From Planosporangium thailandense (GTDB lineage Bacteria > Actinomycetota > Actinomycetes > Mycobacteriales > Micromonosporaceae), in assembly GCF_011947195.1 (NCBI RefSeq), contig NZ_JAATVY010000019.1:1-64000 (forward strand): DNA of 64,000 nucleotides, in the 5' to 3' direction. The translations under genes and the position numbers were made by a program. The notes under the pieces are model-generated. The model was given only the letters and a program-made list of their open reading frames with translations. It had not been told where the DNA came from and searched no databases. This document shows, in pieces, positions 1 through 64,000 of this stretch (its first letter is position 1; every line of letters begins with the position of its first letter).

Positions 1-81
1 GGACTCCCGGAGTTCATCCCACCCACATACATCGACCCGACCCAACGCCCCCGACGCAACCGCTACCACCGACGGGAGTAG
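1..81 (+). CDS. C-terminal tail of a protein, possibly HNH endonuclease/DUF222 (partial)
   Basis: An open frame enters from the left edge and stops with TAG at 79-81. The visible 26 residues include FIPPTYIDPTQRPRRN and end in a basic RYHRRE tail. This proline-rich, arginine-ending tail resembles the C-terminus of actinobacterial DUF222/HNH endonuclease-like proteins, which often finish just after the HNH motif. The catalytic part lies outside the window, so the assignment rests only on resemblance of the tail. Confidence 0.45.
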   Translation, partial: GLPEFIPPTYIDPTQRPRRNRYHRRE

Positions 82-91
82 GGCCGCGCCC

Positions 92-697
92 GTGTTCATG
101 ACGTTATGGCAGCATCACCCGATGCTGTCGATCACCATCCGGCCCGGCGGTCCCGGCGACGTTCCATCCGTACTCGCGCTGCTCGACCGCGCGACCGAGT
201 GGCTGGTGGCCAACGGGCGCATCGATCAGTGGGGCACCGAGCCGCATTCCACCAATCCGCGCCGGGTCGCGCAGGTGACCGCGTCCGCGCACGCCGGCGA
301 GCTGTGGATCGCCGAGGCCGACCGACAGCCGGTAGGGGCACTGCCGCTAGGAGCACTGCCGGCAGGGGCACTGCCGCTAGGCGCACTGTCGGTCGGCGCG
401 GCCCTGCCCTACGTGCCGGCGGTGGACGAGCCCGAGCTGTACGTGCAACTGCTGGTCACCGACCGCTCCGCGGCGGGTCAGGGCGTCGGTGCGGCGCTGC
501 TCGACCACGCCCGGACCATCGCTCGTGAACAGGGAGTCGCGCTGCTGCGCGTGGACTGCTTCGCGGGCGGGGACGGGTCGCTGGTGCGGTACTACGAGCG
601 ACAGGGTTTCACCCGCGCCGAGCCGTTCACCGTCACGGTGGGGGACACGCCGTGGCCCGGACAGGTGCTGGCCCAGCGGTTGCGCCCGCGTCCGTAA
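92..697 (+). CDS. GNAT family N-acetyltransferase
   Basis: Predicted acetyl-CoA-dependent N-acetyltransferase of unknown substrate, cytoplasmic. The GNAT fold is visible from ITIRPGGPGDVPSVLALLDRA at the N-terminus. Motif A reads LLVTDRSAAGQGVGAALLDHA (Q/R-x-x-G-x-G/A-type acetyl-CoA loop), and motif B contains YYERQGFTRAEPF. Length (about 200 aa) is slightly above the family norm because an in-frame 15-bp array (LPLGA/LPAGA copies) is inserted before the central strand. GTG 92 is the most upstream start; ATG 122 (MLSITIRPG) fits the domain edge better and has equal claim. It is followed by another short repeat and the convergent DUF2203 gene. Confidence 0.8.
   Translation: MFMTLWQHHPMLSITIRPGGPGDVPSVLALLDRATEWLVANGRIDQWGTEPHSTNPRRVAQVTASAHAGELWIAEADRQPVGALPLGALPAGALPLGALSVGAALPYVPAVDEPELYVQLLVTDRSAAGQGVGAALLDHARTIAREQGVALLRVDCFAGGDGSLVRYYERQGFTRAEPFTVTVGDTPWPGQVLAQRLRPRP
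335..394 (+). repeat. 15-bp tandem array inside GNAT gene
   Basis: Four consecutive 15-bp copies of GGGGCACTGCCGCTA-like units encode LPLGA/LPAGA/LPLGA/LSVGA. Frame is kept and the array falls between conserved GNAT motifs. Confidence 0.85.
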
Positions 698-752
698 GTC
701 CGCGCCCGTAAGTCCGCGCCCGTAAGCCCGCATCCGTCAGCCTGCGTCCGTA
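688..752. repeat. 14-bp intergenic tandem array
   Basis: CGTAAGTCCGCGCC-type units repeat across the stop codon of the GNAT gene into the short gap before the convergent DUF2203 gene; copies decay to the right. Confidence 0.7.
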
Positions 753-763
753 TCAACGCATCC

Positions 764-1126
764 TCAGGGCAGCCGACGCCGGCCGGCGAAGCCCAGATCG
801 AGCCGGTGATACCAGGCCAGCTCCGGCTCGCCCTCCAGCCAGCACAGCAGTACCGGTACGCCGTCCAGGTCGGCCGGGAAGTCGACCAGTAGCGGCGCGA
901 GGCCTTTGAGCTCGGCTCCGGTCTGCTGTACCGCGGTCATCAGCTCGTCGAGCCTGGCCTCGGCGGCTTTCCACTCGGGCAGGCCGCCGAGCCGGGTCGG
1001 CGGGCCGCCCGGGGCGACGGCGGCGGCCAACTCCACCGCGTCGGCGCGCACGGCGACGAGCTCGTCGAGTACGGGCCGCAGCCGGGCCAGCTCGGCGCGC
1101 GCCTCGGCCAACGTGAACAGTCCCAT
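764..1126 (-). CDS. DUF2203 domain-containing protein
   Basis: A small cytoplasmic protein (120 aa from this start) of the DUF2203 family, whose biochemical function is unknown. Diagnostic features are the N-terminal MGLFTLAEARAELARLRPVL, a central helical pair, and the C-terminal segment GVPVLLCWLEGEPELAWYH followed by GFAGRR, all typical of the family. The ATG at 1124-1126 is preferred over the upstream GTG/ATG candidates because family members begin almost directly with the FTLxEA motif. It is convergent with the GNAT gene and lies downstream of LysR on the same strand, separated by a 16-bp tandem array. Confidence 0.8.
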   Translation of the reverse strand: MGLFTLAEARAELARLRPVLDELVAVRADAVELAAAVAPGGPPTRLGGLPEWKAAEARLDELMTAVQQTGAELKGLAPLLVDFPADLDGVPVLLCWLEGEPELAWYHRLDLGFAGRRRLP

Positions 1127-1151
1127 GACCGTCAGCCTGCCATCCCGAGAC

Positions 1152-1200
1152 ACCGCGAACCCGAGGCACCGCGAACCCGAGGCACCGCGAACCCGAGGCG
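1152..1200. repeat. 16-bp intergenic tandem array
   Basis: Three copies of CACCGCGAACCCGAGG lie between the DUF2203 start and the end of the LysR gene. The unit length is not a multiple of three, as in most non-coding arrays of this window. Confidence 0.8.
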
Positions 1201-1211
1201 CCGGGAAGCAG

Positions 1212-2144
1212 TCAGCAGAGAAGCTCGACTCCCGGGGGGAGCGGCCCCTGCCGTTTGATCTCCTCGATGTCGGCCAGCAGGGTGTCGCGTAGGGCCTGGG
1301 CGGCGTGGGACAGCAGGGCCTCCCGGCGGCGGGCGAGCGCGATCGTACGGGCCAAGCCCGGCGGGGCGAGGTGGGTGACGCGCAGCGACGGGCGACCGGC
1401 CATCACGATGCCGGGCACCAGGGCGACACCGAGGCCGGCCTCCACGAGGCTGAGTACGGCGTCCATCTCGCCGCCTTCGACGGTGAACGACGGTGTGAAG
1501 CCGGCCTGCCGGCACGCCTCCATCGTCGCGTCCCGCAGGTCGTATCCGGCGCGGAACATGACGAGCGGCTGGTCGCGCAGGTCCGTGATGCGCAGCTTGC
1601 CGTCGACGGTCGGCAGGGGGTCGACCGAGGCGACGACGAGGCTCTCCCGCAGGACCGGTTGGGTCTCGAGGCCGGGGTCGGTGCCGTCTTCGGGTACGAC
1701 GATCAGTGCGAGGTCAAGCTCGCCCTGGCAGAGGTTGCGGACCAGGTCCTGCGAGCCGCCCTCCTCGATGTGCAGGTCGACGCCGGGGTGGGCGTCGTGG
1801 AACTGCCGCAGCAGGCGCGGCACGAGCGACACGCACAGGCTCGGCGGGGCGCCGAGCCGCACCCGGCCCCGGCGCAGGCCGATGAGGTCCTGGATTTCGC
1901 GGCGGGCGGTGTCGACGTCGGCGAGGATCCGGATGGCCAGCGGTAGGAGGGCTTCGCCGGCCGCGGTCAAGGTCACATTCCCGCGCGTACGCTCGAACAG
2001 CGGCGCGCCGAGGTCGCTCTCGAGGGTGTGAATCTGCTTACTCAACGAGGGCTGACTGATGCCGACCATGTCGGCCGCTTGGGTGAAATGTCGTAGTTCC
2101 GCCGCTGCCACGAAGTACCGAAGCTGCTGTAGCTGCACCTTCAT
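1212..2144 (-). CDS. LysR family transcriptional regulator
   Basis: A 310-aa DNA-binding regulator. The N-terminal winged HTH (about residues 4-63) contains LRYFVAAAELRHFTQAADMVGISQPSLSKQ split over the two helices, then the family linker RGRVRLGAPPSLCVSLVPRLL. The C-terminal periplasmic-binding-like effector domain (about 92-300) includes EGELDLALIV-type and GLGVALVPG segments. It is transcribed divergently from the sdhCAB-type operon, an arrangement seen in other actinobacteria, so it probably controls that operon. The co-inducer cannot be told from sequence. The start codon overlaps an inverted repeat with T-N11-A spacing, suggesting autoregulation. Confidence 0.93.
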   Translation of the reverse strand: MKVQLQQLRYFVAAAELRHFTQAADMVGISQPSLSKQIHTLESDLGAPLFERTRGNVTLTAAGEALLPLAIRILADVDTARREIQDLIGLRRGRVRLGAPPSLCVSLVPRLLRQFHDAHPGVDLHIEEGGSQDLVRNLCQGELDLALIVVPEDGTDPGLETQPVLRESLVVASVDPLPTVDGKLRITDLRDQPLVMFRAGYDLRDATMEACRQAGFTPSFTVEGGEMDAVLSLVEAGLGVALVPGIVMAGRPSLRVTHLAPPGLARTIALARRREALLSHAAQALRDTLLADIEEIKRQGPLPPGVELLC

Positions 2145-2157
2145 AGCTTACGGCTAT
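2143..2157. promoter_or_regulatory. Candidate LysR box (T-N11-A)
   Basis: ATAGC-TTACG-GCTAT is a perfect 5-bp inverted repeat. Its inner T (2144) and A (2156) have the T-N11-A spacing typical of LysR-type sites, and it overlaps the LysR start codon in the divergent promoter region. Confidence 0.55.
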
Positions 2158-2182
2158 GGAGAGTGATGCTGCGATGCATTGG

Positions 2183-2203
2183 ACGAATCAAAGTCCGATT
2201 CGT
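2183..2203. promoter_or_regulatory. 7-bp inverted repeat upstream of sdhC
   Basis: ACGAATC-AAAGTCC-GATTCGT is a perfect inverted repeat with 7-nt arms and a 7-nt centre. It lies about 26 nt downstream of the LysR box, in what is untranslated leader if sdhC starts at 2216. It is a second candidate operator or a leader hairpin. Confidence 0.45.
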
Positions 2204-2215
2204 ACCGTCGGACAA

Positions 2216-2917
2216 ATGGCGACCGCGACAGCGCCGCGAGTGAAAGCACCGATGCTCCGTACCACCGTCGGCCTGAAGGTATTCATGGCGGTGACCGGCA
2301 TCCTGCTGGTGCTGTTCCTCATCGCGCACATGCTGGGTAACTTGAAGATCTTCGTCGGGCCCACGGCGTTCAACCACTACGCGCACTGGCTGCGCGCGAT
2401 CGGCACGCCGCTGCTGCCGAACACGTGGTACCTGTGGATCCAGCGCACGGTGCTCACCGTGGCGGTGATCGGGCACATCTGGTCCGCCGCCGTGCTGGCG
2501 CGGCGGGCGCGGGCCGCCCGGCCGGTGCGCTACGCCCACCGGCAGCCGGTGCAGGGCAGCTACGCCGGCCGCACGATGCGCTGGGGCGGCGTGATCATCC
2601 TGCTCTTCGTGATCTACCACATCCTCGACCTGACCACCGGGAACCTGAACCCGGTCGGGGACAAGCAGCACCCGTACGCGAACGTCGTCGCCGACTTCGC
2701 GCCGCACCGCTGGTACGTGACGATCTGGTACGTCCTCGCGATCCTCGCGATCGGTTTCCACCTGCGCCACGGCATCTTCAGCGCGCTGCGCACCCTCGGC
2801 CAGCAGTCCCAGCAGTGGCAACGCCGGTCGCGCGCGTTCGCCCTCGGCTTCGCCATCGTGCTGTGCGCCGGCTACCTGTCCGTGCCGTTCGCCGTTCTCA
2901 CCGGATTGGTGCGCTGA
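2216..2917 (+). CDS. sdhC: Succinate dehydrogenase/fumarate reductase cytochrome b subunit
   Basis: The membrane anchor of complex II, passing electrons between the flavoprotein/iron-sulfur arm and quinone. The protein (233 aa from ATG 2216) has five hydrophobic segments: [70 protein letters not shown] and [17 protein letters not shown]. It has His residues in or next to segments 1-4, consistent with the single-subunit, haem-b-binding type of Bacillus/actinobacteria. Earlier in-frame ATGs exist at 2156 and 2174 (the latter with GGAGAG upstream). 2216 was chosen because MATATAPR resembles the usual short N-terminus and leaves room for the operators. It is the first gene of sdhCAB. Confidence 0.9.
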
Positions 2918-2919
2918 CC

Positions 2920-4958
<2,039 letters not shown>

Positions 4959-4962
<4 letters not shown>

Positions 4963-5705
4963 ACCTGACCCTGCGCATCTGGCGCCAGCGGAGCCCGCAG
5001 GACAAGGGCCGGATGGTGACCTACCAGGTCAGCGACGTGTCGCCGGACATGTCGTTCCTGGAGATGCTCGACGTGCTCAACGAGCGGCTGATCCTGGAGG
5101 GCGAGGAGCCGGTCGCGTTCGACCACGACTGCCGCGAAGGCATCTGCGGCATGTGCAGCATGGTCATCAACGGCCGGCCCCACGGCCCGCAGAAGCTGAC
5201 CACCACCTGCCAGCTGCACATGCGGCACTTCAAGGACGGCGACACGATCGACATCGAGCCCTGGCGGGCCCGCGCCTTCCCGGTCATCAAGGACCTGGTG
5301 GTCAACCGCAGCGCGTTCGACAAGATCATCCAGGCCGGCGGGTACATCTCCGCGCCGACCGGCAGCGCGCCGGACGCCCACTCCACGCCGGTACCCAAGC
5401 CCGACGCCGACGCGGCGTTCGAGGCCGCGGAGTGCATCGCCTGCGGCGCCTGCGTCGCGGCCTGCCCCAACGGCTCCGGCATGCTGTTCACCGCCGCGAA
5501 GATCACCCACCTCGGCCTCCTGCCGCAGGGGCAGCCGGAGCGGGAGACCCGGGTACTGGACATGGTCGCCGCCCACGACGACGCGGGCTTCGGCGGCTGC
5601 ACGAACATCGGTGAGTGCACCGCGTCGTGCCCGAAGGGCATCCCGCTGACCACGATCGGCCGGCTCAACGGCGACTTCATCAAGGCGGCGCGCAAGCGTT
5701 CCTGA
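4959..5705 (+). CDS. sdhB: Succinate dehydrogenase/fumarate reductase iron-sulfur subunit
   Basis: The electron-transfer subunit of complex II (248 aa). The N-terminal 2Fe-2S ferredoxin domain has CREGICGMC (Cys58, 63, 66) and Cys84 in TTTCQLH. The C-terminal domain has [12 protein letters not shown] (Cys159, 162, 165, 169) and [16 protein letters not shown] for the 4Fe-4S and 3Fe-4S clusters. The GTG start overlaps the sdhA stop, so translation is coupled. It is the last gene of the operon and is followed at once by a strong hairpin terminator. The order C-A-B and the short ~250-aa length match the actinobacterial/Bacillus-like enzyme rather than the SdhCDAB type. Confidence 0.96.
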
Positions 5706-5723
5706 CGACCTCCCGGTCAGATC

Positions 5724-5767
5724 CCGCCGGCCGGAAGCGACCTCGTCGCTTCCGGCCGGCGGCTTTT
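5724..5767 (+). terminator. Rho-independent terminator of sdhCAB
   Basis: An 18-bp perfect stem (5724-5741 with 5745-5762) encloses a CTC loop and is followed by CTTTTT. It is 19 nt after the sdhB stop. Confidence 0.92.
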
Positions 5768-5904
5768 TGGGCAGGTCGGGTTGCGCAGGTCGGGGCAGTT
5801 CCGGCGGCCGCAGTCCCCATGATCGTGAGCGATCGGTTTCACTGGACCGGTACCGGGAGATAACGGGGGTGATCCAGGACTACCGCTGGCTGACGGCGGT
5901 GGAG

Positions 5905-5972
5905 GGCCGCGACGGTTGAAAGGCCGCGACGGTTGAAAGGCCGCGACGATTGAAGGGCCGCGACGATGAGCG
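5905..5972 (+). repeat. 17-bp array running into a start codon
   Basis: Copies of GGCCGCGACGGTTGAAA (5905, 5922, 5939) lead into a partial fourth copy that contains the ATG of the downstream permease. The leader and start codon of that gene are therefore part of the array. Confidence 0.8.
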
Positions 5973-7513
5973 CTGGGCTGCAACAGGACGGTGGCGGACT
6001 GGGCGTCTTCCGGCGCAAGCCCGTCGACCAGATCGACGGGGCACCGCTGGGCGGCGCGGCTGCGGGTGATGGGGCCGAGGGCGGCCTGTCCCGGTCGCTG
6101 GGGCTGTGGCAACTCACCGCGATCGGTGTCGGCGGCATCATCGGCGCCGGGATCTTCGCGCTGGCGGGAGCGGTCGCCAACGGAACGGCCGGGCCGGCGG
6201 TGCTCATCTCCTTCCTGGTCGCCGGGGTGGCGAGCGCCGCCGCGGCGTTCTCGTACGCGGAGTTCGCCGGGCTGATCCCCAAGGCGGGCTCGGCGTACAC
6301 GTACGGCTACGCGGTTCTGGGCGAGATCGTCGGCTGGTTCATCGGCTGGGACCTGCTTCTGGAGTACACGGCCATCGTCTCGGTCGTGGCGATCGGGATC
6401 TCCGGCTACTTCGGCTTCCTGCTGGCGCAGCTGGGCATCCACCTACCGGCCTGGATGCTGGGCGCGCCGGGTACCGAGCCATCCGGTGTACGGTCCGGCA
6501 GCTACCAGGTCGACCTGTTCGCGGCCCTGCTGTGCCTGCTGATCGCCTTCCTGCTCAACCTCGGTATCCGGACCGCGGCGCGGGTGGAGACGATGATCGT
6601 CGCGCTCAAGGTCGCGGTGGTCCTGATCGTGATCGTGGTCGGCTTCTTCTACATCCGGACCGGCAACTACACGCCGTTCTTCCCCTTCGGGATCGGCGGG
6701 GCGTTCACCGGCGCGGCCACCGTCTTCTTCGCCGTCTTCGGCTACGACGCGATGTCCACCGCGGCGGAGGAGTCCAAGGACGCGCAGCGTCACATGCCGA
6801 AGGCGATCATCTACTCGCTGGCCATCTCGATGGTCCTCTACGTACTGGCGTGTCTGGTGCTGACCGGGATGCAGTCGTACTCCGACATCAACCCCAAGAG
6901 CGGGTTCTCCTCGGCGTTCGCCGCCGTCGGGCTGTCCGGGCTGGCGTCGGTCATCGCGGTGGGCGCGATCGTCGGCATCCTGACGGTCATGTTCACGTTC
7001 ATGCTCGGTGTGACCCGGGTGTGGTACTCGATGAGCCGCGACGGCCTGTTGCCGCGCTGGTTCGCCAAGACCCACCCCGTCCGCAGGGTGCCGACCCGCA
7101 TCACCTGGATCACCGGGGCCGTCTCCGCGGTGATCGCCGGGTTCCTGCCGATCGGCGCGGCGGCCGAGCTGACCAACATCGGCATCCTGCTCGCCTTCGT
7201 CGTCGTCTGTACCGCCGTGATCGTGCTGCGCTACCGCCGCCCGGACCTGCCGCGCACCTTCCGCACGCCGGGGATGCCGGCGGTACCGATCATCGGCGTG
7301 CTCTTCTCGATCTGGCTGATCACGTTCCTGAAGCCGGTCACCTGGCTGCGCTTCGCGGTGTGGTTCGTCATCGGGATGGTCGTCTACTTCGCCTATGGCC
7401 GGCGGAAGTCGCTGCTGGCTCCCGGTAACGCCGTGGCGCCGCAATCGGAGGCGCCGCAATCGGAGGCTCCGCAACCGGAGGCACCGCAATCGGAGGCGCC
7501 CGGGGGCCGGTAG
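5966..7513 (+). CDS. APC superfamily amino acid permease
   Basis: A 515-aa integral membrane transporter, most like the cationic amino acid transporter (CAT/YfnA) branch of the APC superfamily. The first helix carries the family signature GIGVGGIIGAGIFALAGA-like (IGVGGIIGAGIF) with its unwound GxG site. SYAEFAGLIPKAGSAYTYGYAVLGE and GYDAMSTAAEESKDAQRHMPKAI are characteristic. About 12 hydrophobic spans are seen. The C-terminus continues past the last helix into a PQSEA pentapeptide array, which is probably dispensable. It is monocistronic; substrate is inferred only at the level of amino acid. Confidence 0.9.
   Translation: MSAGLQQDGGGLGVFRRKPVDQIDGAPLGGAAAGDGAEGGLSRSLGLWQLTAIGVGGIIGAGIFALAGAVANGTAGPAVLISFLVAGVASAAAAFSYAEFAGLIPKAGSAYTYGYAVLGEIVGWFIGWDLLLEYTAIVSVVAIGISGYFGFLLAQLGIHLPAWMLGAPGTEPSGVRSGSYQVDLFAALLCLLIAFLLNLGIRTAARVETMIVALKVAVVLIVIVVGFFYIRTGNYTPFFPFGIGGAFTGAATVFFAVFGYDAMSTAAEESKDAQRHMPKAIIYSLAISMVLYVLACLVLTGMQSYSDINPKSGFSSAFAAVGLSGLASVIAVGAIVGILTVMFTFMLGVTRVWYSMSRDGLLPRWFAKTHPVRRVPTRITWITGAVSAVIAGFLPIGAAAELTNIGILLAFVVVCTAVIVLRYRRPDLPRTFRTPGMPAVPIIGVLFSIWLITFLKPVTWLRFAVWFVIGMVVYFAYGRRKSLLAPGNAVAPQSEAPQSEAPQPEAPQSEAPGGR
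7436..7495 (+). repeat. 15-bp tandem array at permease C-terminus
   Basis: Four 15-bp units GCGCCGCAATCGGAG encode APQSE repeats immediately before the stop. Confidence 0.88.
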
Positions 7514-7619
7514 GGCGCACGGTAGGGTGCGCGGTACGGCGCTGGGATCCGCCGGTGTCGCCGCGATCCATCGACGCCGACCGTACCGGACGGGTGCGCG
7601 GCTGCGGCATGATGATGCG

Positions 7620-7901
7620 GTGACGCAGTGGGAGTACGCGCGGCTCGAGTACCGAGCGACCGGCACCTTCGGCACGGACAAGTTCATGGACTGGGACGCC
7701 ATCTTCTACCACCCGGGCGGTGTGCAGCGGTGGGGCACCGATGAGCGCTTCGATGATCTGCGCCATCTCAACCGGGCCGGCGCTCACGGCTGGCAGGCCT
7801 ACGATCGCGCCGCCCAGCTGGTAGGCCAGCCGCAGCGGCTGCACTCCGTCGTGTACTCCCTGCGACGGCCCGTCACCGGGGTCCGGACGGACAACGCCTA
7901 G
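7620..7901 (+). CDS. Small hypothetical protein
   Basis: A 93-aa protein starting at GTG (VTQWEYARLEYRATG). It contains alternating hydrophobic strands, a GVQRWGTDERFDDLRHLNRAGAHGWQAYD segment split by Asp/Arg-rich turns, and a final QRLHSVVYSLRRPV. The W-x-Y start and the GAHGWQAYD pattern recall small actinobacterial DUF4177-like proteins (a G-x-x-GW core), but this is only a resemblance. No signal peptide or membrane span is seen. Its stop overlaps the stop of the convergent small gene by two bases. Confidence 0.6.
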   Translation: MTQWEYARLEYRATGTFGTDKFMDWDAIFYHPGGVQRWGTDERFDDLRHLNRAGAHGWQAYDRAAQLVGQPQRLHSVVYSLRRPVTGVRTDNA

Positions 7902-8059
7902 CGCCCTGACTCTGGGTGGGCTTCCGGTTCGCCGTCGACGAGCCAGCGCGCCGAGGCGTCTTCCTGGGCCGGGCGGCGCAGCGCGGCGAACATCGCCTCG
8001 CCGAGCACGGTCCCGGCCACCACCGCCTCGAGCGGCAGCGCTCGCCGGTCGGGCCTCAT
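7898..8059 (-). CDS. Short hypothetical protein or gene remnant
   Basis: A 53-aa frame from ATG 8057-8059 (MRPDRRALPLEAVVAGTVLG). It has the strong G/C third-position bias of real genes here, unlike the overlapping plus-strand frames. The family is not recognised. A palindromic element starts just 30 bp upstream, so the frame may be the surviving 3' part of a longer gene. It is convergent with the 93-aa gene. Confidence 0.4.
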   Translation of the reverse strand: MRPDRRALPLEAVVAGTVLGEAMFAALRRPAQEDASARWLVDGEPEAHPESGR

Positions 8060-8088
8060 CACGGGCGTGCCCGGCAGGCCACACGCCG

Positions 8089-8138
8089 TGATCCTGAAGA
8101 GTTTGTGGGCCTCTGGCACCGCGGACCCTTCAGGATCA
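8089..8138. repeat. Palindromic element, copy 1
   Basis: TGATCCTGAAG (8089-8099) and CTTCAGGATCA (8128-8138) are perfect 11-bp arms around a 28-nt centre. The same arms recur in a longer perfect palindrome at 42771-42822. Confidence 0.7.
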
Positions 8139-8142
8139 TGGC

Positions 8143-8358
8143 TTGCCGACGCATCCGGCATGGTCGCATCCGGCATGGTCGCATCCGGCCGGCGTCGCCA
8201 CCACGCTCGACCTCCTCGCCCGAACTATCATCGCCGTCCACGACGGCACACTGGCGCAGCGGCTCGTCGAGCCGGACGACACCGAGCTGCGAGCCTGGCA
8301 GCGTGATCTCCTCCTGCGCTTGGTCTTCGGCGCCGGGCCCGCGCACGCGCACCGGTGA
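8143..8358 (+). CDS. Possible truncated coding region
   Basis: The frame that ends VEPDDTELRAWQRDLLLR followed by LVFGAGPAHAHR has mostly G/C-ending codons from about 8193 onward and looks like the 3' end of a gene. Its upstream part is only a 15-bp repeat (GCATCCGGCATGGTC, three copies), and the start would be TTG. No family is recognised. It is best read as a remnant rather than an intact gene. Confidence 0.3.
   Translation: MPTHPAWSHPAWSHPAGVATTLDLLARTIIAVHDGTLAQRLVEPDDTELRAWQRDLLLRLVFGAGPAHAHR
8157..8198 (+). repeat. 15-bp tandem array
   Basis: GCATCCGGCATGGTC is repeated about 2.7 times between the palindromic element and the following coding-like segment. Confidence 0.75.
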
Positions 8359-8383
8359 ACCGAGCGATACATGGCCTTAGGGA

Positions 8384-8428
8384 TACCTAGGGCCGGTACC
8401 AGGGCTACCTAGGGCCTGGTACCAGGGC
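8384..8428. repeat. 22/23-bp direct duplication
   Basis: Two adjacent copies beginning TACCTAGGGCC and ending GGTACCAGGGC differ by a single inserted T. They lie in the 199-nt gap before the next small gene. Confidence 0.8.
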
Positions 8429-8557
8429 CGCCGCGCGGGAAATAGGTATCGGCCCGGTGCGCATGTAGGTAACCGATCCCGATGTGGCCAGCCCCTTACT
8501 CGGCGAAGCTTGATCCAGCTTCGGGCGGGGGAGTCCGGAGCGGAAGGAGCCAAGGCC

Positions 8558-8692
8558 ATGATGACGCACCCGGACAGCCTGCAGATCGTCGTACACCAGC
8601 GGCAGCGCGAAATGATCGCGGAGGCTGCCGAACGGCGGCGCGTGGCCATCGCAAGGCGCGTCGCTGTCGGCCGCCGGCGCCGCCGCTCATGA
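8558..8692 (+). CDS. Small basic hypothetical protein
   Basis: A 44-aa protein starting MMTHPDSLQIVVHQRQREMI. A helical, Glu/Arg-rich middle leads into an Arg-rich tail. The start is well supported by the Shine-Dalgarno-like AAGGAG at 8544-8549, nine nt before the ATG. Small proteins with this layout (short N-terminus, amphipathic helix, basic end) are common next to actinobacterial genes, but no function is known. A 14-bp hairpin follows the stop. Confidence 0.6.
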   Translation: MMTHPDSLQIVVHQRQREMIAEAAERRRVAIARRVAVGRRRRRS

Positions 8693-8695
8693 ACG

Positions 8696-8734
8696 CCGAC
8701 GGGCGCCGGCTCTCCAGTCACCGGCGCCCGTCGG
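8696..8734 (+). terminator. Hairpin after small basic protein gene
   Basis: CCGACGGGCGCCGG (8696-8709) pairs perfectly with 8721-8734 around an 11-nt loop, three nt past the stop. There is no T-run, which is common for high-GC terminators. Confidence 0.6.
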
Positions 8735-8791
8735 GCACAGCGAGCAGTCGGGTACAGCGAGCAGTCGGGTACAGCGAGCATTCGCGTAAAG
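8733..8791. repeat. 17-bp intergenic tandem array
   Basis: TACAGCGAGCAGTCGGG-type units repeat about three times between the hairpin and the convergent YCII gene. Confidence 0.75.
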
Positions 8792-8830
8792 CGAGAAGCC
8801 GAGAATGGCGGGACCCGGGGTTGGCGCGAG

Positions 8831-9142
8831 TCAGCCGGGCAGCTCGACGCCGGCGGCGCGCAGCACCGGCCGCCAGGCGGGCGCAGCCCTGGTCGGCTCG
8901 ATTTCGAGCACGGTGTAGGTCGCCACGCCACCGGTGACGAACGGGTCAGTGGCGATGAGGCGCTCGACCGCGGCACGGTCATCGCCGGCGGCGACGATAA
9001 AGCCTCCCGTCCGCGGCTTCTGCCGGCCGGAGACGAGGAACGTGCCGTCGGCGAAATGGTCGGCGAGGTAGGCGAAGTGGTCGGGCATGAGCCGCTCGAC
9101 CTCTTCGATCGGCGCGATGTAGTTCACGATCAGGAGGAACAC
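8831..9142 (-). CDS. YCII-related (YciI-like) protein
   Basis: A 103-aa YCII-domain protein. The ferredoxin-like fold is seen as MFLLIVNYIAPIEEVERLMP, then HFAYLADHFADGTFLVSG with the conserved His-Asp pair, and PFVTGGVATYTVLEIEP at the end. In this family the His/Asp pair is the putative active site, but reactions are unknown for most members. It is the last gene on the same strand as the cupin, MDR and reductase-like genes, separated from the cupin by a 16-bp array. It may therefore belong to the same unit. Confidence 0.88.
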   Translation of the reverse strand: MFLLIVNYIAPIEEVERLMPDHFAYLADHFADGTFLVSGRQKPRTGGFIVAAGDDRAAVERLIATDPFVTGGVATYTVLEIEPTRAAPAWRPVLRAAGVELPG

Positions 9143-9179
9143 GCGGGGCCTTTCGGGTCGGACGTCCGGAGTCGGACAC

Positions 9180-9256
9180 GGTTCGGATCGGAGACGGCTT
9201 GGATCGGAGACGGTTCGGATCGGAGACGGCTTGGATCGGAGACGGCTCGGAATCGG
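9180..9256. repeat. 16-bp intergenic tandem array
   Basis: Alternating units GGTTCGGATCGGAGAC and GGCTTGGATCGGAGAC occur four times plus a partial copy that abuts the cupin stop codon at 9257. Confidence 0.9.
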
Positions 9257-9733
9257 TCAGGGCAGGTCGACGCGGTCGCCGGTGGTCGGCGGGGAGGCGA
9301 TGACCAGGAACTCGACGGGCCCGTCGGTGTCGTTGCGGGCCTGATGTGCCACGCCGGCGGGTACGGTGATGCACTGCCGCGCGGAAACCGTGTACGCCAC
9401 GCCGGCGATCTGCATGGTGAGCGTGCCGGCGAGCACGTAGAAGGTCTGTGTCGCGCGTACGTGCCGGTGTGGGACCTCGGCGGTTCCCGGCGGCATGCGT
9501 TCCTCGACCACGAGCAGCGCCGGGGTGTCGGCCAGTGGCCAGGCCGCGCAGCCGTCGCCCCACTCGCGTTGCGGGACGGTGTCGGCGCTGACCACTGCCG
9601 TCCGCGCCTCTGACGTCCGCGCCTCTGACGTCCGAGCCTCTGACGTGCGCGCCTCTGCCGTCCGAGCCTCTGAAATCCGGGCGTCCGGACCTGTCGGAGG
9701 CGCGCCTCCGTCGGCCCCGCCTGTGCCGGTCAT
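9257..9733 (-). CDS. Cupin domain-containing protein
   Basis: A 158-aa single-domain cupin. Motif 1 reads EVPHRHVRATQTFYVLAGTL (metal-binding His-x-His...), and motif 2 reads AGVAHQARNDTDGPVEFLVI. It is probably a small metal-dependent enzyme or binding protein; the substrate is unknown. The first 45 residues are not cupin: Gly/Pro-rich sequence and a TSEAR array. The ATG overlaps the MDR stop (ATGA), so the two are translationally coupled, pointing to a shared redox or detoxification role. Confidence 0.88.
   Translation of the reverse strand: MTGTGGADGGAPPTGPDARISEARTAEARTSEARTSEARTSEARTAVVSADTVPQREWGDGCAAWPLADTPALLVVEERMPPGTAEVPHRHVRATQTFYVLAGTLTMQIAGVAYTVSARQCITVPAGVAHQARNDTDGPVEFLVIASPPTTGDRVDLP
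9601..9675 (-). repeat. 15-bp tandem array in cupin gene
   Basis: Five 15-bp units (plus-strand TCCGCGCCTCTGACG) encode TSEAR/ISEAR/TAEAR repeats near the N-terminus. Confidence 0.9.
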
Positions 9734-10782
9734 GCGGCTGCTCCCTCGACGTTCACGATCAATTTTCCATTGTGCCGGCCCTCCCTGAGCGCGGTGAGGG
9801 CGTGGTCGACGCGGTGGAGCGTCATCGGCTCGGCGACGACGGGTGTGACGCGGTGCGCCGCGACGAACCTGACAGCAGCCGCCATCTCGCCGGGTGCGGC
9901 CATGTGTCCAACCAGCAGATTCGCCCCACCGTGCAGGCCGGCGGGAAGGTCGACGGGCGTGTCCGCCACCGATCCGAACCGGACCACCCGCCCGTACCCG
10001 CGCGGGGCCGCCAGCTTCAGTGAGGTGAGCAGCGCGGGGCCGCCGACACCGTCGAGCACCACGTCCACGCCGTGCGGCCCGACGATGTCCCGGACCGTCT
10101 GTTCCACGTCGTCGCGCCGGTAGTTCACGGTGTGCGCGACACCGAGCGCGCGGGCGCGGGCCAGCTTGGCGTCGTCGGACGAGGTGGCGATCACGGTGGC
10201 GCCGGCGGCGACCGCGAGCTGCGCGCCGATCTGGGCCACCCCGCCGCCCACACCGTGTACGAGCACCGTCTCGCCGGGCTGAAGGCCGGCCGCCACGAAC
10301 AGGCTGTGGTAGGCCGTACCGAGCGCCATCGGCAGCGCGGCCGCCTGCTCCAGGTTCAGGTGCGCCGGTACCCGGTGCAGGTTGCGCGCGGGGACGGCGA
10401 TCAGCTCGGCGAGGGTACCGTCGGCCGGCCCGCCGAGTACCGAGAGCGCGGGGCAGAAGATGACCTTCCCGGTGCGGCAGTGTTCGCAGCTGCCGCAGGT
10501 CAGCAGCGGGTCGATCAGCACCCGGTCGCCGGCCCGCCAGCCGGTGACCCCGTCGCCGACCGCGGCCACCGTGCCGGCGCCGTCGGCCCCCATGACGAAC
10601 GGACCGCTGGGGACGAAGAACCGGGGGCCGCGCTCCCGATCCATCCACAGGAGATCGCGGTGGTTGAGCGCTGCCGCGTGGATGCGTACGAGCGCCTCAC
10701 CGTACCCGGGTACCGGATCGGGCGCCTCGGTGAGCTGCGGCGGGGTACCGGTCAGTGGTTCGGTCAGGGTCAGTGCGCGCAT
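9730..10782 (-). CDS. Zinc-type alcohol dehydrogenase / quinone oxidoreductase (MDR family)
   Basis: A 350-aa medium-chain dehydrogenase/reductase using NAD(P)H. The N-terminal GroES-like catalytic domain shows AALNHRDLLWM, GADGAGTVAAVGDGV and a structural zinc loop CGSCEHC followed by a downstream Cys. The nucleotide-binding domain has VLVHGVGGGVAQIGAQLA. A catalytic-zinc Cys in the first segment is not evident (NHRD instead of C-x-D), as in many quinone-reductase-like members. AAGGAG precedes the ATG. It is coupled to the cupin downstream and lies 60 nt after the F420/NADP reductase-like gene. Confidence 0.9.
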   Translation of the reverse strand: MRALTLTEPLTGTPPQLTEAPDPVPGYGEALVRIHAAALNHRDLLWMDRERGPRFFVPSGPFVMGADGAGTVAAVGDGVTGWRAGDRVLIDPLLTCGSCEHCRTGKVIFCPALSVLGGPADGTLAELIAVPARNLHRVPAHLNLEQAAALPMALGTAYHSLFVAAGLQPGETVLVHGVGGGVAQIGAQLAVAAGATVIATSSDDAKLARARALGVAHTVNYRRDDVEQTVRDIVGPHGVDVVLDGVGGPALLTSLKLAAPRGYGRVVRFGSVADTPVDLPAGLHGGANLLVGHMAAPGEMAAAVRFVAAHRVTPVVAEPMTLHRVDHALTALREGRHNGKLIVNVEGAAA

Positions 10783-10842
10783 GGCGGGTCTCCTTGGGGC
10801 GTGGCTGTCAGCTACCGGCGCGGGCGCCTGAGCGGGGTGTGC

Positions 10843-11535
10843 TCACCGGGACTGCTCGTCGGCCGCGCCCAGCAGTCGCCAACTGATCCGCGGGTAGTGG
10901 CCGTGGCGTACGGCCAGCTCCCGGCCGAGCAACGTCATCCGCTCGATCGTGCGGTTGTTGGCGAGCCGACCGGCGTCCAGGACGCGGAAGGGCAGCGGGG
11001 TGAGCAGCTCGATGACGGCACGCCGGGCCGCCGGGTCGTCGCCGGTGACCAGGACGTCGGACGGGCCCTCGGGGAAGTCGGGGTCGTCGAGTACCACCCA
11101 GAACGTGTTCTTGAACGCGCCGACCACGGACGCGCCCGGCAGCCGGCGCGCGAGCTCCTCGGCCGCCGAGGTCGTCTCGGGGAGAGTGAAGTCCTCGAAG
11201 TCGTCGGTGAACGGGTTGGCGATGTCGACGACGATCCGGCCGGCGAGCGCGTCCGCGTACCGGTCGGCGAAGGTGACCGCGTCCCGGTGCCAGAGCGCCA
11301 GGATCACGACATCGGCCCGCAACGCTTGATCGTGGTCGGCGGGCTCGACCGACCCGGCCACCCCGAGCTCCGCGGCGGCTGCGGTCAGCCGCTGCGGGTC
11401 GCGCGAGCCCCACAGCAGCCCTTGGTGGTACGGCGCGAGCTGGCGCACGAGGCCGCGGCCCATCCGGCCGGAGCCGATGATCGCGATCCGGCGGTCCGTG
11501 GATCGGGTGAACGGTGGACGCTGCGGCTGGCTCAT
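10843..11535 (-). CDS. NADPH-dependent F420 reductase-like oxidoreductase
   Basis: A 230-aa Rossmann-fold protein of the F420H2:NADP oxidoreductase-like (NpdG/NAD-binding) family. RIAIIGSGRMGRGLVRQL is the dinucleotide motif, followed by WGSRDPQRL. VVDIANPFTDDFED and VVGAFKNTFWVVLDDPDF match the region that contacts cofactor in this family. TGDDPAARRAVIELL and an AGRLANNRTIERMT segment close the domain. It may be a general NADP-dependent reductase rather than an F420 enzyme. It is the first gene of the operon and divergent from tetR, with two palindromic operators in the shared promoter. Confidence 0.82.
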   Translation of the reverse strand: MSQPQRPPFTRSTDRRIAIIGSGRMGRGLVRQLAPYHQGLLWGSRDPQRLTAAAAELGVAGSVEPADHDQALRADVVILALWHRDAVTFADRYADALAGRIVVDIANPFTDDFEDFTLPETTSAAEELARRLPGASVVGAFKNTFWVVLDDPDFPEGPSDVLVTGDDPAARRAVIELLTPLPFRVLDAGRLANNRTIERMTLLGRELAVRHGHYPRISWRLLGAADEQSR

Positions 11536-11597
11536 GACGCCTCCAAGGTCGCGGGTGGTCGGGGTGGGGCGGCACGAGGGGCCGATCCCGCCCGAAC

Positions 11598-11657
11598 TCC
11601 AACTGGATAGTTGGATCTTGACAGTCGCCTGGGAGAAACGTCAACTGTTTAGTTGGA
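11598..11657. promoter_or_regulatory. Paired operators in tetR/reductase divergent promoter
   Basis: TCCAACT-GGAT-AGTTGGA (11598-11615) and CAACT-GTTT-AGTTG (11642-11655) share the CAACT-N4-AGTTG core. Their centres are 42 bp apart, about four helical turns. TTGACA at 11618-11623 lies between them, with 17 nt to TCAACT at 11641, so binding would cover the tetR promoter. Confidence 0.75.
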
Positions 11658-11672
11658 GACCGACCAGTAAGT

Positions 11673-12314
11673 ATGATCAAGCTCATGGCATGGCAGACGG
11701 AGCTCACCCGGCAACGGTTGCTGGACGCCGCGGTGCAGGAGTTCGCGGAGTTCGGTGGCGCCGGCTGCCGGGTCGATCGGATCGCGAAACGGGCCGGCAT
11801 CAGCAAGGAACGGCTGTACGGCTACTTCGGCGACAAGGAAGCGCTCTTCACCCAGGTACTGCGCCAGGAGTTGGCGCGCCTCGCCGCGGCCGTCCCGCTC
11901 AGTGACGAGCAGGCACGCGACCTCGGCGAGTACGCCGGTCGCGTGTTGCGGCACCACCGCGAGCATCCGGCGCTGCTCCGGCTGCTGTACTGGGAGGGCC
12001 TCGAACGAGGTGGTGAAGCGGTCGTCGACGAGCTGGGCCGGGCCGGCTACTACGAGGAGAAGGTCGCTGCGGTGGCGCGCGCCCAGCGGGACGGCTACCT
12101 GACCGCGTCGATCAGCGCGGCGGAGTTGATGTACGCGGTGATCGCGTTGGCCGGGTGGTGGGCGGCCGCGCCGCAGGTCTGTCGGATCCTCACCGGCGCC
12201 GTGACGCCGCCGGGTGGGCGCGGTGACGCGGCGGTCCCCGGAGAGGAGGCCGTCGTCGCGATGGTGCGCCGGATGAGCGTGCCCGATCACGGCGCGGGGG
12301 CCGTCGGCCGTTAG
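11673..12314 (+). CDS. TetR family transcriptional regulator
   Basis: A 213-aa repressor. The N-terminal HTH spans about residues 10-56: TRQRLLDAAVQEFAEFGGAG and then IAKRAGISKERLYGYFGDKEALF, the canonical TetR recognition helix. The C-terminal ligand domain is not diagnostic. It is divergent from the NADP reductase-MDR-cupin operon with two matching palindromes between them, so it most likely represses both itself and that operon until an unknown electrophile or metabolite is bound. Its stop overlaps the end of the convergent HXXEE gene by four bases. Confidence 0.93.
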   Translation: MIKLMAWQTELTRQRLLDAAVQEFAEFGGAGCRVDRIAKRAGISKERLYGYFGDKEALFTQVLRQELARLAAAVPLSDEQARDLGEYAGRVLRHHREHPALLRLLYWEGLERGGEAVVDELGRAGYYEEKVAAVARAQRDGYLTASISAAELMYAVIALAGWWAAAPQVCRILTGAVTPPGGRGDAAVPGEEAVVAMVRRMSVPDHGAGAVGR

Positions 12315-12814
12315 CGCTTCGGCGCGAGGGTGCGGGCCAGGGCGTGGCAGGCCACGGTGGCGACGGGTAGCAGCGCCGCCGCACTGACGGCGGCCGTACG
12401 GGCGGGTCCGCGTACGCCGGCCCGGCCGAGTTGGCGCCACGCCCAGACCGAGAACGGGGCGACCACGAGCGGGGCGGTCGCCGCGCCAGGGGTGTAGCCA
12501 CGCAGCGTGGCCGCCTGCGCGATGTGGGTGACGGAGTGCAGGCCGAACCCGGCCAGGGTGGCCTGGTAGAAGCGGCTGCGCCCGCCGGTACGCGCGCCGC
12601 GCGCCGCTGCCGCGGCCACGATGGCCCCCATTGCGCCGACGGCGAAACGCGCCTGTGCCGGGTTTACGCGCAGCCGGTCCCAGACCCGGTCGGGCACCCG
12701 CGGAAACCGCGCGTTCAGGCGCGGCCGGGCCCGGTCGACCCAACCGCCCATCGTCAGCAGTTCCTCGGCGTCGTGGACGGCCCACGCCAGGAACAGCCCC
12801 CACGTGGCGGCCAT
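12311..12814 (-). CDS. HXXEE domain membrane protein
   Basis: A 167-aa polytopic membrane protein. The first helix contains AWAVHDAEELLTMGGW, the H-x-x-E-E motif that names the family. A second His-rich helix reads GFGLHSVTHIAQAATLRGYTPG, followed by two further hydrophobic spans. The conserved His/Glu residues suggest a metal site in the membrane, but no activity is established. The start at ATG 12814 is chosen because the motif begins near residue 13 in relatives; a GTG nine codons upstream is the alternative. Confidence 0.82.
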   Translation of the reverse strand: MAATWGLFLAWAVHDAEELLTMGGWVDRARPRLNARFPRVPDRVWDRLRVNPAQARFAVGAMGAIVAAAAARGARTGGRSRFYQATLAGFGLHSVTHIAQAATLRGYTPGAATAPLVVAPFSVWAWRQLGRAGVRGPARTAAVSAAALLPVATVACHALARTLAPKR

Positions 12815-12910
12815 AAGACGATCATCCCGCTGTGCTGTCACGGCACCGCAGCCTACGGTACGAACAGGACCGCGCGGCGCGGAATGATCAACAAGCGCAC
12901 CGGTCGCGAC

Positions 12911-12957
12911 GCGGAACGATCAGGATGCGGAACGATCAGGATGCGGAACGATCAGGA
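12911..12957. repeat. 16-bp tandem array overlapping HIT stop
   Basis: Three copies of GCGGAACGATCAGGAT end inside the stop codon region of the HIT gene. Confidence 0.88.
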
Positions 12958-13347
12958 CAGCGCGGCGAGGATCCGGTCGCGGGCCCCGTCCAACTCCTCC
13001 GCCGGGACGTTGCTGTTGGCCCGCTTGAAGTCGAAGTCCTCCAGTCCCCAGGTGGGAAGGACGTGCAGGTGCGTGTGCGGCACCTCGAAGCCGGCGATGA
13101 TCAGGCCGGCGCGGGGCGCGTCGAAGGCGCGCCGGACCGCTGCCCCGATCTTGCCGGCGACGACCATCAGGTGGGCCTGGAGGTCGGGCTCCATCGTGGT
13201 CCAGTCGTCGATCTCCTCGCGCGGTACGACCAGGGTGTGCCCGGGAGTGATCGGCGCGATGGTCAGGAACGCGACCGCGCGGTCGTCGGTCCACACGAAC
13301 CGGCCCGGCAGCTCGCCGTTGATGATCTTGGTGAATACCGTCGGCAT
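12952..13347 (-). CDS. HIT family hydrolase
   Basis: A 131-aa histidine-triad protein, a nucleotide hydrolase or transferase acting on AMP-linked compounds. MPTVFTKIINGELPGRFVW and ITPGHTLVVPREEIDDW are standard. The catalytic motif is HTHLHVLP (His-x-His-x-His), intact. The ATG at 13345-13347 is selected because the family begins T-x-F-x-K-I-I-x-G; upstream in-frame sequence is a 19-bp repeat and not protein-like. It is probably monocistronic, upstream neighbour Sir2 being on the same strand 130 nt away. Confidence 0.93.
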   Translation of the reverse strand: MPTVFTKIINGELPGRFVWTDDRAVAFLTIAPITPGHTLVVPREEIDDWTTMEPDLQAHLMVVAGKIGAAVRRAFDAPRAGLIIAGFEVPHTHLHVLPTWGLEDFDFKRANSNVPAEELDGARDRILAALS

Positions 13348-13385
13348 GGCGTGATTGTCGCAGTAGGACGCGGCGCGGGCGCGGC

Positions 13386-13461
13386 GCGGGTCCGATCGGT
13401 TGTAGCGGGTCCGATCGGTTGGAGGCGATCCGATCGGTTGGAGGCGATCCGATCGGTTGGA
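13386..13461. repeat. 19-bp intergenic tandem array
   Basis: Four 19-bp units containing TCCGATCGGTTG fill the gap between the HIT start and the Sir2 stop. CCGATCGG in each unit is itself palindromic. Confidence 0.88.
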
Positions 13462-13478
13462 CATGCGCGGGCGGTACG

Positions 13479-14375
13479 TCAGCGAGCGGCCCCCGCCGGG
13501 CCCGCGACGGCCGACGCGGTCGCCGGTGGGTCGACGCGCCGGACGAGTTCGGTGAGTACGGAGCCCAGCGGGCCGTCGACCGTCAGCGCGGCGTAGCGGT
13601 CGCCGCGCGTCGCGCCCTGGTTGACGATCGCCACCGGAATCCCCAGCTTGGCGGCGCGCAGCACGAACCGGCGGCCCGACATCACGGTCAACGACGAGCC
13701 GAGTACGAGTAGCAGGCGGGCGCGCTCGACGAGGGAGAAACTCGCCTGGACCCGGTCAGCCGGTACGGTCTCGCCGAAGAAGACGACGTCGGGCTTGAGC
13801 GTGCCGCCGGGACAGACCTGGCAGTCGACCATCCGGAACCGTTCGACGTCACCGTCGCGCAGGTCGACGTCGCCGTCGGCGTTGACGCCCACGATCCGGG
13901 CGTCGAACCGGGGATTGGCCTGGCGCAGCCGGAGGTCCAGCTCGTCGCGGGAGAGCAGGTCACCGCAGTGCAGGCACACCACCCGCCCGAGACTGCCGTG
14001 AAGCTCGATGACGTCCCGTGCGCCGGCGGCCTGGTGCAGGCCGTCCACGTTCTGTGTGACGATGCCGCGCAGCAGCCCCAGGCGCTGAAGCTGGGCGACG
14101 GCGTGGTGGCCGGCGTTCGCGCGGGCCCGGGCCACGGTCCGCCAGCCGAGGTGGCTGCGGGCCCAGTACCGCCGCCGCGCCCCGGGGTCACCGGTGAAGG
14201 TCTGGTAGGTCATCGGCGCGCTGCGCCGCGTCGCCCCGCTCGGCCCCCGGTAGTCGGGGATGCCGGACTCGGTCGACAGCCCCGCGCCACTGAGCACCAC
14301 GACGTCACCGTCGGCTACCAGCGCGGCCAGCGCGCTGATGGTGTCCGGTCCGCTGTCGGTCACCGCATCGATCAC
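13479..14375 (-). CDS. Sir2 family NAD-dependent protein deacylase
   Basis: A 298-aa sirtuin that removes acyl groups from lysines using NAD+. GAGLSTESGIPDYRG binds NAD, TQNVDGLH supplies the ribose contacts, and LHGSLGRVVC contains the catalytic His. A zinc tetrad is given by CLHC and CQVCPGG, spaced about 50 residues apart. KPDVVFFGETVP and LLVLGSSLTV complete the Rossmann part. GTG 14375 is preferred over GTG 14393 because of the GAGGGA upstream. The C-terminal ~30 residues are low-complexity Ala/Val/Pro. Confidence 0.93.
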   Translation of the reverse strand: MIDAVTDSGPDTISALAALVADGDVVVLSGAGLSTESGIPDYRGPSGATRRSAPMTYQTFTGDPGARRRYWARSHLGWRTVARARANAGHHAVAQLQRLGLLRGIVTQNVDGLHQAAGARDVIELHGSLGRVVCLHCGDLLSRDELDLRLRQANPRFDARIVGVNADGDVDLRDGDVERFRMVDCQVCPGGTLKPDVVFFGETVPADRVQASFSLVERARLLLVLGSSLTVMSGRRFVLRAAKLGIPVAIVNQGATRGDRYAALTVDGPLGSVLTELVRRVDPPATASAVAGPAGAAR

Positions 14376-14453
14376 GCGTCCATGGTCCCTCACCGGTGCG
14401 TGGAGCCCTGAGGGAGCGGGGCGAACGCTGCGACGGAAGCGACCGGGGCGGAT

Positions 14454-14624
14454 CTACGCGGCGGCCAGGTGCTCGTCGGCGGACGGAGTCGCGACCGGCC
14501 GGTCCGCGCCGTACCGGGTGATCTCCACGACGACCTCGGCACCGGTGGGGTCCACGAGTACCGATGAGGGCGACAGCATCTCGGCCGGGTCCATGCGGTA
14601 CACGGTGGGGTCTTCTGAAGCCAT
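14454..14624 (-). CDS. Small hypothetical protein
   Basis: A 56-aa acidic protein beginning MASEDPTVYRMDPAEMLSPS. It has one hydrophobic strand (AEVVVEITRYGADRP) and ends in EHLAAA. G/C third-position bias supports coding. Upstream in-frame codons consist of a degenerate GGGTCTGCGGC repeat, so the ATG at 14622-14624 is the natural start. The family is not recognised, and no membrane or metal motif is seen. Confidence 0.5.
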   Translation of the reverse strand: MASEDPTVYRMDPAEMLSPSSVLVDPTGAEVVVEITRYGADRPVATPSADEHLAAA

Positions 14625-14689
14625 GTATCCCCCATCGGCGCGCCCGGCGGTCGGTTGAGGTTTCCGGCCGGGTGGTGCCGGCCGCGGCG

Positions 14690-14770
14690 ATGGATCTGCG
14701 GCGGTGGGTCTGCGGCGGTGGGTCTGCGGCGATGGGTCAGCCCAATGGGTCTGCGGCAACGGGTCTGCAG
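14690..14770. repeat. ~14-bp intergenic tandem array
   Basis: About six imperfect units of TGGGTCTGCGGCGG precede the small gene on the minus strand. Confidence 0.75.
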
Positions 14771-14820
14771 CCCCGTCACCGCGACCACCGCATCCGCGGT
14801 TGTTGCAGGACCCGCGGTGG

Positions 14821-15561
14821 CTACAGGTTGCGCTCGGCGTACACCTTCATCGCGTCACGCACGAACGCCGCGACCCCCTCGCCGTGCCGGTCGTAGTTGG
14901 CCGTGTAGCGCGGGTCGGCCACGTACATCTCGCCCAGCCCGATCACGTACTCCTTCGTCGGGTTCATCGTCACCGACAGCCAGTCGACGTGGCGCCGGAC
15001 GATGTCCTGTACCTCGTCGCTGTCGACATGCGCGCCGGCCTGGTGCGCCCGCCCGTAGTCGCGCGCGATGTCGAGGTGCTGCTGCTGGAACGCCTTCTTC
15101 TCGGCGTCACTGAGCGAGCGCCACCATCGGTCGCCCCGCTCGTACGCCTCGCGACCCCACCGCTCGGTCACCTCCTGCTCGTACCGGGTGTGGTCGAACC
15201 CGTCGAGTACCTCTTCCGCCATCAGCGGCTCACCTTCCTCCGTCTTGCGTAGCGTCGTCCGTACCGATGCGATCTGCCGCGCGATGCGATCGCGCTCCTG
15301 CTCGAGGAGCGCGAGGTGGGTGCGAAGCGCCGCGACGGTGTCCCGCTGCCCGTCGAGCACCTCGGCGATGGCCGGCAGGCCGAGGCCGAGCTGTCGCAGC
15401 AGCAGGATCCGTTGCAGCCGGACCAGGCACTCCTCGTCGTAGTACCGGTAGCCGTTGCCGCCCACCCGGCTGGGCACGAGCAGGCCGAGCTGGTCGTAGT
15501 GCCGCAGCGTCCGGCTCGTCGTGCCGGCCAGGCGCGCGATGTCCTGAATTGACCATTCCAT
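14821..15561 (-). CDS. MerR family regulator with TipAS-like domain
   Basis: A 246-aa regulator of the TipA type. The N-terminal MerR HTH reads WSIQDIARLAGTTSRTLRHY and then GLLVPSRVGGNGYRYYDEEC. A long dimerisation helix (about 75-115) follows, then a TipAS-like antibiotic-binding domain with VTERWGREAYERGDRWWRSL, a DYGRAHQAG segment and DPRYTANYDRHGEGVAAFV. TipA proteins sense thiopeptides and other drugs and activate promoters with overlong spacers. Its own promoter shows exactly that layout, so autoactivation is expected. Confidence 0.92.
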   Translation of the reverse strand: MEWSIQDIARLAGTTSRTLRHYDQLGLLVPSRVGGNGYRYYDEECLVRLQRILLLRQLGLGLPAIAEVLDGQRDTVAALRTHLALLEQERDRIARQIASVRTTLRKTEEGEPLMAEEVLDGFDHTRYEQEVTERWGREAYERGDRWWRSLSDAEKKAFQQQHLDIARDYGRAHQAGAHVDSDEVQDIVRRHVDWLSVTMNPTKEYVIGLGEMYVADPRYTANYDRHGEGVAAFVRDAMKVYAERNL

Positions 15562-15595
15562 CGCCGTTCGCCCCCCGCATCTCGTCGGTGACACC

Positions 15596-15626
15596 ACGAT
15601 AGAAGTTGACGCTGCGTCAACCTCAA
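15596..15626 (-). promoter_or_regulatory. MerR-type promoter with 19-bp spacer and palindrome
   Basis: On the minus strand a -35 TTGAGG (15626-15621) and a -10 TATCGT (15601-15596) are 19 bp apart. The spacer carries the perfect palindrome GTTGACGC-A-GCGTCAAC (15605-15621). This is the architecture on which MerR/TipA proteins act by DNA distortion. Confidence 0.78.
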
Positions 15627-15672
15627 GTCGATTCGGGTCCGACCGCGAGCCGGCCTCCTGACAGCGCGGCGG

Positions 15673-16416
15673 CTACGGTACGGGCGGCACGGCGGGCGCG
15701 CCCGTCCCGTCCCGCAGCCAGTCCACCGCGTGGTCGACCACGTGCTCGGGTACCTCGTGGCCGCCGTCGAACTCGTCGTACGCGACCTCGTACCCCATGG
15801 CCTCCAGCCGTGGCACGAGCCGGTGGCTGCATGCGGTGATGGGCAGCACGGTGTCGCCGACGCCGTGCGAGACGAACACCCGGGGCCGTCCGTGGACCAC
15901 CAGCGGGGCGGCGAAGCCCGGGGAGAAGGCGAGGATGGCGCCGAAGAGATCGCCGTTGGACAGCCCGATCGACAGCGCGTACGACGCTCCGTCCGAGAAG
16001 CCGCCGACGACGGCGTACTCCACCGGGTACGAGTTGACGACCTCCTCCAGCAGCCGGTCGATGCGGCGCACGTCCTTTCCGAACCCGTCGACGATGACGT
16101 CCCAGGTGGAGAGGGTCGACTGGGGCGCCACCAGCAGCAGTCGCTGCTCGTCGGCGGCCGGGAGCAGCAGGTCCAGGCCGTGCCGCGGCGAGCCCCCGGC
16201 GCCGTGCAGGAGCAGGGCCAGCCGGTACGGGCGGCCGTCCGCCGGCGCCGGCACGTACGCCAGCCCCACGAGGTCCCCGGTCGGCCCTTCGAACGACAGC
16301 AGGCCGGTCCTGTCGGCGGCGCTCACCGGCTGTTCCAGCCGTACCGTGAGCCGGCCGTGTTGCGCGTTCTCTTCGATCTGGGTGTGCGGTGGCGCCGATT
16401 CGGTTCCTCGTGGCAT
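15673..16416 (-). CDS. Alpha/beta-hydrolase (phospholipase/carboxylesterase family)
   Basis: A 247-aa serine hydrolase. LALLLHGAGGSPRHG forms the oxyanion hole, and VVGGFSDGASYALSIGL holds the nucleophile in G-F-S-D-G. VSHGVGDTVLPI supplies the Asp and GGHEVPEHV the His. The size and G-x-S-D-G match the phospholipase/carboxylesterase group, which acts on short acyl esters; the natural substrate is unknown. There is no signal peptide. ATG 16414-16416 is used since upstream in-frame residues look non-coding. It is divergent from the Nudix gene across a 163-nt gap. Confidence 0.88.
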   Translation of the reverse strand: MPRGTESAPPHTQIEENAQHGRLTVRLEQPVSAADRTGLLSFEGPTGDLVGLAYVPAPADGRPYRLALLLHGAGGSPRHGLDLLLPAADEQRLLLVAPQSTLSTWDVIVDGFGKDVRRIDRLLEEVVNSYPVEYAVVGGFSDGASYALSIGLSNGDLFGAILAFSPGFAAPLVVHGRPRVFVSHGVGDTVLPITACSHRLVPRLEAMGYEVAYDEFDGGHEVPEHVVDHAVDWLRDGTGAPAVPPVP

Positions 16417-16579
16417 CGGTTCACGCCTGCTGGTCGATCCGGTCGGTCCGGCTACTGCCGGGTACCCCGGATGGTGACGGTTAAGCCCACGCGGGTGCGC
16501 CGCGTCCATCGGTAGGATCGCTGCCGCCGATGTGAGCTGCCACTGACGTGAGCTGCCGTCGATGGGATTGGAGTGATCC

Positions 16580-17149
16580 GTGCGTACCGCTGACCCGCTC
16601 GTCGAGGCGCTCGACCGGTACCAGCCGGACGGCGAGGTCGAGGCGGTCGACCTCGCCCGGGTCCGCGACCTGGCGGGGACCGGCGACCCCTGGTCGCGGT
16701 CGACCGCCCTGCACGTCACCGCCTCGGCCCTGATCGTCCACCCCCCGACGGCCCGGGTGCTGCTGCGCTGGCACGCCCGCCAGCAGGCGTGGCTGCAGGT
16801 CGGCGGGCACGCCGATCCCGGCGAGCTGGACCCGGTCGCGATCGCGCTGCGGGAGGGGCGCGAGGAGACCGGGCTCGACGATCTCGTTCCGTGGCCCGAC
16901 GCCCGGGTCGTCCACGTCGTCGTCGTGCCGGTCGCGCCATCGGCTCAGGAGCCGGCGCACGAGCACGTCGACGTCCGGTTCGTGCTCGCCACCGGTACGC
17001 CGGAGCGGGTGCGGCCGGAGAACCCTACGGCGGAGCTCCGGTGGCTGTCGGTGGCGGAGGCGCATTCGCTGACCGGCGAGGCCAACCTGCGCGAGACGCT
17101 TTCCCGAGTCGGCCGGTTGCTGTCGACCGCCGGGAAGCCGACCACCTGA
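16580..17149 (+). CDS. NUDIX hydrolase
   Basis: A 189-aa Nudix hydrolase acting on a nucleoside diphosphate-linked compound. The Nudix helix region runs GGHADPGELD then ALREGREETGL; there is one residue more than the canonical G-x5-E-x7-R-E spacing, a variation I recall in actinobacterial members. The REGREETG core with its metal-binding Glu residues is intact. VQHVDVRFVL-like strands (EHVDVRFVLATG) and ENPTAELRWLSVAEA follow. The GTG start has TGGAGTG upstream. The substrate is not predictable. Confidence 0.88.
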   Translation: MRTADPLVEALDRYQPDGEVEAVDLARVRDLAGTGDPWSRSTALHVTASALIVHPPTARVLLRWHARQQAWLQVGGHADPGELDPVAIALREGREETGLDDLVPWPDARVVHVVVVPVAPSAQEPAHEHVDVRFVLATGTPERVRPENPTAELRWLSVAEAHSLTGEANLRETLSRVGRLLSTAGKPTT

Positions 17150-17282
17150 GGCGGGAACCCGACCGCCGGAGGGCGGCAACGGGGAGCGCCGGCGGTACTG
17201 CGGGTACGCCAGGTTCCAGCATGGTCGTCTCCCCGGATGTCGCTCGCGGTCATCCTGTCCCGGACCCGCGCCGGTGACCGAG

Positions 17283-17325
17283 CGGTACGGGTGACGGTGT
17301 CGCGTCGACACCGCCACCCGTACCG
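17283..17325. terminator. Hairpin between Nudix and MMPL genes
   Basis: A 20-bp stem with one mismatch (17283-17302 with 17306-17325) encloses a 3-nt loop between two convergent genes. It could stop transcription from both sides. Confidence 0.65.
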
Positions 17326-17342
17326 GCGTGGGGAGGGGCCGG

Positions 17343-19640
17343 TCAGCCGACAGGCGTGAGCTTGCCCGCGTCGGTGGCACCACCGGCATTGGCGCTGGCG
17401 GCGGCGGTCGGGTCCGGCGCCGTGCCGTTGCCATCGCCATCGCCGTTGCCATCGCCGTTGCCGTCGCCGTCGTCGTCGGCGCGGCGCAGGAAGCGAGGCG
17501 CCCACCAGTTGGCCGTGCCGAGCAGGCTCATCAGCGACGGCAGCACCACGGCGCGGATGACCGTCGCGTCGAGCAGGATCGCCGCCGCCAGGCCGACCCC
17601 GAGCTGCTTCATGTCGATCGTGCTCAGCGTCGCGAAGATGCTGAACACCGCGACCATCACCAGCGCGGCGCTGGTGACCGTGCCGGCGGAGGTGGTGATG
17701 CCGTGCGCGACCGCGAACCGGGTCGGCATGCCGCGCTGCGCCGCCTCCCGGATTCGGCTGACGACGAAGACGTGGTAGTCCATCGACAGTCCGAACAGCA
17801 CCACGAACAGGAACAGCGGGAGCCAGCTCACGACCGCGTCCATCGACCGGAAGCCCAGGATGCCCTCGGCCCAGCTGCCCTGGAACACCAGCGTCAGCAG
17901 CCCGTACGCCGCGCCGGCCGACAGCAGGTTCAGGCCGATCGCGGTCAGCGCCACGACGACCGAGCGGAACGTGTACGCCATCACCAGGAATGTCAGCAGC
18001 AGCACGAACCCGATGACGATGGGCAGCTTCTGCCGGATGTGCGCGGCGTAGTCCACGCTGGCGGCGACGAAGCCGCCGACCGCGTACTCGGCGCCCGGCA
18101 CCTTCCCGATCGTCGCGGGCACGAGATCGCGCCGCAGCACGTCCAGGGACCGGGCCGCCTCGGCGCTGCGCCCCGCGTACGGGGTGGGCAGCTCCATCGT
18201 GGTGATGCGGCCGTCGGCGCTGACGCGGATGTCCAGACCACCGCTGTCAGGACGGTCGTCGACGGCGAAGAGCTTGTCGGCCGACGCCCGCCGGGCCAGG
18301 TCGGTGAGCGCGGCGCGAACCTGCGCGCTGCGGTCGGCCGGTGCCTTGACCGCGATCAGGTGCGTGGTGCCGGTGCTGGGGAAGGCGGCGGTGAGCCGGT
18401 CGTACGCCTGCATCGGCGCGGTGGTGCGGGGCAGGTCCTCGCTGCCGGGGAACTTCAGCCGCATGCCGAGCGCCGGTGCGGCCAGGGCGAGCAGGGCCAG
18501 TACCGAGATGACCAGCGTGGCCAGGGGCGCCCGCAGCGCCGGTCGCAGGATCGCCGGCCACAGCCGGGGCTCGCCACCCTTTCCGTTGCCCTGGCGGGCG
18601 GTGAGCCGCCAGAGCACCGGTACCCGCAGCTTGTCGATCCAGCGGCCGAGCTTGGCGAGGACGGCCGGCAGCACGGTCAGCGAACCGATGACGGCGACTC
18701 CGACGACGAGGATCGAACCGACCGCGAGGGAGGAGAAGACCGCGTCGTGGGCGAGGAACAGACCGGCCATCGCGATGATGACGGCAATGCCGGAGACGAC
18801 GACGGCGTGGCCGGACGTCTCCGCGGCGAGCTCGACGGCGTCGAGGTGGGAACGGCCCCGGGCCCGTTCCTCGCGCTCGCGGCGCAGATAGAACAGTGAG
18901 TAGTCGACACCGACGGCCATACCGATGAGCAGGATGACGCTGCTCGTGTTGTCATTTCCCGGAATGAGGTGCGACGCCAGGTCGGACAGGCCGAGTGCGC
19001 CCACGACCGACGACAGCGCGAGGATGACCGGCACGCCGGCGGCGATCAGCGCGCCGAACGCCACGAGCAGGATGATCAACGTGGCGGGCAGGCTCAGCAG
19101 CTCGGCCTTGCGGAAGTCCTTGCCGAGGGTTTCGTTGAGCGCCCTGGTGATGGACGCGTTGCCGGTCTCCTCGACCCGTACGCCCGGGTGGGCCGCCTGG
19201 ACCTGGGACGTGACGTCGCGTAGCGGCTGGACGCGGTCGGCCGCGGTGTCGGGGTTGCCGGCCATCGTGACCGTCACGAGCAGGGCCTGGCCGTCGCGGG
19301 CCGGTACCGGACCGTCCACCCTCGTCACATCAGGGCGGGTACGCATGCGCGCGGAGACGTCGTCGGCGGCGGCCTTCACGGCCGCCGGGTCGAGGCTGCC
19401 GGTACGGGCGGTGATGAGGACATTCTCGGTTGCCGGGTGGTTGAAGTGTCCCTGGTCGACGATCAGGCTCGCGTGTCCGGCCTCGCCGATCGCGTCGTCG
19501 TTCGTGGAGCTCTTGTGGAAGCCGGCGAGGTTGCCCAGCCCGAAACACAACGCGACGAACAGCGCCCACAGCGCCATCGCGCGCCACGGGTGGGTCGCGC
19601 TCCAGCGCGCCATCCGTACCGTCAACGGTCTTTTCTTCAC
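17343..19640 (-). CDS. MMPL family RND-type transporter
   Basis: A 765-aa membrane exporter of the MMPL branch. It has the twofold arrangement TM1, a ~140-aa extracytoplasmic loop, TM2-6, a linker, TM7, a second ~150-aa loop, and TM8-12. VILLIGMAVGVDYSLFYLRRERE and FVVLFGLSMDYHVFVVSRIREA are the two G-x-x-x-D-Y/Y proton-relay helices. Relatives move lipids, antibiotics or siderophores. The C-terminus is a GDGNGD array. Its GTG start has AAAGGACA upstream. A long palindrome and a 13-bp array lie in the upstream gap, so regulation may act there. Confidence 0.92.
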   Translation of the reverse strand: MKKRPLTVRMARWSATHPWRAMALWALFVALCFGLGNLAGFHKSSTNDDAIGEAGHASLIVDQGHFNHPATENVLITARTGSLDPAAVKAAADDVSARMRTRPDVTRVDGPVPARDGQALLVTVTMAGNPDTAADRVQPLRDVTSQVQAAHPGVRVEETGNASITRALNETLGKDFRKAELLSLPATLIILLVAFGALIAAGVPVILALSSVVGALGLSDLASHLIPGNDNTSSVILLIGMAVGVDYSLFYLRREREERARGRSHLDAVELAAETSGHAVVVSGIAVIIAMAGLFLAHDAVFSSLAVGSILVVGVAVIGSLTVLPAVLAKLGRWIDKLRVPVLWRLTARQGNGKGGEPRLWPAILRPALRAPLATLVISVLALLALAAPALGMRLKFPGSEDLPRTTAPMQAYDRLTAAFPSTGTTHLIAVKAPADRSAQVRAALTDLARRASADKLFAVDDRPDSGGLDIRVSADGRITTMELPTPYAGRSAEAARSLDVLRRDLVPATIGKVPGAEYAVGGFVAASVDYAAHIRQKLPIVIGFVLLLTFLVMAYTFRSVVVALTAIGLNLLSAGAAYGLLTLVFQGSWAEGILGFRSMDAVVSWLPLFLFVVLFGLSMDYHVFVVSRIREAAQRGMPTRFAVAHGITTSAGTVTSAALVMVAVFSIFATLSTIDMKQLGVGLAAAILLDATVIRAVVLPSLMSLLGTANWWAPRFLRRADDDGDGNGDGNGDGDGNGTAPDPTAAASANAGGATDAGKLTPVG
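17420..17485 (-). repeat. Short-unit array at MMPL C-terminus
   Basis: Repeated GCCATCGCCATCGCCGTT-like units (plus strand) encode DGNGDGNGDGDGNG near the end of the exporter. Confidence 0.8.
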
Positions 19641-19766
19641 AGCCGGTGTCCTTTGCGGAATCTCATGGGGGGTTTCTTGATCACGTCACCGACGACGGTA
19701 GGGGCGCGATTGCCTGCTGCCATCCGGGAGAAGCCCTGCCGGTACCCGGAGCCGGGTGCGCGGGGC

Positions 19767-19809
19767 CCCCGGACGGTCTCAGGGTCAGGCACCCTGAGAC
19801 CGTCCGGGG
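19767..19809. other. Long perfect hairpin
   Basis: Perfect 19-bp arms (19767-19785 and 19791-19809; left arm begins CCCCGGACGGTC) surround a 5-nt loop CAGGC. It lies about 130 nt upstream of the MMPL start, with no T-run on either side. Confidence 0.85.
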
Positions 19810-19882
19810 CGACCGCGACCACCTGGCATCGCGGCGCGGCAACGGCGATCGGCCGCCGCGACGCCGGCTGGCGGAAAAGGTC

Positions 19883-19934
19883 GACGGGAGCGGCTGACGG
19901 GAGCGGCTGACGGGAGCGGCTGACGGGAGCAGCT
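19883..19934. repeat. 13-bp intergenic tandem array
   Basis: Four copies of GACGGGAGCGGCT, the last with one change. Confidence 0.9.
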
Positions 19935-20411
19935 GACATCGGCGGCATAAGTGCGCCGATGCGTGTTTGTGCCTTCTCGGCAACAAGGTCTATTGCCGAC
20001 CATTCGTCGCGCCGTTCGCCGGCGTGCCTCCGTCGACGCCGTATCTCCACAGGCAGCAGGCGCGTGGGCGGTGTGCGAGCCGCGGTACAGAAATTGTAAA
20101 AGCTTCTTGGCTGTTTCCGTCTTGGCTGCGCAAATGTCCTTGCCTACTGCACGGTAGTGGTCTACCGCTTCCCTGGCTAGAGGTTCGCATATTGCATGAC
20201 AATGCATCTAAATGGATCGTGCGATCCGGCGTCGGGTCCGGATCGATCATTTACGCGCCGTGTTGCATTGGCGACTCCCCGACCGATGACACATATTGGA
20301 ACGGTTGAACGCCTGTACTTTTGGACTAACACACTTCGTCCAACCGTTGTTTCGTAACTGTCCGGACGGGGGAGTTCGGGGCCTGACATTTCGATCCAGA
20401 CAGGGGGAGGG

Positions 20412-21023
20412 TTGATCCGCATCCTGCTCGGCCGCGAGGGACGGGTGTGGCGCGAAGCGCTCGCCTCGGTGTTGGCTTCCAGCGACGGCCTGGAGGTGGT
20501 CGCCGAACTGGCACACACCGATGAAGTGCCGGTTGTCGCCGCCAGGGAGCGACCCGACGCCGTGGTGCTCGACCATGCGCTGCCCGGATCGCTCACCGTG
20601 CCAGATCTGTGCGAGAAGCTCGGCGTGGCCGCGCCGCGGTCGGTCGTGCTGGTCCTGCTGGACCGGCGCGGCGGCGCCCTGAGCACGGCTCTGGCCAGGT
20701 TGGCGCCACGGGTGGGCGTCCTCACGACCGATGCGACACCCTGGCAACTGGTCGACAGCGTCCGCCAGTTAATTCGTGGCGAACCGGTGCTCGACGCCAA
20801 GGTCGCCGTGGCAGCGCTGACCGCGCGACACAACCCGTTGACCGACCGGGAACGCGAGGTCCTTCGCCTGGCCGCGGACGGCGCGCCGGCCAAGGAGATT
20901 GCCGCACAGCTCTACCTGAGCGCCGGCACCGTGCGCAACTACCTGTCCCGGGTCATCGCGAAAACCGGAGCGCGGACCAGGATCGAGGCGATCCGGATCG
21001 CTCAGGGGTCCGGATGGATCTGA
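20412..21023 (+). CDS. Orphan LuxR-family (NarL-type) regulator of the lanthipeptide cluster
   Basis: A 203-aa response-regulator-like protein with the size and layout of RamR/AmfR, the regulators of SapB-type clusters. The receiver (about 1-120) keeps VVLDHALPG with the phospho-acceptor-position Asp. It lacks the usual acidic pair near the N-terminus (ILLGREGR instead of a DD motif), and the conserved Lys is Thr (VGVLTTDATP). The LuxR HTH (about 137-200) reads LTDREREVLRLAADG, then LSAGTVRNYLSRVIAKTGAR. No histidine kinase is adjacent. The TTG start directly follows GGGGGAGG, which is too close for comfort, so the true start is uncertain. Confidence 0.88.
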   Translation: MIRILLGREGRVWREALASVLASSDGLEVVAELAHTDEVPVVAARERPDAVVLDHALPGSLTVPDLCEKLGVAAPRSVVLVLLDRRGGALSTALARLAPRVGVLTTDATPWQLVDSVRQLIRGEPVLDAKVAVAALTARHNPLTDREREVLRLAADGAPAKEIAAQLYLSAGTVRNYLSRVIAKTGARTRIEAIRIAQGSGWI

Positions 21024-21046
21024 TCGGCCGGGCCGCGGCAGCGGCG

Positions 21047-21088
21047 CTGACTGAACGGCGCTGACTGAACGGCGCTGACTGAACGGCG
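21047..21088. repeat. 14-bp intergenic tandem array
   Basis: Three copies of CTGACTGAACGGCG lie 24 nt after the regulator stop. Confidence 0.9.
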
Positions 21089-21176
21089 ATGGCCCTGCGC
21101 AGATGGTCGACCCGGCGGCCGTCTGCGCCCCGGCGCGCGAACCCGTCAGGCGGCGGCGTGCTGGCACGATGATGCG

Positions 21177-21587
21177 GTGTTCGGGCAGCGCTGGGCAGAC
21201 GCGCCGCGATCCGTGCGCCTCGCCGTAGGCGCCGAGACCATGGTGCTCGGCTATGGCGCGGGCGTCCATGTCGTTCAATTCGTCGGGCAGGGCTTCCACC
21301 CCTATTCGTGGGCGCCGACCTGGCTCGCGATCTATTTCACGTCGCTGACGCTGGCCGACCCGCTCGCGGCGATACTGCTCTGGCTTCGGCGCGCGGCCGG
21401 TCTTTATCTTGCCGTTTGCATCCTCGTCACGGACGCCGTGGCCAATGGATACGCGGATTACGAATTGTCGATCGGCTCCGCTGTCGCCCGCGTTTCGCAC
21501 GCCGTGATCAGCATCCTGGCGGTGGCGGCACTGTCCACCGCGCCGTGGCTCCATTCCTGGCTTCGGCGGCACGGCACCCGTCGCTGA
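21177..21587 (+). CDS. Hypothetical integral membrane protein
   Basis: A 136-aa protein with about four hydrophobic spans: LAVGAETMVLGYGAGVHVVQF, WLAIYFTSLTLADPLAAILL, AGLYLAVCILVTDAVANGY and VISILAVAALSTAPWL. The loops are short and the termini basic. No family is recognised. It lies between the cluster regulator and lanL, same strand, but with its own gap on both sides. It could be an immunity or sensing protein, or unrelated. Confidence 0.65.
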   Translation: MFGQRWADAPRSVRLAVGAETMVLGYGAGVHVVQFVGQGFHPYSWAPTWLAIYFTSLTLADPLAAILLWLRRAAGLYLAVCILVTDAVANGYADYELSIGSAVARVSHAVISILAVAALSTAPWLHSWLRRHGTRR

Positions 21588-21648
21588 GTCGAGTCACTGC
21601 GCCTGGCAAATTGTGGCAGCGCCGTGCGGTGCCGGTTTCCCGGGCCAG

Positions 21649-21683
21649 AACATGAGTACCTTTCAGGCCCTAAACATGAGTAC
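21649..21683 (+). promoter_or_regulatory. 11-bp direct repeats upstream of lanL
   Basis: AACATGAGTAC occurs at 21649-21659 and again, identically, at 21673-21683, 24 nt apart. They lie in the less GC-rich gap about 200 nt before lanL. They are candidate sites for the LuxR-type regulator. Confidence 0.6.
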
Positions 21684-21689
21684 TTAACG

Positions 21690-21705
21690 GTCTGTCATGA
21701 CAGAC
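21690..21705. promoter_or_regulatory. 16-bp perfect palindrome upstream of lanL
   Basis: GTCTGTCATGACAGAC is a perfect dyad seven nt after the second direct repeat and well upstream of the lanL start at 21876. Confidence 0.6.
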
Positions 21706-21875
21706 GTGACTTACCCCGGCCGGGCGCGCCCAGCAGCATTACGAGTGCGACCAAACTGCGAAGTTCACCAGTCACTTAAGACTGCCGATATTCGCCACTC
21801 GGCCGACAGCGTGAGCACCGACAGCGTGAGTACAGCGTCATCCACGCCGCGCGCCCAACTCCTGGAGACCACTTA

Positions 21876-24728
21876 ATGGCAGCGTTCGATCAAAGCTTCC
21901 TCACTCGGCCAGTGGAGGCCAGCGCGGATAGTTCAGCACTAGCCGCGGCACTTGATCGCGCCTTGCGTGATATGGCCGACGCTGACCGCTGGGAAGTGGG
22001 GACCAACGGCCTCTGGTGCGCTGTGACGCCGAAGGATCGCGTACTGCCCCCGCAAGGCTGGAAGCTTCACCTGTCGGCGACTCCCGCGTCGGCCGAGTCG
22101 GTACTGACGCGATCGCTTCCGGTACTGCTGCGAAGCCGCGCCGCCTTCAAGTTCATGGGCAGGGTCGAGTATGTCGTGCAGATGAATGCGCGCAACACTC
22201 CGCGGGGGAAGTCCGGCAAGTTCATCACCGTCTACCCGGCCGATGACCAGGAGGCCGTGCGCCTGGCGGACGAGCTGCACCGGGCGACGGCGGGGCTGGC
22301 CGGTCCCCGTATCCTCTCCGACCGGCCGTATCGCTACGACAGTATCGTCCATTACCGATACGGCGCGTTCGTCGAAGCGCGCCGGCTCTCCAATGACGGC
22401 CTGTACTCCTGGGTAATTTTCGACCCGGACGGCAACCCGGTGGAGGACCGGCGGGCCCCGGTATACCAGCCACCGGCCTGGGTGCAGTGCCCGTTCCCCG
22501 CGCCTGTGGGTAACCCTGCCGAAGGCGGTGGGTCGGGCACTAAGAAGGACGATCGCGGTGTGCTGCTCGCCGGCCGATTTCTGGTGCGGGAGGCGATCCG
22601 CCACACCAACAAAGGCGGCGTCTACCGCGGTGTGGATACCGAAAGCGGCAGCGAGATCGTCATCAAGGAAGCGCGCGCGCACGTCGAGGCGGACAAGACC
22701 GGGAAAGACGTACGTGACCTCCTGCGCGCGGAAGCGACCGCGCTGGCGAAAGTCTCGCCGCTGAGCGTCGCGCCCCGGCCGCTCAAGCTCTTCGAGCAGA
22801 ACCAGCACCTTTTCCTCGCCGAGGAGCTGGTCCCGGGGAAACCGCTCTGCCAATGGGTCCCGATCCGGATCCGGGAAGTTGGGTGGCGCCGCCGCATTCC
22901 GGAGGCGCTGGACATCGCCGCACGCCTGGTGGAGCTCATGGACCTCGTACACCAGGCCGGCGTCATTCTTCGGGACTTCAACCCCAACAACATCATGGTG
23001 CGTCCCGATGGCCGCCTGGAGCTGATCGACCTCGAGTTCGCGGTGCTGGCGGAGGCGCGGGAAGGGGAGCACCGGCCTGCCGGCACGCCAGGGTACGCCG
23101 CACCCGAGCAGATGAATGGCGCGGCTCCGAATATTCAGGCCGATTACTACAGCCTCGGGGCCACCATCTGTTTCGTGGTCACCGGCAATTCCCCGTCCCT
23201 GTTGCCGGACGAGCCGGCGCGCCGGCCGATTCGTGAGCGGCTCGCGGAGTGGTTGGAGGTCCGTCAGGACGCGTCCGATCACGATGACCTCAAGACGTTG
23301 ATTCTGGGCCTGATGGACGACGAGCCCGAGCGCCGCTGGACGACCGCGCGCGCCCGAGCCGCGCTGGAGGCGGCGCGGGAGCGCCCGGAGCGACCAGCGC
23401 TGCCGCACCCGTCGATCGAAACCGGTTCCGGGGCCGAGCCCGAGCGCGGTGCCGACGCCCGGCTGGGGGACGAGCAGTGGCGCGACGCGGTCGACGGTGC
23501 CGTCGGTTACCTGCTCGCCTCGATGAACAGTGCCGGCTCGATGAACAGTGCCGGCTCGATGAACGGTGCCGGCTCGATCAACAGCGCCGGCTCGATGAAC
23601 GGTCCCGGCGGGGACCGGCTGTGGCCCGGCTCCTGCGCCAACGCCGCCGCCGACCCGTGCTCGGTCCAACTCGGCGCCGCGGGCATTCTCGGCGTGCTCA
23701 CCAGGTACTTCGAACTCACCGGCGACGACCGGCTGCCAGCAGTGCTCGCCACCGCGGGTGGGTGGCTCGCCCAGCGGCTGCGCGCCGACGACACCCGGCC
23801 GCCGGGCCTCCACTTCGGCGACGCCGGCGTGGCCTGGTCGCTGTACGAAGCCGGACGGGCTCTCGATGACGGCCGGTTGGTCGAGCAGGGCTTGGAACTG
23901 GCCGGCTCGGTGTCGGTCTCCTCACGGGACCTGGACGTCACCCACGGCACCGCCGGGATCGGGCTCGCGTTCCTGCACCTGTGGCTGAGGACCGGCGACG
24001 AGGAGTTCCGCACCCGCGTCCACGAGGCGGCCGACCGCCTCATCGCCGAGGCCCGCACCGAACCAGGCGGCCTCATCTGGGGGACTCCGGCCGCGCACAT
24101 CTCCCGACTGGCCGGCGGCCGCTACTACGGGTACGCGCACGGCACAGCCGGTGTGGGCACCTTCCTCGTCGCCGCGGCGGCCGCCACCGGGCGGGCCGAC
24201 TGCCTCGCGCTCGCCCGCCAGGCAGGCGAGACGCTCCTCACCAACGCATCCGTGACGGACGGCGCGGCCATGTGGGGCTCCGGCCCCGGTGATCCGACCA
24301 CGGCGCCGTACTGGTGCCACGGATCCACGGGTATCGGCATGTATCTCATCCGCCTGTACCGCGCCACCGGGGACGACCGTTTCGAGAAGTTGGCCCACAT
24401 GGCCGCGCGCGCGGTGATGGACCACTCCTGGCGGGGAGTGCTCGGGCAGTGTCACGGACTCTCGGGCAACGGAGAGTTCCTCCTCGACATGGCCGACCTG
24501 GCCGATGGGCCGCGGTACGAGGGCCTCGCACACCAACTGGCGCGGATCGTCCACGCCAGCCGGGCCTACCGCGACGGCCGTACGGTCTTTCCCGACCAGG
24601 AAGGAGCCGTCAACCCCTCCTGGGCGGACGGTATGAGTGGGGTTCTGGCCTTCCTCCTGCGGCTGAAGTACCGGTCGCCTCGACTGTGGATGGTCGACTC
24701 CGTGCTCGAGCGGGGCCACCGGTCGTGA
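21876..24728 (+). CDS. lanL: Class IV lanthipeptide synthetase (LanL)
   Basis: A 950-aa trifunctional enzyme that phosphorylates Ser/Thr of the precursor, eliminates phosphate, and closes (methyl)lanthionine rings. The N-terminal lyase (about 1-225) includes GRVEYVVQMNARN and GKFITVYPADD. The Ser/Thr kinase-like domain (about 227-500) has Lys264 (VIKEA), ILRDFNPNN with Asp367, and LIDLEF with Asp385. The LanC-like cyclase (about 525-940) has YWCHGSTG (Cys814) and QCHGLSGN (Cys859, His860). These three zinc ligands separate class IV from class III, which lacks them. An 18-bp array sits at the start of the cyclase part. ATG has GGAGA seven nt upstream. It is coupled to the peptidase by GTGA. 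Confidence 0.95.
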   Translation: MAAFDQSFLTRPVEASADSSALAAALDRALRDMADADRWEVGTNGLWCAVTPKDRVLPPQGWKLHLSATPASAESVLTRSLPVLLRSRAAFKFMGRVEYVVQMNARNTPRGKSGKFITVYPADDQEAVRLADELHRATAGLAGPRILSDRPYRYDSIVHYRYGAFVEARRLSNDGLYSWVIFDPDGNPVEDRRAPVYQPPAWVQCPFPAPVGNPAEGGGSGTKKDDRGVLLAGRFLVREAIRHTNKGGVYRGVDTESGSEIVIKEARAHVEADKTGKDVRDLLRAEATALAKVSPLSVAPRPLKLFEQNQHLFLAEELVPGKPLCQWVPIRIREVGWRRRIPEALDIAARLVELMDLVHQAGVILRDFNPNNIMVRPDGRLELIDLEFAVLAEAREGEHRPAGTPGYAAPEQMNGAAPNIQADYYSLGATICFVVTGNSPSLLPDEPARRPIRERLAEWLEVRQDASDHDDLKTLILGLMDDEPERRWTTARARAALEAARERPERPALPHPSIETGSGAEPERGADARLGDEQWRDAVDGAVGYLLASMNSAGSMNSAGSMNGAGSINSAGSMNGPGGDRLWPGSCANAAADPCSVQLGAAGILGVLTRYFELTGDDRLPAVLATAGGWLAQRLRADDTRPPGLHFGDAGVAWSLYEAGRALDDGRLVEQGLELAGSVSVSSRDLDVTHGTAGIGLAFLHLWLRTGDEEFRTRVHEAADRLIAEARTEPGGLIWGTPAAHISRLAGGRYYGYAHGTAGVGTFLVAAAAATGRADCLALARQAGETLLTNASVTDGAAMWGSGPGDPTTAPYWCHGSTGIGMYLIRLYRATGDDRFEKLAHMAARAVMDHSWRGVLGQCHGLSGNGEFLLDMADLADGPRYEGLAHQLARIVHASRAYRDGRTVFPDQEGAVNPSWADGMSGVLAFLLRLKYRSPRLWMVDSVLERGHRS
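23523..23612 (+). repeat. 18-bp tandem array in lanL
   Basis: Five 18-bp units of ATGAACAGTGCCGGCTCG encode MNSAGS repeats between the kinase and the conserved cyclase barrel. Confidence 0.92.
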
Positions 24729-26623
24729 CCACACTCCGGTTGGAGGCCCTGCCGGCCGTGACCGACCGCTTCGACTTCGCCTTCTCGGGGAACGGTCGCT
24801 ACGCCGCGTGCCTCAAGCGCAGCGACGAGGCGGTGTCCCTGGAGAGTCCGGCGACCCTCGAGAGTTGGAGCCTGCACTCGGAGGAGGCGGTCTGCCGGCC
24901 GGTCACCGGCGTCGTCGTCGGTGGGGCGAGCCACGCTCTCCCCCTTGACGACGGCCGGATTCTGCTGTCCCGCAGCGACGGGGTCGAGCTCACCTTCCGA
25001 CATCGGCTCGCCGTCCTGCAGCCCAGTGGTAGTGGCTTCAGCGAACAGCCGCTCGGCGAAGTGTCCACGTTGCTCGGTGGTGGGCTCCTACCGTGCCCCG
25101 GCTCGACGCGGCTCGCCTTCTTCGTCGCGCGCGACGATCCGGATCATTCCACGATCTGGCGGCTTTCGACGTCCCGGCCGGGGACGGGGCTACCGGTGAT
25201 GGAGCCGGTGGTGCGCGTGCCGGGCTCCCTGTCGGGGGGCGTGTGGCTCGACGCGGACGCCGGTGTGCTCGCGGTGAACCAGGACCTCGACGGCCACAGC
25301 AGCGGCATCGCTGTCGACCTGGTCCGCGGGGAGTGGCGGCGCATCTGGTCAGTGTCGGACCGCAGCACCGACCGGATCGTCCTCTACAGCCCTCGGTCGA
25401 AGGCGCTCGTCGTCACCACGAACGCGACCGGCGAGGAGCGACTCGGCTGGAGCCGACTCGGACAGGGCGAAGTCAACTTCCCCGAGGTCCTGCACCACCC
25501 GGGCCACCCGCGGCGCGCGCTGGCGCTCGACAGCAGCGGTGAGCGGCTGCTGGTCCACGAGTCGCGGGGCGCGGTGTCCCGGCTGTTCACCTACACCCCG
25601 GCCGACCGACGTCTGCGGCCCGTCACCGGCCCGGCCGGCACCGTCTCACCTCCGGCCTCGTGGGTCGGCGACCTCGTCCGGTTCCGCTTCTCGGCTCCCG
25701 ACCAACCCCCCACGCTCGCGACGGTGCGGTTGGGAACGCGGCCCCGATGGTCGCTGAGCCGGGTCGGGGAAGCGGAGAACGAGACCGCCTGGGCCGCCGC
25801 CGAGCTCATCTCGCTGCCGGGACCGGCAGGTCCGATCGAGGCGATCGTGTACGGCGGCGCGGCGTGGTGGCGATGTCCGCATCTGGTGGTGGCGCTGCAC
25901 GGCGGCCCGCTCGCCGCATGGCGCTTCGAGTTCGAACCGCTCTTCCAACGCCTCGCCGCGGCCGGCGTCGCCGTCGTGGCGCCGAACTGCCGCGGCAGCA
26001 TCGGCTACGGCGAGGAGCATCTGCGGGCGGTCGTCACGAACTGGGGCGGGCCGGACCTCGAGGACGTCCTGCACCTGGTGCGGCGCCTCGAAACGCAGCG
26101 GGCGTCGCTTCACCTGCCGAAGCCCGTTGTGCTGGGCGAGAGCTACGGCGGCTTCCTGGCATTGCTGGCGGCGTGCCGGGAGCCGGAGCGATGGTCGGGA
26201 TGCGTCGCCCTCGCGCCCTTTCTGTCCGGACCACGCCTGTACGAAAGCGCACACGGCGTGGTGCGCAGCCGGGTCGACAAGCTCGGCGGGCGCAACGCCG
26301 TCGACGATGGCGCGGGGCCCAGGGACGTGCTGCGGATCTGCGCGTCGCTGTCCGCACCGCTGCTGCTGGTCCACGGCACCGGGGACGTCGCGGTACCGGT
26401 CGAGCAGTCGCGGACGCTCGTGCGCCGGCTGTCCGAGCTCGGCAGGTCCGAAGGCGTCGACTTCGAGTACCTCGAGGTTCCGGGCGATCACGCGGCAGTG
26501 GCCTCGGCCCGGCCGAGCGCGCTGGCCCGACGGATCGTGAGCTTCTGCCTGAGCCGGAGGATCCCGGCCGACCACTTCGTTCGCATGGAGGCAGGTGAAA
26601 ACCATGCCGTTCGACCGGTTTGA
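24725..26623 (+). CDS. S9 family (prolyl oligopeptidase-like) peptidase
   Basis: A 632-aa serine peptidase, candidate leader protease of the cluster. The N-terminal ~370 residues have the repeated beta-strand look of a propeller. The C-terminal alpha/beta-hydrolase shows VVALHGGPLAAW (oxyanion), VLGESYGGFLALL (Ser473), LVHGTGDVAVPV (Asp554) and PGDHAAVAS (His589), a complete triad. There is no signal peptide, so it would act in the cytoplasm. GTG overlaps the lanL stop. POP-type proteases process some class III lanthipeptides; the leaders here contain Leu-Pro and Asp-Pro sites. Its 3' end overlaps the first precursor gene by 20 nt. Confidence 0.9.
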   Translation: MTTLRLEALPAVTDRFDFAFSGNGRYAACLKRSDEAVSLESPATLESWSLHSEEAVCRPVTGVVVGGASHALPLDDGRILLSRSDGVELTFRHRLAVLQPSGSGFSEQPLGEVSTLLGGGLLPCPGSTRLAFFVARDDPDHSTIWRLSTSRPGTGLPVMEPVVRVPGSLSGGVWLDADAGVLAVNQDLDGHSSGIAVDLVRGEWRRIWSVSDRSTDRIVLYSPRSKALVVTTNATGEERLGWSRLGQGEVNFPEVLHHPGHPRRALALDSSGERLLVHESRGAVSRLFTYTPADRRLRPVTGPAGTVSPPASWVGDLVRFRFSAPDQPPTLATVRLGTRPRWSLSRVGEAENETAWAAAELISLPGPAGPIEAIVYGGAAWWRCPHLVVALHGGPLAAWRFEFEPLFQRLAAAGVAVVAPNCRGSIGYGEEHLRAVVTNWGGPDLEDVLHLVRRLETQRASLHLPKPVVLGESYGGFLALLAACREPERWSGCVALAPFLSGPRLYESAHGVVRSRVDKLGGRNAVDDGAGPRDVLRICASLSAPLLLVHGTGDVAVPVEQSRTLVRRLSELGRSEGVDFEYLEVPGDHAAVASARPSALARRIVSFCLSRRIPADHFVRMEAGENHAVRPV

Positions 26624-26771
26624 CGAGGCGGCCCGCCGCAGGGCGCTGCCGATGACCGAACGGGTCGACACAGACGGCATCCAGTGCCGCGCGGGGACCC
26701 GACCACAGGTGTGCCCCGCGCTGAGCGTCCAGTCGCTCGACCCCGTCTGCATGTGCGGTACGTGCCGATAA
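26604..26771 (+). CDS. Divergent lanthipeptide precursor (fourth LanA)
   Basis: A 55-aa peptide overlapping the peptidase 3' end in another frame. Without any gap it keeps the leader positions of the other three precursors: F6-D7, A14-L15-P16, T18 and D24-G25-I26-Q27. The core CRAGTRPQVCPALSVQSLD then VCMCGTCR aligns with VCIGLLTINIANTLCIGITCA (one-residue gap): V-C-x-x-L near the middle and [TV]-C-x-x-x-T-C-x at the end in the family layout. It has five Cys (28, 37, 49, 51, 54) and Ser/Thr at 32, 41, 44, 53. The upstream GGCAGGTGAAAACC closely matches the ribosome site of the next precursor, so the whole module was duplicated. Confidence 0.75.
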   Translation: MPFDRFDEAARRRALPMTERVDTDGIQCRAGTRPQVCPALSVQSLDPVCMCGTCR

Positions 26772-26831
26772 CCGGGCCTGGACGACCCGCTGAACAACCG
26801 GAAACCCATCCCATGGAAGGAGGTGAAAATC

Positions 26832-27020
26832 ATGCAGCTTGACAGCTTCGACCTGGTGGCCTCACTGCAGGCGCTGCCGGAGACCGACCCGATCGAGATC
26901 GACGGCGTCCAGTTCAACGGCGGCGGTGGTGGGGGTTCGGAGACCTGCGCGGCCGTCTGCATCGGTCTGCTCACGATCAACATCGCCAACACCCTCTGCA
27001 TCGGCATCACCTGCGCGTAG
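26832..27020 (+). CDS. lanA1: Class IV lanthipeptide precursor 1
   Basis: A 62-aa precursor. The leader MQLDSFDLVASLQALPETDP then IEIDGVQF is followed by a hexaglycine stretch and the core SETCAAVCIGLLTINIAN then TLCIGITCA. The core has Ser36, Thr38, 48, 54, 60 and Cys39, 43, 56, 61. The ALPETDP leader motif and the C-terminal CIGITCA are strikingly like venezuelin (VenA), the founding class IV product. GGAGGTG ends seven nt before ATG 26832; an in-frame GTG at 26823 is part of that ribosome site and an unlikely start. Confidence 0.93.
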   Translation: MQLDSFDLVASLQALPETDPIEIDGVQFNGGGGGGSETCAAVCIGLLTINIANTLCIGITCA

Positions 27021-27068
27021 CGGGGCCGCCGACGAGCCCGGGACGTTCCAGGGAAGGAGGTGACAAAC

Positions 27069-27257
27069 ATGCAGCTTGAGAACTTCGACCTGGTGGCTTC
27101 GCTGCAGGCGCTGCCGGAGACCGACCCGATCGAGATCGACGGCGTCCAGTTCTACGGCGGCGGCGGTGGCGGTAACGAGACCTGCGTGGCCGTGTGCATC
27201 GGTCTGCTGACCGTCAACATCGCCAACTCCGTCTGTGTCGGCATCACCTGCGCATAG
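27069..27257 (+). CDS. lanA2: Class IV lanthipeptide precursor 2
   Basis: A 62-aa paralogue of precursor 1. The leader differs at residues 4-5 (EN for DS), and the spacer is YGGGGGG. The core is NETCVAVCIGLLTVNIAN then SVCVGITCA: Ser36 is lost (Asn), Thr54 becomes Ser, and Ile57 becomes Val, while all four Cys and Thr38, 48, 60 are kept. Changes spare the ring-forming residues, so the product should have the same ring pattern with altered side chains. GGAGGTGACAAAC precedes the ATG. Confidence 0.93.
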   Translation: MQLENFDLVASLQALPETDPIEIDGVQFYGGGGGGNETCVAVCIGLLTVNIANSVCVGITCA

Positions 27258-27301
27258 CAGGGTCCGGACGAACTCACAACACTCCCTGAAAGGAACTCAT
27301 C

Positions 27302-27481
27302 ATGCAGCTTGACAGCTTCGACCTGGTGGCCTCACTGCAGGCGCTCCCGGAGACCGACCCGATCGAGATCGACGGCATCCGTTTCGACGGCGGCGGCAAC
27401 GAGACCTGCGCCGCGATCTGCATCGGTCTGCTGACCGTCAACCTCCTCAACACGGTCTGCATCGGTATCACCTGCGCCTAG
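27302..27481 (+). CDS. lanA3: Class IV lanthipeptide precursor 3
   Basis: A 59-aa paralogue with the same leader to residue 25, then IRFDGGG (three fewer glycines) and a core NETCAAICIGLLTVNLLN then TVCIGITCA. Its core is the closest of the three to venezuelin (shared LLTxxLLNTVCIGI). Cys36, 40, 53, 58 and Thr35, 45, 51, 57 are conserved. The ribosome site GAAAGGAAC is different from, and probably weaker than, that of precursors 1 and 2. It is followed after about 60 nt by a hairpin that may end the precursor transcript. Confidence 0.92.
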   Translation: MQLDSFDLVASLQALPETDPIEIDGIRFDGGGNETCAAICIGLLTVNLLNTVCIGITCA

Positions 27482-27542
27482 CAGGTCGTAGGCGATCCCC
27501 GCGACCCTGACCGCTGGAGACTGCGGCGGGCGACGGGGAATG

Positions 27543-27577
27543 GGGCACGGAGGCGGTCACCCGCTGCCTCCGTGCCC
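27543..27577 (+). terminator. Hairpin after lanA3, possible attenuator
   Basis: GGGCACGGAGGC (27543-27554) pairs perfectly with GCCTCCGTGCCC (27566-27577), with extra wobble pairs inside. No T-run follows. Its place between abundant-product precursors and the exporter suggests partial termination. Confidence 0.6.
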
Positions 27578-27609
27578 GGCTCTGCGCCGACGACCTTCGC
27601 CCAAGGGGG

Positions 27610-27708
27610 CGGGACGAGAGGCCGAAGGGGACGAGAGGCCGAAGGGGACGAGAGGCCGAAGGGGACGAGAGGCCGAAGGGGACGAGAGGCAGAGGGGACG
27701 AGAGGCAG
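27610..27708. repeat. 17-bp intergenic tandem array upstream of exporter
   Basis: About six units of GGGGACGAGAGGCCGAA, the last two shortened to 15-16 bp. Because 17 is not a multiple of three, the open frame crossing it is unlikely to be translated. Confidence 0.92.
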
Positions 27709-27845
27709 TGGTGCGGCGGCGGCACGGTCGACATTGTCGAAGGCGACATTGTCGAAGCCGGCGTCTGCGCGCCTCGGCGTCGCAGACCGTCCCGGCAAAC
27801 CGCCCCCGATCCCCCGCGCGGCTCACGAGCTGGCTGGCCCGCGCG

Positions 27846-29642
27846 GTGGCGCCACAGCTGCCCGCCGGGACGCTGCGGGCCGCGGGCAGTCGTGTCCTGC
27901 GGCAGGCCGTCCGGCAACACCCGTTCCTGGTGCTGCTGTTCACCGTGGTCACCGGCGTCGGGGCGGTCACGACCGTCCTGATGCCCCGCGTGGTGGCCGC
28001 CGCGATCGACGCGGCCACCACGGGAACCAACGTGACCGGCGCGCTGGCGCAGTTGGCGGCGCTGCTCGCGATCGCGACGGCGGCGAGCGCCCTCGACGAC
28101 CTGATCGGCTCCTACTACGGCACGATGCTGACCGCCGGGTTCCGGCACCGGCTGCTGGGCCGCGCGCTCGCGCTTGGTGTACCCGGCCTCCGGCGCTTTC
28201 CCGCCGGGGATCTGCTGTCCCGCATCACCGTCAACGCGGGTACGCCGGCGATGGTCCTTCCCATGCTCCTGTCGGCGACGGCGACCCTGTCGGTCACCCT
28301 CGGCGCGGTGGTGAGTCTGGCGCTGATCGACCTGCGTCTCGCGGTCACCCTGCTGCTCGGCGTACCGCCGAGCGTGGCGCTGCTCCGTCTGTTCGTCGCC
28401 ACGGCGGCCCAGCCCTTCGTCCGCTACCAGGAACTGCTCGCCGCGATCACCACCCGCCTGCTCGACGCCCACCGGGGCGTACGCACGATCCGGGCCGGCG
28501 GTACGGCCGAGCGTGAGATCGGCCGGATTCTCCAGCCGGTGCCGGAGCTGCACGAGGTCGGACGGCAGGGGTGGGTGGTGCAGGGGCGCGCCAGTTGGCA
28601 GCTGGCGCTGCTCGTACCCGTCGTCCAACTGCTCGTGCTGTCGGTGGGCGGCTACGCGCTGGTCGCCGGCCAGATCACCGCCGGTCAGCTGGTGGCGGCG
28701 GCGTCCTACGCCGGCCTCGCGCTCGGTTCGATGGGGTTGCTGGACACGCTCGTCTCCCTCCTGTCGTGCCAGGTAGGAGCGGGCCGGGTGGGTGAGGTGC
28801 TCGAGGCGGTGCCCGCCGCGCCGGCACCCGCGTCACCGGTGGCGGTGCCACCCGGGTACGGCCGGCTGGAGCTGCGCAACATCAGCGTGCGGATGGACGA
28901 CCGCCCGGTGCTCGACCATCTGTACCTGGCGGTGCCGGCGGGACGGAGTGTCGCGATCGTCGGGCGGTCGGGCACCGGCAAGAGCGTGCTGGTGTCCCTG
29001 ATCGGCCGGCTGGCCGACCCCGACGAGGGCCAGGTGCTGCTCGACGGGGTTCCCGTCGCCGAGATCGAGCCTGCCGCACTGCGCCGGACCGTGACGTACG
29101 CCTTCGAGCGGCCCGCCCTGCTCGGCGCCACCATCCACGACATGATCGCCTACGGCAGGCCGGCCGCATCGCGGGCCGAGGTCGAGGCGGCGGCTGCCGT
29201 GGCGCAGGCCGATCGGTTCATCCGGCTGCTGCCGAAGGGCTACGACACCCCGCTGGCCCAGGCACCCATGTCCGGTGGCGAGATGCAGCGCCTCGGGCTG
29301 GCCCGGGCGATCCTGGCCAGGGCTCGGGTCATCGTGCTGGACGACGCCACCAGCAGCCTCGACACCGCTACCGAGGCGAAGGTGGCGCGGGCGCTCGCGC
29401 GGGTCCTCGCCGGACGTACCTCGGTGGTGGTGGCCCACCGGGCCATGACCGCCGCCCGCGCCGACCTCGTGGCCTGGCTCGACGGGGGTCGAGTACGGGC
29501 GCTCGCTCCCCACTCGGCGCTGTGGTCGGATCCCGGCTACCGGGCAGTGTTCGGAGCGGCGGACGACACGGGAGCCGGCGAAATCGCGGTCCGCGACGTC
29601 TCCGGAATGCCCGCGGCCCTCCAGGTCGGGGTGCGGAGATGA
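27846..29642 (+). CDS. ABC exporter subunit 1 of the lanthipeptide cluster
   Basis: A half-transporter (598 aa from GTG 27846) with a six-helix exporter domain (about 20-340) and a nucleotide-binding domain. It has Walker A GRSGTGKS, signature MSGGEMQRLGLARA, Walker B VIVLDDATSSLD and switch His VVVAHR. The Q-loop Gln is Glu (YAFERPALLG), and the catalytic Glu after Walker B is Asp, so its site is degenerate as in one half of heterodimeric exporters. The start is uncertain: no ATG exists, and upstream codons belong to a frameless repeat. The ATG of subunit 2 overlaps its stop. Confidence 0.9.
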   Translation: MAPQLPAGTLRAAGSRVLRQAVRQHPFLVLLFTVVTGVGAVTTVLMPRVVAAAIDAATTGTNVTGALAQLAALLAIATAASALDDLIGSYYGTMLTAGFRHRLLGRALALGVPGLRRFPAGDLLSRITVNAGTPAMVLPMLLSATATLSVTLGAVVSLALIDLRLAVTLLLGVPPSVALLRLFVATAAQPFVRYQELLAAITTRLLDAHRGVRTIRAGGTAEREIGRILQPVPELHEVGRQGWVVQGRASWQLALLVPVVQLLVLSVGGYALVAGQITAGQLVAAASYAGLALGSMGLLDTLVSLLSCQVGAGRVGEVLEAVPAAPAPASPVAVPPGYGRLELRNISVRMDDRPVLDHLYLAVPAGRSVAIVGRSGTGKSVLVSLIGRLADPDEGQVLLDGVPVAEIEPAALRRTVTYAFERPALLGATIHDMIAYGRPAASRAEVEAAAAVAQADRFIRLLPKGYDTPLAQAPMSGGEMQRLGLARAILARARVIVLDDATSSLDTATEAKVARALARVLAGRTSVVVAHRAMTAARADLVAWLDGGRVRALAPHSALWSDPGYRAVFGAADDTGAGEIAVRDVSGMPAALQVGVRR

Positions 29643-31405
29643 ACCTCTCCGCCGGCGCGCGGCTGCTCCGGAGCCATCTGCGGCCGCACCGCCGGGCGCT
29701 CTGGTGGCTCGCCGCCTGGTCGGCCGTCGAGGGGGTGCCCGCCTTCGTCTCCGGGCTGCTCGTCGCCAACGCGATCGACCACGGCTTCCTCGCGCGACGG
29801 CCCCTCGTCGGGTTCGGCTCGCTGGCCGCCCTGGGCGCGCTGTACGCCGTCGGGGCCCTCGGTACCCGACGGGCCTTCCCGTGGCTGGCCTCGGCCGTCG
29901 AGCCGCTGCGCGACTCGCTGGTCACCGCCGTGGTCACCGCCTCGTTGCGGCGGGCCCTGCGGGGCGAGGACAGGGCCGGCGGATCGAGTGTTTCCCAGGC
30001 CACCGTGCAGGTCGAGACGGTCCGGATCCTGATGTCGAGCCTGCTGCGCACCGCGCGCCAGTTCCTCGTCACGACCGTCGCGGCCCTCGGCGGGCTGTTC
30101 GTGTTGTCGCCGCTGATCGCCCTGGTCACCACCGGGCTGGTGGTGCTGGCGCTGCTCGCGTTCGCCGGCCTGGTGCGGGTCCTCGTCGCGCGGTACCGCG
30201 CCGTGGTGCTGCTCGGCGAGAGGATCGGCGCCACCGCCTCACCGGTCGTCGAGGGGCTGCGCGACGTCGTCGTCTGCGGCGCCGAGACGCGCGCCGCCCG
30301 CGAGGTGGGCAGGGCGATCGACGACGAGGCCCAAGCCCAGCGGGCGTACGCGAGGGCGTGGGTGCTCCGGCTGCCCGTGATGATGTTGGGCGCGCAGTTC
30401 CCCCTGCTCGCCCTCCTGGGGCTGTCACCGTGGCTGCTCGCGGGCGGTCGGCTCACCGTCGGGCAGATCGCGGGCGGCGCCGTCTATCTGTTCAGCCGGC
30501 TCGAGCCGGCGATCCGGATGCTCATCGGCGCCGGCGGGAGCATCCTCACCAACCTCGGGGTGGTGCTCGGCCGGCTGTCGGAGGTGTGCGCCGAGCCGCC
30601 CCCGTCTGCTCCCGGCGCGGCGGTGCTGCGGCCACCGACCTGCGACGTGCGCCTTCGGGGCGTCACGTTCGCCTATTCCGCACATGCCGAACCGGTGGTC
30701 CGTGACCTCACGCTCGACATCCCCGAAGGTCTCCATCTCGCGGTGGTGGGCCCGAGCGGGGTCGGCAAGTCCACCCTCGCGAACCTGCTCACCCGGCTGG
30801 CCAGACCGCAGCGGGGTGAGCTGACGATCGGCGGGGTGAGCCTGGAGACGGTCGACGAGGAGCATCTGCGGCGCACCGTGGCGCTGATCCCCCAGGAGGC
30901 GTACGTGTTCGCCGGGACGGTACGGGAGAACCTGACGTACCTGCAGCCGCACGCCACCAGGGCCGACCTCGATCGCGCGGTGGCCGCCGTCGGTCTCGAG
31001 GAGACGTGCGCCCGCCTGGGCGGCTACGACGCCGAGATCCCGCCCGGCGGCGAGACGCTGTCCTCCGGGGAACGGCAGCTCATCTCGCTGGCCCGGGTGT
31101 TCCTGTCGGCGGCCCGGATCGTCATCCTCGACGAGGCGACCTGCTACCTCGACCCGATGGCGGAGGCGCGGGCGGAGCAGGCGTTCGCCGAGCGCGTCGG
31201 CACGCTCGTGGTGATCGCCCACCGGATCAGTTCGGCCGTCCGGGCCGACCGGGTCCTCGTGATGGACGGCGCCGATCCCCTTCTCGGCACCCACGAAGAG
31301 CTGCTGCGCCGCAGCCCGCTCTACGCCGAACTCGTCGGCCACTGGAGCGGTCTCGGCGTGCCGGCCCGAGAAACCGGTCTCGGCGTGCCGGCCCGAAGCC
31401 GGTAG
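29639..31405 (+). CDS. ABC exporter subunit 2 of the lanthipeptide cluster
   Basis: A half-transporter (588 aa) forming the pair with subunit 1, like RamA/RamB. The membrane domain covers about residues 15-320. The ATPase domain has Walker A GPSGVGKST, Q-loop LIPQEAYVF, signature LSSGERQLISLARV, Walker B VILDEATCYLD with the catalytic Glu, and HRISSAV with the switch His, all canonical. The heterodimer therefore has one consensus and one degenerate site. ATGA overlap couples it to subunit 1. The C-terminus ends in a duplicated GLGVPAR. It probably exports the modified peptides. Confidence 0.93.
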   Translation: MNLSAGARLLRSHLRPHRRALWWLAAWSAVEGVPAFVSGLLVANAIDHGFLARRPLVGFGSLAALGALYAVGALGTRRAFPWLASAVEPLRDSLVTAVVTASLRRALRGEDRAGGSSVSQATVQVETVRILMSSLLRTARQFLVTTVAALGGLFVLSPLIALVTTGLVVLALLAFAGLVRVLVARYRAVVLLGERIGATASPVVEGLRDVVVCGAETRAAREVGRAIDDEAQAQRAYARAWVLRLPVMMLGAQFPLLALLGLSPWLLAGGRLTVGQIAGGAVYLFSRLEPAIRMLIGAGGSILTNLGVVLGRLSEVCAEPPPSAPGAAVLRPPTCDVRLRGVTFAYSAHAEPVVRDLTLDIPEGLHLAVVGPSGVGKSTLANLLTRLARPQRGELTIGGVSLETVDEEHLRRTVALIPQEAYVFAGTVRENLTYLQPHATRADLDRAVAAVGLEETCARLGGYDAEIPPGGETLSSGERQLISLARVFLSAARIVILDEATCYLDPMAEARAEQAFAERVGTLVVIAHRISSAVRADRVLVMDGADPLLGTHEELLRRSPLYAELVGHWSGLGVPARETGLGVPARSR

Positions 31406-31406
31406 C

Positions 31407-31453
31407 GCGGCATCGACAATTACGCGGCATCGACGCTTACGCGGCGTCGCCGG
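31407..31453. repeat. 17-bp tandem array after exporter genes
   Basis: GCGGCATCGACAATTAC is repeated about 2.7 times starting within two nt of the exporter stop. Confidence 0.8.
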
Positions 31454-31500
31454 TCTGGCAGGATCAACCTAGCGGCAGTACCGCCGGGAGGATGAGCGCG

Positions 31501-32340
31501 ATGACCGCCAGCTCTGCCCACGCCGGCCTACCGGCGAGCGCGCCGGTCGTCGACCTCAACAGTGACCTGGGTGAGGGTTTCGGTCCGTGGACCCTCGGTG
31601 ACGACGAAGCCCTGCTCGACATCGTCACGAGCGCCAACGTCGCGTGCGGGTTCCACGCCGGCGATCCCTCGATCATGCGTCGGGTCTGCGCCCGCGCCGT
31701 CGAGCGGGGCGTCGCGATCGGCGCCCAGGTCAGCTACCGCGACCTGGCGGGGTTCGGCCGGCGGCCGATCGCGGTCGACCCGGCCGAGCTCGCCGACGAG
31801 GTGCTTTACCAGCTGGGCGCGCTGGACGGCATCGCCCGGGTCGAGGGCGGCCGGGTGGCCTACCTCAAACCGCACGGGGCGCTGTACAACACGATCGTCA
31901 CCGACGAGGCGCAGGCCGTGGCGGTGGTCGAGGCGGTCCGCCGGTACGACCCCGCCATGCCGGTGCTCGGCCTGCCCGGCTCGGCGTTCCTGCGGCTCGC
32001 CGCCGAGGCCGGCCTCACCACGGTCGGCGAGGCCTTCGCCGACCGGGCGTACACGCCCGCCGGTCACCTCGTACCGCGACGGACCACCGGCGCGGTGCTC
32101 CACGACGCCGACCTCATCGCCGAACGGTGCGTCCAGCTGGTCACCGCAGGCACCGTGGCGGCGGTCGACGGTACGCCCGTGCCGGTCGCGGCCCGGTCGA
32201 TCTGCGTGCACGGCGACACCGACGGGGCGGTCGCCATCGCCCGCCGGGTACGCGAGTCACTGCTCAAGGCGGGCGTCACTGTCCGGCGCTTCACCGGGAG
32301 CGGGAGCTTCACCGGGAACGTGGGAATCGGGGAGGGCTGA
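31501..32340 (+). CDS. pxpA: 5-oxoprolinase subunit PxpA (LamB/YcsF family)
   Basis: A 279-aa subunit of the ATP-dependent enzyme that opens 5-oxoproline to glutamate. VVDLNSDLGEGFGPWTLGDD, ANVACGFHAGDPSIM, KPHGALYN and FADRAYTPAGHLVPR are the diagnostic blocks of the YcsF family, with metal/substrate-site Asp and His present. The ATG at 31501 is nine nt after GGGAGG; the ATG at 31492 abuts that site and is less likely. It is first in a compact pxpABC operon. Confidence 0.94.
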   Translation: MTASSAHAGLPASAPVVDLNSDLGEGFGPWTLGDDEALLDIVTSANVACGFHAGDPSIMRRVCARAVERGVAIGAQVSYRDLAGFGRRPIAVDPAELADEVLYQLGALDGIARVEGGRVAYLKPHGALYNTIVTDEAQAVAVVEAVRRYDPAMPVLGLPGSAFLRLAAEAGLTTVGEAFADRAYTPAGHLVPRRTTGAVLHDADLIAERCVQLVTAGTVAAVDGTPVPVAARSICVHGDTDGAVAIARRVRESLLKAGVTVRRFTGSGSFTGNVGIGEG

Positions 32341-32347
32341 GGAGCCG

Positions 32348-33001
32348 GTGCGCATCCTCCGGTACGGTCGCGGCGCGCTGCTCGTGGAGCTCGACGAGCT
32401 GGACGAGGTCATGGGGCTGTACCGGGCGCTGGCCCGCACCGCTCCGGCCGGGGTGACAGACCTCGTGCCCGCGGCGCGCACGCTGCTCGTCACGTTCGAC
32501 CGGTCCCGCACCTCCTTCGCGGGGCTGGCCGAGCTGGTACGGCGTACGCCGCCGGCCGACGGGGACGACGGCCCGGCCGGGATCGTGGAGCTGCCGGTGG
32601 CGTACGACGGGCCGGACCTCGCCGAGGTCGCCGCCCGCACGGGCCTGTCGCCCGCTGAGGTGGTGCGCCGGCACACCGGCGTGGAGTACGTGGTCGCGTT
32701 CTGCGGCTTCGCGCCCGGCTTCGCCTACCTCACCGGGGGCGACCGGGCGCTGCGGGTGCCGCGTCGCGCGAGCCCGCGAACGGTGGTGCCGGCGGGCGCG
32801 GTCGGGCTGGCCGGCGAGTACACCGGGGTCTATCCCCGGCCGTCGCCCGGCGGTTGGCAGCTCATCGGCCGTACCGGCGCGGCGCTGTGGGACGTCGACC
32901 GTGACCCGCCGGCGCTGCTGGTCGCCGGCACCCGGGTCCGCTTCGTCGCGATGGATTCGGTCGGTGCGGTGGATCCGGTCGGCGCGGTGGATCCGTCATG
33001 A
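32348..33001 (+). CDS. pxpB: 5-oxoprolinase subunit PxpB (KipI-like)
   Basis: A 217-aa subunit of the allophanate hydrolase subunit 1/KipI family. VRILRYGRGALLVELDEL starts the protein at GTG 32348. VELPVAYDGPDLAEVA, EYVVAFCGFAPGFAYLTGG and TYV/EYTGVYPRPSPGGWQLIGRT are the conserved blocks, the last ones lining the nucleotide/oxoproline site with PxpC. The C-terminus after RVRFVAMD is an 18-bp repeat (VGAVDP copies). The stop overlaps the pxpC start (ATGA). Confidence 0.93.
   Translation: MRILRYGRGALLVELDELDEVMGLYRALARTAPAGVTDLVPAARTLLVTFDRSRTSFAGLAELVRRTPPADGDDGPAGIVELPVAYDGPDLAEVAARTGLSPAEVVRRHTGVEYVVAFCGFAPGFAYLTGGDRALRVPRRASPRTVVPAGAVGLAGEYTGVYPRPSPGGWQLIGRTGAALWDVDRDPPALLVAGTRVRFVAMDSVGAVDPVGAVDPS
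32949..33000 (+). repeat. 18-bp array at pxpB C-terminus
   Basis: GCGGTGGATCCGGTCGGC-type units occur about 2.5 times and encode VGAVDPVGAVDP directly before the pxpC start. Confidence 0.85.
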
Positions 33002-33852
33002 TCGAGGTCATCCGTCCGGGCCCGCTCACGACGGTGCAGGATCTGGGCCGCCCGGGCTGGGCCGCGCTCGGCGTGAGCCCGTCGGGCGCCGCCGACCTCG
33101 GCGCCCTGCGGCTGGCCAACCGGCTCGTCGGTAACCCCGAGTCGGCCGCATGCCTGGAGATCACGCTCGGTGGGCTGGTCGCCCGGTTCGACGAAGCCGC
33201 GATCGTCGCGCTGACCGGCGCGCCCGCACCCGTTCGGGTGGGCGACCGGCAGGGCTTTCTCAACGGTCCGTTCACCGTACGGGCCGGCGAGCGCCTGGTA
33301 CTCGGGGCGCCGCAGCGGGCGCTGCGCACGTACCTGGCCGTTCGCGGCGGGATCGACGCGGCGCCGGTCTTCGGTTCCCGCTCGACCGACCTGCTGTCGG
33401 GGCTGGGGCCGGCGCCGGTGACGGCCGGCGCCCGGCTGCCCGTGGGCGACGCTGTCGCCGGAATGCCCACTGTGGACCTGGCGCCCGTACCCGTGGCCCC
33501 TGGCGACCTGGTGCTGCGCGTCCTGGCCGGCCCGCGCGACGACTGGATCACCGCCGAGGCGCGCCGCCTGTTCGCCTCCGCCCCGTACGCGGTGAGCGCC
33601 CGCAGCAACCGGGTCGGGGTCCGGCTCGAAGGGCCCCCGCTGGTCCTGGCCCGGCGCGACGAACTGCCCTCGGAGGGGATCGTCCGCGGGGCGGTGCAGG
33701 TGCCGCCGGACGGCCGGCCGGTGCTGTTCCTCGCCGACCATCCGGTGACCGGCGGCTACCCCGTCATCGGGGTCGTCGAGCCGCCGGACCTCGATCTGCT
33801 GGGTCAGGCCCGGCCGGGTGAGCGCGTATCGCTGCGCTGGATTGGTCGGTGA
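32998..33852 (+). CDS. pxpC: 5-oxoprolinase subunit PxpC (KipA-like)
   Basis: A 284-aa partner of PxpB (allophanate hydrolase subunit 2/KipA family). IEVIRPGPLTTVQDLGRPGW is the universal N-terminal signature. MDPxALRLAN-like GAADLGALRLANRLVGN, YLAVRGGIDAAPVFGSRSTD, and DELPSEGIVRGAVQVPPDGRP with ADHPVTGGYP complete the family blocks. Its length is normal for the family. It is last in pxpABC; 105 nt separate it from the amidohydrolase. Confidence 0.94.
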   Translation: MIEVIRPGPLTTVQDLGRPGWAALGVSPSGAADLGALRLANRLVGNPESAACLEITLGGLVARFDEAAIVALTGAPAPVRVGDRQGFLNGPFTVRAGERLVLGAPQRALRTYLAVRGGIDAAPVFGSRSTDLLSGLGPAPVTAGARLPVGDAVAGMPTVDLAPVPVAPGDLVLRVLAGPRDDWITAEARRLFASAPYAVSARSNRVGVRLEGPPLVLARRDELPSEGIVRGAVQVPPDGRPVLFLADHPVTGGYPVIGVVEPPDLDLLGQARPGERVSLRWIGR

Positions 33853-33957
33853 CGTCGTCGTTGGGCGCTGATGTCGTCGTCGGATGGGTGATGTGCCGTT
33901 TCGCGCGCCGGGGTGGGGGAACGAGGGCTAGCTGAGGTGCTAGCTGGAGGTGATTGT

Positions 33958-35169
33958 GTGGGTTCGCCAGGGTTGGCGGGGACAGGACCGGTAGCCATCG
34001 TCGGCGGCCGGGTGGTGCCGATCGAGGGTGACCCGATCGACGGTGGCGTTATCGTGATCGAAGACGGCCGGATAGCCGCCGTCGGCGGTGCCGACCTGCC
34101 CGTTCCCGAGGGCGCGACGACCGTGTCCGCCGAGGGTGCCTGGGTGCTGCCCGGCTTCATCGACGCGCATGCCCACGTGGGTGTCTGGGAGGAGGCCGAG
34201 GGGTGGGCCGGTCAGGACACCAACGAGATGACCGACCCCAACACCGCGCACGTGCGCGCCCTGGACGCGATCAATCCGGCCGACCTCGGCTTCCGGGACG
34301 CCATCGGCGGCGGCGTGCTCGCCGTCAACGTCAATCCGGGCTCGGGCAACCCGATCGGCGGCCAGACGGTCGCGCTCAAGTGCTGGGGCCGGACGGTCGA
34401 CGAGATGCTGTTGCGCCAGCCGAGCGGCCTGAAGTCGGCGCTGGGGGAGAACCCCAAGCGGGTGTACGGCGACCGCAAGCAGTTGCCGTCGACGCGCCTG
34501 GGCACCGCGGCCGTCATCCGGGACGCGTTCACCCAGGCGGGCAACTACCTCGCCAAGTGGGAGAACCCGGAGCCCGGTAAGCAGCCCGATCGGGACCTCA
34601 AGCTGGAGGCGCTCGCGAAGGTGCTGCGCCGGGAGATCCCGTGGCGGCAGCACTGCCACCGGGCCGACGACATCGCCACGGCGATGCGCATCGCCGAGGA
34701 GTTCGGCTACGAGTTGGTGATAGACCACGGCACCGAGGCGCACCTGCTGGCCGACATCATCGCGGCCAAGGGCATCCCGGTGATCATCGGACCGCTGTTC
34801 ACCACCCGGTCCAAGGTCGAGCTGCGCAACCGGTCACTGGCCAACCCCGGCCGGCTCGCCGCCGCCGGCGTCACCATCGCGATCACCACCGATCACCCGG
34901 TCGTACCGATCAATTTCCTCATCCACCAGGCGACCCTTGCGGTCAAGGAGGGGCTCGACCCGGTGACGGCGCTGCGCGCGGTGACCATCAACCCGGCCCG
35001 CATCGCCGGGGTCGCCGACCGGTTGGGCTCGATCGAGCCGGGTAAGGACGCCGATCTGTGCATCTGGTCGGGGGACCCGCTCGACGTGATGAACCGGGTG
35101 GAGCGGGCGTACGTCGGCGGGGTAGAGGTCTACCGGGATGGCGGTTTCAGCGATCTTGGACAGTTGTGA
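33958..35169 (+). CDS. Imidazolonepropionase-like amidohydrolase
   Basis: A 403-aa metal-dependent hydrolase of the amidohydrolase superfamily. GAWVLPGFIDAHAHVGVWEE contains the His-x-His metal pair. QHCHRADD and DHGTEAHL carry further His ligands, and ITTDHPVVP the metal/catalytic Asp. TINPARIAGVADRLGSIEPGKDADL is the typical C-terminal block. The substrate is not predictable (imidazolone-, hydantoin- or peptide-like). GGAGGTGATT supports GTG 33958. It follows pxpABC and may act on related cyclic amides. It ends inside a long hairpin. Confidence 0.9.
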   Translation: MGSPGLAGTGPVAIVGGRVVPIEGDPIDGGVIVIEDGRIAAVGGADLPVPEGATTVSAEGAWVLPGFIDAHAHVGVWEEAEGWAGQDTNEMTDPNTAHVRALDAINPADLGFRDAIGGGVLAVNVNPGSGNPIGGQTVALKCWGRTVDEMLLRQPSGLKSALGENPKRVYGDRKQLPSTRLGTAAVIRDAFTQAGNYLAKWENPEPGKQPDRDLKLEALAKVLRREIPWRQHCHRADDIATAMRIAEEFGYELVIDHGTEAHLLADIIAAKGIPVIIGPLFTTRSKVELRNRSLANPGRLAAAGVTIAITTDHPVVPINFLIHQATLAVKEGLDPVTALRAVTINPARIAGVADRLGSIEPGKDADLCIWSGDPLDVMNRVERAYVGGVEVYRDGGFSDLGQL

Positions 35170-35202
35170 GGGCTATGACCCCCACAACTGTCCAAGATCG
35201 CT
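35149..35202. terminator. Bidirectional hairpin terminator
   Basis: Perfect 20-bp arms (35149-35168 and 35183-35202) with a 14-nt loop overlap the amidohydrolase stop codon. They sit eight nt before the end of the convergent permease gene. Confidence 0.85.
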
Positions 35203-35209
35203 GGCTGCG

Positions 35210-36745
35210 TCAGTGTGAGACGGGAGCGCCCGTCGGGGCGCTGGCCGGCCGGGGCGCCGGCACGGCCGCGTGGCGCTCCTGCCGGGCCAGTCGGTTGTGC
35301 CGCCGGCCGTAGCCGAGGTACACCACCATTCCCGCGACGAGCCAGATCGCGAACCGCAGCCACGTCGCCAACGACAGGTTGGTCATCAGGTACAGGCAGG
35401 CCAGCGCGGACAGTACCGGTACCACCGGCGACAGCGGCACCCGGAACGGCCGTTCGAGATCGCGGCGGGTACGCCGCAGCAGCGGAACGGCCAGCGAGAC
35501 GATCACAAACGCGAACAGCGTGCCGATGCTGACCAGGTCGGCGAGCGCCGACAGGGGTACGAAGCCGGCGAGCAGCGCGACGAACGCCGTCATCGCCACG
35601 GTCAGCCGGTAGGGAGTGCCCCACTTCGGGTGGACGGCGCCGATGCCGGGCGGCAGCAGACCGTCGCGGGCCATCGCGAAACCGATCCGGCCGATCGCCA
35701 CGATGTCCACCAGGATGACGCTGGTCAGGCCGGCGACGGCGGCGATGGAGACGAGGACGGCCGCCCAGCCGGCACCGACGGCGGAGAACGCGGACGCGAT
35801 CGGCGCGCCCGGGTCGATCTTCCGGTAGTCGACCATGCCGACCAGGACGAGCGACACCGCGACGTACAGCAGCGCGGAGATGCCGAGCGTGCCGAACAGG
35901 CCGAGGGGGAGGTCGCGTGCCGGGCGCCGGGTCTCCTCGCCGAGGTTGGCGACGGCCTCGAACCCGGTGTACGCGAAGAAGACCACCGCCGCCGCGGTGA
36001 GCACGCCGGCGAAGCCGAACGCCGACGGGGCGATGCCGAACACCGCCTGCGACAGCGGCCGGGCCAGCCCGGATGTGCCGCCACCGGCGTGGCGGGCCGG
36101 CGGCACGAACGGCGTCAGGTGGGCCCACTTCACGAAGAACAGGCCGGCGATCACCACGAACACGCAGATGGCGATCTTGACCACGACGAGCGCGTTGGTC
36201 ACCCGGGCGGACTGCCGGATGCCGATCGTGGCGATGGCGCCCAGCACGAGGGTGATGGCGATCGCGCCCAGGTTTACCGTGCTGCTCTCGCCGAACCAGG
36301 CGGTCGGCAGGCCGAGCAGCTTGCCGAGGTAGCCCGACCAGCCACGGGCGACGACGGCCGCGCCCAGCGCGAACTCGAGGACCAGGTCCCAGCCGATGAT
36401 CCAGGCCGGCAGCTCACCCATCGTCGCGTACGCGTATGTGTACGCGCTGCCGGCGGTCGGCACGCTGGACGCGAGCTCGGCGTAGCAGAGCGCGGCCAGC
36501 AGGCTCGCGACGCCGGCGAGCGCGAACGAGATCGTGACCGCGGGTCCGGCGTGGTCGCGCGCCTCGATCCCGGTGAGGGTGAAGATGCCGGTGCCGATGA
36601 CGATCCCGATGCCGAAGCCCATCAGGTCGAACGGGCCCAGCCGGCGGCGCAGTCGGCGGCTGCCGGCCGCGTCACCACCCGCCCCGTCGTCGCTCTCGCT
36701 CTGAATGAGCACGTCGTCGATCGGCTTTGTCCGCATAAGCGACAT
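35210..36745 (-). CDS. APC superfamily amino acid permease
   Basis: A 511-aa, ~12-13-span transporter of the CAT-like group. GFGIGIVIGTGIFTLTGIEA holds the unwound first-helix signature. CYAELASSVPTAGSAYTYAYA and AYTGFEAVANLGEETRRPARDLP are characteristic. It differs clearly from the permease at 5966, so they are paralogues rather than recent copies. The start at ATG 36743-36745 follows AAAGGGG on the minus strand. It is convergent with the amidohydrolase, with a shared hairpin between them. Confidence 0.9.
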   Translation of the reverse strand: MSLMRTKPIDDVLIQSESDDGAGGDAAGSRRLRRRLGPFDLMGFGIGIVIGTGIFTLTGIEARDHAGPAVTISFALAGVASLLAALCYAELASSVPTAGSAYTYAYATMGELPAWIIGWDLVLEFALGAAVVARGWSGYLGKLLGLPTAWFGESSTVNLGAIAITLVLGAIATIGIRQSARVTNALVVVKIAICVFVVIAGLFFVKWAHLTPFVPPARHAGGGTSGLARPLSQAVFGIAPSAFGFAGVLTAAAVVFFAYTGFEAVANLGEETRRPARDLPLGLFGTLGISALLYVAVSLVLVGMVDYRKIDPGAPIASAFSAVGAGWAAVLVSIAAVAGLTSVILVDIVAIGRIGFAMARDGLLPPGIGAVHPKWGTPYRLTVAMTAFVALLAGFVPLSALADLVSIGTLFAFVIVSLAVPLLRRTRRDLERPFRVPLSPVVPVLSALACLYLMTNLSLATWLRFAIWLVAGMVVYLGYGRRHNRLARQERHAAVPAPRPASAPTGAPVSH

Positions 36746-36903
36746 ACGGGTACCCCTTTCGGCCAAATATCGGCCGTGTTGTACCCATCTCGCGGATCGT
36801 GCAATCTCCCGCCGTCGATTTCACGATCATGTCAGTGACGGCGCCGCGGCGACGATGCTGCCCGGCAGCAGGTCGGTACCCGCCCGCCGGGACCGTTACC
36901 TGT

Positions 36904-36959
36904 CCTCGGCTACTGGTCCCCGGCTACTGGTCCTCGGCTACTGGTCCCCGGCTACTGGT
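36904..36959. repeat. 14-bp array at 3' end of MCP gene
   Basis: Four 14-bp units alternate CCTCGGCTACTGGT and CCCCGGCTACTGGT; the last overlaps the stop of the minus-strand MCP gene. Confidence 0.92.
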
Positions 36960-38040
36960 CCTCCGCGACCAGCTTCTGCAGCTGGACCGCGCGGTCGTTG
37001 ATCTCGCCCGCCGTGACCCGTACCGTCTCGGCCGCCTCCGACGAGGACTGCACCGAGCCGGCCATGGACCGGATACCGGTCGACATCTCCGCCGTGGTGG
37101 CCGTCTGCTCCTCGACCGCGCTGGCGATCAGCGTCTGCTGCTCGGCGATCGAGCTGATCAGCTCGACGATGCCGGAGATCGCGGCGGCGGCCTGGGCGCT
37201 CTCCGACTGGATCGCCTCGATCATGGTGGTGATCTGGTCGGTCGCCTCCGCCGTACGGGCCGCCAGGTCCTTGACCTCACCGGCGACCACCGCGAAGCCC
37301 TTGCCGGCCTCGCCGGCGCGGGCCGCCTCGATGGTGGCGTTGAGGGCCAGCAGCTTGGTCTGCTCCGCGATCCCGGTGATCAGCTTGGTGATGGCGCCGA
37401 TGCTCTCGCTGGACTCCTGGAGCTTGTTCATGCTGCGGGTGGTCGACTCAGCCGAGCTCACCGCGCTCGTGGTGCTCGTCGACGCGGCGGTCACCCGGGT
37501 CGAGATCTCCCCGATGCTCGCGGTCATCTCGGCGGCGCCCTGCGACACTACGTCGGCCTGGCCGGAGGCTTCGGCCGCGACGCTGGTCAGCCGGTCGCCG
37601 AGCTCCGCCAGCGAGGAGGCCTGCGCCGCCAACTCGTCGGCCAGCTGCTGGGTCACGACGGTCTGGGCGGCCTCGCGGGTGATGTTGCGCCACGTCGCCG
37701 CGTACCCGCCGGGAATCGCGCCCACGGTCAGCTCGGCGACCGCCCGGTCCGCGCCGTCGCCGACCTCGAACGTCCCGACGACGGGGAAGCGGGTGTTCTC
37801 CCGGATGATCCGCACGAGCGTCGCGCGGAGCAGGTCCAGTACCTGCGGGCCCTGCGTCTCGGCGGCCTGGCGGGCCATGTTGACCGCGGCGTCGTTGCGG
37901 AACACGATCTCGCCGGCCTCGTCGGTCACCAGCAGCACGCAAGGCGCCGCCGTGAGCACGGTGACGAGCGCGTCGGCGGAGCCCACCAAGGGGTGGCGCC
38001 CACCCGATGCGGATCGGCCGAACCTCGCGGGAACGTTCAC
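36952..38040 (-). CDS. Soluble methyl-accepting-chemotaxis-like protein with PAS-like domain
   Basis: A 362-aa cytoplasmic signalling protein. A PAS-like module (about 25-130: [34 protein letters not shown]) precedes a coiled MCP signalling domain. The hairpin tip reads [29 protein letters not shown], here split after GEAGKG, followed by [14 protein letters not shown]. No membrane span exists, so it senses something inside the cell. No che genes are in the window. GTG 38040 with AGGGAGA upstream is the start. Such orphan MCPs occur in motile-spore actinobacteria such as Actinoplanes. Confidence 0.9.
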
Positions 38041-38168
38041 GGTCGCTCTCCCTGTCGTCTGGTAGCTCTGGCTACGACCTCCGCTGACCCAGATCGGCCG
38101 GCGGAGGGCAGGGTTGAGCAAACCTGCGGATTGGACGTCGGCCGGGCGGTCGGCCCACGATCGGAGGC

Positions 38169-38393
38169 GTGGCGCCTGCGCAGGCCGACCGGCGACGTGA
38201 CCGGTCGTGGCCGGCGGCTGTCCTCGACCACGGCGAGTACCTGCTCAACGCGCTCAATGCGGCGGTGGCGGTCGCGCTCGCCGTCGGCGGGGTCCTCTTG
38301 TTCGGAGCCCCCACCGGGACAGTGACGGTGATCACCAACGGCGCGCCCTGTGTACTTGGTGAATTGAAGAAGTGTGCAATTGGTCAGGTATAG
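38169..38393 (+). CDS. Possible small membrane protein
   Basis: A 74-aa frame from GTG 38169 with one hydrophobic span, [20 protein letters not shown]. Codons are G/C-ending until about 38350, then switch abruptly to AT-rich codons. This tail coincides with the promoter of the following arsR gene. Either the protein truly ends with this unusual tail, or the gene has lost its original 3' end. No family is recognised. Confidence 0.35.
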
Positions 38394-38394
38394 T
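38364..38394 (+). promoter_or_regulatory. Candidate promoter of arsR-sulP
   Basis: TATAGT (38389-38394) is a good -10 element, 16 nt before the arsR start. TTGAAG (38364-38369) is a -35 candidate with a long 19-nt spacer. The stretch is markedly AT-rich for this window. Confidence 0.5.
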
Positions 38395-38409
38395 GAAAGG
38401 CGGTGACGG

Positions 38410-38859
38410 ATGCCCGGCGTGGTTCCGCTCTACCAGGCCAAGGCCGAGTTCTTCCGTATGCTGGGCCACCCGGTGCGCATCCGGGTCCTCGAGCTGCTCG
38501 GTGAAGGGCCGACGACCGTGCGGGCGCTGCTCGACGAGATCGGCATCGAGGCGTCGAGCCTGTCCCAGCAGCTTGCCGTGCTGCGCCGGGCGGGCATCGT
38601 GACCTCCACGCGGGAGGGCTCGACCGTCGTCTACGCCCTCGCCGGCCCCGACGTGGCGGACCTGATGCGGGCGGCCCGGCGCATCCTCACCGAGATGATC
38701 ACCGGACAGGCCGAACTCCTCGACGCGCTGCGCGAGGACCGGCCGAGCCAGCCGGGTACCGCCCCGAGCCAGCCGGGTACCGCCCCGAGCCAGCCGGGTA
38801 CCGCCCCGAGCCAGCCGGGTACGGCCGATGCGCGCCCTGCCAGCGCGGACAACGCGTGA
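38410..38859 (+). CDS. ArsR family transcriptional regulator
   Basis: A 149-aa winged-helix repressor. AKAEFFRMLGHPVRIRVLELL, ASSLSQQLAVLRRAGIVTST and REGSTVVYALAGPDV are the ArsR HTH and wing. No cysteine metal-binding motif is visible, so it is not an obvious metal sensor. The last 40 residues are a PSQPGTA array, absent in relatives. The stop overlaps the GTG of the SulP gene, indicating an autoregulated arsR-sulP operon. Confidence 0.92.
   Translation: MPGVVPLYQAKAEFFRMLGHPVRIRVLELLGEGPTTVRALLDEIGIEASSLSQQLAVLRRAGIVTSTREGSTVVYALAGPDVADLMRAARRILTEMITGQAELLDALREDRPSQPGTAPSQPGTAPSQPGTAPSQPGTADARPASADNA
38743..38826 (+). repeat. 21-bp tandem array at arsR C-terminus
   Basis: Four 21-bp units (38743, 38764, 38785, 38806) encode PSQPGTA; the first three are identical and each contains GGTACC. 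Confidence 0.95.
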
Positions 38860-40532
38860 GCGCGGGACTCCGGCGCCTGGTCCGGCTGCTTCCGCCGACC
38901 GAGGCATGGAAGGCGATGGGGCGCCAGCCCCGCCGGGACCTCCTCGCCGGCCTGACGGTGGCGATCGTCGCCCTGCCGCTCGCGCTCGGGTTCGGCGTCT
39001 CCTCCGGGCTCGGGGCGGCCGCCGGCCTCACCACCGCGATCGTCGCGGGGGCGATCGCGGCGATCTTCGGCGGATCGAACCTGCAGGTCTCCGGGCCCAC
39101 CGGCGCGATGACCGTCGTTCTCGTGCCGATCGTGGCCCGGTACGGCGCCGGCGGCGTGCTCACGGTCGGTCTCCTGGCCGGCCTGCTGCTGATCGCGCTC
39201 GCGGTCGCGAAGGCCGGCCGGTACGTCCGCTACGTCCCGGCCCCGGTCGTGGAGGGCTTCACCGTCGGAATCGCCGCGGTGATCTTTCTTCAGCAGGTGC
39301 CGGCCGCGCTCGGGGTGACCGCGCACGGCGACTCGGTGACCGCGGTCGCGTGGCGGGCGGCTCTGGCGTTCGTACGCCATCCCCGGCCCGCGGCGCTGGC
39401 CGTGGCCGTGGGCGTCGCCCTCGCCGTACTGCTCGGCGCCAGGTGGCGGCCGACCGTACCGTTCTCGCTGGTTGCCGTGGCGGCCGCTACCGCGGTGGCC
39501 GAACTGGTGCACGTGCCGCTGGCCCGCATCGGCGCCCTGCCATCGACGCTGCCCGCCCCGACACTGAGCTTCCTCAACCTTGCCGCGGTGCCGTCGCTGT
39601 TCACCGCGGCGGTCGCGGTGGCGGCGTTGGCGGCGCTGGAGAGCCTGCTCTCGGCGACCGTCGCCGACGGCATGAGCGTGGGGCAGCGCCACGATCCCGA
39701 CCGGGAACTGTTCGGCCAGGGGCTGGCCAACGTCGTGACTCCGCTCTTCGGCGGCGTACCCGCCACCGCCGCGATCGCCCGTACGGCGGTGAACGTGCGC
39801 TCCGGGGCCGGCTCCCGGCTGGCCGCCTTCACCCACGCCCTGGTCCTAGCCGCGATCATGCTGGTGGCCGCCCCGCTGGTCGCTCACATACCGCTGGCGG
39901 CGCTGGCCGGGGTACTGATCGCTACGGCGGTCCGCATGGTGGAGGTCGGATCGCTCGCCGCCCTGGTCCGCTCCACCCGGTCGGACGCCCTGGTCATGGC
40001 GCTCACCGCGATCGGCACCCTGGCGCTGGACCTCGTCGAGGCGGTACTCGTCGGCTTCGTCGTCGCCGGGGCGCTGTCCCTGCGGAAGATCGCGATGTCG
40101 GTACGGGTCGAGGAGGTCCCGCTGGATGACGGCGACCACCGGGACGAGGAGCACGCGCTGCTCGCCGAGCACATCGTGGCCTATCGTCTGGACGGTCCGC
40201 TGTTCTTCGCCGCCGCCCACCGCTTCCTGCTGGAACTGTCTGAGATCGCCGACGTCCGGGTGGTGATCCTCCGGATGTCACGGGTCTCGACGATGGACGC
40301 GTCCGGAGCGCTCGTGCTCGGCGACGCCATCCAGCGGCTGGAGCAGCGGGGGATCGTCGTCTACGTCTCCGGCCTGCGCGCCGACCACACGAAAACCCTC
40401 GACGCCCTCGGCGTCCTGGACCGCCTCACCGAGGCCGGGCGGGTGTGTGCCACCACCCCGCTGGCGATCGAAGCGGCGCGGTCGCATCTGCATGCCGGCG
40501 GTCTCGTCACGGGGCTGGCCGGGCCGGCCTGA
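38856..40532 (+). CDS. SulP family anion permease with STAS domain
   Basis: A 558-aa membrane protein of the SLC26/SulP group, transporting sulfate, bicarbonate or other anions. The N-terminal transmembrane core has DLLAGLTVAIVALPLALGFG, then SNLQVSGPTGAMTVVLVPIV and ESLLSATVADGMSVGQRHDP. The C-terminal STAS domain (about 430-545) has VVILRMSRVSTMDASGALVL. Pairing with ArsR is a common actinobacterial arrangement. The substrate cannot be fixed from sequence. Confidence 0.93.
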   Translation: MSAGLRRLVRLLPPTEAWKAMGRQPRRDLLAGLTVAIVALPLALGFGVSSGLGAAAGLTTAIVAGAIAAIFGGSNLQVSGPTGAMTVVLVPIVARYGAGGVLTVGLLAGLLLIALAVAKAGRYVRYVPAPVVEGFTVGIAAVIFLQQVPAALGVTAHGDSVTAVAWRAALAFVRHPRPAALAVAVGVALAVLLGARWRPTVPFSLVAVAAATAVAELVHVPLARIGALPSTLPAPTLSFLNLAAVPSLFTAAVAVAALAALESLLSATVADGMSVGQRHDPDRELFGQGLANVVTPLFGGVPATAAIARTAVNVRSGAGSRLAAFTHALVLAAIMLVAAPLVAHIPLAALAGVLIATAVRMVEVGSLAALVRSTRSDALVMALTAIGTLALDLVEAVLVGFVVAGALSLRKIAMSVRVEEVPLDDGDHRDEEHALLAEHIVAYRLDGPLFFAAAHRFLLELSEIADVRVVILRMSRVSTMDASGALVLGDAIQRLEQRGIVVYVSGLRADHTKTLDALGVLDRLTEAGRVCATTPLAIEAARSHLHAGGLVTGLAGPA

Positions 40533-40592
40533 CGCACGGCTCCGGCCTGCAGGGCCGCCTGGACCTCGGTCGTGGTGTTGTGGCCCTTGGGT

Positions 40593-40879
40593 TCACACCA
40601 TGTACCGGTCGTGCCGTGCGTACGGCTCCGTCCACTCCTCGTCGCTGAGTTGACGTCCGGACGCGACGATCTCGGCCAGCGATTCGAAGTAGCTCTCGCG
40701 CGGCGCACCCGGGGCGAACAGGATCAGTAGAGACCGAACTCTCCGCGGGTGGACGCCGAGGTGGCAAGGTAGTGGACCGCGGCGGCGCCGACGGTCCGGT
40801 CGGGTTGCCGGGTCGCCGGTTGGAGGACGGCGCTGACCTCGCCGCCGTCGGCCAGGCAGCGAGAGTCTGGGTAGGACAT
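40593..40879 (-). pseudogene. Cupin gene with large internal deletion
   Basis: From ATG 40879 the frame reads MSYPDSRCLADGGEVSAV and ends TSASTRGEFGLY-stop. Directly after the join, in another frame, comes LLILFAPGAPRESYFESL and a C-terminus SDEEWTEPYARHDRYMV. These are the first ~50 and last ~45 residues of a known actinobacterial cupin family. The metal-binding middle (after GEFGLY, before LLLFAPGAPRE) is missing. The junction lies near 40722-40732 at a CTAC sequence that could have served as microhomology. No cupin barrel can form. Confidence 0.75.
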
Positions 40880-40926
40880 GCGGCTCCGTTCGATCCCGCG
40901 ACCTCCGCCAGCATAGGCTGCCGGGA

Positions 40927-41517
40927 ATGGTGACCGGGGAGACCGATGACGACCGGCTGCGTCGTATCGTCCGGTCGTGTGGCTGGCTGATGCGCGTGCT
41001 GGAGACGGTACGGGCGGTCGACCTGCCCGACGCGTGGGTCGGCGCGGGCGCCGTACGTGACGTGGTCTGGGGCCGGTTGTACGGGCCCGGCTTCGACCCC
41101 GGCGATGTGAACGACGTCGACGTGGTGTTCTTCGACCCCGACGACCTGAGCCGGGAGCGGGACGAGCGCGCGACCCGGATGTTGGGTGACGCCTGGCCCG
41201 ACGCGCCGTGGCAGGCGCGTAACCAGGCCGCCGTGCACACCTGGTACCACCACAGGTTCGGCGGTGCTCCGGTCCTGCCCTTCTCCTCGATCGCGGAGGC
41301 GGTTGCGACCTGGCCGGAGACCGCCACCGCGGTCGCCGTGCGGCTCGACGGCGCCGGCCACCTCGACGTCTGCGCCCCGCTCGGCCTGGCCGACCTGCTG
41401 GCCGGGGTGTGGCGGCGTAACCCGCGCCGCGCCAGCCTCGAGGTGTCGCTCGCCCGGTTCGCCCGCCACCGGCCGGGTCGGCGGTGGCCGGGGGTACGGG
41501 TGATCCCGCCCCGCTGA
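40927..41517 (+). CDS. Nucleotidyltransferase family protein (NTP_transf_6 / COG3575)
   Basis: A 196-aa protein of the COG3575 type. LPDAWVGAGAVRDVVWGRLYG and DVNDVDVVFFDPDDLSRERDE contain the family D-x-D metal-binding region. ARNQAAVHTWYHHRFGGAP and the final LADLLAGVWRRNPRR are conserved. Activity and substrate are not established for this family. It is monocistronic and divergent from the cupin pseudogene. Confidence 0.85.
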   Translation: MVTGETDDDRLRRIVRSCGWLMRVLETVRAVDLPDAWVGAGAVRDVVWGRLYGPGFDPGDVNDVDVVFFDPDDLSRERDERATRMLGDAWPDAPWQARNQAAVHTWYHHRFGGAPVLPFSSIAEAVATWPETATAVAVRLDGAGHLDVCAPLGLADLLAGVWRRNPRRASLEVSLARFARHRPGRRWPGVRVIPPR

Positions 41518-41529
41518 TCGGGCCGGCTG

Positions 41530-42177
41530 TCAGGCCGGGTCGAGCCAGTGGCGCGCGCCGATAATGACCAGCTGAAGCTGCCGAGTGGCGGTCGCGACGA
41601 CCCGGCGCTCGGCGGCGGACCGGCCGGGTGGGACGTCCACGATCGCGGCCGCCGTCGAGATCATGTGGTTGACGATCAGGTCGGTGAGCATCTTCACGTC
41701 CTCGTCGCTCCACCGGCTGAGCACCGGGGCGGCGGCGCGTTCGCCGGTGAGGAGGTCGACCGCCAACTCCTCGCTGATGAGCCGCAACTGGTCCCCGATG
41801 GCGCGCCGGACCCGGCCCAGGCCGCCGTACCGCTCGCGCGCGATGAACCGGAACTGCTCGCGGTGCGCGCGTACCTCGCGGAGCAGTGCGTCCACGGAGC
41901 GGCGGGCGATCTCCTCGCTCGATGTCAACCCGGCGCGTACGGCCCGCAGCGCGGTACGCAGTCCGCCGAGTGACTGCTCCACCAACGCCACGCCCAGGCT
42001 CTCCAGGTCGGGGAAGTGCCGGTAGAAGCCGGCCGGCACGATACCCGCCTGCCGGCTGACCTCCCGCAGGCTCAGGCTGCCCAGGCTGTGGTCGGCGGTC
42101 AGCCGGAGTACCGCGTCCAACAGCGACTGTCTGGTATGGAGCTTCTGCGCGGCTCTGCCACCGAGGCTATGGGTCAT
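41530..42177 (-). CDS. TetR family regulator, FabR/DesT-like
   Basis: A 215-aa regulator. The HTH region FGSLSLREVSRQAGIVPAGF-like (LGSLSLREVSRQAGIVPAGFY then RHFPDLESLGVALVEQSL) is very close to FabR/DesT-type repressors, which sense unsaturated acyl-CoA/ACP and control lipid desaturation. Two sites resembling their AGT-AACA...TGTT-GCT operators lie just upstream. No desaturase gene is within the window, so targets beyond itself and the adjacent small membrane genes are unknown. Confidence 0.88.
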   Translation of the reverse strand: MTHSLGGRAAQKLHTRQSLLDAVLRLTADHSLGSLSLREVSRQAGIVPAGFYRHFPDLESLGVALVEQSLGGLRTALRAVRAGLTSSEEIARRSVDALLREVRAHREQFRFIARERYGGLGRVRRAIGDQLRLISEELAVDLLTGERAAAPVLSRWSDEDVKMLTDLIVNHMISTAAAIVDVPPGRSAAERRVVATATRQLQLVIIGARHWLDPA

Positions 42178-42184
42178 GTCACTC

Positions 42185-42247
42185 AGTAAACACCTGTTCG
42201 CTGGAGGACGGGTGGTCCAGGCTTGGACGAGTAAACAGTTGTACGCC
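42185..42247. promoter_or_regulatory. Paired FabR/DesT-like operators
   Basis: AGTAAACACCTGTTCGCT (42185-42202) and AGTAAACAGTTGTACGCC (42230-42247) share AGTAAACA-N2-TGT-N2-GC and are 45 bp apart, between the TetR gene and the divergent small membrane gene. Confidence 0.65.
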
Positions 42248-42260
42248 GAAAGGGGGAGCC

Positions 42261-42443
42261 GTGTTCGCCCTCGCGGGTGCGTTGCTGCTGGCGGTCCTGG
42301 TCGTCGGCACGGCCACGCTCAGCGGTCATCCGATCGAGGTGATCGCGACCGCCCTCCTGGTGGCCGCCGTGATCCTCGCCGTCATGTGGCGGGTGCGCAC
42401 GCTCAGCGGCGCGCGTGACGGCCGGCGCGCGCGTGACGACTGA
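42261..42443 (+). CDS. Small membrane protein
   Basis: A 60-aa protein with two predicted spans, MFALAGALLLAVLVVGTATL and VIATALLVAAVILAVMWRV, and a short Arg/Asp tail formed by a duplicated RDGRRARD-like unit. GTG 42261 follows GGGGGAG. It is divergent from the FabR-like gene and lies 14 nt after the second operator, so its expression is probably controlled by it. Function is unknown. Confidence 0.6.
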   Translation: MFALAGALLLAVLVVGTATLSGHPIEVIATALLVAAVILAVMWRVRTLSGARDGRRARDD

Positions 42444-42489
42444 CCTGCGCTGACCATTGACGCCTGCCCTGACCGGAAAGGAGCACCTC

Positions 42490-42774
42490 GTGGACATCGT
42501 GAAACACCGGACGATCACGCGGCTCGACGACCGTGCGGCCGCTGCCCTGCTCTGCGGTGCGGTGGGGCTCTTCCTGTTCAACGCCGTGCTCGGCCCGTTC
42601 GCGATCGCGCTGGGCGCCGTCGCCGCGCGCCGGGCCAGGCGGGCCGGTGGATCCGGGCGGCTCGGGTACGCGGCTGCGCTGCTCGGGATCGGTCTCGGCG
42701 TGGCCGACCTGGTGGTCCTCGCCGTACTGGTGGCCAGCCGGATCCACGACGGCACGCTCCACGTCAACGGATGA
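42490..42774 (+). CDS. DUF4190-like membrane protein
   Basis: A 94-aa protein with the layout of DUF4190 proteins: a short cytoplasmic start, a first span AALLCGAVGLFLFNAVLGPFA interrupted by the G-P turn, IALGAVAARRARRAGGSGRL as the basic loop, and a second span AALLGIGLGVADLVVLAVLV. GGAAAGGAG lies eight nt before GTG 42490. It is probably co-transcribed with the preceding 60-aa gene. The stop codon lies inside the left arm of a 23-bp-arm palindrome. Confidence 0.75.
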   Translation: MDIVKHRTITRLDDRAAAALLCGAVGLFLFNAVLGPFAIALGAVAARRARRAGGSGRLGYAAALLGIGLGVADLVVLAVLVASRIHDGTLHVNG

Positions 42775-42822
42775 TCCTGAAGGATTTTCCGTGCTGGGAC
42801 ACGGAAAATCCTTCAGGATCAT
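42771..42822. repeat. Long perfect palindrome, copy 2
   Basis: Arms 42771-42793 and 42800-42822 are perfect over 23 bp with a 6-nt loop CTGGGA. The outer 11 bp (TGATCCTGAAG / CTTCAGGATCA) equal those at 8089-8138. It overlaps the stop codon of the DUF4190-like gene and probably also acts as a transcription stop between two convergent units. Confidence 0.9.
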
Positions 42823-42825
42823 GGC

Positions 42826-42887
42826 AGAGGCGAAGGCGAAGGCGAAGGCGAAGGCGAAGGCGAAGGCTGAGGCGAAGGCTGAGGCGA
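42826..42887. repeat. 6-bp GGCGAA array
   Basis: GGCGAA/GGCTGA hexamers repeat about ten times between the palindrome and the stop codon of the permease gene. Confidence 0.9.
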
Positions 42888-42890
42888 GGG

Positions 42891-43706
42891 CTAGAGGCGC
42901 CCGCCGCTCGCCGTGTCGCTCGAGATGCGCTGCGCCAGGTAGATCGGCACCACCGACAGCACGATCAGTACCGCGGCGACCACGTTGATGACCGGTGCCT
43001 GGTTCGGGCGGAAGAGGTTGTCGAAGATCCACAGTGGCAACGTCCGGACGCCGGCGCCCGCGGTGAAGGTGGTCACGATGATCTCGTCGAACGACAGCGC
43101 GAAGGCCAGCAGGCCACCGGCGAACAGCGCCGACCGGATCAACGGGAACGTCACGTACCGGAACGTCTGGAATGTCGACGCGCCCAGATCGGCCGAGGCC
43201 TCCTCCAGGGTCGTGCCGGTACGCCGCAGCCGCGCCAGGACGTTGTTGTAGACGACCACGACGCAGAACGTCGCGTGTCCGATCACGACGGACAGCAGAC
43301 CCTTGCTGACGCCGAGCGGCACGATGACGGTGCGGAACGCGGTGTCCAGCGCGATGCCGGTGACGATGCCCGGCAGTGCGATGGGCAGCACGACGAGCAG
43401 GGAGAGCGCCTCCCGGCCGAAGAAGCGGTACCGCGCGACCGCGAACGAGATCATCGTGCCGAGGACGAGCGCCACCGCGGTCGCGCCGAGCCCGGCCTTG
43501 ACCGAGGTCAGCAGCGCCGTCCGGGCACCGTCGTTGGCCCACGCCCGCGTCCACCACTCGGTCGTCCAGCGCGGCGGGGGCCACGCGAACGTACGGTCGG
43601 CGTTGAACGAGTTGACCAGCACGATGGCCAGCGGGATGTAGATGAACGCCAGGCCCAGCGCCATGGCGCCGCGCAGCAGCCACCGAGCGGTGCGAGAGAG
43701 GGTCAT
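42891..43706 (-). CDS. ABC transporter permease (PotC-like)
   Basis: A 271-aa permease of the spermidine/putrescine type. Six spans are seen, beginning LGLAFIYIPLAIVLVNSFNA. The cytoplasmic EAA loop LEEASADLGASTFQTFRYVTFPLI docks the ATPase. It is the last gene of a four-gene importer operon (ATPase, binding protein, permease, permease). The GTCA end of the upstream permease is ten nt away, implying co-translation. The ligand is inferred from family as polyamine-like, not proven. Confidence 0.92.
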   Translation of the reverse strand: MTLSRTARWLLRGAMALGLAFIYIPLAIVLVNSFNADRTFAWPPPRWTTEWWTRAWANDGARTALLTSVKAGLGATAVALVLGTMISFAVARYRFFGREALSLLVVLPIALPGIVTGIALDTAFRTVIVPLGVSKGLLSVVIGHATFCVVVVYNNVLARLRRTGTTLEEASADLGASTFQTFRYVTFPLIRSALFAGGLLAFALSFDEIIVTTFTAGAGVRTLPLWIFDNLFRPNQAPVINVVAAVLIVLSVVPIYLAQRISSDTASGGRL

Positions 43707-43716
43707 AGGTGCTCCG

Positions 43717-44685
43717 TCACAACTGTTCGAGGGCGCCGCTGCGCCGTACCGCGACCAGGTAGATCACCATGATGAGCACCGGGACGGTGGCGAGCGCCGC
43801 CGAGAACGGCAAGTTGTTGGCCGCGCCGATGTTGGCGTACACCAGGTTGCCGATCAGTTGGGTCTTGCCGCCGACGATCTGCACGGCGATGTAGTCGCCC
43901 AGTGACAGGGAGAACGTGAAGATCGAGCCGGCGACCGTGGCCGGGACGACCGTCGGCAGCACGACCGAACGGAACGTGCGTCCGGCGCGGGCGCCCAGGT
44001 CTGCGGAGGCTTCCAGCAGGGAGTCGGGCAGCCGGTCCAGGCCGGCGTAGATCGGCAGGATCATGTACGGCAGCCAGAGGTACGCCAGCACGATCACCGT
44101 TGCGGTCAGCCCGTACCCGGGACCCCGACCGTTGCCGCCCAGAAGCCAGTCCACCGGGCCGCCCCCGGCCAGCAGCACCCGCCACGCGTACGCCTTCACC
44201 AGGTAGCTGGCCCACAGCGGGGTGAGGATGGCCACGATCAGCCAGTGCCGCCACCGTGGCGCGGCGACCTTGGCCATGAAGAACGCCATCGGAAGCGCGA
44301 TCGCGGCGTCGATCAGCGTCACCGCGATGGCGACGCCGAGGCTGCGCAGCGTCACGGTCCGGTACACCGCGTCCGTGACGATCGTCTGGAAGTTGTCGAG
44401 GGTCGGCTGCCGTACGACGTCGCCGGTGAACGAGTTGACCGTCCAGAACGCCGAGACGAACAGCACCGCCAGGGACCCGAGGTAGGCCACGCCCAGCCAC
44501 AACAGCGGCGCGGACAGCAGCGCCGACAGCCGGGCGGACGGGTGGCGGTGCAGCCAGGCGGCCAGCCGGCGGGCCGGGCCGGCGGCGGGGGCCGCCGACC
44601 CGGGGCCGGAACGTCCGGACGGTTCAGCAGGGCGGGTCGGACCGGGAGTCCCGGTCCGACCCGCCAGGGGAGATACGGAGCTCAT
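43717..44685 (-). CDS. ABC transporter permease (PotB-like)
   Basis: A 322-aa permease. A ~55-residue Pro/Gly/Ala-rich N-terminus precedes six spans from APLLWLGVAYLGSLAVLFVSAFW onward. The EAA loop reads LLEASADLGARAGRTFRSVVLP. ATG 44683-44685 overlaps the stop of the binding-protein gene by one base. It forms the channel with the PotC-like subunit. Confidence 0.92.
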   Translation of the reverse strand: MSSVSPLAGRTGTPGPTRPAEPSGRSGPGSAAPAAGPARRLAAWLHRHPSARLSALLSAPLLWLGVAYLGSLAVLFVSAFWTVNSFTGDVVRQPTLDNFQTIVTDAVYRTVTLRSLGVAIAVTLIDAAIALPMAFFMAKVAAPRWRHWLIVAILTPLWASYLVKAYAWRVLLAGGGPVDWLLGGNGRGPGYGLTATVIVLAYLWLPYMILPIYAGLDRLPDSLLEASADLGARAGRTFRSVVLPTVVPATVAGSIFTFSLSLGDYIAVQIVGGKTQLIGNLVYANIGAANNLPFSAALATVPVLIMVIYLVAVRRSGALEQL

Positions 44686-45884
44686 CAGCCCTTGATTTCG
44701 GTCCACGCCTGGGTCCAGGCGGCGTAGTCCTTGCAGGTCACGTTCTTGCGACCGTCCAGGCACTGCGCGGTCGGGGTCGTCCAGTACCAGATCTTGCTCG
44801 CGTACGCGGCGTCGTTGGCGTGGTAGGTGTCGCAGAAGCCCTTGTCCGAGGTGTGCTCGCAGGCCTTGGCGTTGGCCGGCGCCTCACCGAACCACTCGGC
44901 GACCTGGGCGTTCACCTCCGGGGACACGATCCAGTTGAGCCACTTGTACGCGCAGTTGGGGTGCTTGGTCTTGGCGGCGACCATCCAGGTGTCCGACCAG
45001 CCGGTCGATCCCTCGGAGGGCAGCACCGCGTCGACCGGCGCCTTGTCGGCCTGCGCGAGGTTCACGATGACCTGCCACGCGGTACCGACGACCGTGTTGC
45101 CCGACTTGAGGGCCTGCACCGCCTTCGTGTAGTCCGACCAGTACTCGCCGATGTTCTTGTTCTGGCCCTTGAGCAGGTCGACTGCGGCCTTGAGCTGCTT
45201 GTCGTCGAGCGCGTACGGGTTCTTGATGCCGAGCTCCGGCTTGTGCGCCATCAGGTACACGGCCGCGTCGGCGATGTAGATGGGCGAGTCGTACGCGGTG
45301 ACGTGCTTGGCGTTGGCCGACGCGTCGTCGAAGACGACGCTCCACGAGGTCGGCGCCGGGTTGACCTTGTCGGTGCGGTACGCGAGGACGTTGGCGCCCC
45401 AGCCGTGCGGGACGCCGTAGGCGACGCCGTCGACGGAGTTCCACGTCTTGAGCTTGAGGAAGTCGTTGACATCGGCGTAGTTGGGCACCAGGTCGGTGTT
45501 GACCGGTGCGACGACGCCACCGTAGATCATCCGCAGCGACGCGTCACCGGAGGCGGAGACCACGTCGTAGTCGCCGGACTTCATGAGGGTGACCATCTCG
45601 TCGGACGTGCCCGCGACCTTGGAGTTGACCTTGCAGCCGGTCTGCTTCTCGAAGTCGCTGACCCAGTTCACCTTGGGGTCGTTGCTGCCGTTTTCCACGT
45701 ATCCGGCCCAGGCCACGATGTTGACCTGGCCTTCACCGGTGCCGACGGTCTTCAGCGCCTCGATCTTCGGCGGCTTGACCCCGGCCGGGCCCGTGGCTTT
45801 GCCGGAGTCCGAGCCGCTGGAACAGGCGGACAGGGCAAGCAGTCCCGCCGCGGCGAGGCTGGTGATGATGCGCGCTCGACGCAT
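44685..45884 (-). CDS. ABC transporter substrate-binding lipoprotein (PotD-like)
   Basis: A 399-aa extracellular solute-binding protein. The signal peptide MRRARIITSLAAAGLLALSA ends in a lipobox L-S-A-C (Cys21), so it is membrane-anchored. VNIVAWAGYVENGSNDPKVN, YDVVSASGDASLRMIYGG and VAYGVPHGWGANVLAYRTD are typical of the PotD/ spermidine-putrescine group. Cys pairs near the C-terminus (CEHTSDKGFC, CLDGRKNVTC) could form disulfides. Its gene lies just after the ATPase gene. Confidence 0.93.
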   Translation of the reverse strand: MRRARIITSLAAAGLLALSACSSGSDSGKATGPAGVKPPKIEALKTVGTGEGQVNIVAWAGYVENGSNDPKVNWVSDFEKQTGCKVNSKVAGTSDEMVTLMKSGDYDVVSASGDASLRMIYGGVVAPVNTDLVPNYADVNDFLKLKTWNSVDGVAYGVPHGWGANVLAYRTDKVNPAPTSWSVVFDDASANAKHVTAYDSPIYIADAAVYLMAHKPELGIKNPYALDDKQLKAAVDLLKGQNKNIGEYWSDYTKAVQALKSGNTVVGTAWQVIVNLAQADKAPVDAVLPSEGSTGWSDTWMVAAKTKHPNCAYKWLNWIVSPEVNAQVAEWFGEAPANAKACEHTSDKGFCDTYHANDAAYASKIWYWTTPTAQCLDGRKNVTCKDYAAWTQAWTEIKG

Positions 45885-45919
45885 GGATTCTCCTCGGGAT
45901 GTGTTCGGTGCGGAGCTGT

Positions 45920-47014
45920 TCAGGCGGGGAGGCGGATCGCGTGCTCGCGCCGCCAGCGCAGGGTGACCGGGGCGTCGCGGTAGGACTGCACGTCCGCCGA
46001 CGAGCTGCGCAGGTTCTGCCGCAGGGCGACGAGTTGGGCGCCGGCGTCGAGCTGTACCACGAACCGGGTGGTCGGTCCGGCGTACACGGCTTCGACGACG
46101 CGGCCGGTCGCGGTCACGTCACCGTCGTCCGGCAAGCCGTCGCCCTGCTCGCCGTCACCCGGCGAGCCGTCACCCGGCGAGCCGTCACCCGGCGAGCCGT
46201 CGCCCGGCGAACTTTCGAGCGCGATCTTCTCCGGGCGGATGGCGAAGCAGCCGTCCTCACCGAGGACGGTCCGCGCCGCGTCGTCGCGCAGTACGTTGGC
46301 GGTGCCCACGAAGCCGGCGACGAAGGCGCTGCCCGGCTGGTCGTACACCTCGGCCGGGGTACCCACCTGCTCGATGCGTCCGGCGTTGAACACCGCGATC
46401 CGGTCGCTCATCGTCAGCGCCTCCTGCTGGTCGTGCGTCACGAACACGAACGTGATGCCGACCTGGCGTTGGATGTGCTTGAGCTCGAGCTGCATCTCCT
46501 CGCGCAGCTTGAGGTCCAGCGCCCCGAGCGGCTCGTCGAGCAGCAGCACCTTGGGCCGGTTGACCAGCGCCCGGGCCAGGGCCACCCGCTGGCGCTGCCC
46601 GCCCGACAGCTGGCCCGGCTTGCGCTGGGCGTACCCCTCGAGCCGGACGGTCGCGAGCGCCGCCTCGGCGCGCTCGCGCCGCTCCCGGCGGCCCACCTTG
46701 CGGATCTTCAACCCGTACTCGACGTTGTCGATCACGCTCATGTGTGGAAACAGCGCATAGTCCTGGAAGACGGTGTTGACGTCGCGCTCGAACGGCGCCT
46801 TGCGGGTCACGTCCGCGCCGGCCAGCTCCACGACGCCCGAGGTGGGCAGTTCGAAGCCCGCGATGAGGCGGAGCACGGTGGTCTTGCCCGAGCCGGACGG
46901 GCCGAGCATGGAGAAGAACTCACCGTCGGCTATCTCCAGGTCGACGCCGGCGACCGCATCGACGTTGCCGAAGGACTTGCGCAGTCCGGTCAGACGGATC
47001 GCGGGCGTGTCCAA
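45920..47014 (-). CDS. ABC transporter ATP-binding protein (PotA-like)
   Basis: The ATPase of the polyamine-type importer, about 364 aa from TTG 47014 (AGAAAGG upstream); an in-frame start at 47107 would overlap the divergent promoter. Walker [12 protein letters not shown]-loop [13 protein letters not shown], signature [15 protein letters not shown], Walker [13 protein letters not shown] and switch [10 protein letters not shown] are canonical. The C-terminal TOBE-type domain is interrupted by an SPGDG array (four copies). It is first in the operon and divergent from the PucR gene. Confidence 0.92.
46151..46210 (-). repeat. 15-bp tandem array in ATPase gene
   Basis: Four exact or near-exact copies of GCCGTCACCCGGCGA (plus strand) encode SPGDG in a loop of the C-terminal domain. 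Confidence 0.93.
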
Positions 47015-47119
47015 TCTCGCCGCCTTTCTACTCTCGGTGCCGGCGCCGCGACTGACCTGAGGGGACGCGGATGCGCCCCGGACGTTAGGCTGCTGACCGG
47101 GTGCCACTCAATGGATGGA

Positions 47120-47156
47120 TGCACAACCATTTCCATGGTCATTGTTCAGTTGTACA
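47120..47156. promoter_or_regulatory. Imperfect dyad in the importer/pucR divergent promoter
   Basis: TGCACAAC (47120-47127) and GTTGTACA (47149-47156) are inverted with one mismatch, directly before the PucR start. The surrounding sequence is AT-richer than average. A candidate PucR site. Confidence 0.4.
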
Positions 47157-47166
47157 GTCTGGACGC

Positions 47167-48627
47167 ATGGTGCTCCCGCTCGCCGAGATCCTGGCCGCTC
47201 CGCGGCTCCACCTGATCGCGCTGACCGGTTCGCCCGAGGCCCTGCAACGCCCCGTGAGCTGGTGCTCGGTGACCGAGCTGGCCGACCCGCGCCCGTGGCT
47301 GCAGGGCGGCGAACTGGTGCTCACCACCGGCCTGCGCCAGCGCACGGCCGCGGCGCAGCGGGAGTTCGTGGAGCTCGTCGCGCGCCGAGGGGTGTCCGGC
47401 ATCGGCTTCGGCACCGGGCTGACCCACGAGCGGGTGCCCCGTATGGTCATCACGACGGCCCGTGCGTACGACCTGCCGGTGCTGGAGGTGCCGTACGAGA
47501 CGCCGTTCCTCGCCGTGGACCGGTTCGTCGCCGACCGGATCGCCGCCGAGAGCTACGGCCGGCAACGCGACCTGCTGCGCATGCACCACGCCCTCGCCCG
47601 GGCGTTGCTGTCCGGCGGCGGCCTGGACGGCCTCGTCCACACCCTGGCCCAGCTCGTCGGCGCTCCGGTGGCGGTGACCGACGCGTACGGGGCCGTCCTG
47701 GCCGCCACGCCCCCCGGTGGCGAGTGGCCGGCCGGTCAGGACGCGCCCATCGAGGTGGCCGACGTCGAGGTGGCCGACATCGTGGTGGCGCACCTGCGGA
47801 CACCGGCCGAGCACGAGGTGCTGCCGTACGCGGCCAGCCTCGTCGGCCTGGAGCTCGCCCGCCGCCAGGCCGTCCTGGCCGGTCGCCGGGAGCTCGTCGG
47901 CCAGGTGATCGAGGACATCGTGCGGGCGAGCCTCTCGGAGAGCGAAGCCGCGAAGCGCCTGTCCGCGTTCGGCGTGGACGCCGCGCGGCCGCACACCGTG
48001 CTGCTCGCCGCCGCCGGCCGCGGCGTCGACCCGGGCGGGGACCGGCTGCGCAGCCTGCCCGGCGGGGTGTACCCGCTGTCGGCCGCCGGCGCGGAGCCGA
48101 TCGTCACCGCGTACCTGGGCGAGCACCTCGTGGTGGTGGTCGGAGAGGGCCGGCCGGTGGACGAGGTCGCCCGCCAGACCCTCGGCTACGTCGGCCGGCT
48201 CGGCGAGAGCGCGCGGGTCGGCATCGGCGGGGCGTACCCCGGCGCTGCCGGCCTGCGGTGGAGCTTCTACGAGGCGCGGGAGGCGCTGAGCCGGGGGCCG
48301 GGGATCAACGGGCGCGAGCCGCTGTCACTGCCCGGCCTGCTGCTCGCCAGCGAGGCCCTGCCCCTGACCGAGCTGGGTCGGGCGGTGCTCGCGCCGCTGC
48401 TCGACTTCGACGAGCAGGGCGGCGGTGATCTCGTGGCCACGCTGCGCGCGTACCTGGAGGAGGACGGGTCGGTGGCGCGGGTCGCCTCCCGGCTGTTCGT
48501 GCACCGCAACACCGTCCGGTACCGCCTCGAGCAGATCGAGCGGCTCACCGGGCGCAGCCTCGCGTCGACACAGGACCGGGTGCAGTTCTGGCTCGCGTTG
48601 CAGGCGGTGACGCTGGGCGCCCGCTGA
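47167..48627 (+). CDS. PucR family transcriptional regulator
   Basis: A 486-aa regulator. The N-terminal purine-catabolism (PucR) domain has PLAEILAAPRLHLIALTG, WLQGGELVLTTGLRQRT and GFGTGLTHERVP. A GGDEF-like middle part follows, and the C-terminal HTH reads SVARVASRLFVHRNTVRYRL then EQIERLTGRSL. ATG 47167 has no clear ribosome site and only ~10 nt from the promoter-like TTGTAC, so it may be leaderless. It is divergent from the polyamine-type importer, which it probably controls. Confidence 0.92.
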   Translation: MVLPLAEILAAPRLHLIALTGSPEALQRPVSWCSVTELADPRPWLQGGELVLTTGLRQRTAAAQREFVELVARRGVSGIGFGTGLTHERVPRMVITTARAYDLPVLEVPYETPFLAVDRFVADRIAAESYGRQRDLLRMHHALARALLSGGGLDGLVHTLAQLVGAPVAVTDAYGAVLAATPPGGEWPAGQDAPIEVADVEVADIVVAHLRTPAEHEVLPYAASLVGLELARRQAVLAGRRELVGQVIEDIVRASLSESEAAKRLSAFGVDAARPHTVLLAAAGRGVDPGGDRLRSLPGGVYPLSAAGAEPIVTAYLGEHLVVVVGEGRPVDEVARQTLGYVGRLGESARVGIGGAYPGAAGLRWSFYEAREALSRGPGINGREPLSLPGLLLASEALPLTELGRAVLAPLLDFDEQGGGDLVATLRAYLEEDGSVARVASRLFVHRNTVRYRLEQIERLTGRSLASTQDRVQFWLALQAVTLGAR

Positions 48628-48724
48628 CGTGGGCCCGGTGACGCCGGCCCGCTGACGCGGGTCCGGTTCCGCGGGCCCGGTGGCGCCGCGCGTTGAGGGC
48701 GGCCCCGAGGGGTAGACAGCAGTC

Positions 48725-50188
48725 ATGGTCGACAAGCTGGCGAGGTACCGCAGCAAGCGGTCTCCGTCGCGTACGCCCGAGCCGGTGCCTGCGCCCGCGC
48801 CGCTGCCGCACGGAGCCGACGACACCTTCGTGATACAGGAGCATCATGCCCGTCGGCTGCACTGGGACTTCCGGCTGGAGCGCGACGGGGTGCTCGTGTC
48901 GTGGGCGCTGCCGAAGGGTCTGCCGGCGGACCCGGCGACCAACCACCTCGCGGTCCACACCGAGGACCACCCGCTCGAGTACGCGTCGTTCGCCGGCGAG
49001 ATCCCGAAGGGCGAGTACGGCGGCGGCCGGGTCGAGATCTGGGACCGCGGCACCTACGAATGCGAGAAGTGGACCGACCGCGAGGTGAAGTTCGTGCTCC
49101 ACGGCGGGCGGGCGGACGGCCGGTACGCGCTGATCCACACGCACGGCAAGAACTGGTTGATCCACCGGATGGACCGGCCGCCGGCCGACAATCAGAAACC
49201 GGCCGACAATCAGAAACCGGTGCCGGAGTTGATCAGGCCGATGCTCGCGACCCTGGGGCAGCTGCCGCCGCCCGCCGAGGACGACGAGTACGGCTACGAG
49301 ATGAAGTGGGACGGCCTGCGGGCGGTCGTGTACATGGCCGGCGACGGCCGGGTACGCGTCGTGTCGCGTAACGACCGTGACGCCACCGTCGCCTACCCGG
49401 AGCTGTGTGCGCTCGGCACCGCGCTCGGCGGCGTCCCGGCCGTCCTCGACGGTGAGATCGTCGCCTGCGACCCGGCGGGCCGGATCTCCTTCATGGCCCT
49501 GCAGCCCCGGATGCACGTGCGGGACCGGGCGCAGATCGAGCGGCTGCGCGAGCGCACCCCGGTGACGTACCAGATCTTCGACCTGCTCCAGCTCGACGGC
49601 CACCCGACCATCGGGCTGCCGTACGCGCAGCGCCGCGAACTGCTGGAGTCCCTGGAGCTGCACGGTCCACGCTGGGACACGCCGTCGTACACGCGTGGCG
49701 GCGGCGCGCGGGCCCTCGCCGCATCGAAGGAGCAGGCGCTCGAAGGGATCGTGGCCAAGCGGATCGAGTCCACCTACGAGCCGGGCCGGCGCTCCGGTGC
49801 GTGGATCAAGGTCAAGCACACCCGGACCCAGGAGGTCATCGTCGGCGGCTGGGCGCCCGGCAAGGGTCGGCGCGCCGGTACGGTCGGCGCCCTGCTGCTC
49901 GGCATCCCGGGCCCGGACGGGCTCGACTACGTCGGCCAGGTCGGCACCGGCTTCAGCCGCGAGACCCTCGACGAGCTGCAGCGAAGGCTGCGCCCCCTCG
50001 ACCGCAGGACCCCGCCCTTCGCCCGGCCGCTGCCGACGCGGGACGCGAAGGACGCGCACTGGGTCACGCCCAAGCTGGTGGGCGAGGTGGAGTTCGGTGA
50101 GTGGACCCGCGACGGCCGGCTGCGCCAGCCGAGCTGGCGTGGCCTGCGCCCGGACAAGTCACCGGACGAGGTGGTACGGGAGAGCTGA
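48725..50188 (+). CDS. ligD: LigD-type ATP-dependent DNA ligase with 3'-phosphoesterase domain
   Basis: A 487-aa two-domain protein of bacterial end-joining. The phosphoesterase domain (about 30-155) has FVIQEHHARRLHWDFRLE and HTEDHPLEYASFAGEIPKGE with the metal-binding His residues. The ligase domain (about 170-480) has the adenylated Lys in YEMKWDGLRAVVY, VLDGEIVA, and GAWIKVKHTRTQEVIVGG. The polymerase domain of full LigD is absent. An 18-bp unit (DNQKPA) is duplicated in the inter-domain linker. Ku is not in the window. Confidence 0.92.
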   Translation: MVDKLARYRSKRSPSRTPEPVPAPAPLPHGADDTFVIQEHHARRLHWDFRLERDGVLVSWALPKGLPADPATNHLAVHTEDHPLEYASFAGEIPKGEYGGGRVEIWDRGTYECEKWTDREVKFVLHGGRADGRYALIHTHGKNWLIHRMDRPPADNQKPADNQKPVPELIRPMLATLGQLPPPAEDDEYGYEMKWDGLRAVVYMAGDGRVRVVSRNDRDATVAYPELCALGTALGGVPAVLDGEIVACDPAGRISFMALQPRMHVRDRAQIERLRERTPVTYQIFDLLQLDGHPTIGLPYAQRRELLESLELHGPRWDTPSYTRGGGARALAASKEQALEGIVAKRIESTYEPGRRSGAWIKVKHTRTQEVIVGGWAPGKGRRAGTVGALLLGIPGPDGLDYVGQVGTGFSRETLDELQRRLRPLDRRTPPFARPLPTRDAKDAHWVTPKLVGEVEFGEWTRDGRLRQPSWRGLRPDKSPDEVVRES

Positions 50189-50241
50189 CTCCGCCGGGAG
50201 CGTCGATCGCCGGGCGCGCCCAGCTACGGCCTGCGGCCCAC

Positions 50242-51042
50242 TTACACCTTGCGTCCCACCGCGCCCAGGATCAGCTCCGACCGGGGAGCGCCGGCGGCAT
50301 CCGGATCCGGGTGCCAGTCGGCGACCGCGACGACCCCGGGCTCCACGATCTCCAGACCCGACAGCAGCGCCTCGACCTGCTTGGGCGTACGCGCCTGCCC
50401 CGGGGTCGGCGTGTGGTCGTAGAGCCGGCGGATCTCCTCGATCTCCTGTTTGTGGTTGGCGTCGGTCACGTGCGAGACCGCGATGTAGCTGCCGGGGGCC
50501 AGGCAGTCGCGGATCTGGGCGACGATGCCGGCGGGGTCGTCGTCATCGACGACGAAGTGCAGCACCGCCATCAGCAGCACGGCCACGGGCTGCGCGAAGT
50601 CGAGCAGGTCGAGTACCTGCGGGTGGTACAGGATCTCGGCAGGTCGCCGCAGGTCGGCCTCAACGGACAGCGCGCGTGGGTTGCCGGACAGGATCGCCTG
50701 CCCGTGCGCGACGGCCACCGGGTCGAGATCCACGTACACGACGCGGCACTCGGGCGCCGCCGCCTGGGCCACCTCGTGGACGTTGCCGAGCGTCGGGATG
50801 CCCGAGCCGATGTCGAGGAACTGCCGGACGCCGGCGTCGACCAGCCACCGCACGCAGCGGCCGAGGAACGCCCGGTTGGCATGAGCGGCCTGGCCGAAGC
50901 CGGGCATCACCGCCTCCACCCGCGCCACGAACTCCCGGTCGACCGCGAAGTTGTGGTATCCGCCCAGGAAGTAGTCGTAGGCCCGGGCGACGTTGGGAAC
51001 GGTCACGTCCACTCCGTCAGGCACCCAGCTCGGCAGTTCCAA
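50242..51042 (-). CDS. SAM-dependent methyltransferase (Methyltransf_19 / DUF574)
   Basis: A 266-aa protein of the large actinobacterial Methyltransf_19 family. VPNVARAYDYFLGGYHNFAVDRE is the family signature. FLDIGSGIPTLGNVHEVA is the SAM-binding motif, with VVYVDLDPVAVAHG as motif 2. Substrates are unknown for nearly all members. TTG 51042 has GAGGAG seven nt before it. A 15-bp array lies about 90 nt upstream. Confidence 0.92.
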   Translation of the reverse strand: MELPSWVPDGVDVTVPNVARAYDYFLGGYHNFAVDREFVARVEAVMPGFGQAAHANRAFLGRCVRWLVDAGVRQFLDIGSGIPTLGNVHEVAQAAAPECRVVYVDLDPVAVAHGQAILSGNPRALSVEADLRRPAEILYHPQVLDLLDFAQPVAVLLMAVLHFVVDDDDPAGIVAQIRDCLAPGSYIAVSHVTDANHKQEIEEIRRLYDHTPTPGQARTPKQVEALLSGLEIVEPGVVAVADWHPDPDAAGAPRSELILGAVGRKV

Positions 51043-51130
51043 CTCGCGCTCCTCACGTCGTCGTGGCGGCGGTGGTATCCGGGTCTTCTCGGTCCGGCGG
51101 CACGGTCCGGGTCAGGCTTACAGGAGTCAG

Positions 51131-51175
51131 GGTCACCGGCGTCGGGGTCACCGGCGTCGGGGTCACCGGCGTCGC
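51131..51175. repeat. 15-bp tandem array
   Basis: Three copies of GGTCACCGGCGTCGG, preceded by a degenerate copy, lie upstream of the methyltransferase gene. Confidence 0.88.
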
Positions 51176-51302
51176 GACCATGAGCGACCGCCATCACTGT
51201 TGCTCACCGGTACCCGGCTGCCAAGGGCTGTCACCGAATTCGGCAACAGGGTGAAGACGCCGGTCGGGTCCGTCGGTGGTGGCGCAGCCGGCGCCGGTCG
51301 CC

Positions 51303-51902
51303 TCACCGCCAGGCGGCCGGTGACCGCAGGTGGTTGTCGGCGACCAGCACCATCGCATCCACCTGAGCCAGCAGCGCCTCGCCGAAACCGCGCATCCAGC
51401 GCGCCACCAGTCGCAGCTCGTCGTCGGCCCGTGACCTGGTGTGCGGGTCGGACAGGAACGAGGAGATCAGATCCTCGACGTACACGCGGGCGCGGACCCT
51501 CGCGTGGTAAAGATCGCGTTCGCAGGTCTCGGCGTCGTCGGCGGCGGTGCTGTCGGCGCATCCGGCCGCGACGTCGACGAGCGTGTCGCTGTAGCGGTCG
51601 ACCTCGCGGACGAGTGGGCTGGGGTGATGGCGCGCGGGCGTCCGGCCGGCGACGCGATCCACGTCCGTGCCGTGATCCCGATAGAAGCTGCGCAGCCGTT
51701 CGACCTCGGTGCGCAGGGCGGAGTTGTCGCGCTCGACGGCCTCGAGTGCGGTGGCCACGCGCTCGAGGAACTCCTGGACGTCATCTTCGGAGTAGCCCCG
51801 CCAGCCCAACGGCGACTGCCGGAACGTCGCCGCCCGGACCTCGTCCGCGGTCAGCGCGTCGGGCTGGAGCCGGACGCGGCCGGGGTCGACCGGGGAACTC
51901 AT
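51303..51902 (-). CDS. DivIVA domain-containing protein
   Basis: A 199-aa protein with an N-terminal DivIVA/Wag31-like motif: LTADEVRAATFRQSPLGWRG then YSEDDVQEFLERVATALEAV. A short coiled coil (ALEAVERDNSALRTEVERLRSF) and a helical C-terminal part rich in Arg/Asp follow. Such proteins often sense curved membrane or recruit envelope factors, but this one is shorter than Wag31. GGAGGTATCG precedes the ATG, an excellent ribosome site. Confidence 0.85.
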   Translation of the reverse strand: MSSPVDPGRVRLQPDALTADEVRAATFRQSPLGWRGYSEDDVQEFLERVATALEAVERDNSALRTEVERLRSFYRDHGTDVDRVAGRTPARHHPSPLVREVDRYSDTLVDVAAGCADSTAADDAETCERDLYHARVRARVYVEDLISSFLSDPHTRSRADDELRLVARWMRGFGEALLAQVDAMVLVADNHLRSPAAWR

Positions 51903-53282
51903 CGATACCTCCGCGGGCGGCCGGGCCGGAGGCGGTGCCGGCCCCTGGTGATGGTGCCCATCATTATCGATGGAGGCGGCCGTTGGCGAGATCCCTTAAC
52001 CCGCACTTAGGGCACAGCGGAGGTTCATTTAAGGCTCGGGCGGCGGCCGTGCGGCTCGGACGGGCCGGCGAGCGAGGCGTGCGACCCGGCGGGACCGCCG
52101 GGTGAGCCATCGGTCGGCGCACCCGGGCGCGACCGGACGGTGCTCCAGGGGCGCCACCCGACGGCGTACCGGGATGGTGTTCACCGGGATGGTGTTCATT
52201 GGAAAGCCATCGAAGGGTATCGTTTCTTGTGGGCATCGAACGACGCCACTCCGTCGTGCCGTCCCGGAGCGTCACTTCGCGGCGCCGTCAGGTGTCGCTA
52301 ACGGATGGCATTACTGCGGTCACGAAAAGTGCGCAACAGTCAACACGGATTGCCGTGGCGGCACCGGAAGCGGGTCGTCACAGGTATGAAAATGACCGGC
52401 TGAACCGCGACGTGGAATTCATGCGAACGCGGGTTGAACATGTCGAGACGGTGCTGTAGTGGGATCGCCAAGCGGTCGTCGCTGCGGAGTCCTTTCGTGG
52501 TATTTCAGTGCTTCTGTCGCGCCCGGAATGGCGCTTTTGCAAGGTCTGCCGAGATCGGTACGGAAACTTAGTCCACAAAGGACCGCAGGGTGGATTTGCG
52601 TATTGAGGGCGTTGTCGCGGGATGCCGATCGGCCACCCGCGAAGGCCTCATGTTTAGCGGTGACCGATACGGTTATAGCTGCCTCGACTCGCGCACCTCG
52701 CAATGACAATGACGCGCCTCGTTGTGCAGGGGCTGTTTCCTGCAACGGTTCAAGGAGGAACGTGGGCACGCCCTCGATTCAGGTCACGTCGCGCCGCGGT
52801 CCGGCGCACACATTGACTGTCGGCTGGCTGACAAGACGTTCGGCGCCGCGCGGTCGTGGGGTCGTTCACCGGTACGGTGCAATTGACAGGTGCCGTTTGC
52901 TTCGGGTGCCCGGGCGATGCCGTACCGGCGGGTTCGGCGTCGCTCTTCGGTAGCGGCGGCTGGCGGACCCGGGCGACGTCGGCCGGGCACGAGCAGCCGT
53001 GATTGATGGACGTGTGTTCCTTCACATTGGTCGGACGGGATCGGCCGGCTTTGAACGGCAGCGGGTTGCCGTACGTATTGCGTCTGGGTGAGCCGCTGGT
53101 AGGCGATGGCGCCGAGTCGAATGTCGTGCACCAACCGACGGGGGATCGGAAATTGCGCAACGCACGGGCGCCGCTGCGCCGTCGTGTGCGGAGAGCCTGG
53201 GTGATCAGCGGGTGATCAGCGGGTGGAGCGAACTGATCAGACATGGGGTTCGGGGAATTGGTACGCGTTCGGAGGAACCGGT
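51903..53282. other. Long lower-GC region without a convincing gene
   Basis: About 1.4 kb upstream of the Pls/PosA-type synthetase gene. Frames here are short, basic and lack the G/C third-position bias of the window. From about 52180 the composition becomes visibly less GC-rich. It holds a duplicated ACCGGGATGGTGTTC (52170-52200), one short frame with a strong ribosome site (52762-52953) and a duplicated GGGTGATCAGC near 53205-53226. It may be a long leader/promoter region or decayed DNA. Confidence 0.6.
52762..52953 (+). CDS. Possible short basic peptide gene
   Basis: A 63-aa frame (VGTPSIQVTSRRGPAHTLTV...) starting at GTG 52762 after AAGGAGGAAC, the best Shine-Dalgarno-like match in this 1.4-kb stretch. 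The product is Arg- and Gly-rich, with codons that are not strongly G/C-ending. It may be a leader peptide or a chance frame. No family is recognised. Confidence 0.25.
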   Translation: MGTPSIQVTSRRGPAHTLTVGWLTRRSAPRGRGVVHRYGAIDRCRLLRVPGRCRTGGFGVALR

Positions 53283-56200
53283 TTGAGTGAGGCACTTACC
53301 ACCGCGGCGGCCGTATTACCGGTGTCCGGTCACCCCGGCGGTGACGGTCGCGGGACGAGCCGTGTGATCGGTCGTTCGTCTGCCCTCTATGTCAGGAGCA
53401 GAGGGCGGGACGACCGGGCCGACGAAGGCCGGGCCGACCAAGCCCGGCCCGACCGCGGCCGCCTCCACCACGTCTTCGAGGCCGCCTGTGATCGCGATCC
53501 CGCGGCTGTCGCGTTGGAGTGTGGCGATGCGTGGCTGACCTATCGGCAGCTCGACGAGCGCGCCAACCGGCTGGCCCAGCACCTGCGGGGCCTGGGTATC
53601 CGGACCGGCTCACGCGTCGCGATCCTGCTGCAGCGCTCGATCGACACGTACGTGGCGCTGCTGGGGGTGGGGAAGGCGGGCGCGGCGTTCGTGCCGATCG
53701 ATCCGGAGTCTCCGCCGGACCGGGTGGCCTACATCGCCGAGGATTCCAATGTGGATCTTCTGCTCACGTCGTCGGAGCTCGTCTGCGGGGCGGAGGGGCT
53801 GGACCGGCGGGTGCTGGTGGTCGACGAGAGCGCCGCCGTGCTCGCGGCCGAGCCGGCGGACCGGCCGGACCTCGGCGCTGACGAGGGCCGCGACGGGGGT
53901 GAGGAGGACCCGGTCGCGTACATCATCTACACCTCGGGGTCCAGCGGCCGGCCGAAGGGCGTGGCGGTCAACCAGTCGAGCATCCGCAACTTCCTGGACG
54001 TGGTGCCCGGCGTGTACGACGTGCGGCCGGGCGACCGGGTCTACCAGGGAATGACGATCGCCTTCGACTTCTCCATCGAGGAGATCTGGCCGACGTGGTC
54101 GGTGGGCGCGACGCTGGTGGCCGGTCCGACCGACTCCCGGCGGCTCGGCGCCGAGCTGGCGGACTTCCTGGACGAGCGCGCCATCACGCTGTTCTACTGC
54201 GTGCCCACGCTGCTGGCGACGATCCCGCGGGACCTGCCGCACATCCGCAACCTGTACGTGGGTGGGGAGGCGTGTCCGGGGCAGCTGGTGGAGCGGTGGA
54301 GCCGGCCGGGTCGGCGCATCCTCAACACGTACGGGCCGACCGAGGCGACCGTGACGGCCACCTGGTGTGAGCTGCGGCCGGGGCGGCCGGTGACGATCGG
54401 CCGGCCGCTGCCGACGTACTCGGTGGTGATCCTCGACGAGCAGCGCCAACCGGTTCCCGACGGCGAGGTCGGCGAGATCTGCATCGGCGGGCCGGGGGTG
54501 GCGCGCGGCTACGTCGGCCGCCCCGAGCTGACCGCGGACAAGTTCTTCCCGCATCCGTTGGCGCCGGCGGGCGGGCGGCTGTACCGCACCGGCGACCTGG
54601 GCCGGATCACCCCCGACGGGGAGATCGAGTATCTGGGGCGGGCGGACGCCGAGGTGAAGATCCGGGGGCACCGGGTGGACCTCGGCGAGATCGAAAGCGT
54701 CCTGATGGAGGACCCCGAGGTCGCCGAAGCGGTCGCGGCGCTCGTGCCGATCTCGGACGCGCCGGACGCGCCGAAGGAGCTGGCCGCCTACATCGTGTGC
54801 CCGGGCTTCGACGCGGGCGGCGACGAGGCGCTGGTCCGGCGGCTGTACGAGGCCATGCAGAGCCGGCTGCCCGGCTACATGGTGCCGTCGTTCCTCGACG
54901 GCATCGACGCGCTGCCGATGATGCCGAGCGGGAAGGTCGACCGGCGGCTGCTGCCCATCCCGGTGCGCCGGCGGCCCGCCACCGGCGGCGGACCGGTCGT
55001 CGCCGCGGAGGGTGAGCTCGAAGAGCAGGTGCGCGCGGCGTGGGCCGAGGCGTTCAACATGGAGCCCGAAGAGCTGTCGGTCGAGGCCAACTTCTTCACC
55101 GACCTCGGCGGCCACTCGCTGCTGGCGGCGACCGTGGTCTCGCTGCTGCGGATGCGTGACATCGGGGCCAGTCCGGCGGTGCGCGACCTGTACGACCATC
55201 CCACTGTCCGCGGCATGGCCGCCCACCTCGGCGGAGCGGTCCGGCAGCCCGGCCCGGTCGCACCGCCCCGCCCGGCGCCGCTGCGCCACAGCCGCTGGCG
55301 GATCGCGGGCGCCGGCTTCGGGCAGGCGGTGGTGATCTACCTGCTGCTGCTGGCCGTCACCCTTCCGGTCTCCTATGTGTACACCTGGAACAACGGTGAC
55401 GTGTCGGTCTCCGTGCTCGTCCAGCTCATGTACGCCATCCTGGTCAGCTACCTCGGGGTCCGCTGGCTGCTGCCGGTGCTGCTCATCCGCCCGCTCTCGG
55501 CCGGCATCAAACCCGGCCGGTATCCGCTGTGGGGACTGACCTACGTCCGGTTGTGGGCGGTGAACATGCTGCTGGCGGTCGGTCCGCTGCCGGTGCTCAG
55601 CGGCTCCCCGCTGATGGCGCTGTACCTGCGGCTGCTCGGCGCCAAGGTCGGCCGGCGCACCACGATCGCGACCAGCGCCATCAGCCTGCCCAACATGGTC
55701 AAAATCGGCGCGGACGCGTCGATCGGGTACGGGGTCTCGCTGCGCCCGTGGCGCGTCGAGGACGGCTGGGTGAACGTCGCGCCGATCGTCGTCGGGTACG
55801 GCGCTTTCGTCGGGGCGAACGCCGTCCTGGAGCCCGGTGCGGTGGTAGAGGCGAACGCCGCGCTCGGCGAGCAGTCGGTGCTCGGCCAGGGCGAGACCGT
55901 TCCGATCGGGGAGCGGTGGTCCGGTTCGCCGCCGAACCCCACCGACGCGCTCGCGCCGACGGTCGAGGAGATGCTCGGCGCGGGGCGGCCGGTACGCGGA
56001 TGGCGCCTGCACCACGTGGCCGCCGCCCTGGTCGGCCTGCTCGGCCTGGAGTTCGCGGCGATCGCGATGATCCTGCCCAGCGTGGCGCTCGTGTGGTGGG
56101 CGCTGCTGACCTGGGGCGTCATCGCCGGCTTCATCGCCACCCTGCCCGCCGGGCCGGTGTACGTGCTGACCGTGTGCGCGGTCGTGGCGATCGGCAAGCG

Positions 56201-57476
56201 GATCGTGCTGCCGCACGTGCCGGCCGGCATCCACCCGGTCCGCTCCATGCTCGGCGTACGCAAGTGGGTCGCCGACAAGCTGCTCGAGTTCAGCCTGATG
56301 TTCACCAACTCCCTGTACGCCACCCTGTACACGGTGCCGTGGCTGCGGGCGCTCGGCGCCCGGGTGGGCAGGGGCGCCGAGGTCTCCACCGCCGCGCACC
56401 TGGACCCGGACCTGCTCACCCTGGGCGCGGAGAGCTTCGTGGCCGACATGGCCAGCGTCGGCGCCGCCACCTTCGCCAACGGCCGCGTCGCGTTCCTGCC
56501 CACCCAGGTCGGCAGCCGGGCCTTCGTCGGCAACGCCGCCTTCGTGCCGGCGGGCACCAGCCTGGGCGACGAGTCACTGGTCGGTGTCGGCACCGTGCCG
56601 CCCGCCGGTGGGGTGCCCGACGGCACCTCGTGGCTGGGCTCGCCGGCGATGCACCTGCCGCTGCGCCAGGACAGCGGCGACTTCTCCGAAGACCAGACCT
56701 TCCGCCCGCCGCGCAAGGTGGTGGTCCACCGGCTGGCCGTCGAGTTCTTCCGGGCCACCCTGCCCGCCTCGATCCTGGGCGCGAGCTTCTACCTGTACCT
56801 GCTGGCGCTGTCCGGCCTGGCCAACGGCCGCGACCTGCCGATCCCGGCCACGGTCTCGCCGTTCGTGGCGATGGGCTCCAGCCTCGCCGTGATCGCCTGC
56901 TGCGCGGCGATCAAGCGCAACATCATCGGGGCCTACCGGCCGCGGGTGGAGCCGCTGTGGAGCCCGTTCGTGCGCCGCACCGAGTTCGTCACCGGGATCT
57001 TCGAGGCCGCAGCCGTCCCGGCCGGGGTCGGCCTGCTCATCGGTACCCCGTTCCTGCCGCCCGTGCTGCGCTGGTTCGGCGTGCGGATCGGTCGGCGCAC
57101 CTGGATCGGCACCACGTACATCACCGAGTTCGACCTCGTCGAGATCGGCGACGACGCCACCGTCGGGATGGAGGTGTCGCTACAGACGCACCTGTTCGAA
57201 GACCGGGTGATGAAGATGTCCGTGGTCACCGTCGGCGCCGGCGCGACCGTCGGGACCCGGGCGATCGTGCTCTACGACGCGGTCGTCGGCAACGACGTCT
57301 CACTCGGCTCGCTATCCCTGCTGATGAAGGGCGAACGCCTCACCCCGGGCAGCCGGTGGCGCGGCATCCCCGCGCAGGGCGTGACCACCCGTGGCGCCCA
57401 CGACAGCACCGCCGAGCAGGCCGCCCCCGAGAAGGTCGCCCCTGAGAAGGCCGCCCTCGCGGAGGTCGCCGCCTGA
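53283..57476 (+). CDS. Pls/PosA-type single-module non-ribosomal peptide synthetase
   Basis: A 1397-aa protein. The adenylation domain (about 50-570) has YIIYTSGSSGRPKGVAV, AFDFSIEEIWPTW, NTYGPTEATVTATW, YRTGDLGRI and PSGKVDRRLL. The carrier domain has DLGGHSLLAA with the phosphopantetheine Ser about 612. The C-terminal ~720 residues alternate membrane spans (e.g. VVIYLLLLAVTLPVSYVYTW) with three hexapeptide-repeat-like domains (VVGYGAFVGANAVLEPGAVV; VGAGATVGTRAIVLYDAVVG). This matches the terminal domain of epsilon-poly-lysine synthetase-like (Pls/PosA) proteins, which join one amino acid repeatedly or to an amine. The TTG start is chosen for GGAGGAA just upstream. Substrate is unknown. Confidence 0.9.
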   Translation: MSEALTTAAAVLPVSGHPGGDGRGTSRVIGRSSALYVRSRGRDDRADEGRADQARPDRGRLHHVFEAACDRDPAAVALECGDAWLTYRQLDERANRLAQHLRGLGIRTGSRVAILLQRSIDTYVALLGVGKAGAAFVPIDPESPPDRVAYIAEDSNVDLLLTSSELVCGAEGLDRRVLVVDESAAVLAAEPADRPDLGADEGRDGGEEDPVAYIIYTSGSSGRPKGVAVNQSSIRNFLDVVPGVYDVRPGDRVYQGMTIAFDFSIEEIWPTWSVGATLVAGPTDSRRLGAELADFLDERAITLFYCVPTLLATIPRDLPHIRNLYVGGEACPGQLVERWSRPGRRILNTYGPTEATVTATWCELRPGRPVTIGRPLPTYSVVILDEQRQPVPDGEVGEICIGGPGVARGYVGRPELTADKFFPHPLAPAGGRLYRTGDLGRITPDGEIEYLGRADAEVKIRGHRVDLGEIESVLMEDPEVAEAVAALVPISDAPDAPKELAAYIVCPGFDAGGDEALVRRLYEAMQSRLPGYMVPSFLDGIDALPMMPSGKVDRRLLPIPVRRRPATGGGPVVAAEGELEEQVRAAWAEAFNMEPEELSVEANFFTDLGGHSLLAATVVSLLRMRDIGASPAVRDLYDHPTVRGMAAHLGGAVRQPGPVAPPRPAPLRHSRWRIAGAGFGQAVVIYLLLLAVTLPVSYVYTWNNGDVSVSVLVQLMYAILVSYLGVRWLLPVLLIRPLSAGIKPGRYPLWGLTYVRLWAVNMLLAVGPLPVLSGSPLMALYLRLLGAKVGRRTTIATSAISLPNMVKIGADASIGYGVSLRPWRVEDGWVNVAPIVVGYGAFVGANAVLEPGAVVEANAALGEQSVLGQGETVPIGERWSGSPPNPTDALAPTVEEMLGAGRPVRGWRLHHVAAALVGLLGLEFAAIAMILPSVALVWWALLTWGVIAGFIATLPAGPVYVLTVCAVVAIGKRIVLPHVPAGIHPVRSMLGVRKWVADKLLEFSLMFTNSLYATLYTVPWLRALGARVGRGAEVSTAAHLDPDLLTLGAESFVADMASVGAATFANGRVAFLPTQVGSRAFVGNAAFVPAGTSLGDESLVGVGTVPPAGGVPDGTSWLGSPAMHLPLRQDSGDFSEDQTFRPPRKVVVHRLAVEFFRATLPASILGASFYLYLLALSGLANGRDLPIPATVSPFVAMGSSLAVIACCAAIKRNIIGAYRPRVEPLWSPFVRRTEFVTGIFEAAAVPAGVGLLIGTPFLPPVLRWFGVRIGRRTWIGTTYITEFDLVEIGDDATVGMEVSLQTHLFEDRVMKMSVVTVGAGATVGTRAIVLYDAVVGNDVSLGSLSLLMKGERLTPGSRWRGIPAQGVTTRGAHDSTAEQAAPEKVAPEKAALAEVAA

Positions 57477-57563
57477 TGCCGGCGACGACACCCGACCGAT
57501 CTTGTCCGATTCCGTCCGGTTCCGTCGCGCACGACGGTTCCCGCGCCGAGGGGGAAACCCACC

Positions 57564-58373
57564 GTGAACAGTGAACTGCTGGTATGCGACGCCAAGAACT
57601 TCCGGGTCGACTACGAGATCAACCCGTACATGGACACCACGGTGCAGCCCGACCCGGCGGCGGCGGTCGCCGAGCACGAGGCGATCGTCGCGGCGCACCT
57701 GGCGGCCGGCCGGCGCGTGGAGCTCCTGCCGTCGGCATCCGAGTGCCCCGACATGGTGTTCACCGCCAACGCCGCCGTCGTCCGCGGCAACCGGGCGGTG
57801 CTGGGCAGCCCGCCGCCGGAGCGGAAGGCGGAGGTGCCGTACTTCCAGGACTGGCTGGTCGGGCGCGGGTACGACGTCGTCGAGGCGCCCTACCCGTTCA
57901 GCGGGCAGGGGGACGCGCTCGCCTGCGGCGACCTGCTGCTGGCCGGGTTCGGGCAGCGTACCGACCCGCGGATGCACGCGGTGCTGGCCCGGGAGCTGGA
58001 CTACGAGGTCGTACCACTGCAGACGGTCGGACCGCGCTGGTACGACCTCGATCTGGCCGTCGGGGTCATCGACACCCGCACCATCGCCTACTGCCCGGAC
58101 GCCCTCGACGCGCCCAGCCGGCGGCGACTCCAGGGCCTCGGGCTCGACCTCATCGAGGTGTCGGTCGACGAGGCCGCGCGGTTCGCGCTCAACCTGGTCA
58201 GTGACGGCACCACCGTGACCATGACGAAGGGCGTGGCCCGGCTGGCCGGCGAGCTGCGGACCCGGGGCCTGCGGGTGATCGAGCTGGAGACGACCCAGCT
58301 CGCCAAGGGCGGTGGCGGAGTACGCTGCACCGCCCTGACGCTCGACAATCCGCCGTCGCGGCGGCAGCCGTGA
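57564..58373 (+). CDS. Guanidino-group-modifying (DDAH/arginine deiminase-like) protein
   Basis: A 269-aa member of the amidinotransferase/DDAH superfamily. ECPDMVFTANAAVVRG and FSGQGDALACGDLLLAGFGQ are substrate-site blocks. KGGGGVRCTALTL has the catalytic Cys255. The block that normally reads Y-H-L-D-T is WYDLDLAVG here, so Asp161 stands where the catalytic His is expected. It may therefore have altered chemistry. GTG follows GAGGGGGA. It is 87 nt after the synthetase and overlaps the next gene (GTGA), linking arginine-like chemistry to the NRPS product. Confidence 0.8.
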   Translation: MNSELLVCDAKNFRVDYEINPYMDTTVQPDPAAAVAEHEAIVAAHLAAGRRVELLPSASECPDMVFTANAAVVRGNRAVLGSPPPERKAEVPYFQDWLVGRGYDVVEAPYPFSGQGDALACGDLLLAGFGQRTDPRMHAVLARELDYEVVPLQTVGPRWYDLDLAVGVIDTRTIAYCPDALDAPSRRRLQGLGLDLIEVSVDEAARFALNLVSDGTTVTMTKGVARLAGELRTRGLRVIELETTQLAKGGGGVRCTALTLDNPPSRRQP

Positions 58374-59119
58374 GGTCGCGCGAGCCGGGCGGTGTGCGGG
58401 CCACGCGCCGGCTGCTCGCCGCCTGTGGACTGGCGTCGCGAACGCCCACCGCTGATCCGCAGGCGTCCCCGGTGGCGCTGGTCTACCGGGGACCGGCGTC
58501 GTCGCCCGGCTGCCCGGAAGCGGTGGCGGCACTGCTGAAGTCGAGCCGGTGGGGGTTCGACGTCCGCTACGTCGGCCCGGCCGAGGACGTACCGCTGTCG
58601 GCGCGGGCGCTGGCCGGCGCCACACTGTACGCGCAGCCGGGCGGGGAGAGTCTCGCCGACGGCTACGGCCATCTGCGCCGCGACCGCGAGGCGATCCGGC
58701 GGTTCGTCCGCTCGGGCGGACGCTACCTCGGATTCTGTCTCGGCGGTTACCTGGCCGGCGCGACGCCCGGCTTCGGCCTGCTGCCCGGCGACACCGACCA
58801 GTACATCGCCTCGTCGGGCGCGACCGTCGCCACCACCGACAGCACCGTCGTCGAGGTCACCTGGCAGGGCCGGCCGCGGGCGCTGTTCTTCCAGGACGGA
58901 CCGTACTTCTGGGTCCGCCCGGGCGCGGACGTGGACGTCCTGGCCAGCTATCCCAACGGCACGATCGCCGCGCTGGTGGCACAGTTCGGGGCCGGCCGGG
59001 TCGGTGTGGTCGGACCGCACCCGGAAGCCACGGACGACTGGTACGACGACGCCGGTCTCGACGCCGTCCGCCTCGGCGCCGATCTCGGCCTGGACCTCGT
59101 GGATTCGGTGATGCGGTAA
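58370..59119 (+). CDS. BPL_N / class I glutamine amidotransferase-like protein 1
   Basis: A 249-aa protein of the biotin-protein-ligase N-terminal (BPL_N) family, related to class I glutamine amidotransferases. VALVYRGPASSPGCPEAVAA starts the domain. ATLYAQPGGESLADGY is the oxyanion-side loop, RYLGFCLGGYLAG the nucleophile elbow (Cys123), and VGPHPEATDDWY supplies His217 and Glu219. The triad is intact, but the true reaction is unknown. RRLLAACGL near the N-terminus resembles a short lipobox signal, uncertain. It overlaps both neighbours (GTGA; TAATG). Confidence 0.82.
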   Translation: MRSREPGGVRATRRLLAACGLASRTPTADPQASPVALVYRGPASSPGCPEAVAALLKSSRWGFDVRYVGPAEDVPLSARALAGATLYAQPGGESLADGYGHLRRDREAIRRFVRSGGRYLGFCLGGYLAGATPGFGLLPGDTDQYIASSGATVATTDSTVVEVTWQGRPRALFFQDGPYFWVRPGADVDVLASYPNGTIAALVAQFGAGRVGVVGPHPEATDDWYDDAGLDAVRLGADLGLDLVDSVMR

Positions 59120-60849
59120 TGACACAGATTCCGGCCCAGCGGCTACCGGAGCAGCGGCTACCGGAGATGCGGCGACTACCAGAGATACCGCAACAGCGCA
59201 CGCACCCCGATCCCGCGCCCGGCGGCCCGCCCGCGCCGGCGCTGTACCCGGCGCCGGACCCGTCCGTGTACCCCGCGCCGGACCCGGCGGTGCCGACTCC
59301 GGACATGGCTCCCGACGCACGGTCAGCGCCGGCCCAGGACACCGTGCGGCCGGCCCAGGAGGCGGCAAAGCGGGCCAACGACACCGTGCCGCCGGTCAAG
59401 GACACCGTGGTGCCGGCGAAGATCGCCGCGGCCCCGGTCAAGCGGGCCCGGCTCGTCGGCGTCGACGCGACCCGGGGGGTTGCGCTGCTGGGCATGATGG
59501 CGGTGCACTCGCTGTACGACTCCACCGCCAGCGGCAAACCGAGCTGGTCGTTCGCGATCTTCGGTGGGCGGGCCGCGGCGACCTTCGCCGTGCTGTCCGG
59601 GGTCGGCATCGCGTTCATGACCGGGCGCCGCCGGGTCCCGTTCCGGGCCGCGCCCGCCACGGTCGCGACGCTCGTCGTCCGCGCGCTGGCAATCTGCGCG
59701 ATCGGGATGGCGCTGGGCCACACCGACGCCTCGATCGCGGCGGTGATCCTGCCCTACTACGCGGTGATGTTCCTGCTGATGATCCCGCTGGTGTTCCTGC
59801 CGACGTGGCTGGTCGCCACGATCGGGACGCTCGTCGCCGTCGGCGCGCCCGTGCTCACCCACCGCGTGCTGCCCCGGCTGCCCGTACCGAATCTCGACAA
59901 CCCGGGGTTCGGCTCTCTCGCCCATCCCCTCAGCCTGCTCAGCGAGTTGACGATCACGGGGGAGTACCCCGCGCTGCCCTGGATGGTGTACCTGTGCGCC
60001 GGCCTCGTCGTCGGGCGGCTCACCCTGACCCGGCTGCGCACGGCGGTCGCGCTCCTCGGCACCGGGCTGGTGCTCGCCGTCGGAACGGCGGTCGCGTCGT
60101 CGATGCTGCTGCACCGGTACGGCGGCCTGGCGCACATCTGGGCCGCGCAGCCGCGCAGCGTGCTGACCGTGCCGGAGACCACCGAAATGCTGACCCTCGG
60201 CGGCGACGGCACCACCCCGGCCTCCACCTGGTGGTGGCTCGCGGTCAACGCCCCGCACACGAGCACCCCGTTCGACCTCGTCGGCACCACCGGCGCGGGT
60301 CTCGCGCTGCTCGGCTTCATGCTGCTCGCCGGCCGGGTCGCCGCCCGGATCCCGCGAGGGGTGATCACTGTCGTGCTCGCCCCGCTGGCCGCTGCCGGAA
60401 GCATGACCCTGAGCTTCTACGTGGCGCACATCCTGTTCATCAACTCCGAGTACGACCCGTACACGCCCGGCACCAGCTACCTCCTGCAGGTCATCGTGGT
60501 GCTGCTGGCCGGGCTCGCCTGGCGGGCGACCGCCGGCCGGGGGCCGCTGGAAGGGCTTGTCTCGGCGCTGGCCAACCGGGCCCGCCGCTGGGCCACCCCG
60601 GCGTCGCGCCGGCCGCCGGTCCGGCCCGTGGCGGCGGCCGCGGCGATGTCCCTGGGCAACCGGTTGGGCCTCGGCGGCACACTGGACGGTGGCCCGATGG
60701 TCACCGGGCCGGGCGGGGCGGCGGAAGGGCCCGCGGAGGTGACCGTGCGGCTGCCCGTACAGCGGGGGAGGCGCAGACGGCAGCGCGCCACCCGGCGCCA
60801 CAGCGTCCCGGACTACCCGACCCACGAGCGGACGAGGAGCAGGCCTTGA
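59119..60849 (+). CDS. DUF1624/HGSNAT-like membrane acyltransferase
   Basis: A 576-aa protein. The first ~110 residues are Pro/Gln-rich and probably disordered, with short repeats (LPEQRLPE, YPAPDPSVYPAPDP). The membrane part starts RLVGVDATRGVALLGMMAVH, the signature of heparan-alpha-glucosaminide acetyltransferase-like (DUF1624) and related acyltransferases, and has about 10-11 spans. The C-terminal 80 residues are basic and cytoplasmic. It may acylate a product made by the operon. Start ATG overlaps the previous TAA by one base; its stop overlaps the next TTG (TTGA). Confidence 0.82.
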   Translation: MTQIPAQRLPEQRLPEMRRLPEIPQQRTHPDPAPGGPPAPALYPAPDPSVYPAPDPAVPTPDMAPDARSAPAQDTVRPAQEAAKRANDTVPPVKDTVVPAKIAAAPVKRARLVGVDATRGVALLGMMAVHSLYDSTASGKPSWSFAIFGGRAAATFAVLSGVGIAFMTGRRRVPFRAAPATVATLVVRALAICAIGMALGHTDASIAAVILPYYAVMFLLMIPLVFLPTWLVATIGTLVAVGAPVLTHRVLPRLPVPNLDNPGFGSLAHPLSLLSELTITGEYPALPWMVYLCAGLVVGRLTLTRLRTAVALLGTGLVLAVGTAVASSMLLHRYGGLAHIWAAQPRSVLTVPETTEMLTLGGDGTTPASTWWWLAVNAPHTSTPFDLVGTTGAGLALLGFMLLAGRVAARIPRGVITVVLAPLAAAGSMTLSFYVAHILFINSEYDPYTPGTSYLLQVIVVLLAGLAWRATAGRGPLEGLVSALANRARRWATPASRRPPVRPVAAAAAMSLGNRLGLGGTLDGGPMVTGPGGAAEGPAEVTVRLPVQRGRRRRQRATRRHSVPDYPTHERTRSRP

Positions 60850-61649
60850 CAGACCGATCGCGGTCACCGCTCATCAACCGGCGACGTCTCCTGATCGGCG
60901 CGGGCGGCGCGGTCGTTCTCGCCGGGCTGGGGTGGGCCGGTATGTCCACGGTGGAGTCGAAGAAGCCGGGTCCCCTGGCCCTGGTCTACCGGGGACCCGC
61001 GTCGTGCAACGGCTGCTCGGAGTCGGTCGCGACGCTGCTGCGCAACTCGCCCACCGCGTTCCGAACCCAGTTCTGCGGCCCCGACGAGGCCGTGGACATC
61101 ACGCCCGCGGCCCTGGCCAAGGCGACGCTGTACGCCCAGCCGGGCGGCGGCAGCGTGAACTCGGCCTGGCGCAAGATGCGCCGCTACGCCGACCCCATCC
61201 GCAGCTTCGTCCACCAGGGCGGGCACTACCTCGGGTTCTGCCTCGGCGCGTACCTCGCCGGGGCCAGCCCGGGGTTCGACCTGCTGCCCGGTGACACCGA
61301 CGAGTACGTGGGCAGCCCCGGAGCACAGGTGCGGACCACGGACGACACGCTCATCCAGATCCGCTGGAGAGGCCGGCCGCGGACCATGTACTTCCAGGAC
61401 GGCCCACTGTTCCGGTTGCGACCCGGCGCGCCGGCCGTGGTCCTCGCGACATACGACACCGGCGCGCCGGCCGCCGTCGTCGCCGCGTACGGTTCCGGCC
61501 GGGTCGGCGCCGTCGGCCCCCATCCGGAGGCCGACCGGTCGTGGTACGACGGCGCGGACCTCAGCAACCCCACCGGCATCCACTTCGACCTCGGGTACGA
61601 CCTGGTCGAAAGCACCATGCACGGCGCGGTGCCCCCCTCGAAGAGCTGA
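60846..61649 (+). CDS. BPL_N / class I glutamine amidotransferase-like protein 2, Tat-type signal
   Basis: A 267-aa paralogue of the protein at 58370. The N-terminus NRRRLLIGAGGAVVLAGLGW is a twin-arginine type signal, so the domain probably acts outside the membrane. ALVYRGPASCNGCSESVATL, ATLYAQPGGGSVNSAW, HYLGFCLGAYLAG (Cys132) and VGPHPEADRSWYD (His226, Glu228) repeat the family motifs. CNGC is an added Cys pair. The TTG start with AGGAG upstream overlaps the preceding stop. It is the last gene of the operon; a convergent flavoprotein gene ends 14 nt away. Confidence 0.85.
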   Translation: MTDRSRSPLINRRRLLIGAGGAVVLAGLGWAGMSTVESKKPGPLALVYRGPASCNGCSESVATLLRNSPTAFRTQFCGPDEAVDITPAALAKATLYAQPGGGSVNSAWRKMRRYADPIRSFVHQGGHYLGFCLGAYLAGASPGFDLLPGDTDEYVGSPGAQVRTTDDTLIQIRWRGRPRTMYFQDGPLFRLRPGAPAVVLATYDTGAPAAVVAAYGSGRVGAVGPHPEADRSWYDGADLSNPTGIHFDLGYDLVESTMHGAVPPSKS

Positions 61650-61663
61650 CCGCGGCGCGATGT

Positions 61664-62824
61664 CTACCGCAGCGCGGCGACCGCCACGCGTACCGGCAGC
61701 CGGTCGACCATCGGCGCGAACGTGAGGTCTCCCCGGCAGAAGCGGCTGAACATCCGCCAGCCGGGCGGGGTCGCGAGCGCGAGATGGAACGCGGCGGGGC
61801 GCTTCGTGAACGCCGCGAGCAGCCGGCGACCGGCCCGCATCTCGGGGATCAGGGTCCGCTCGATCTCGGACTCGTACCCGCGCAGCGCCGGCTCCGGGTC
61901 ATCGCCACCGCACGCCGCGGCGGCGGCCGTCCCCGCCGCCGTACCCGAGCGCAGCGCGTAGCTGATGCCCTCGCGGGTCCACGGTTCGAGCAGGCCGGCC
62001 GCGTCCCCGGCGACCAGGACCCGGCCACGGCGCAGCGGGGAGTCGTCGGTGCGGCACCGGGTCAGGTGTCCGGAGTCGTGGGCCGGCTGGATGCCGGCCA
62101 GACCGAGCCGGCCGACGAAGGAGCGAAGGTACTCCTTGGTCCGTTCGCCGTGGCCGCGCGCCGCGATGACGCCGACCGTGAGCCGGTCGTCCTTGGGGAA
62201 GACCCAGCCGTACGAGCCGGGCAGCGGGCCCCAGTCGATCAGGACCCGACCGCGCCACCGCGCCCGTACCGGCTCGGGCACCGGCAACTCCAGCTCCAAC
62301 CCGAGGTCGACCTGACCGAACCGGACGCCGACGTGATGGCCGGTCACCCCCGCCGAGCCGTCGGCGCCGACCAGGACCCGGGCGGCCACCCGGGTACCGT
62401 CCGCGAGCAGTGCGTACGCGCACTCGCCGTCTTGATCGACGCCGCGGACCCGGATGCCCTGGCGTACGACCGCCCCGGCGGCGACGGCGGCCATCCGCAG
62501 GGCGTCGTCGAACTCCTCCCGGCGCACCATGCCCAGCAGCGGCGCCTCGTCGCGGCGGGTGAAGCCGCGCCGGCCCCGGTGGGTGAAGGTGGCGGCGCGG
62601 ACGGGGTCACGGGCGGCGAGACGGGCCGGCTCGGGGGCGTCCAGGGCGCCGACGACCCGCAGGGATGCGCCGACGAGCCCGCCGCCGCACGTCTTGTACC
62701 GGGGATGCTCACCTCGCTCGAGGACGAGCGTGCGCGCTCCGGCGCTCGCGGCCGCGTACGCCGCGGCGAGACCGGCCGGCCCGGCGCCCACGACGGCGAC
62801 ATCCCAGACCGGTGGCACGGACAC
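61664..62824 (-). CDS. FAD-dependent oxidoreductase, geranylgeranyl reductase family
   Basis: A 386-aa flavoprotein. VAVVGAGPAGLAAAYAAASA is the FAD-binding Rossmann motif, followed by KTCGGGLVGAS with the family C-G-G. VRREEFDDAL, VLVGADGSAGVTGHHVG and GRVLVAGDAAGLLEPWTREG (the G-D-A-A-G motif) complete the pattern. Relatives reduce isoprenoid double bonds or oxidise secondary metabolites and menaquinone precursors. It is convergent with the Pls/PosA operon, so membership is not implied. GTG 62824 is the start. Confidence 0.92.
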   Translation of the reverse strand: MSVPPVWDVAVVGAGPAGLAAAYAAASAGARTLVLERGEHPRYKTCGGGLVGASLRVVGALDAPEPARLAARDPVRAATFTHRGRRGFTRRDEAPLLGMVRREEFDDALRMAAVAAGAVVRQGIRVRGVDQDGECAYALLADGTRVAARVLVGADGSAGVTGHHVGVRFGQVDLGLELELPVPEPVRARWRGRVLIDWGPLPGSYGWVFPKDDRLTVGVIAARGHGERTKEYLRSFVGRLGLAGIQPAHDSGHLTRCRTDDSPLRRGRVLVAGDAAGLLEPWTREGISYALRSGTAAGTAAAAACGGDDPEPALRGYESEIERTLIPEMRAGRRLLAAFTKRPAAFHLALATPPGWRMFSRFCRGDLTFAPMVDRLPVRVAVAALR

Positions 62825-62873
62825 GACGGCAGCCTAACGTACCGGTCCGGGTGGACCGCCTGCCGTGGAGCGG

Positions 62874-64000
62874 TTACCGCATCGCCCGTGTTCCGGAGCC
62901 CCAATGGGGGGCGTTCCAGCGGGTGGTGAGACCCCCGAGGGTGCCGGAGCCGGTGGCGGTGAGGGTGAACACGGCGACGTGGCTGGTGCCGTAGTCGTAG
63001 AACAGGCTGATGTCGGTCTTGCCGTCGCCGTTGAAGTCGCCGGTGGCCAGGAACTTCGTGCCGGTGCCCCAGTAGGGGGCGTTCCAGCGGTTGGTGAGGG
63101 CACCGAGGGTGCCGGTGCCGGTGGCGGTGAGGGTGAACAGGGCGACGTGGCTGGTGCCGTAGTCGTAGAACAGGCTGATGTCGGTCTTGCCGTCGCCGTT
63201 GAAGTCGCCGGTGGCCAGGAACTTCGTGCCGGTGCCCCAGTAGGGGGCGGTCCAGCGGTTGGCGAGGCCCGCGAGGGTCCCGGTGCCGGTGGCGGTGAGG
63301 GTGAACACGGCGACGTGGCTGGTGCCGTAGTCGTAGAACAGCGCGATGTCGGACCTGCGGTCGCCGTTGAAGTCGCCGGTGGCCAGGAATTTCGTGCCGG
63401 TGCCCCAGTAGGGGGCGGTCCAGCGGTTGGCCAGACCTCCGAGGTTCCCGGTGCCGCTGCCGGCCGCGGTGAGGGTCCACAGCGCGACGCGGCCGTTGCC
63501 GTAGTCGTAGAACAGCGCCAGGTCGTCCCGGCCGTCGCCGTTGAAGTCCCCGGTTGTCACGAACTTCGTGCGGGTGCCCCACACCGGCCGGTCCCAGCGG
63601 GGCAGCGGCCCGGAGAAGCCGCCGTCGCCGTTGCGGTCCGCGGTGAGGGTCCACAGGGTGACGTGGCCGTTGCCGTAGTCGTAGAACAGCGCCAGGTCGG
63701 CCTTGCCGTCGCCGTTGAAGTCACCGGCGGTCACGAACTTCGTGCCAGGTCCCCAGTTGGGGCCCTGCCAGCGCAGGACCGGCGCGCCGAACCCGCCGCC
63801 CGCCTGGGCGGTCAGCGTCCACAGCGCGACGCGGCCGTTGCCGTAGTCGTAGAACAGCGCCAGGTCGTCCCGGCCGTCGCCGTTGAAGTCGGCCTTGACC
63901 CGTGACGAATCCGCGCCCGTCGGCTGGGGGACGGTGCCGGCGGCCGGCCGGCCGGCGATGGCGACGTTGAGCAGCCTGTCGGGCGATCCGGGGCCGGCGT
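62874..64000 (-). CDS. FG-GAP/VCBS repeat protein (partial at right edge)
   Basis: The C-terminal part of a protein built from 56-58-residue repeats. Each has a calcium-loop DFNGDGKTDISLFYDYG or DFNGDGRDDLALFYDYG, then a strand HVAVFTLTATGTG and a spacer RWNAPYWGTGTKFLATG. At least six repeats are visible, as in seven-bladed propellers that are secreted or carried by actinobacterial hydrolases. The gene continues beyond 64000, so the N-terminal domain is unknown. The stop TAA is at 62874-62876. Confidence 0.88.
   Translation of the reverse strand, partial: AGPGSPDRLLNVAIAGRPAAGTVPQPTGADSSRVKADFNGDGRDDLALFYDYGNGRVALWTLTAQAGGGFGAPVLRWQGPNWGPGTKFVTAGDFNGDGKADLALFYDYGNGHVTLWTLTADRNGDGGFSGPLPRWDRPVWGTRTKFVTTGDFNGDGRDDLALFYDYGNGRVALWTLTAAGSGTGNLGGLANRWTAPYWGTGTKFLATGDFNGDRRSDIALFYDYGTSHVAVFTLTATGTGTLAGLANRWTAPYWGTGTKFLATGDFNGDGKTDISLFYDYGTSHVALFTLTATGTGTLGALTNRWNAPYWGTGTKFLATGDFNGDGKTDISLFYDYGTSHVAVFTLTATGSGTLGGLTTRWNAPHWGSGTRAMR
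62930..63440 (-). repeat. 168-bp near-identical repeats in FG-GAP gene
   Basis: Three consecutive 168-bp units (anchor GTAGTCGTAG at 62991, 63159, 63327) are nearly identical at DNA level; the next anchor at 63501 is 174 bp away and more diverged. Confidence 0.88.

Follow-up and report, generated by a model that had tools for sequence, protein, structure and literature searches.

The 64,000-nt window of Planosporangium thailandense DNA analysed here holds a mostly ordinary class IV lanthipeptide cluster of an already known type, in which the synthetase gene lanL is followed by a gene for an S9-family serine peptidase that resembles acylaminoacyl peptidases (subfamily S9C) and is the probable leader peptidase. 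What appears to be new is this S9C-like partner, which is common and possibly ancestral in its branch of class IV and which we did not meet in the open-access literature searched; no paper there joined a lanthipeptide with an acylaminoacyl peptidase, the 2018 and 2020 class IV papers and the 2013 paper on FlaP lying outside the scope of that search. Class IV leader removal is largely an open question, with the reference venezuelin (ven) cluster lacking a protease and the SflA case relying on an unclustered enzyme. With a conserved S9C-like enzyme encoded in the cluster at 74 of the 127 loci examined, the question can be put to a direct test, and the enzyme could yield a tool for leader removal.

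The genes from 21876 to 31405 form a single series, all on the + strand: lanL (21876..24728; 950 aa), the S9 peptidase gene (24725..26623; 632 aa; PF00326, 83.2 bits), four small precursor genes termed A1 to A4, and the two exporter halves T1 and T2. The S9 gene starts with a GTG at 24725 and so overlaps the lanL stop by four bases, as a preliminary description made from the sequence had noted. The same description had called a protease coupled to LanL unusual, a view that the surveys contradict. Of the 24 LanL places scoring over the cut-off in 394 genomes drawn evenly from the class, a sample that gives the unbiased frequency of the partner, 10 had an S9 gene just downstream. Across all loci examined, an S9 relative above 200 bits was found downstream of lanL in 74 of 127, and no relative above that score in 53. 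This larger set comprises the window, nine loci from an S9 search (eight genomes, all also in the class-draw LanL list), 14 other class-draw LanL places, locus L102, two loci from a further LanL search, and batches of 40, 40, 14 and 6 from additional LanL searches, the first three batches holding mostly the higher-scoring places of two of these searches; L102 and L261 fall below the class IV cut-off, and L156 ends 909 bases after lanL. In the 74 S9-bearing loci the S9 start lies within ~530 bases of the lanL end, and 57 of them have a possible S9 start codon that shares 1 or 4 bases with the lanL stop. The S9 partner is common in this class IV branch and far from universal.

The enzyme had initially been taken for a prolyl oligopeptidase (POP)-type protease, and this was not borne out. 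Structure searches with the single sequence as well as with a profile ranked acylaminoacyl peptidases first (S9C; e.g. PDB 1ve6 and 2qzp), which resemble the enzyme in the peptidase domain and, by the profile search, also in a large part of the propeller (profile positions 74-593, E 5e-43). The profile search placed one chain named as a POP (7c72) further down the list, with E 1e-22, and dipeptidyl peptidases below that. The POP N-terminal propeller, PF02897, found no match in the window protein; among 30 S9 relatives, PF00326 was present in all 30 and PF02897 in one, at E 0.079. The S9 profile matched 14 other actinobacterial S9-family proteins over its main stretch at 109-154 bits. At E 1e-3 it matched none of the 30 POP loci L274-L303, and of four POP loci linked to class III it matched one, weakly (18.7 bits). 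Judged by these comparisons, the window enzyme is acylaminoacyl-peptidase-like and not a POP, the S9C name being assigned from the top matches of the structure searches and not from a MEROPS comparison. Its catalytic triad is intact, with Ser473 at 26141..26143, Asp554 at 26384-26386 and His589 at 26489-26491 (all +); the Ser is kept in 73 of 74 S9 relatives, the Asp and His in all 74. The sole relative without the catalytic Ser, in L257, aligns a Gly there and may be inactive or reflect a sequence error.

Acylaminoacyl peptidases are not lanthipeptide enzymes, whereas the S9 group of the window is tied to class IV clusters. Every S9 relative that the class draw returned under E 1e-70 (10 places in 9 genomes, window included) adjoins a LanL, and a search of the window's genome with the S9 protein drops from 746 bits to 79 bits at the next-best match; both findings argue for a dedicated S9 group. 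A scan of genome contigs with the S9 protein returned a single locus, 30 percent identical, which has no bearing on the partner question. A separate observation concerns proteins encoded in family f21 that match the S9 propeller only (~170-212 bits, profile positions ~11-350) and show no match to the peptidase domain. They occur in L018-L024, L026, L027, L029, L030, L034, L035 and L037; twelve f21 contexts of 15-16 kb (L262-L273) have their neighbourhood in common and contain no match to LanL or T1, and two of the propeller-only proteins checked against Pfam matched no family.

Downstream of the precursor genes, T1 (27708..29642, +; PF00664 57.5 bits, PF00005 80.3 bits) and T2 (29639..31405, +; PF00005 96.3 bits) bear out the paired ABC exporter that had been proposed, the membrane match of T2 to PF00664 lying just under the cut-off (26.6 against 28 bits). 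The T1 frame opens at 27540, probably too early, and by eye the GTG at 27708 looks the likelier start; T2 begins at an ATG (29639), with a four-base overlap to the T1 stop. Each half carries a membrane and an ATPase region, unlike the separately encoded exporter of the VenT/VenH type. At the catalytic place of the Walker B motif the window T1 has Asp and T2 has Glu, and wherever the pattern could be found, Asp was read in all 38 T1 and Glu in all 52 T2 proteins (57 examined in either case). Fused exporter pairs in which one half lacks the catalytic Glu are usually heterodimers whose ATPase sites include a weak one. T1 and T2 show this feature and are predicted to form a heterodimeric ABC exporter with one weakened ATPase site; a peptidase domain was not found in either of them.

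We scored the exporter as present when T1 and/or T2 exceeded 400 bits, a call that may in some cases be shortened by contig or stretch ends. By this measure it occurred in 59 of 127 loci: 55 had S9 and exporter, 19 S9 only, four the exporter only, and 49 neither. The association is pronounced when relatedness is ignored (Fisher p 9e-15) and also in a tree-aware test, in which independent pairs split roughly 7 to 0, some 8 more being ties (median p 0.016). S9 and exporter are thus strongly associated, but not by rule. Perfect pairing, suggested by the first 27 loci (window included), in which T1 and T2 accompanied S9 in all 12 cases, broke down at 127 loci.

As a tentative reading, S9C peptidase and exporter would constitute the ancestral leader-removal module of the branch, lost in venezuelin-like clusters and paralleling a separate recruitment of POPs by class III clusters with a related exporter. 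The same two groups of S9-bearing loci appeared in a LanL tree of 27 rows and in trees of S9 and of T1+T2 from the first 12 S9-bearing loci. Within the LanL tree, the venezuelin-like, S9-less loci L086 and L184 nest among S9-bearing neighbours of the window, and a constraint grouping the six S9-bearing rows was rejected (p-AU 2.2e-11, the group having been named after seeing the tree). The simplest reading of this nesting is that S9 was lost in the L086 and L184 lines, whose genomes contain no S9-profile match above 180 bits. Agreement among the trees and the position of L086 and L184 both speak against the alternative, namely that S9 and exporter, instead of being ancestral and disappearing from venezuelin-like lines, were passed on by repeated transfer. 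In favour of transfer, the LanL tree of all 127 rows (FastTree; several long branches) requires no fewer than 20 changes in the presence of S9, and we give this history somewhat less than an even chance of being the right one.

The class III parallel that belongs to the ancestral-module reading rests on clusters with POPs. S9-family serine peptidases in lanthipeptide clusters include FlaP, the POP of the class III flavipeptin cluster according to the accessible part of PMC10885120, and LanPB of Streptococcus pneumoniae clusters, according to that of PMC7268733. Both are named POPs of class III clusters, whereas the window enzyme is S9C-like and belongs to class IV; FlaP is distinguished here by description, and its place in the comparison was taken by the POPs of L334-L337, which are encoded at or close to a class III LanKC. 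Among 150 genomes of family f3, no fewer than four places had a POP with PF02897 next to a class III LanKC or within ~5 kb of it; two class III POPs gave 206.7 and 112.9 bits to PF02897. The genes of L334 run LanKC-LanA-POP-T1-T2, with a class III synthetase (1059.2 bits), a POP bearing PF02897, and an exporter related to the window pair (T1 584, T2 649 bits). The likeness to the window thus comprises a related exporter pair and an S9-family peptidase in a similar place; in the other three class III-linked POP stretches no T1/T2 matches were found. It thus seems that a comparable place in the cluster has been filled from different S9 subfamilies in class III and in class IV.

The four small genes are A1 (26604..26771; 55 aa), A2 (26832..27020; 62 aa), A3 (27069..27257; 62 aa) and A4 (27302..27481; 59 aa), all on the + strand. 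A2, A3 and A4 exceed the cut-off of the VenA family (NF038147; 35 bits) with 73.2, 77.2 and 86.8 bits, so that homology to known class IV precursors, and the venezuelin relationship claimed for them earlier, is upheld. A1 reaches 20.8 bits and is a diverged relative at most. A C-x3-[ST]-C-x-stop ending is borne by A1-A4, the four such open reading frames of the window, compared with a mean of 0.12 and a maximum of 1 in 50 base-composition shuffles, which argues that the small peptides did not arise by chance. Codon differences among A2-A4 fall mainly at third positions (A2-A3 6, 3, 11; A2-A4 8, 3, 13; A3-A4 7, 4, 14), while A1 differs from them in amino acid at 32 to 35 of 55 aligned codons and lacks the third-position bias. 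The ALPETDP leader attributed to the precursors stands for A2-A4, with ALPMTER in its place in A1; likewise, the CIGITCA end is found in A2 and A4, with CVGITCA in A3 and CMCGTCR in A1. Support remains for the proposed outcome, a small family of products from venezuelin-related precursors, and the products of the cluster are very probably a small set of related venezuelin-type peptides locked by rings. In the accessible part of PMC7268733, 815 class IV clusters are counted and 83 percent of class IV precursors are the sole predicted one of their cluster, which makes multiple precursors the less common state. Long series exist as well: L214 and L223, both from genome G745, have ~6 and ~7 precursor genes in tandem, whose leaders are alike and whose cores differ.

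Likeness between the window and the ven cluster (venL/venA/venT/venH; PMC2843593, as far as its accessible part describes it) extends to a LanL with zinc cyclase, the VenA-type leader and core pattern, and downstream ABC export genes. The ven cluster is described there with one precursor, separate ATPase and permease genes, and neither protease nor regulator; the window differs by its S9 peptidase, four small genes, fused exporter halves and predicted ring sizes. The rings proposed for venezuelin in that source (Thr31-Cys50, Cys32-Thr43, Cys34-Thr39 and Cys45-Ser49) become 1-20, 2-13, 4-9 and 15-19 when numbered from the core Thr. The matching residues in A2 and A4 are Thr1-Cys24, Cys2-Thr17, Cys6-Thr11 and Cys19-Thr23, with Ser17 in A3. 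From this correspondence we infer that the A2-A4 cores follow the venezuelin four-ring plan, in which the two outer rings would be enlarged by four residues and the two small rings unchanged. Venezuelin core spacing is kept in L040, L163, L166 and the S9-less L086 and L184; the spacing of L041 is nearer that of the window, and L100 is unlike both.

Aligned to the other cores, A1 retains what three of the rings need (Thr1, Cys6, Ser for Thr11, Cys19, Thr23 and Cys24), while in the fourth Arg stands in place of Cys2 and Pro in place of Thr17. This joint replacement supports the proposed ring pairing, as a single case from an uncertain gene. There is an appreciable, if minor, chance that A1 is instead a decayed precursor without a product, as its place under the VenA cut-off and its many amino acid changes without third-position bias would suggest. 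Decay fits less well with an open frame, a ribosome-site region that resembles those of A2 and A3, a preserved C-x3-T-C-x end and the concerted change of the two residues of one putative ring.

In the model that we consider fairly probable, the class IV operon encodes a route in which LanL builds the rings, S9 removes the leader and T1/T2 export the product. LanL would phosphorylate Thr and Ser in the cores of A2-A4 (perhaps also of A1) and eliminate the phosphate, and its zinc cyclase would add Cys, closing four rings. Leader removal would fall to the S9C-like peptidase, translationally coupled to lanL and acting in the cytosol, perhaps with housekeeping aminopeptidases working after it, and the T1/T2 pair would export the product. 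Established here are the identities of the genes, the zinc ligands, the catalytic triad, the recurring order of the genes and the co-occurrence of S9 with the exporter; the role of S9 as leader peptidase, the ring pattern, the order of steps and export of the mature peptide are what we infer from the locus. The window S9 protein is probably cytosolic, as its first 70 residues reach a highest 19-residue hydropathy of 0.63 and show no evident signal peptide; since 9 of 30 S9 relatives have a 19-residue stretch above 1.6, this placement is meant for the window protein and not for the S9 family at large. Leader removal by S9 is probable in view of its coupling to lanL, the intact triad, co-occurrence with the exporter and the fact that a search of that exporter found no peptidase domain.

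The 53 loci without S9 indicate that class IV peptides can mature without it, and they lend some weight to a different, rather unlikely role. S9 would then not be the leader endopeptidase, but would trim single residues or degrade misfolded or re-entering peptide—self-protection, in the latter variant—with an unclustered M1 enzyme cutting the leader. S9C enzymes are often exopeptidases, which counts for trimming, and the window's genome has three M1 matches, two of them in long open frames. A precedent is SflA, of class IV like the window product, whose leader peptidase SflL is an M1 metallopeptidase encoded outside the cluster, as stated in the accessible part of PMC10885120; in that of PMC9576775, only two class IV members are said to have been characterised before two of its own. 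Against such a role, the tight coupling of S9 to lanL and its co-occurrence with the exporter suggest a step common to every molecule made. To judge from the title of its original paper, SflA reportedly has non-overlapping rings.

A leader Pro was considered as a mark of the S9 cut and rejected. Pro precedes the first Cys in 98 of 106 precursor peptides from S9-bearing loci and in 31 of 35 from S9-less ones, and does so directly in 21 of 106 and 5 of 35, respectively. The eight Pro-less peptides come mostly from loci that also have a Pro-bearing one, L189 having none in any. These precursors were found by leader motif, in 67 of 74 S9-bearing and 30 of 53 S9-less loci, and the list misses some (A1 included) and contains a few likely artefacts (for example one in L214 and one in L091). 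As leader Pro does not separate S9-bearing from S9-less loci, no S9 cut site is predicted, and this result counts against S9 as the leader peptidase.

The synthetase itself is, by model scores, a class IV lanthipeptide synthetase, in agreement with the preliminary description. LanL obtains 1071.6 bits from the class IV model NF038150 (cut-off 650) and fails the class III model with 510.3 bits (cut-off 575), so it scores with class IV, and the window's genome has only one place above the class IV cut-off. The three domains named previously were all recovered on the + strand: a RamC_N lyase domain (residues 33-209; 21972..22502; PF25816, 208.5 bits), a kinase domain (residues 246-493; 22611..23354; PF00069, 85.9 bits) and a LanC-like cyclase domain (residues 593-938; 23652..24689; PF05147, 148.8 bits). 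So were the zinc ligands of the cyclase at the positions assigned to them, Cys814 (24315..24317, +; Cys in 125 of 127 aligned class IV LanL) and Cys859 with His860 (24450..24455, +; Cys in 125, His in 117 of 127). A class III (LanKC) synthetase with labionin-type products, which would have the identical three-domain plan and earn the 510.3 bits, is exceedingly improbable and refuted on sequence, that score lying under its cut-off while the class IV model gives 1071.6 and the zinc ligands are kept. In 9 of 127 LanL proteins the third ligand column holds Cys rather than His, either a genuine variant or an alignment shift.

Upstream of lanL, a LuxR-type (GerE) gene (20412..21023, +; PF00196, 57.6 bits) possibly encodes a regulator of the cluster, its link to which is unproven. 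Its protein had no Pfam match to a receiver domain, and strong conservation in related loci was not seen, L086 giving the sole tblastn match above 70 bits. Beyond the cluster, the neighbours tested were LamB/YcsF and CT_A_B genes on the 3′ side, the latter presumably 5-oxoprolinase-like, and an MMPL transporter gene on the 5′ side; given these, the cluster probably ends at 31405. A scan for promoters and terminators gave no signal exceeding chance. Short tandem arrays abound across the window (58 TRF rows, many with units of 14-32 bp), for example at 23519-23609, 27611-27706 and 62893-63891; an 18-bp array within the lanL linker encodes SMNSAG repeats, and a 17-bp array separates A4 from T1.
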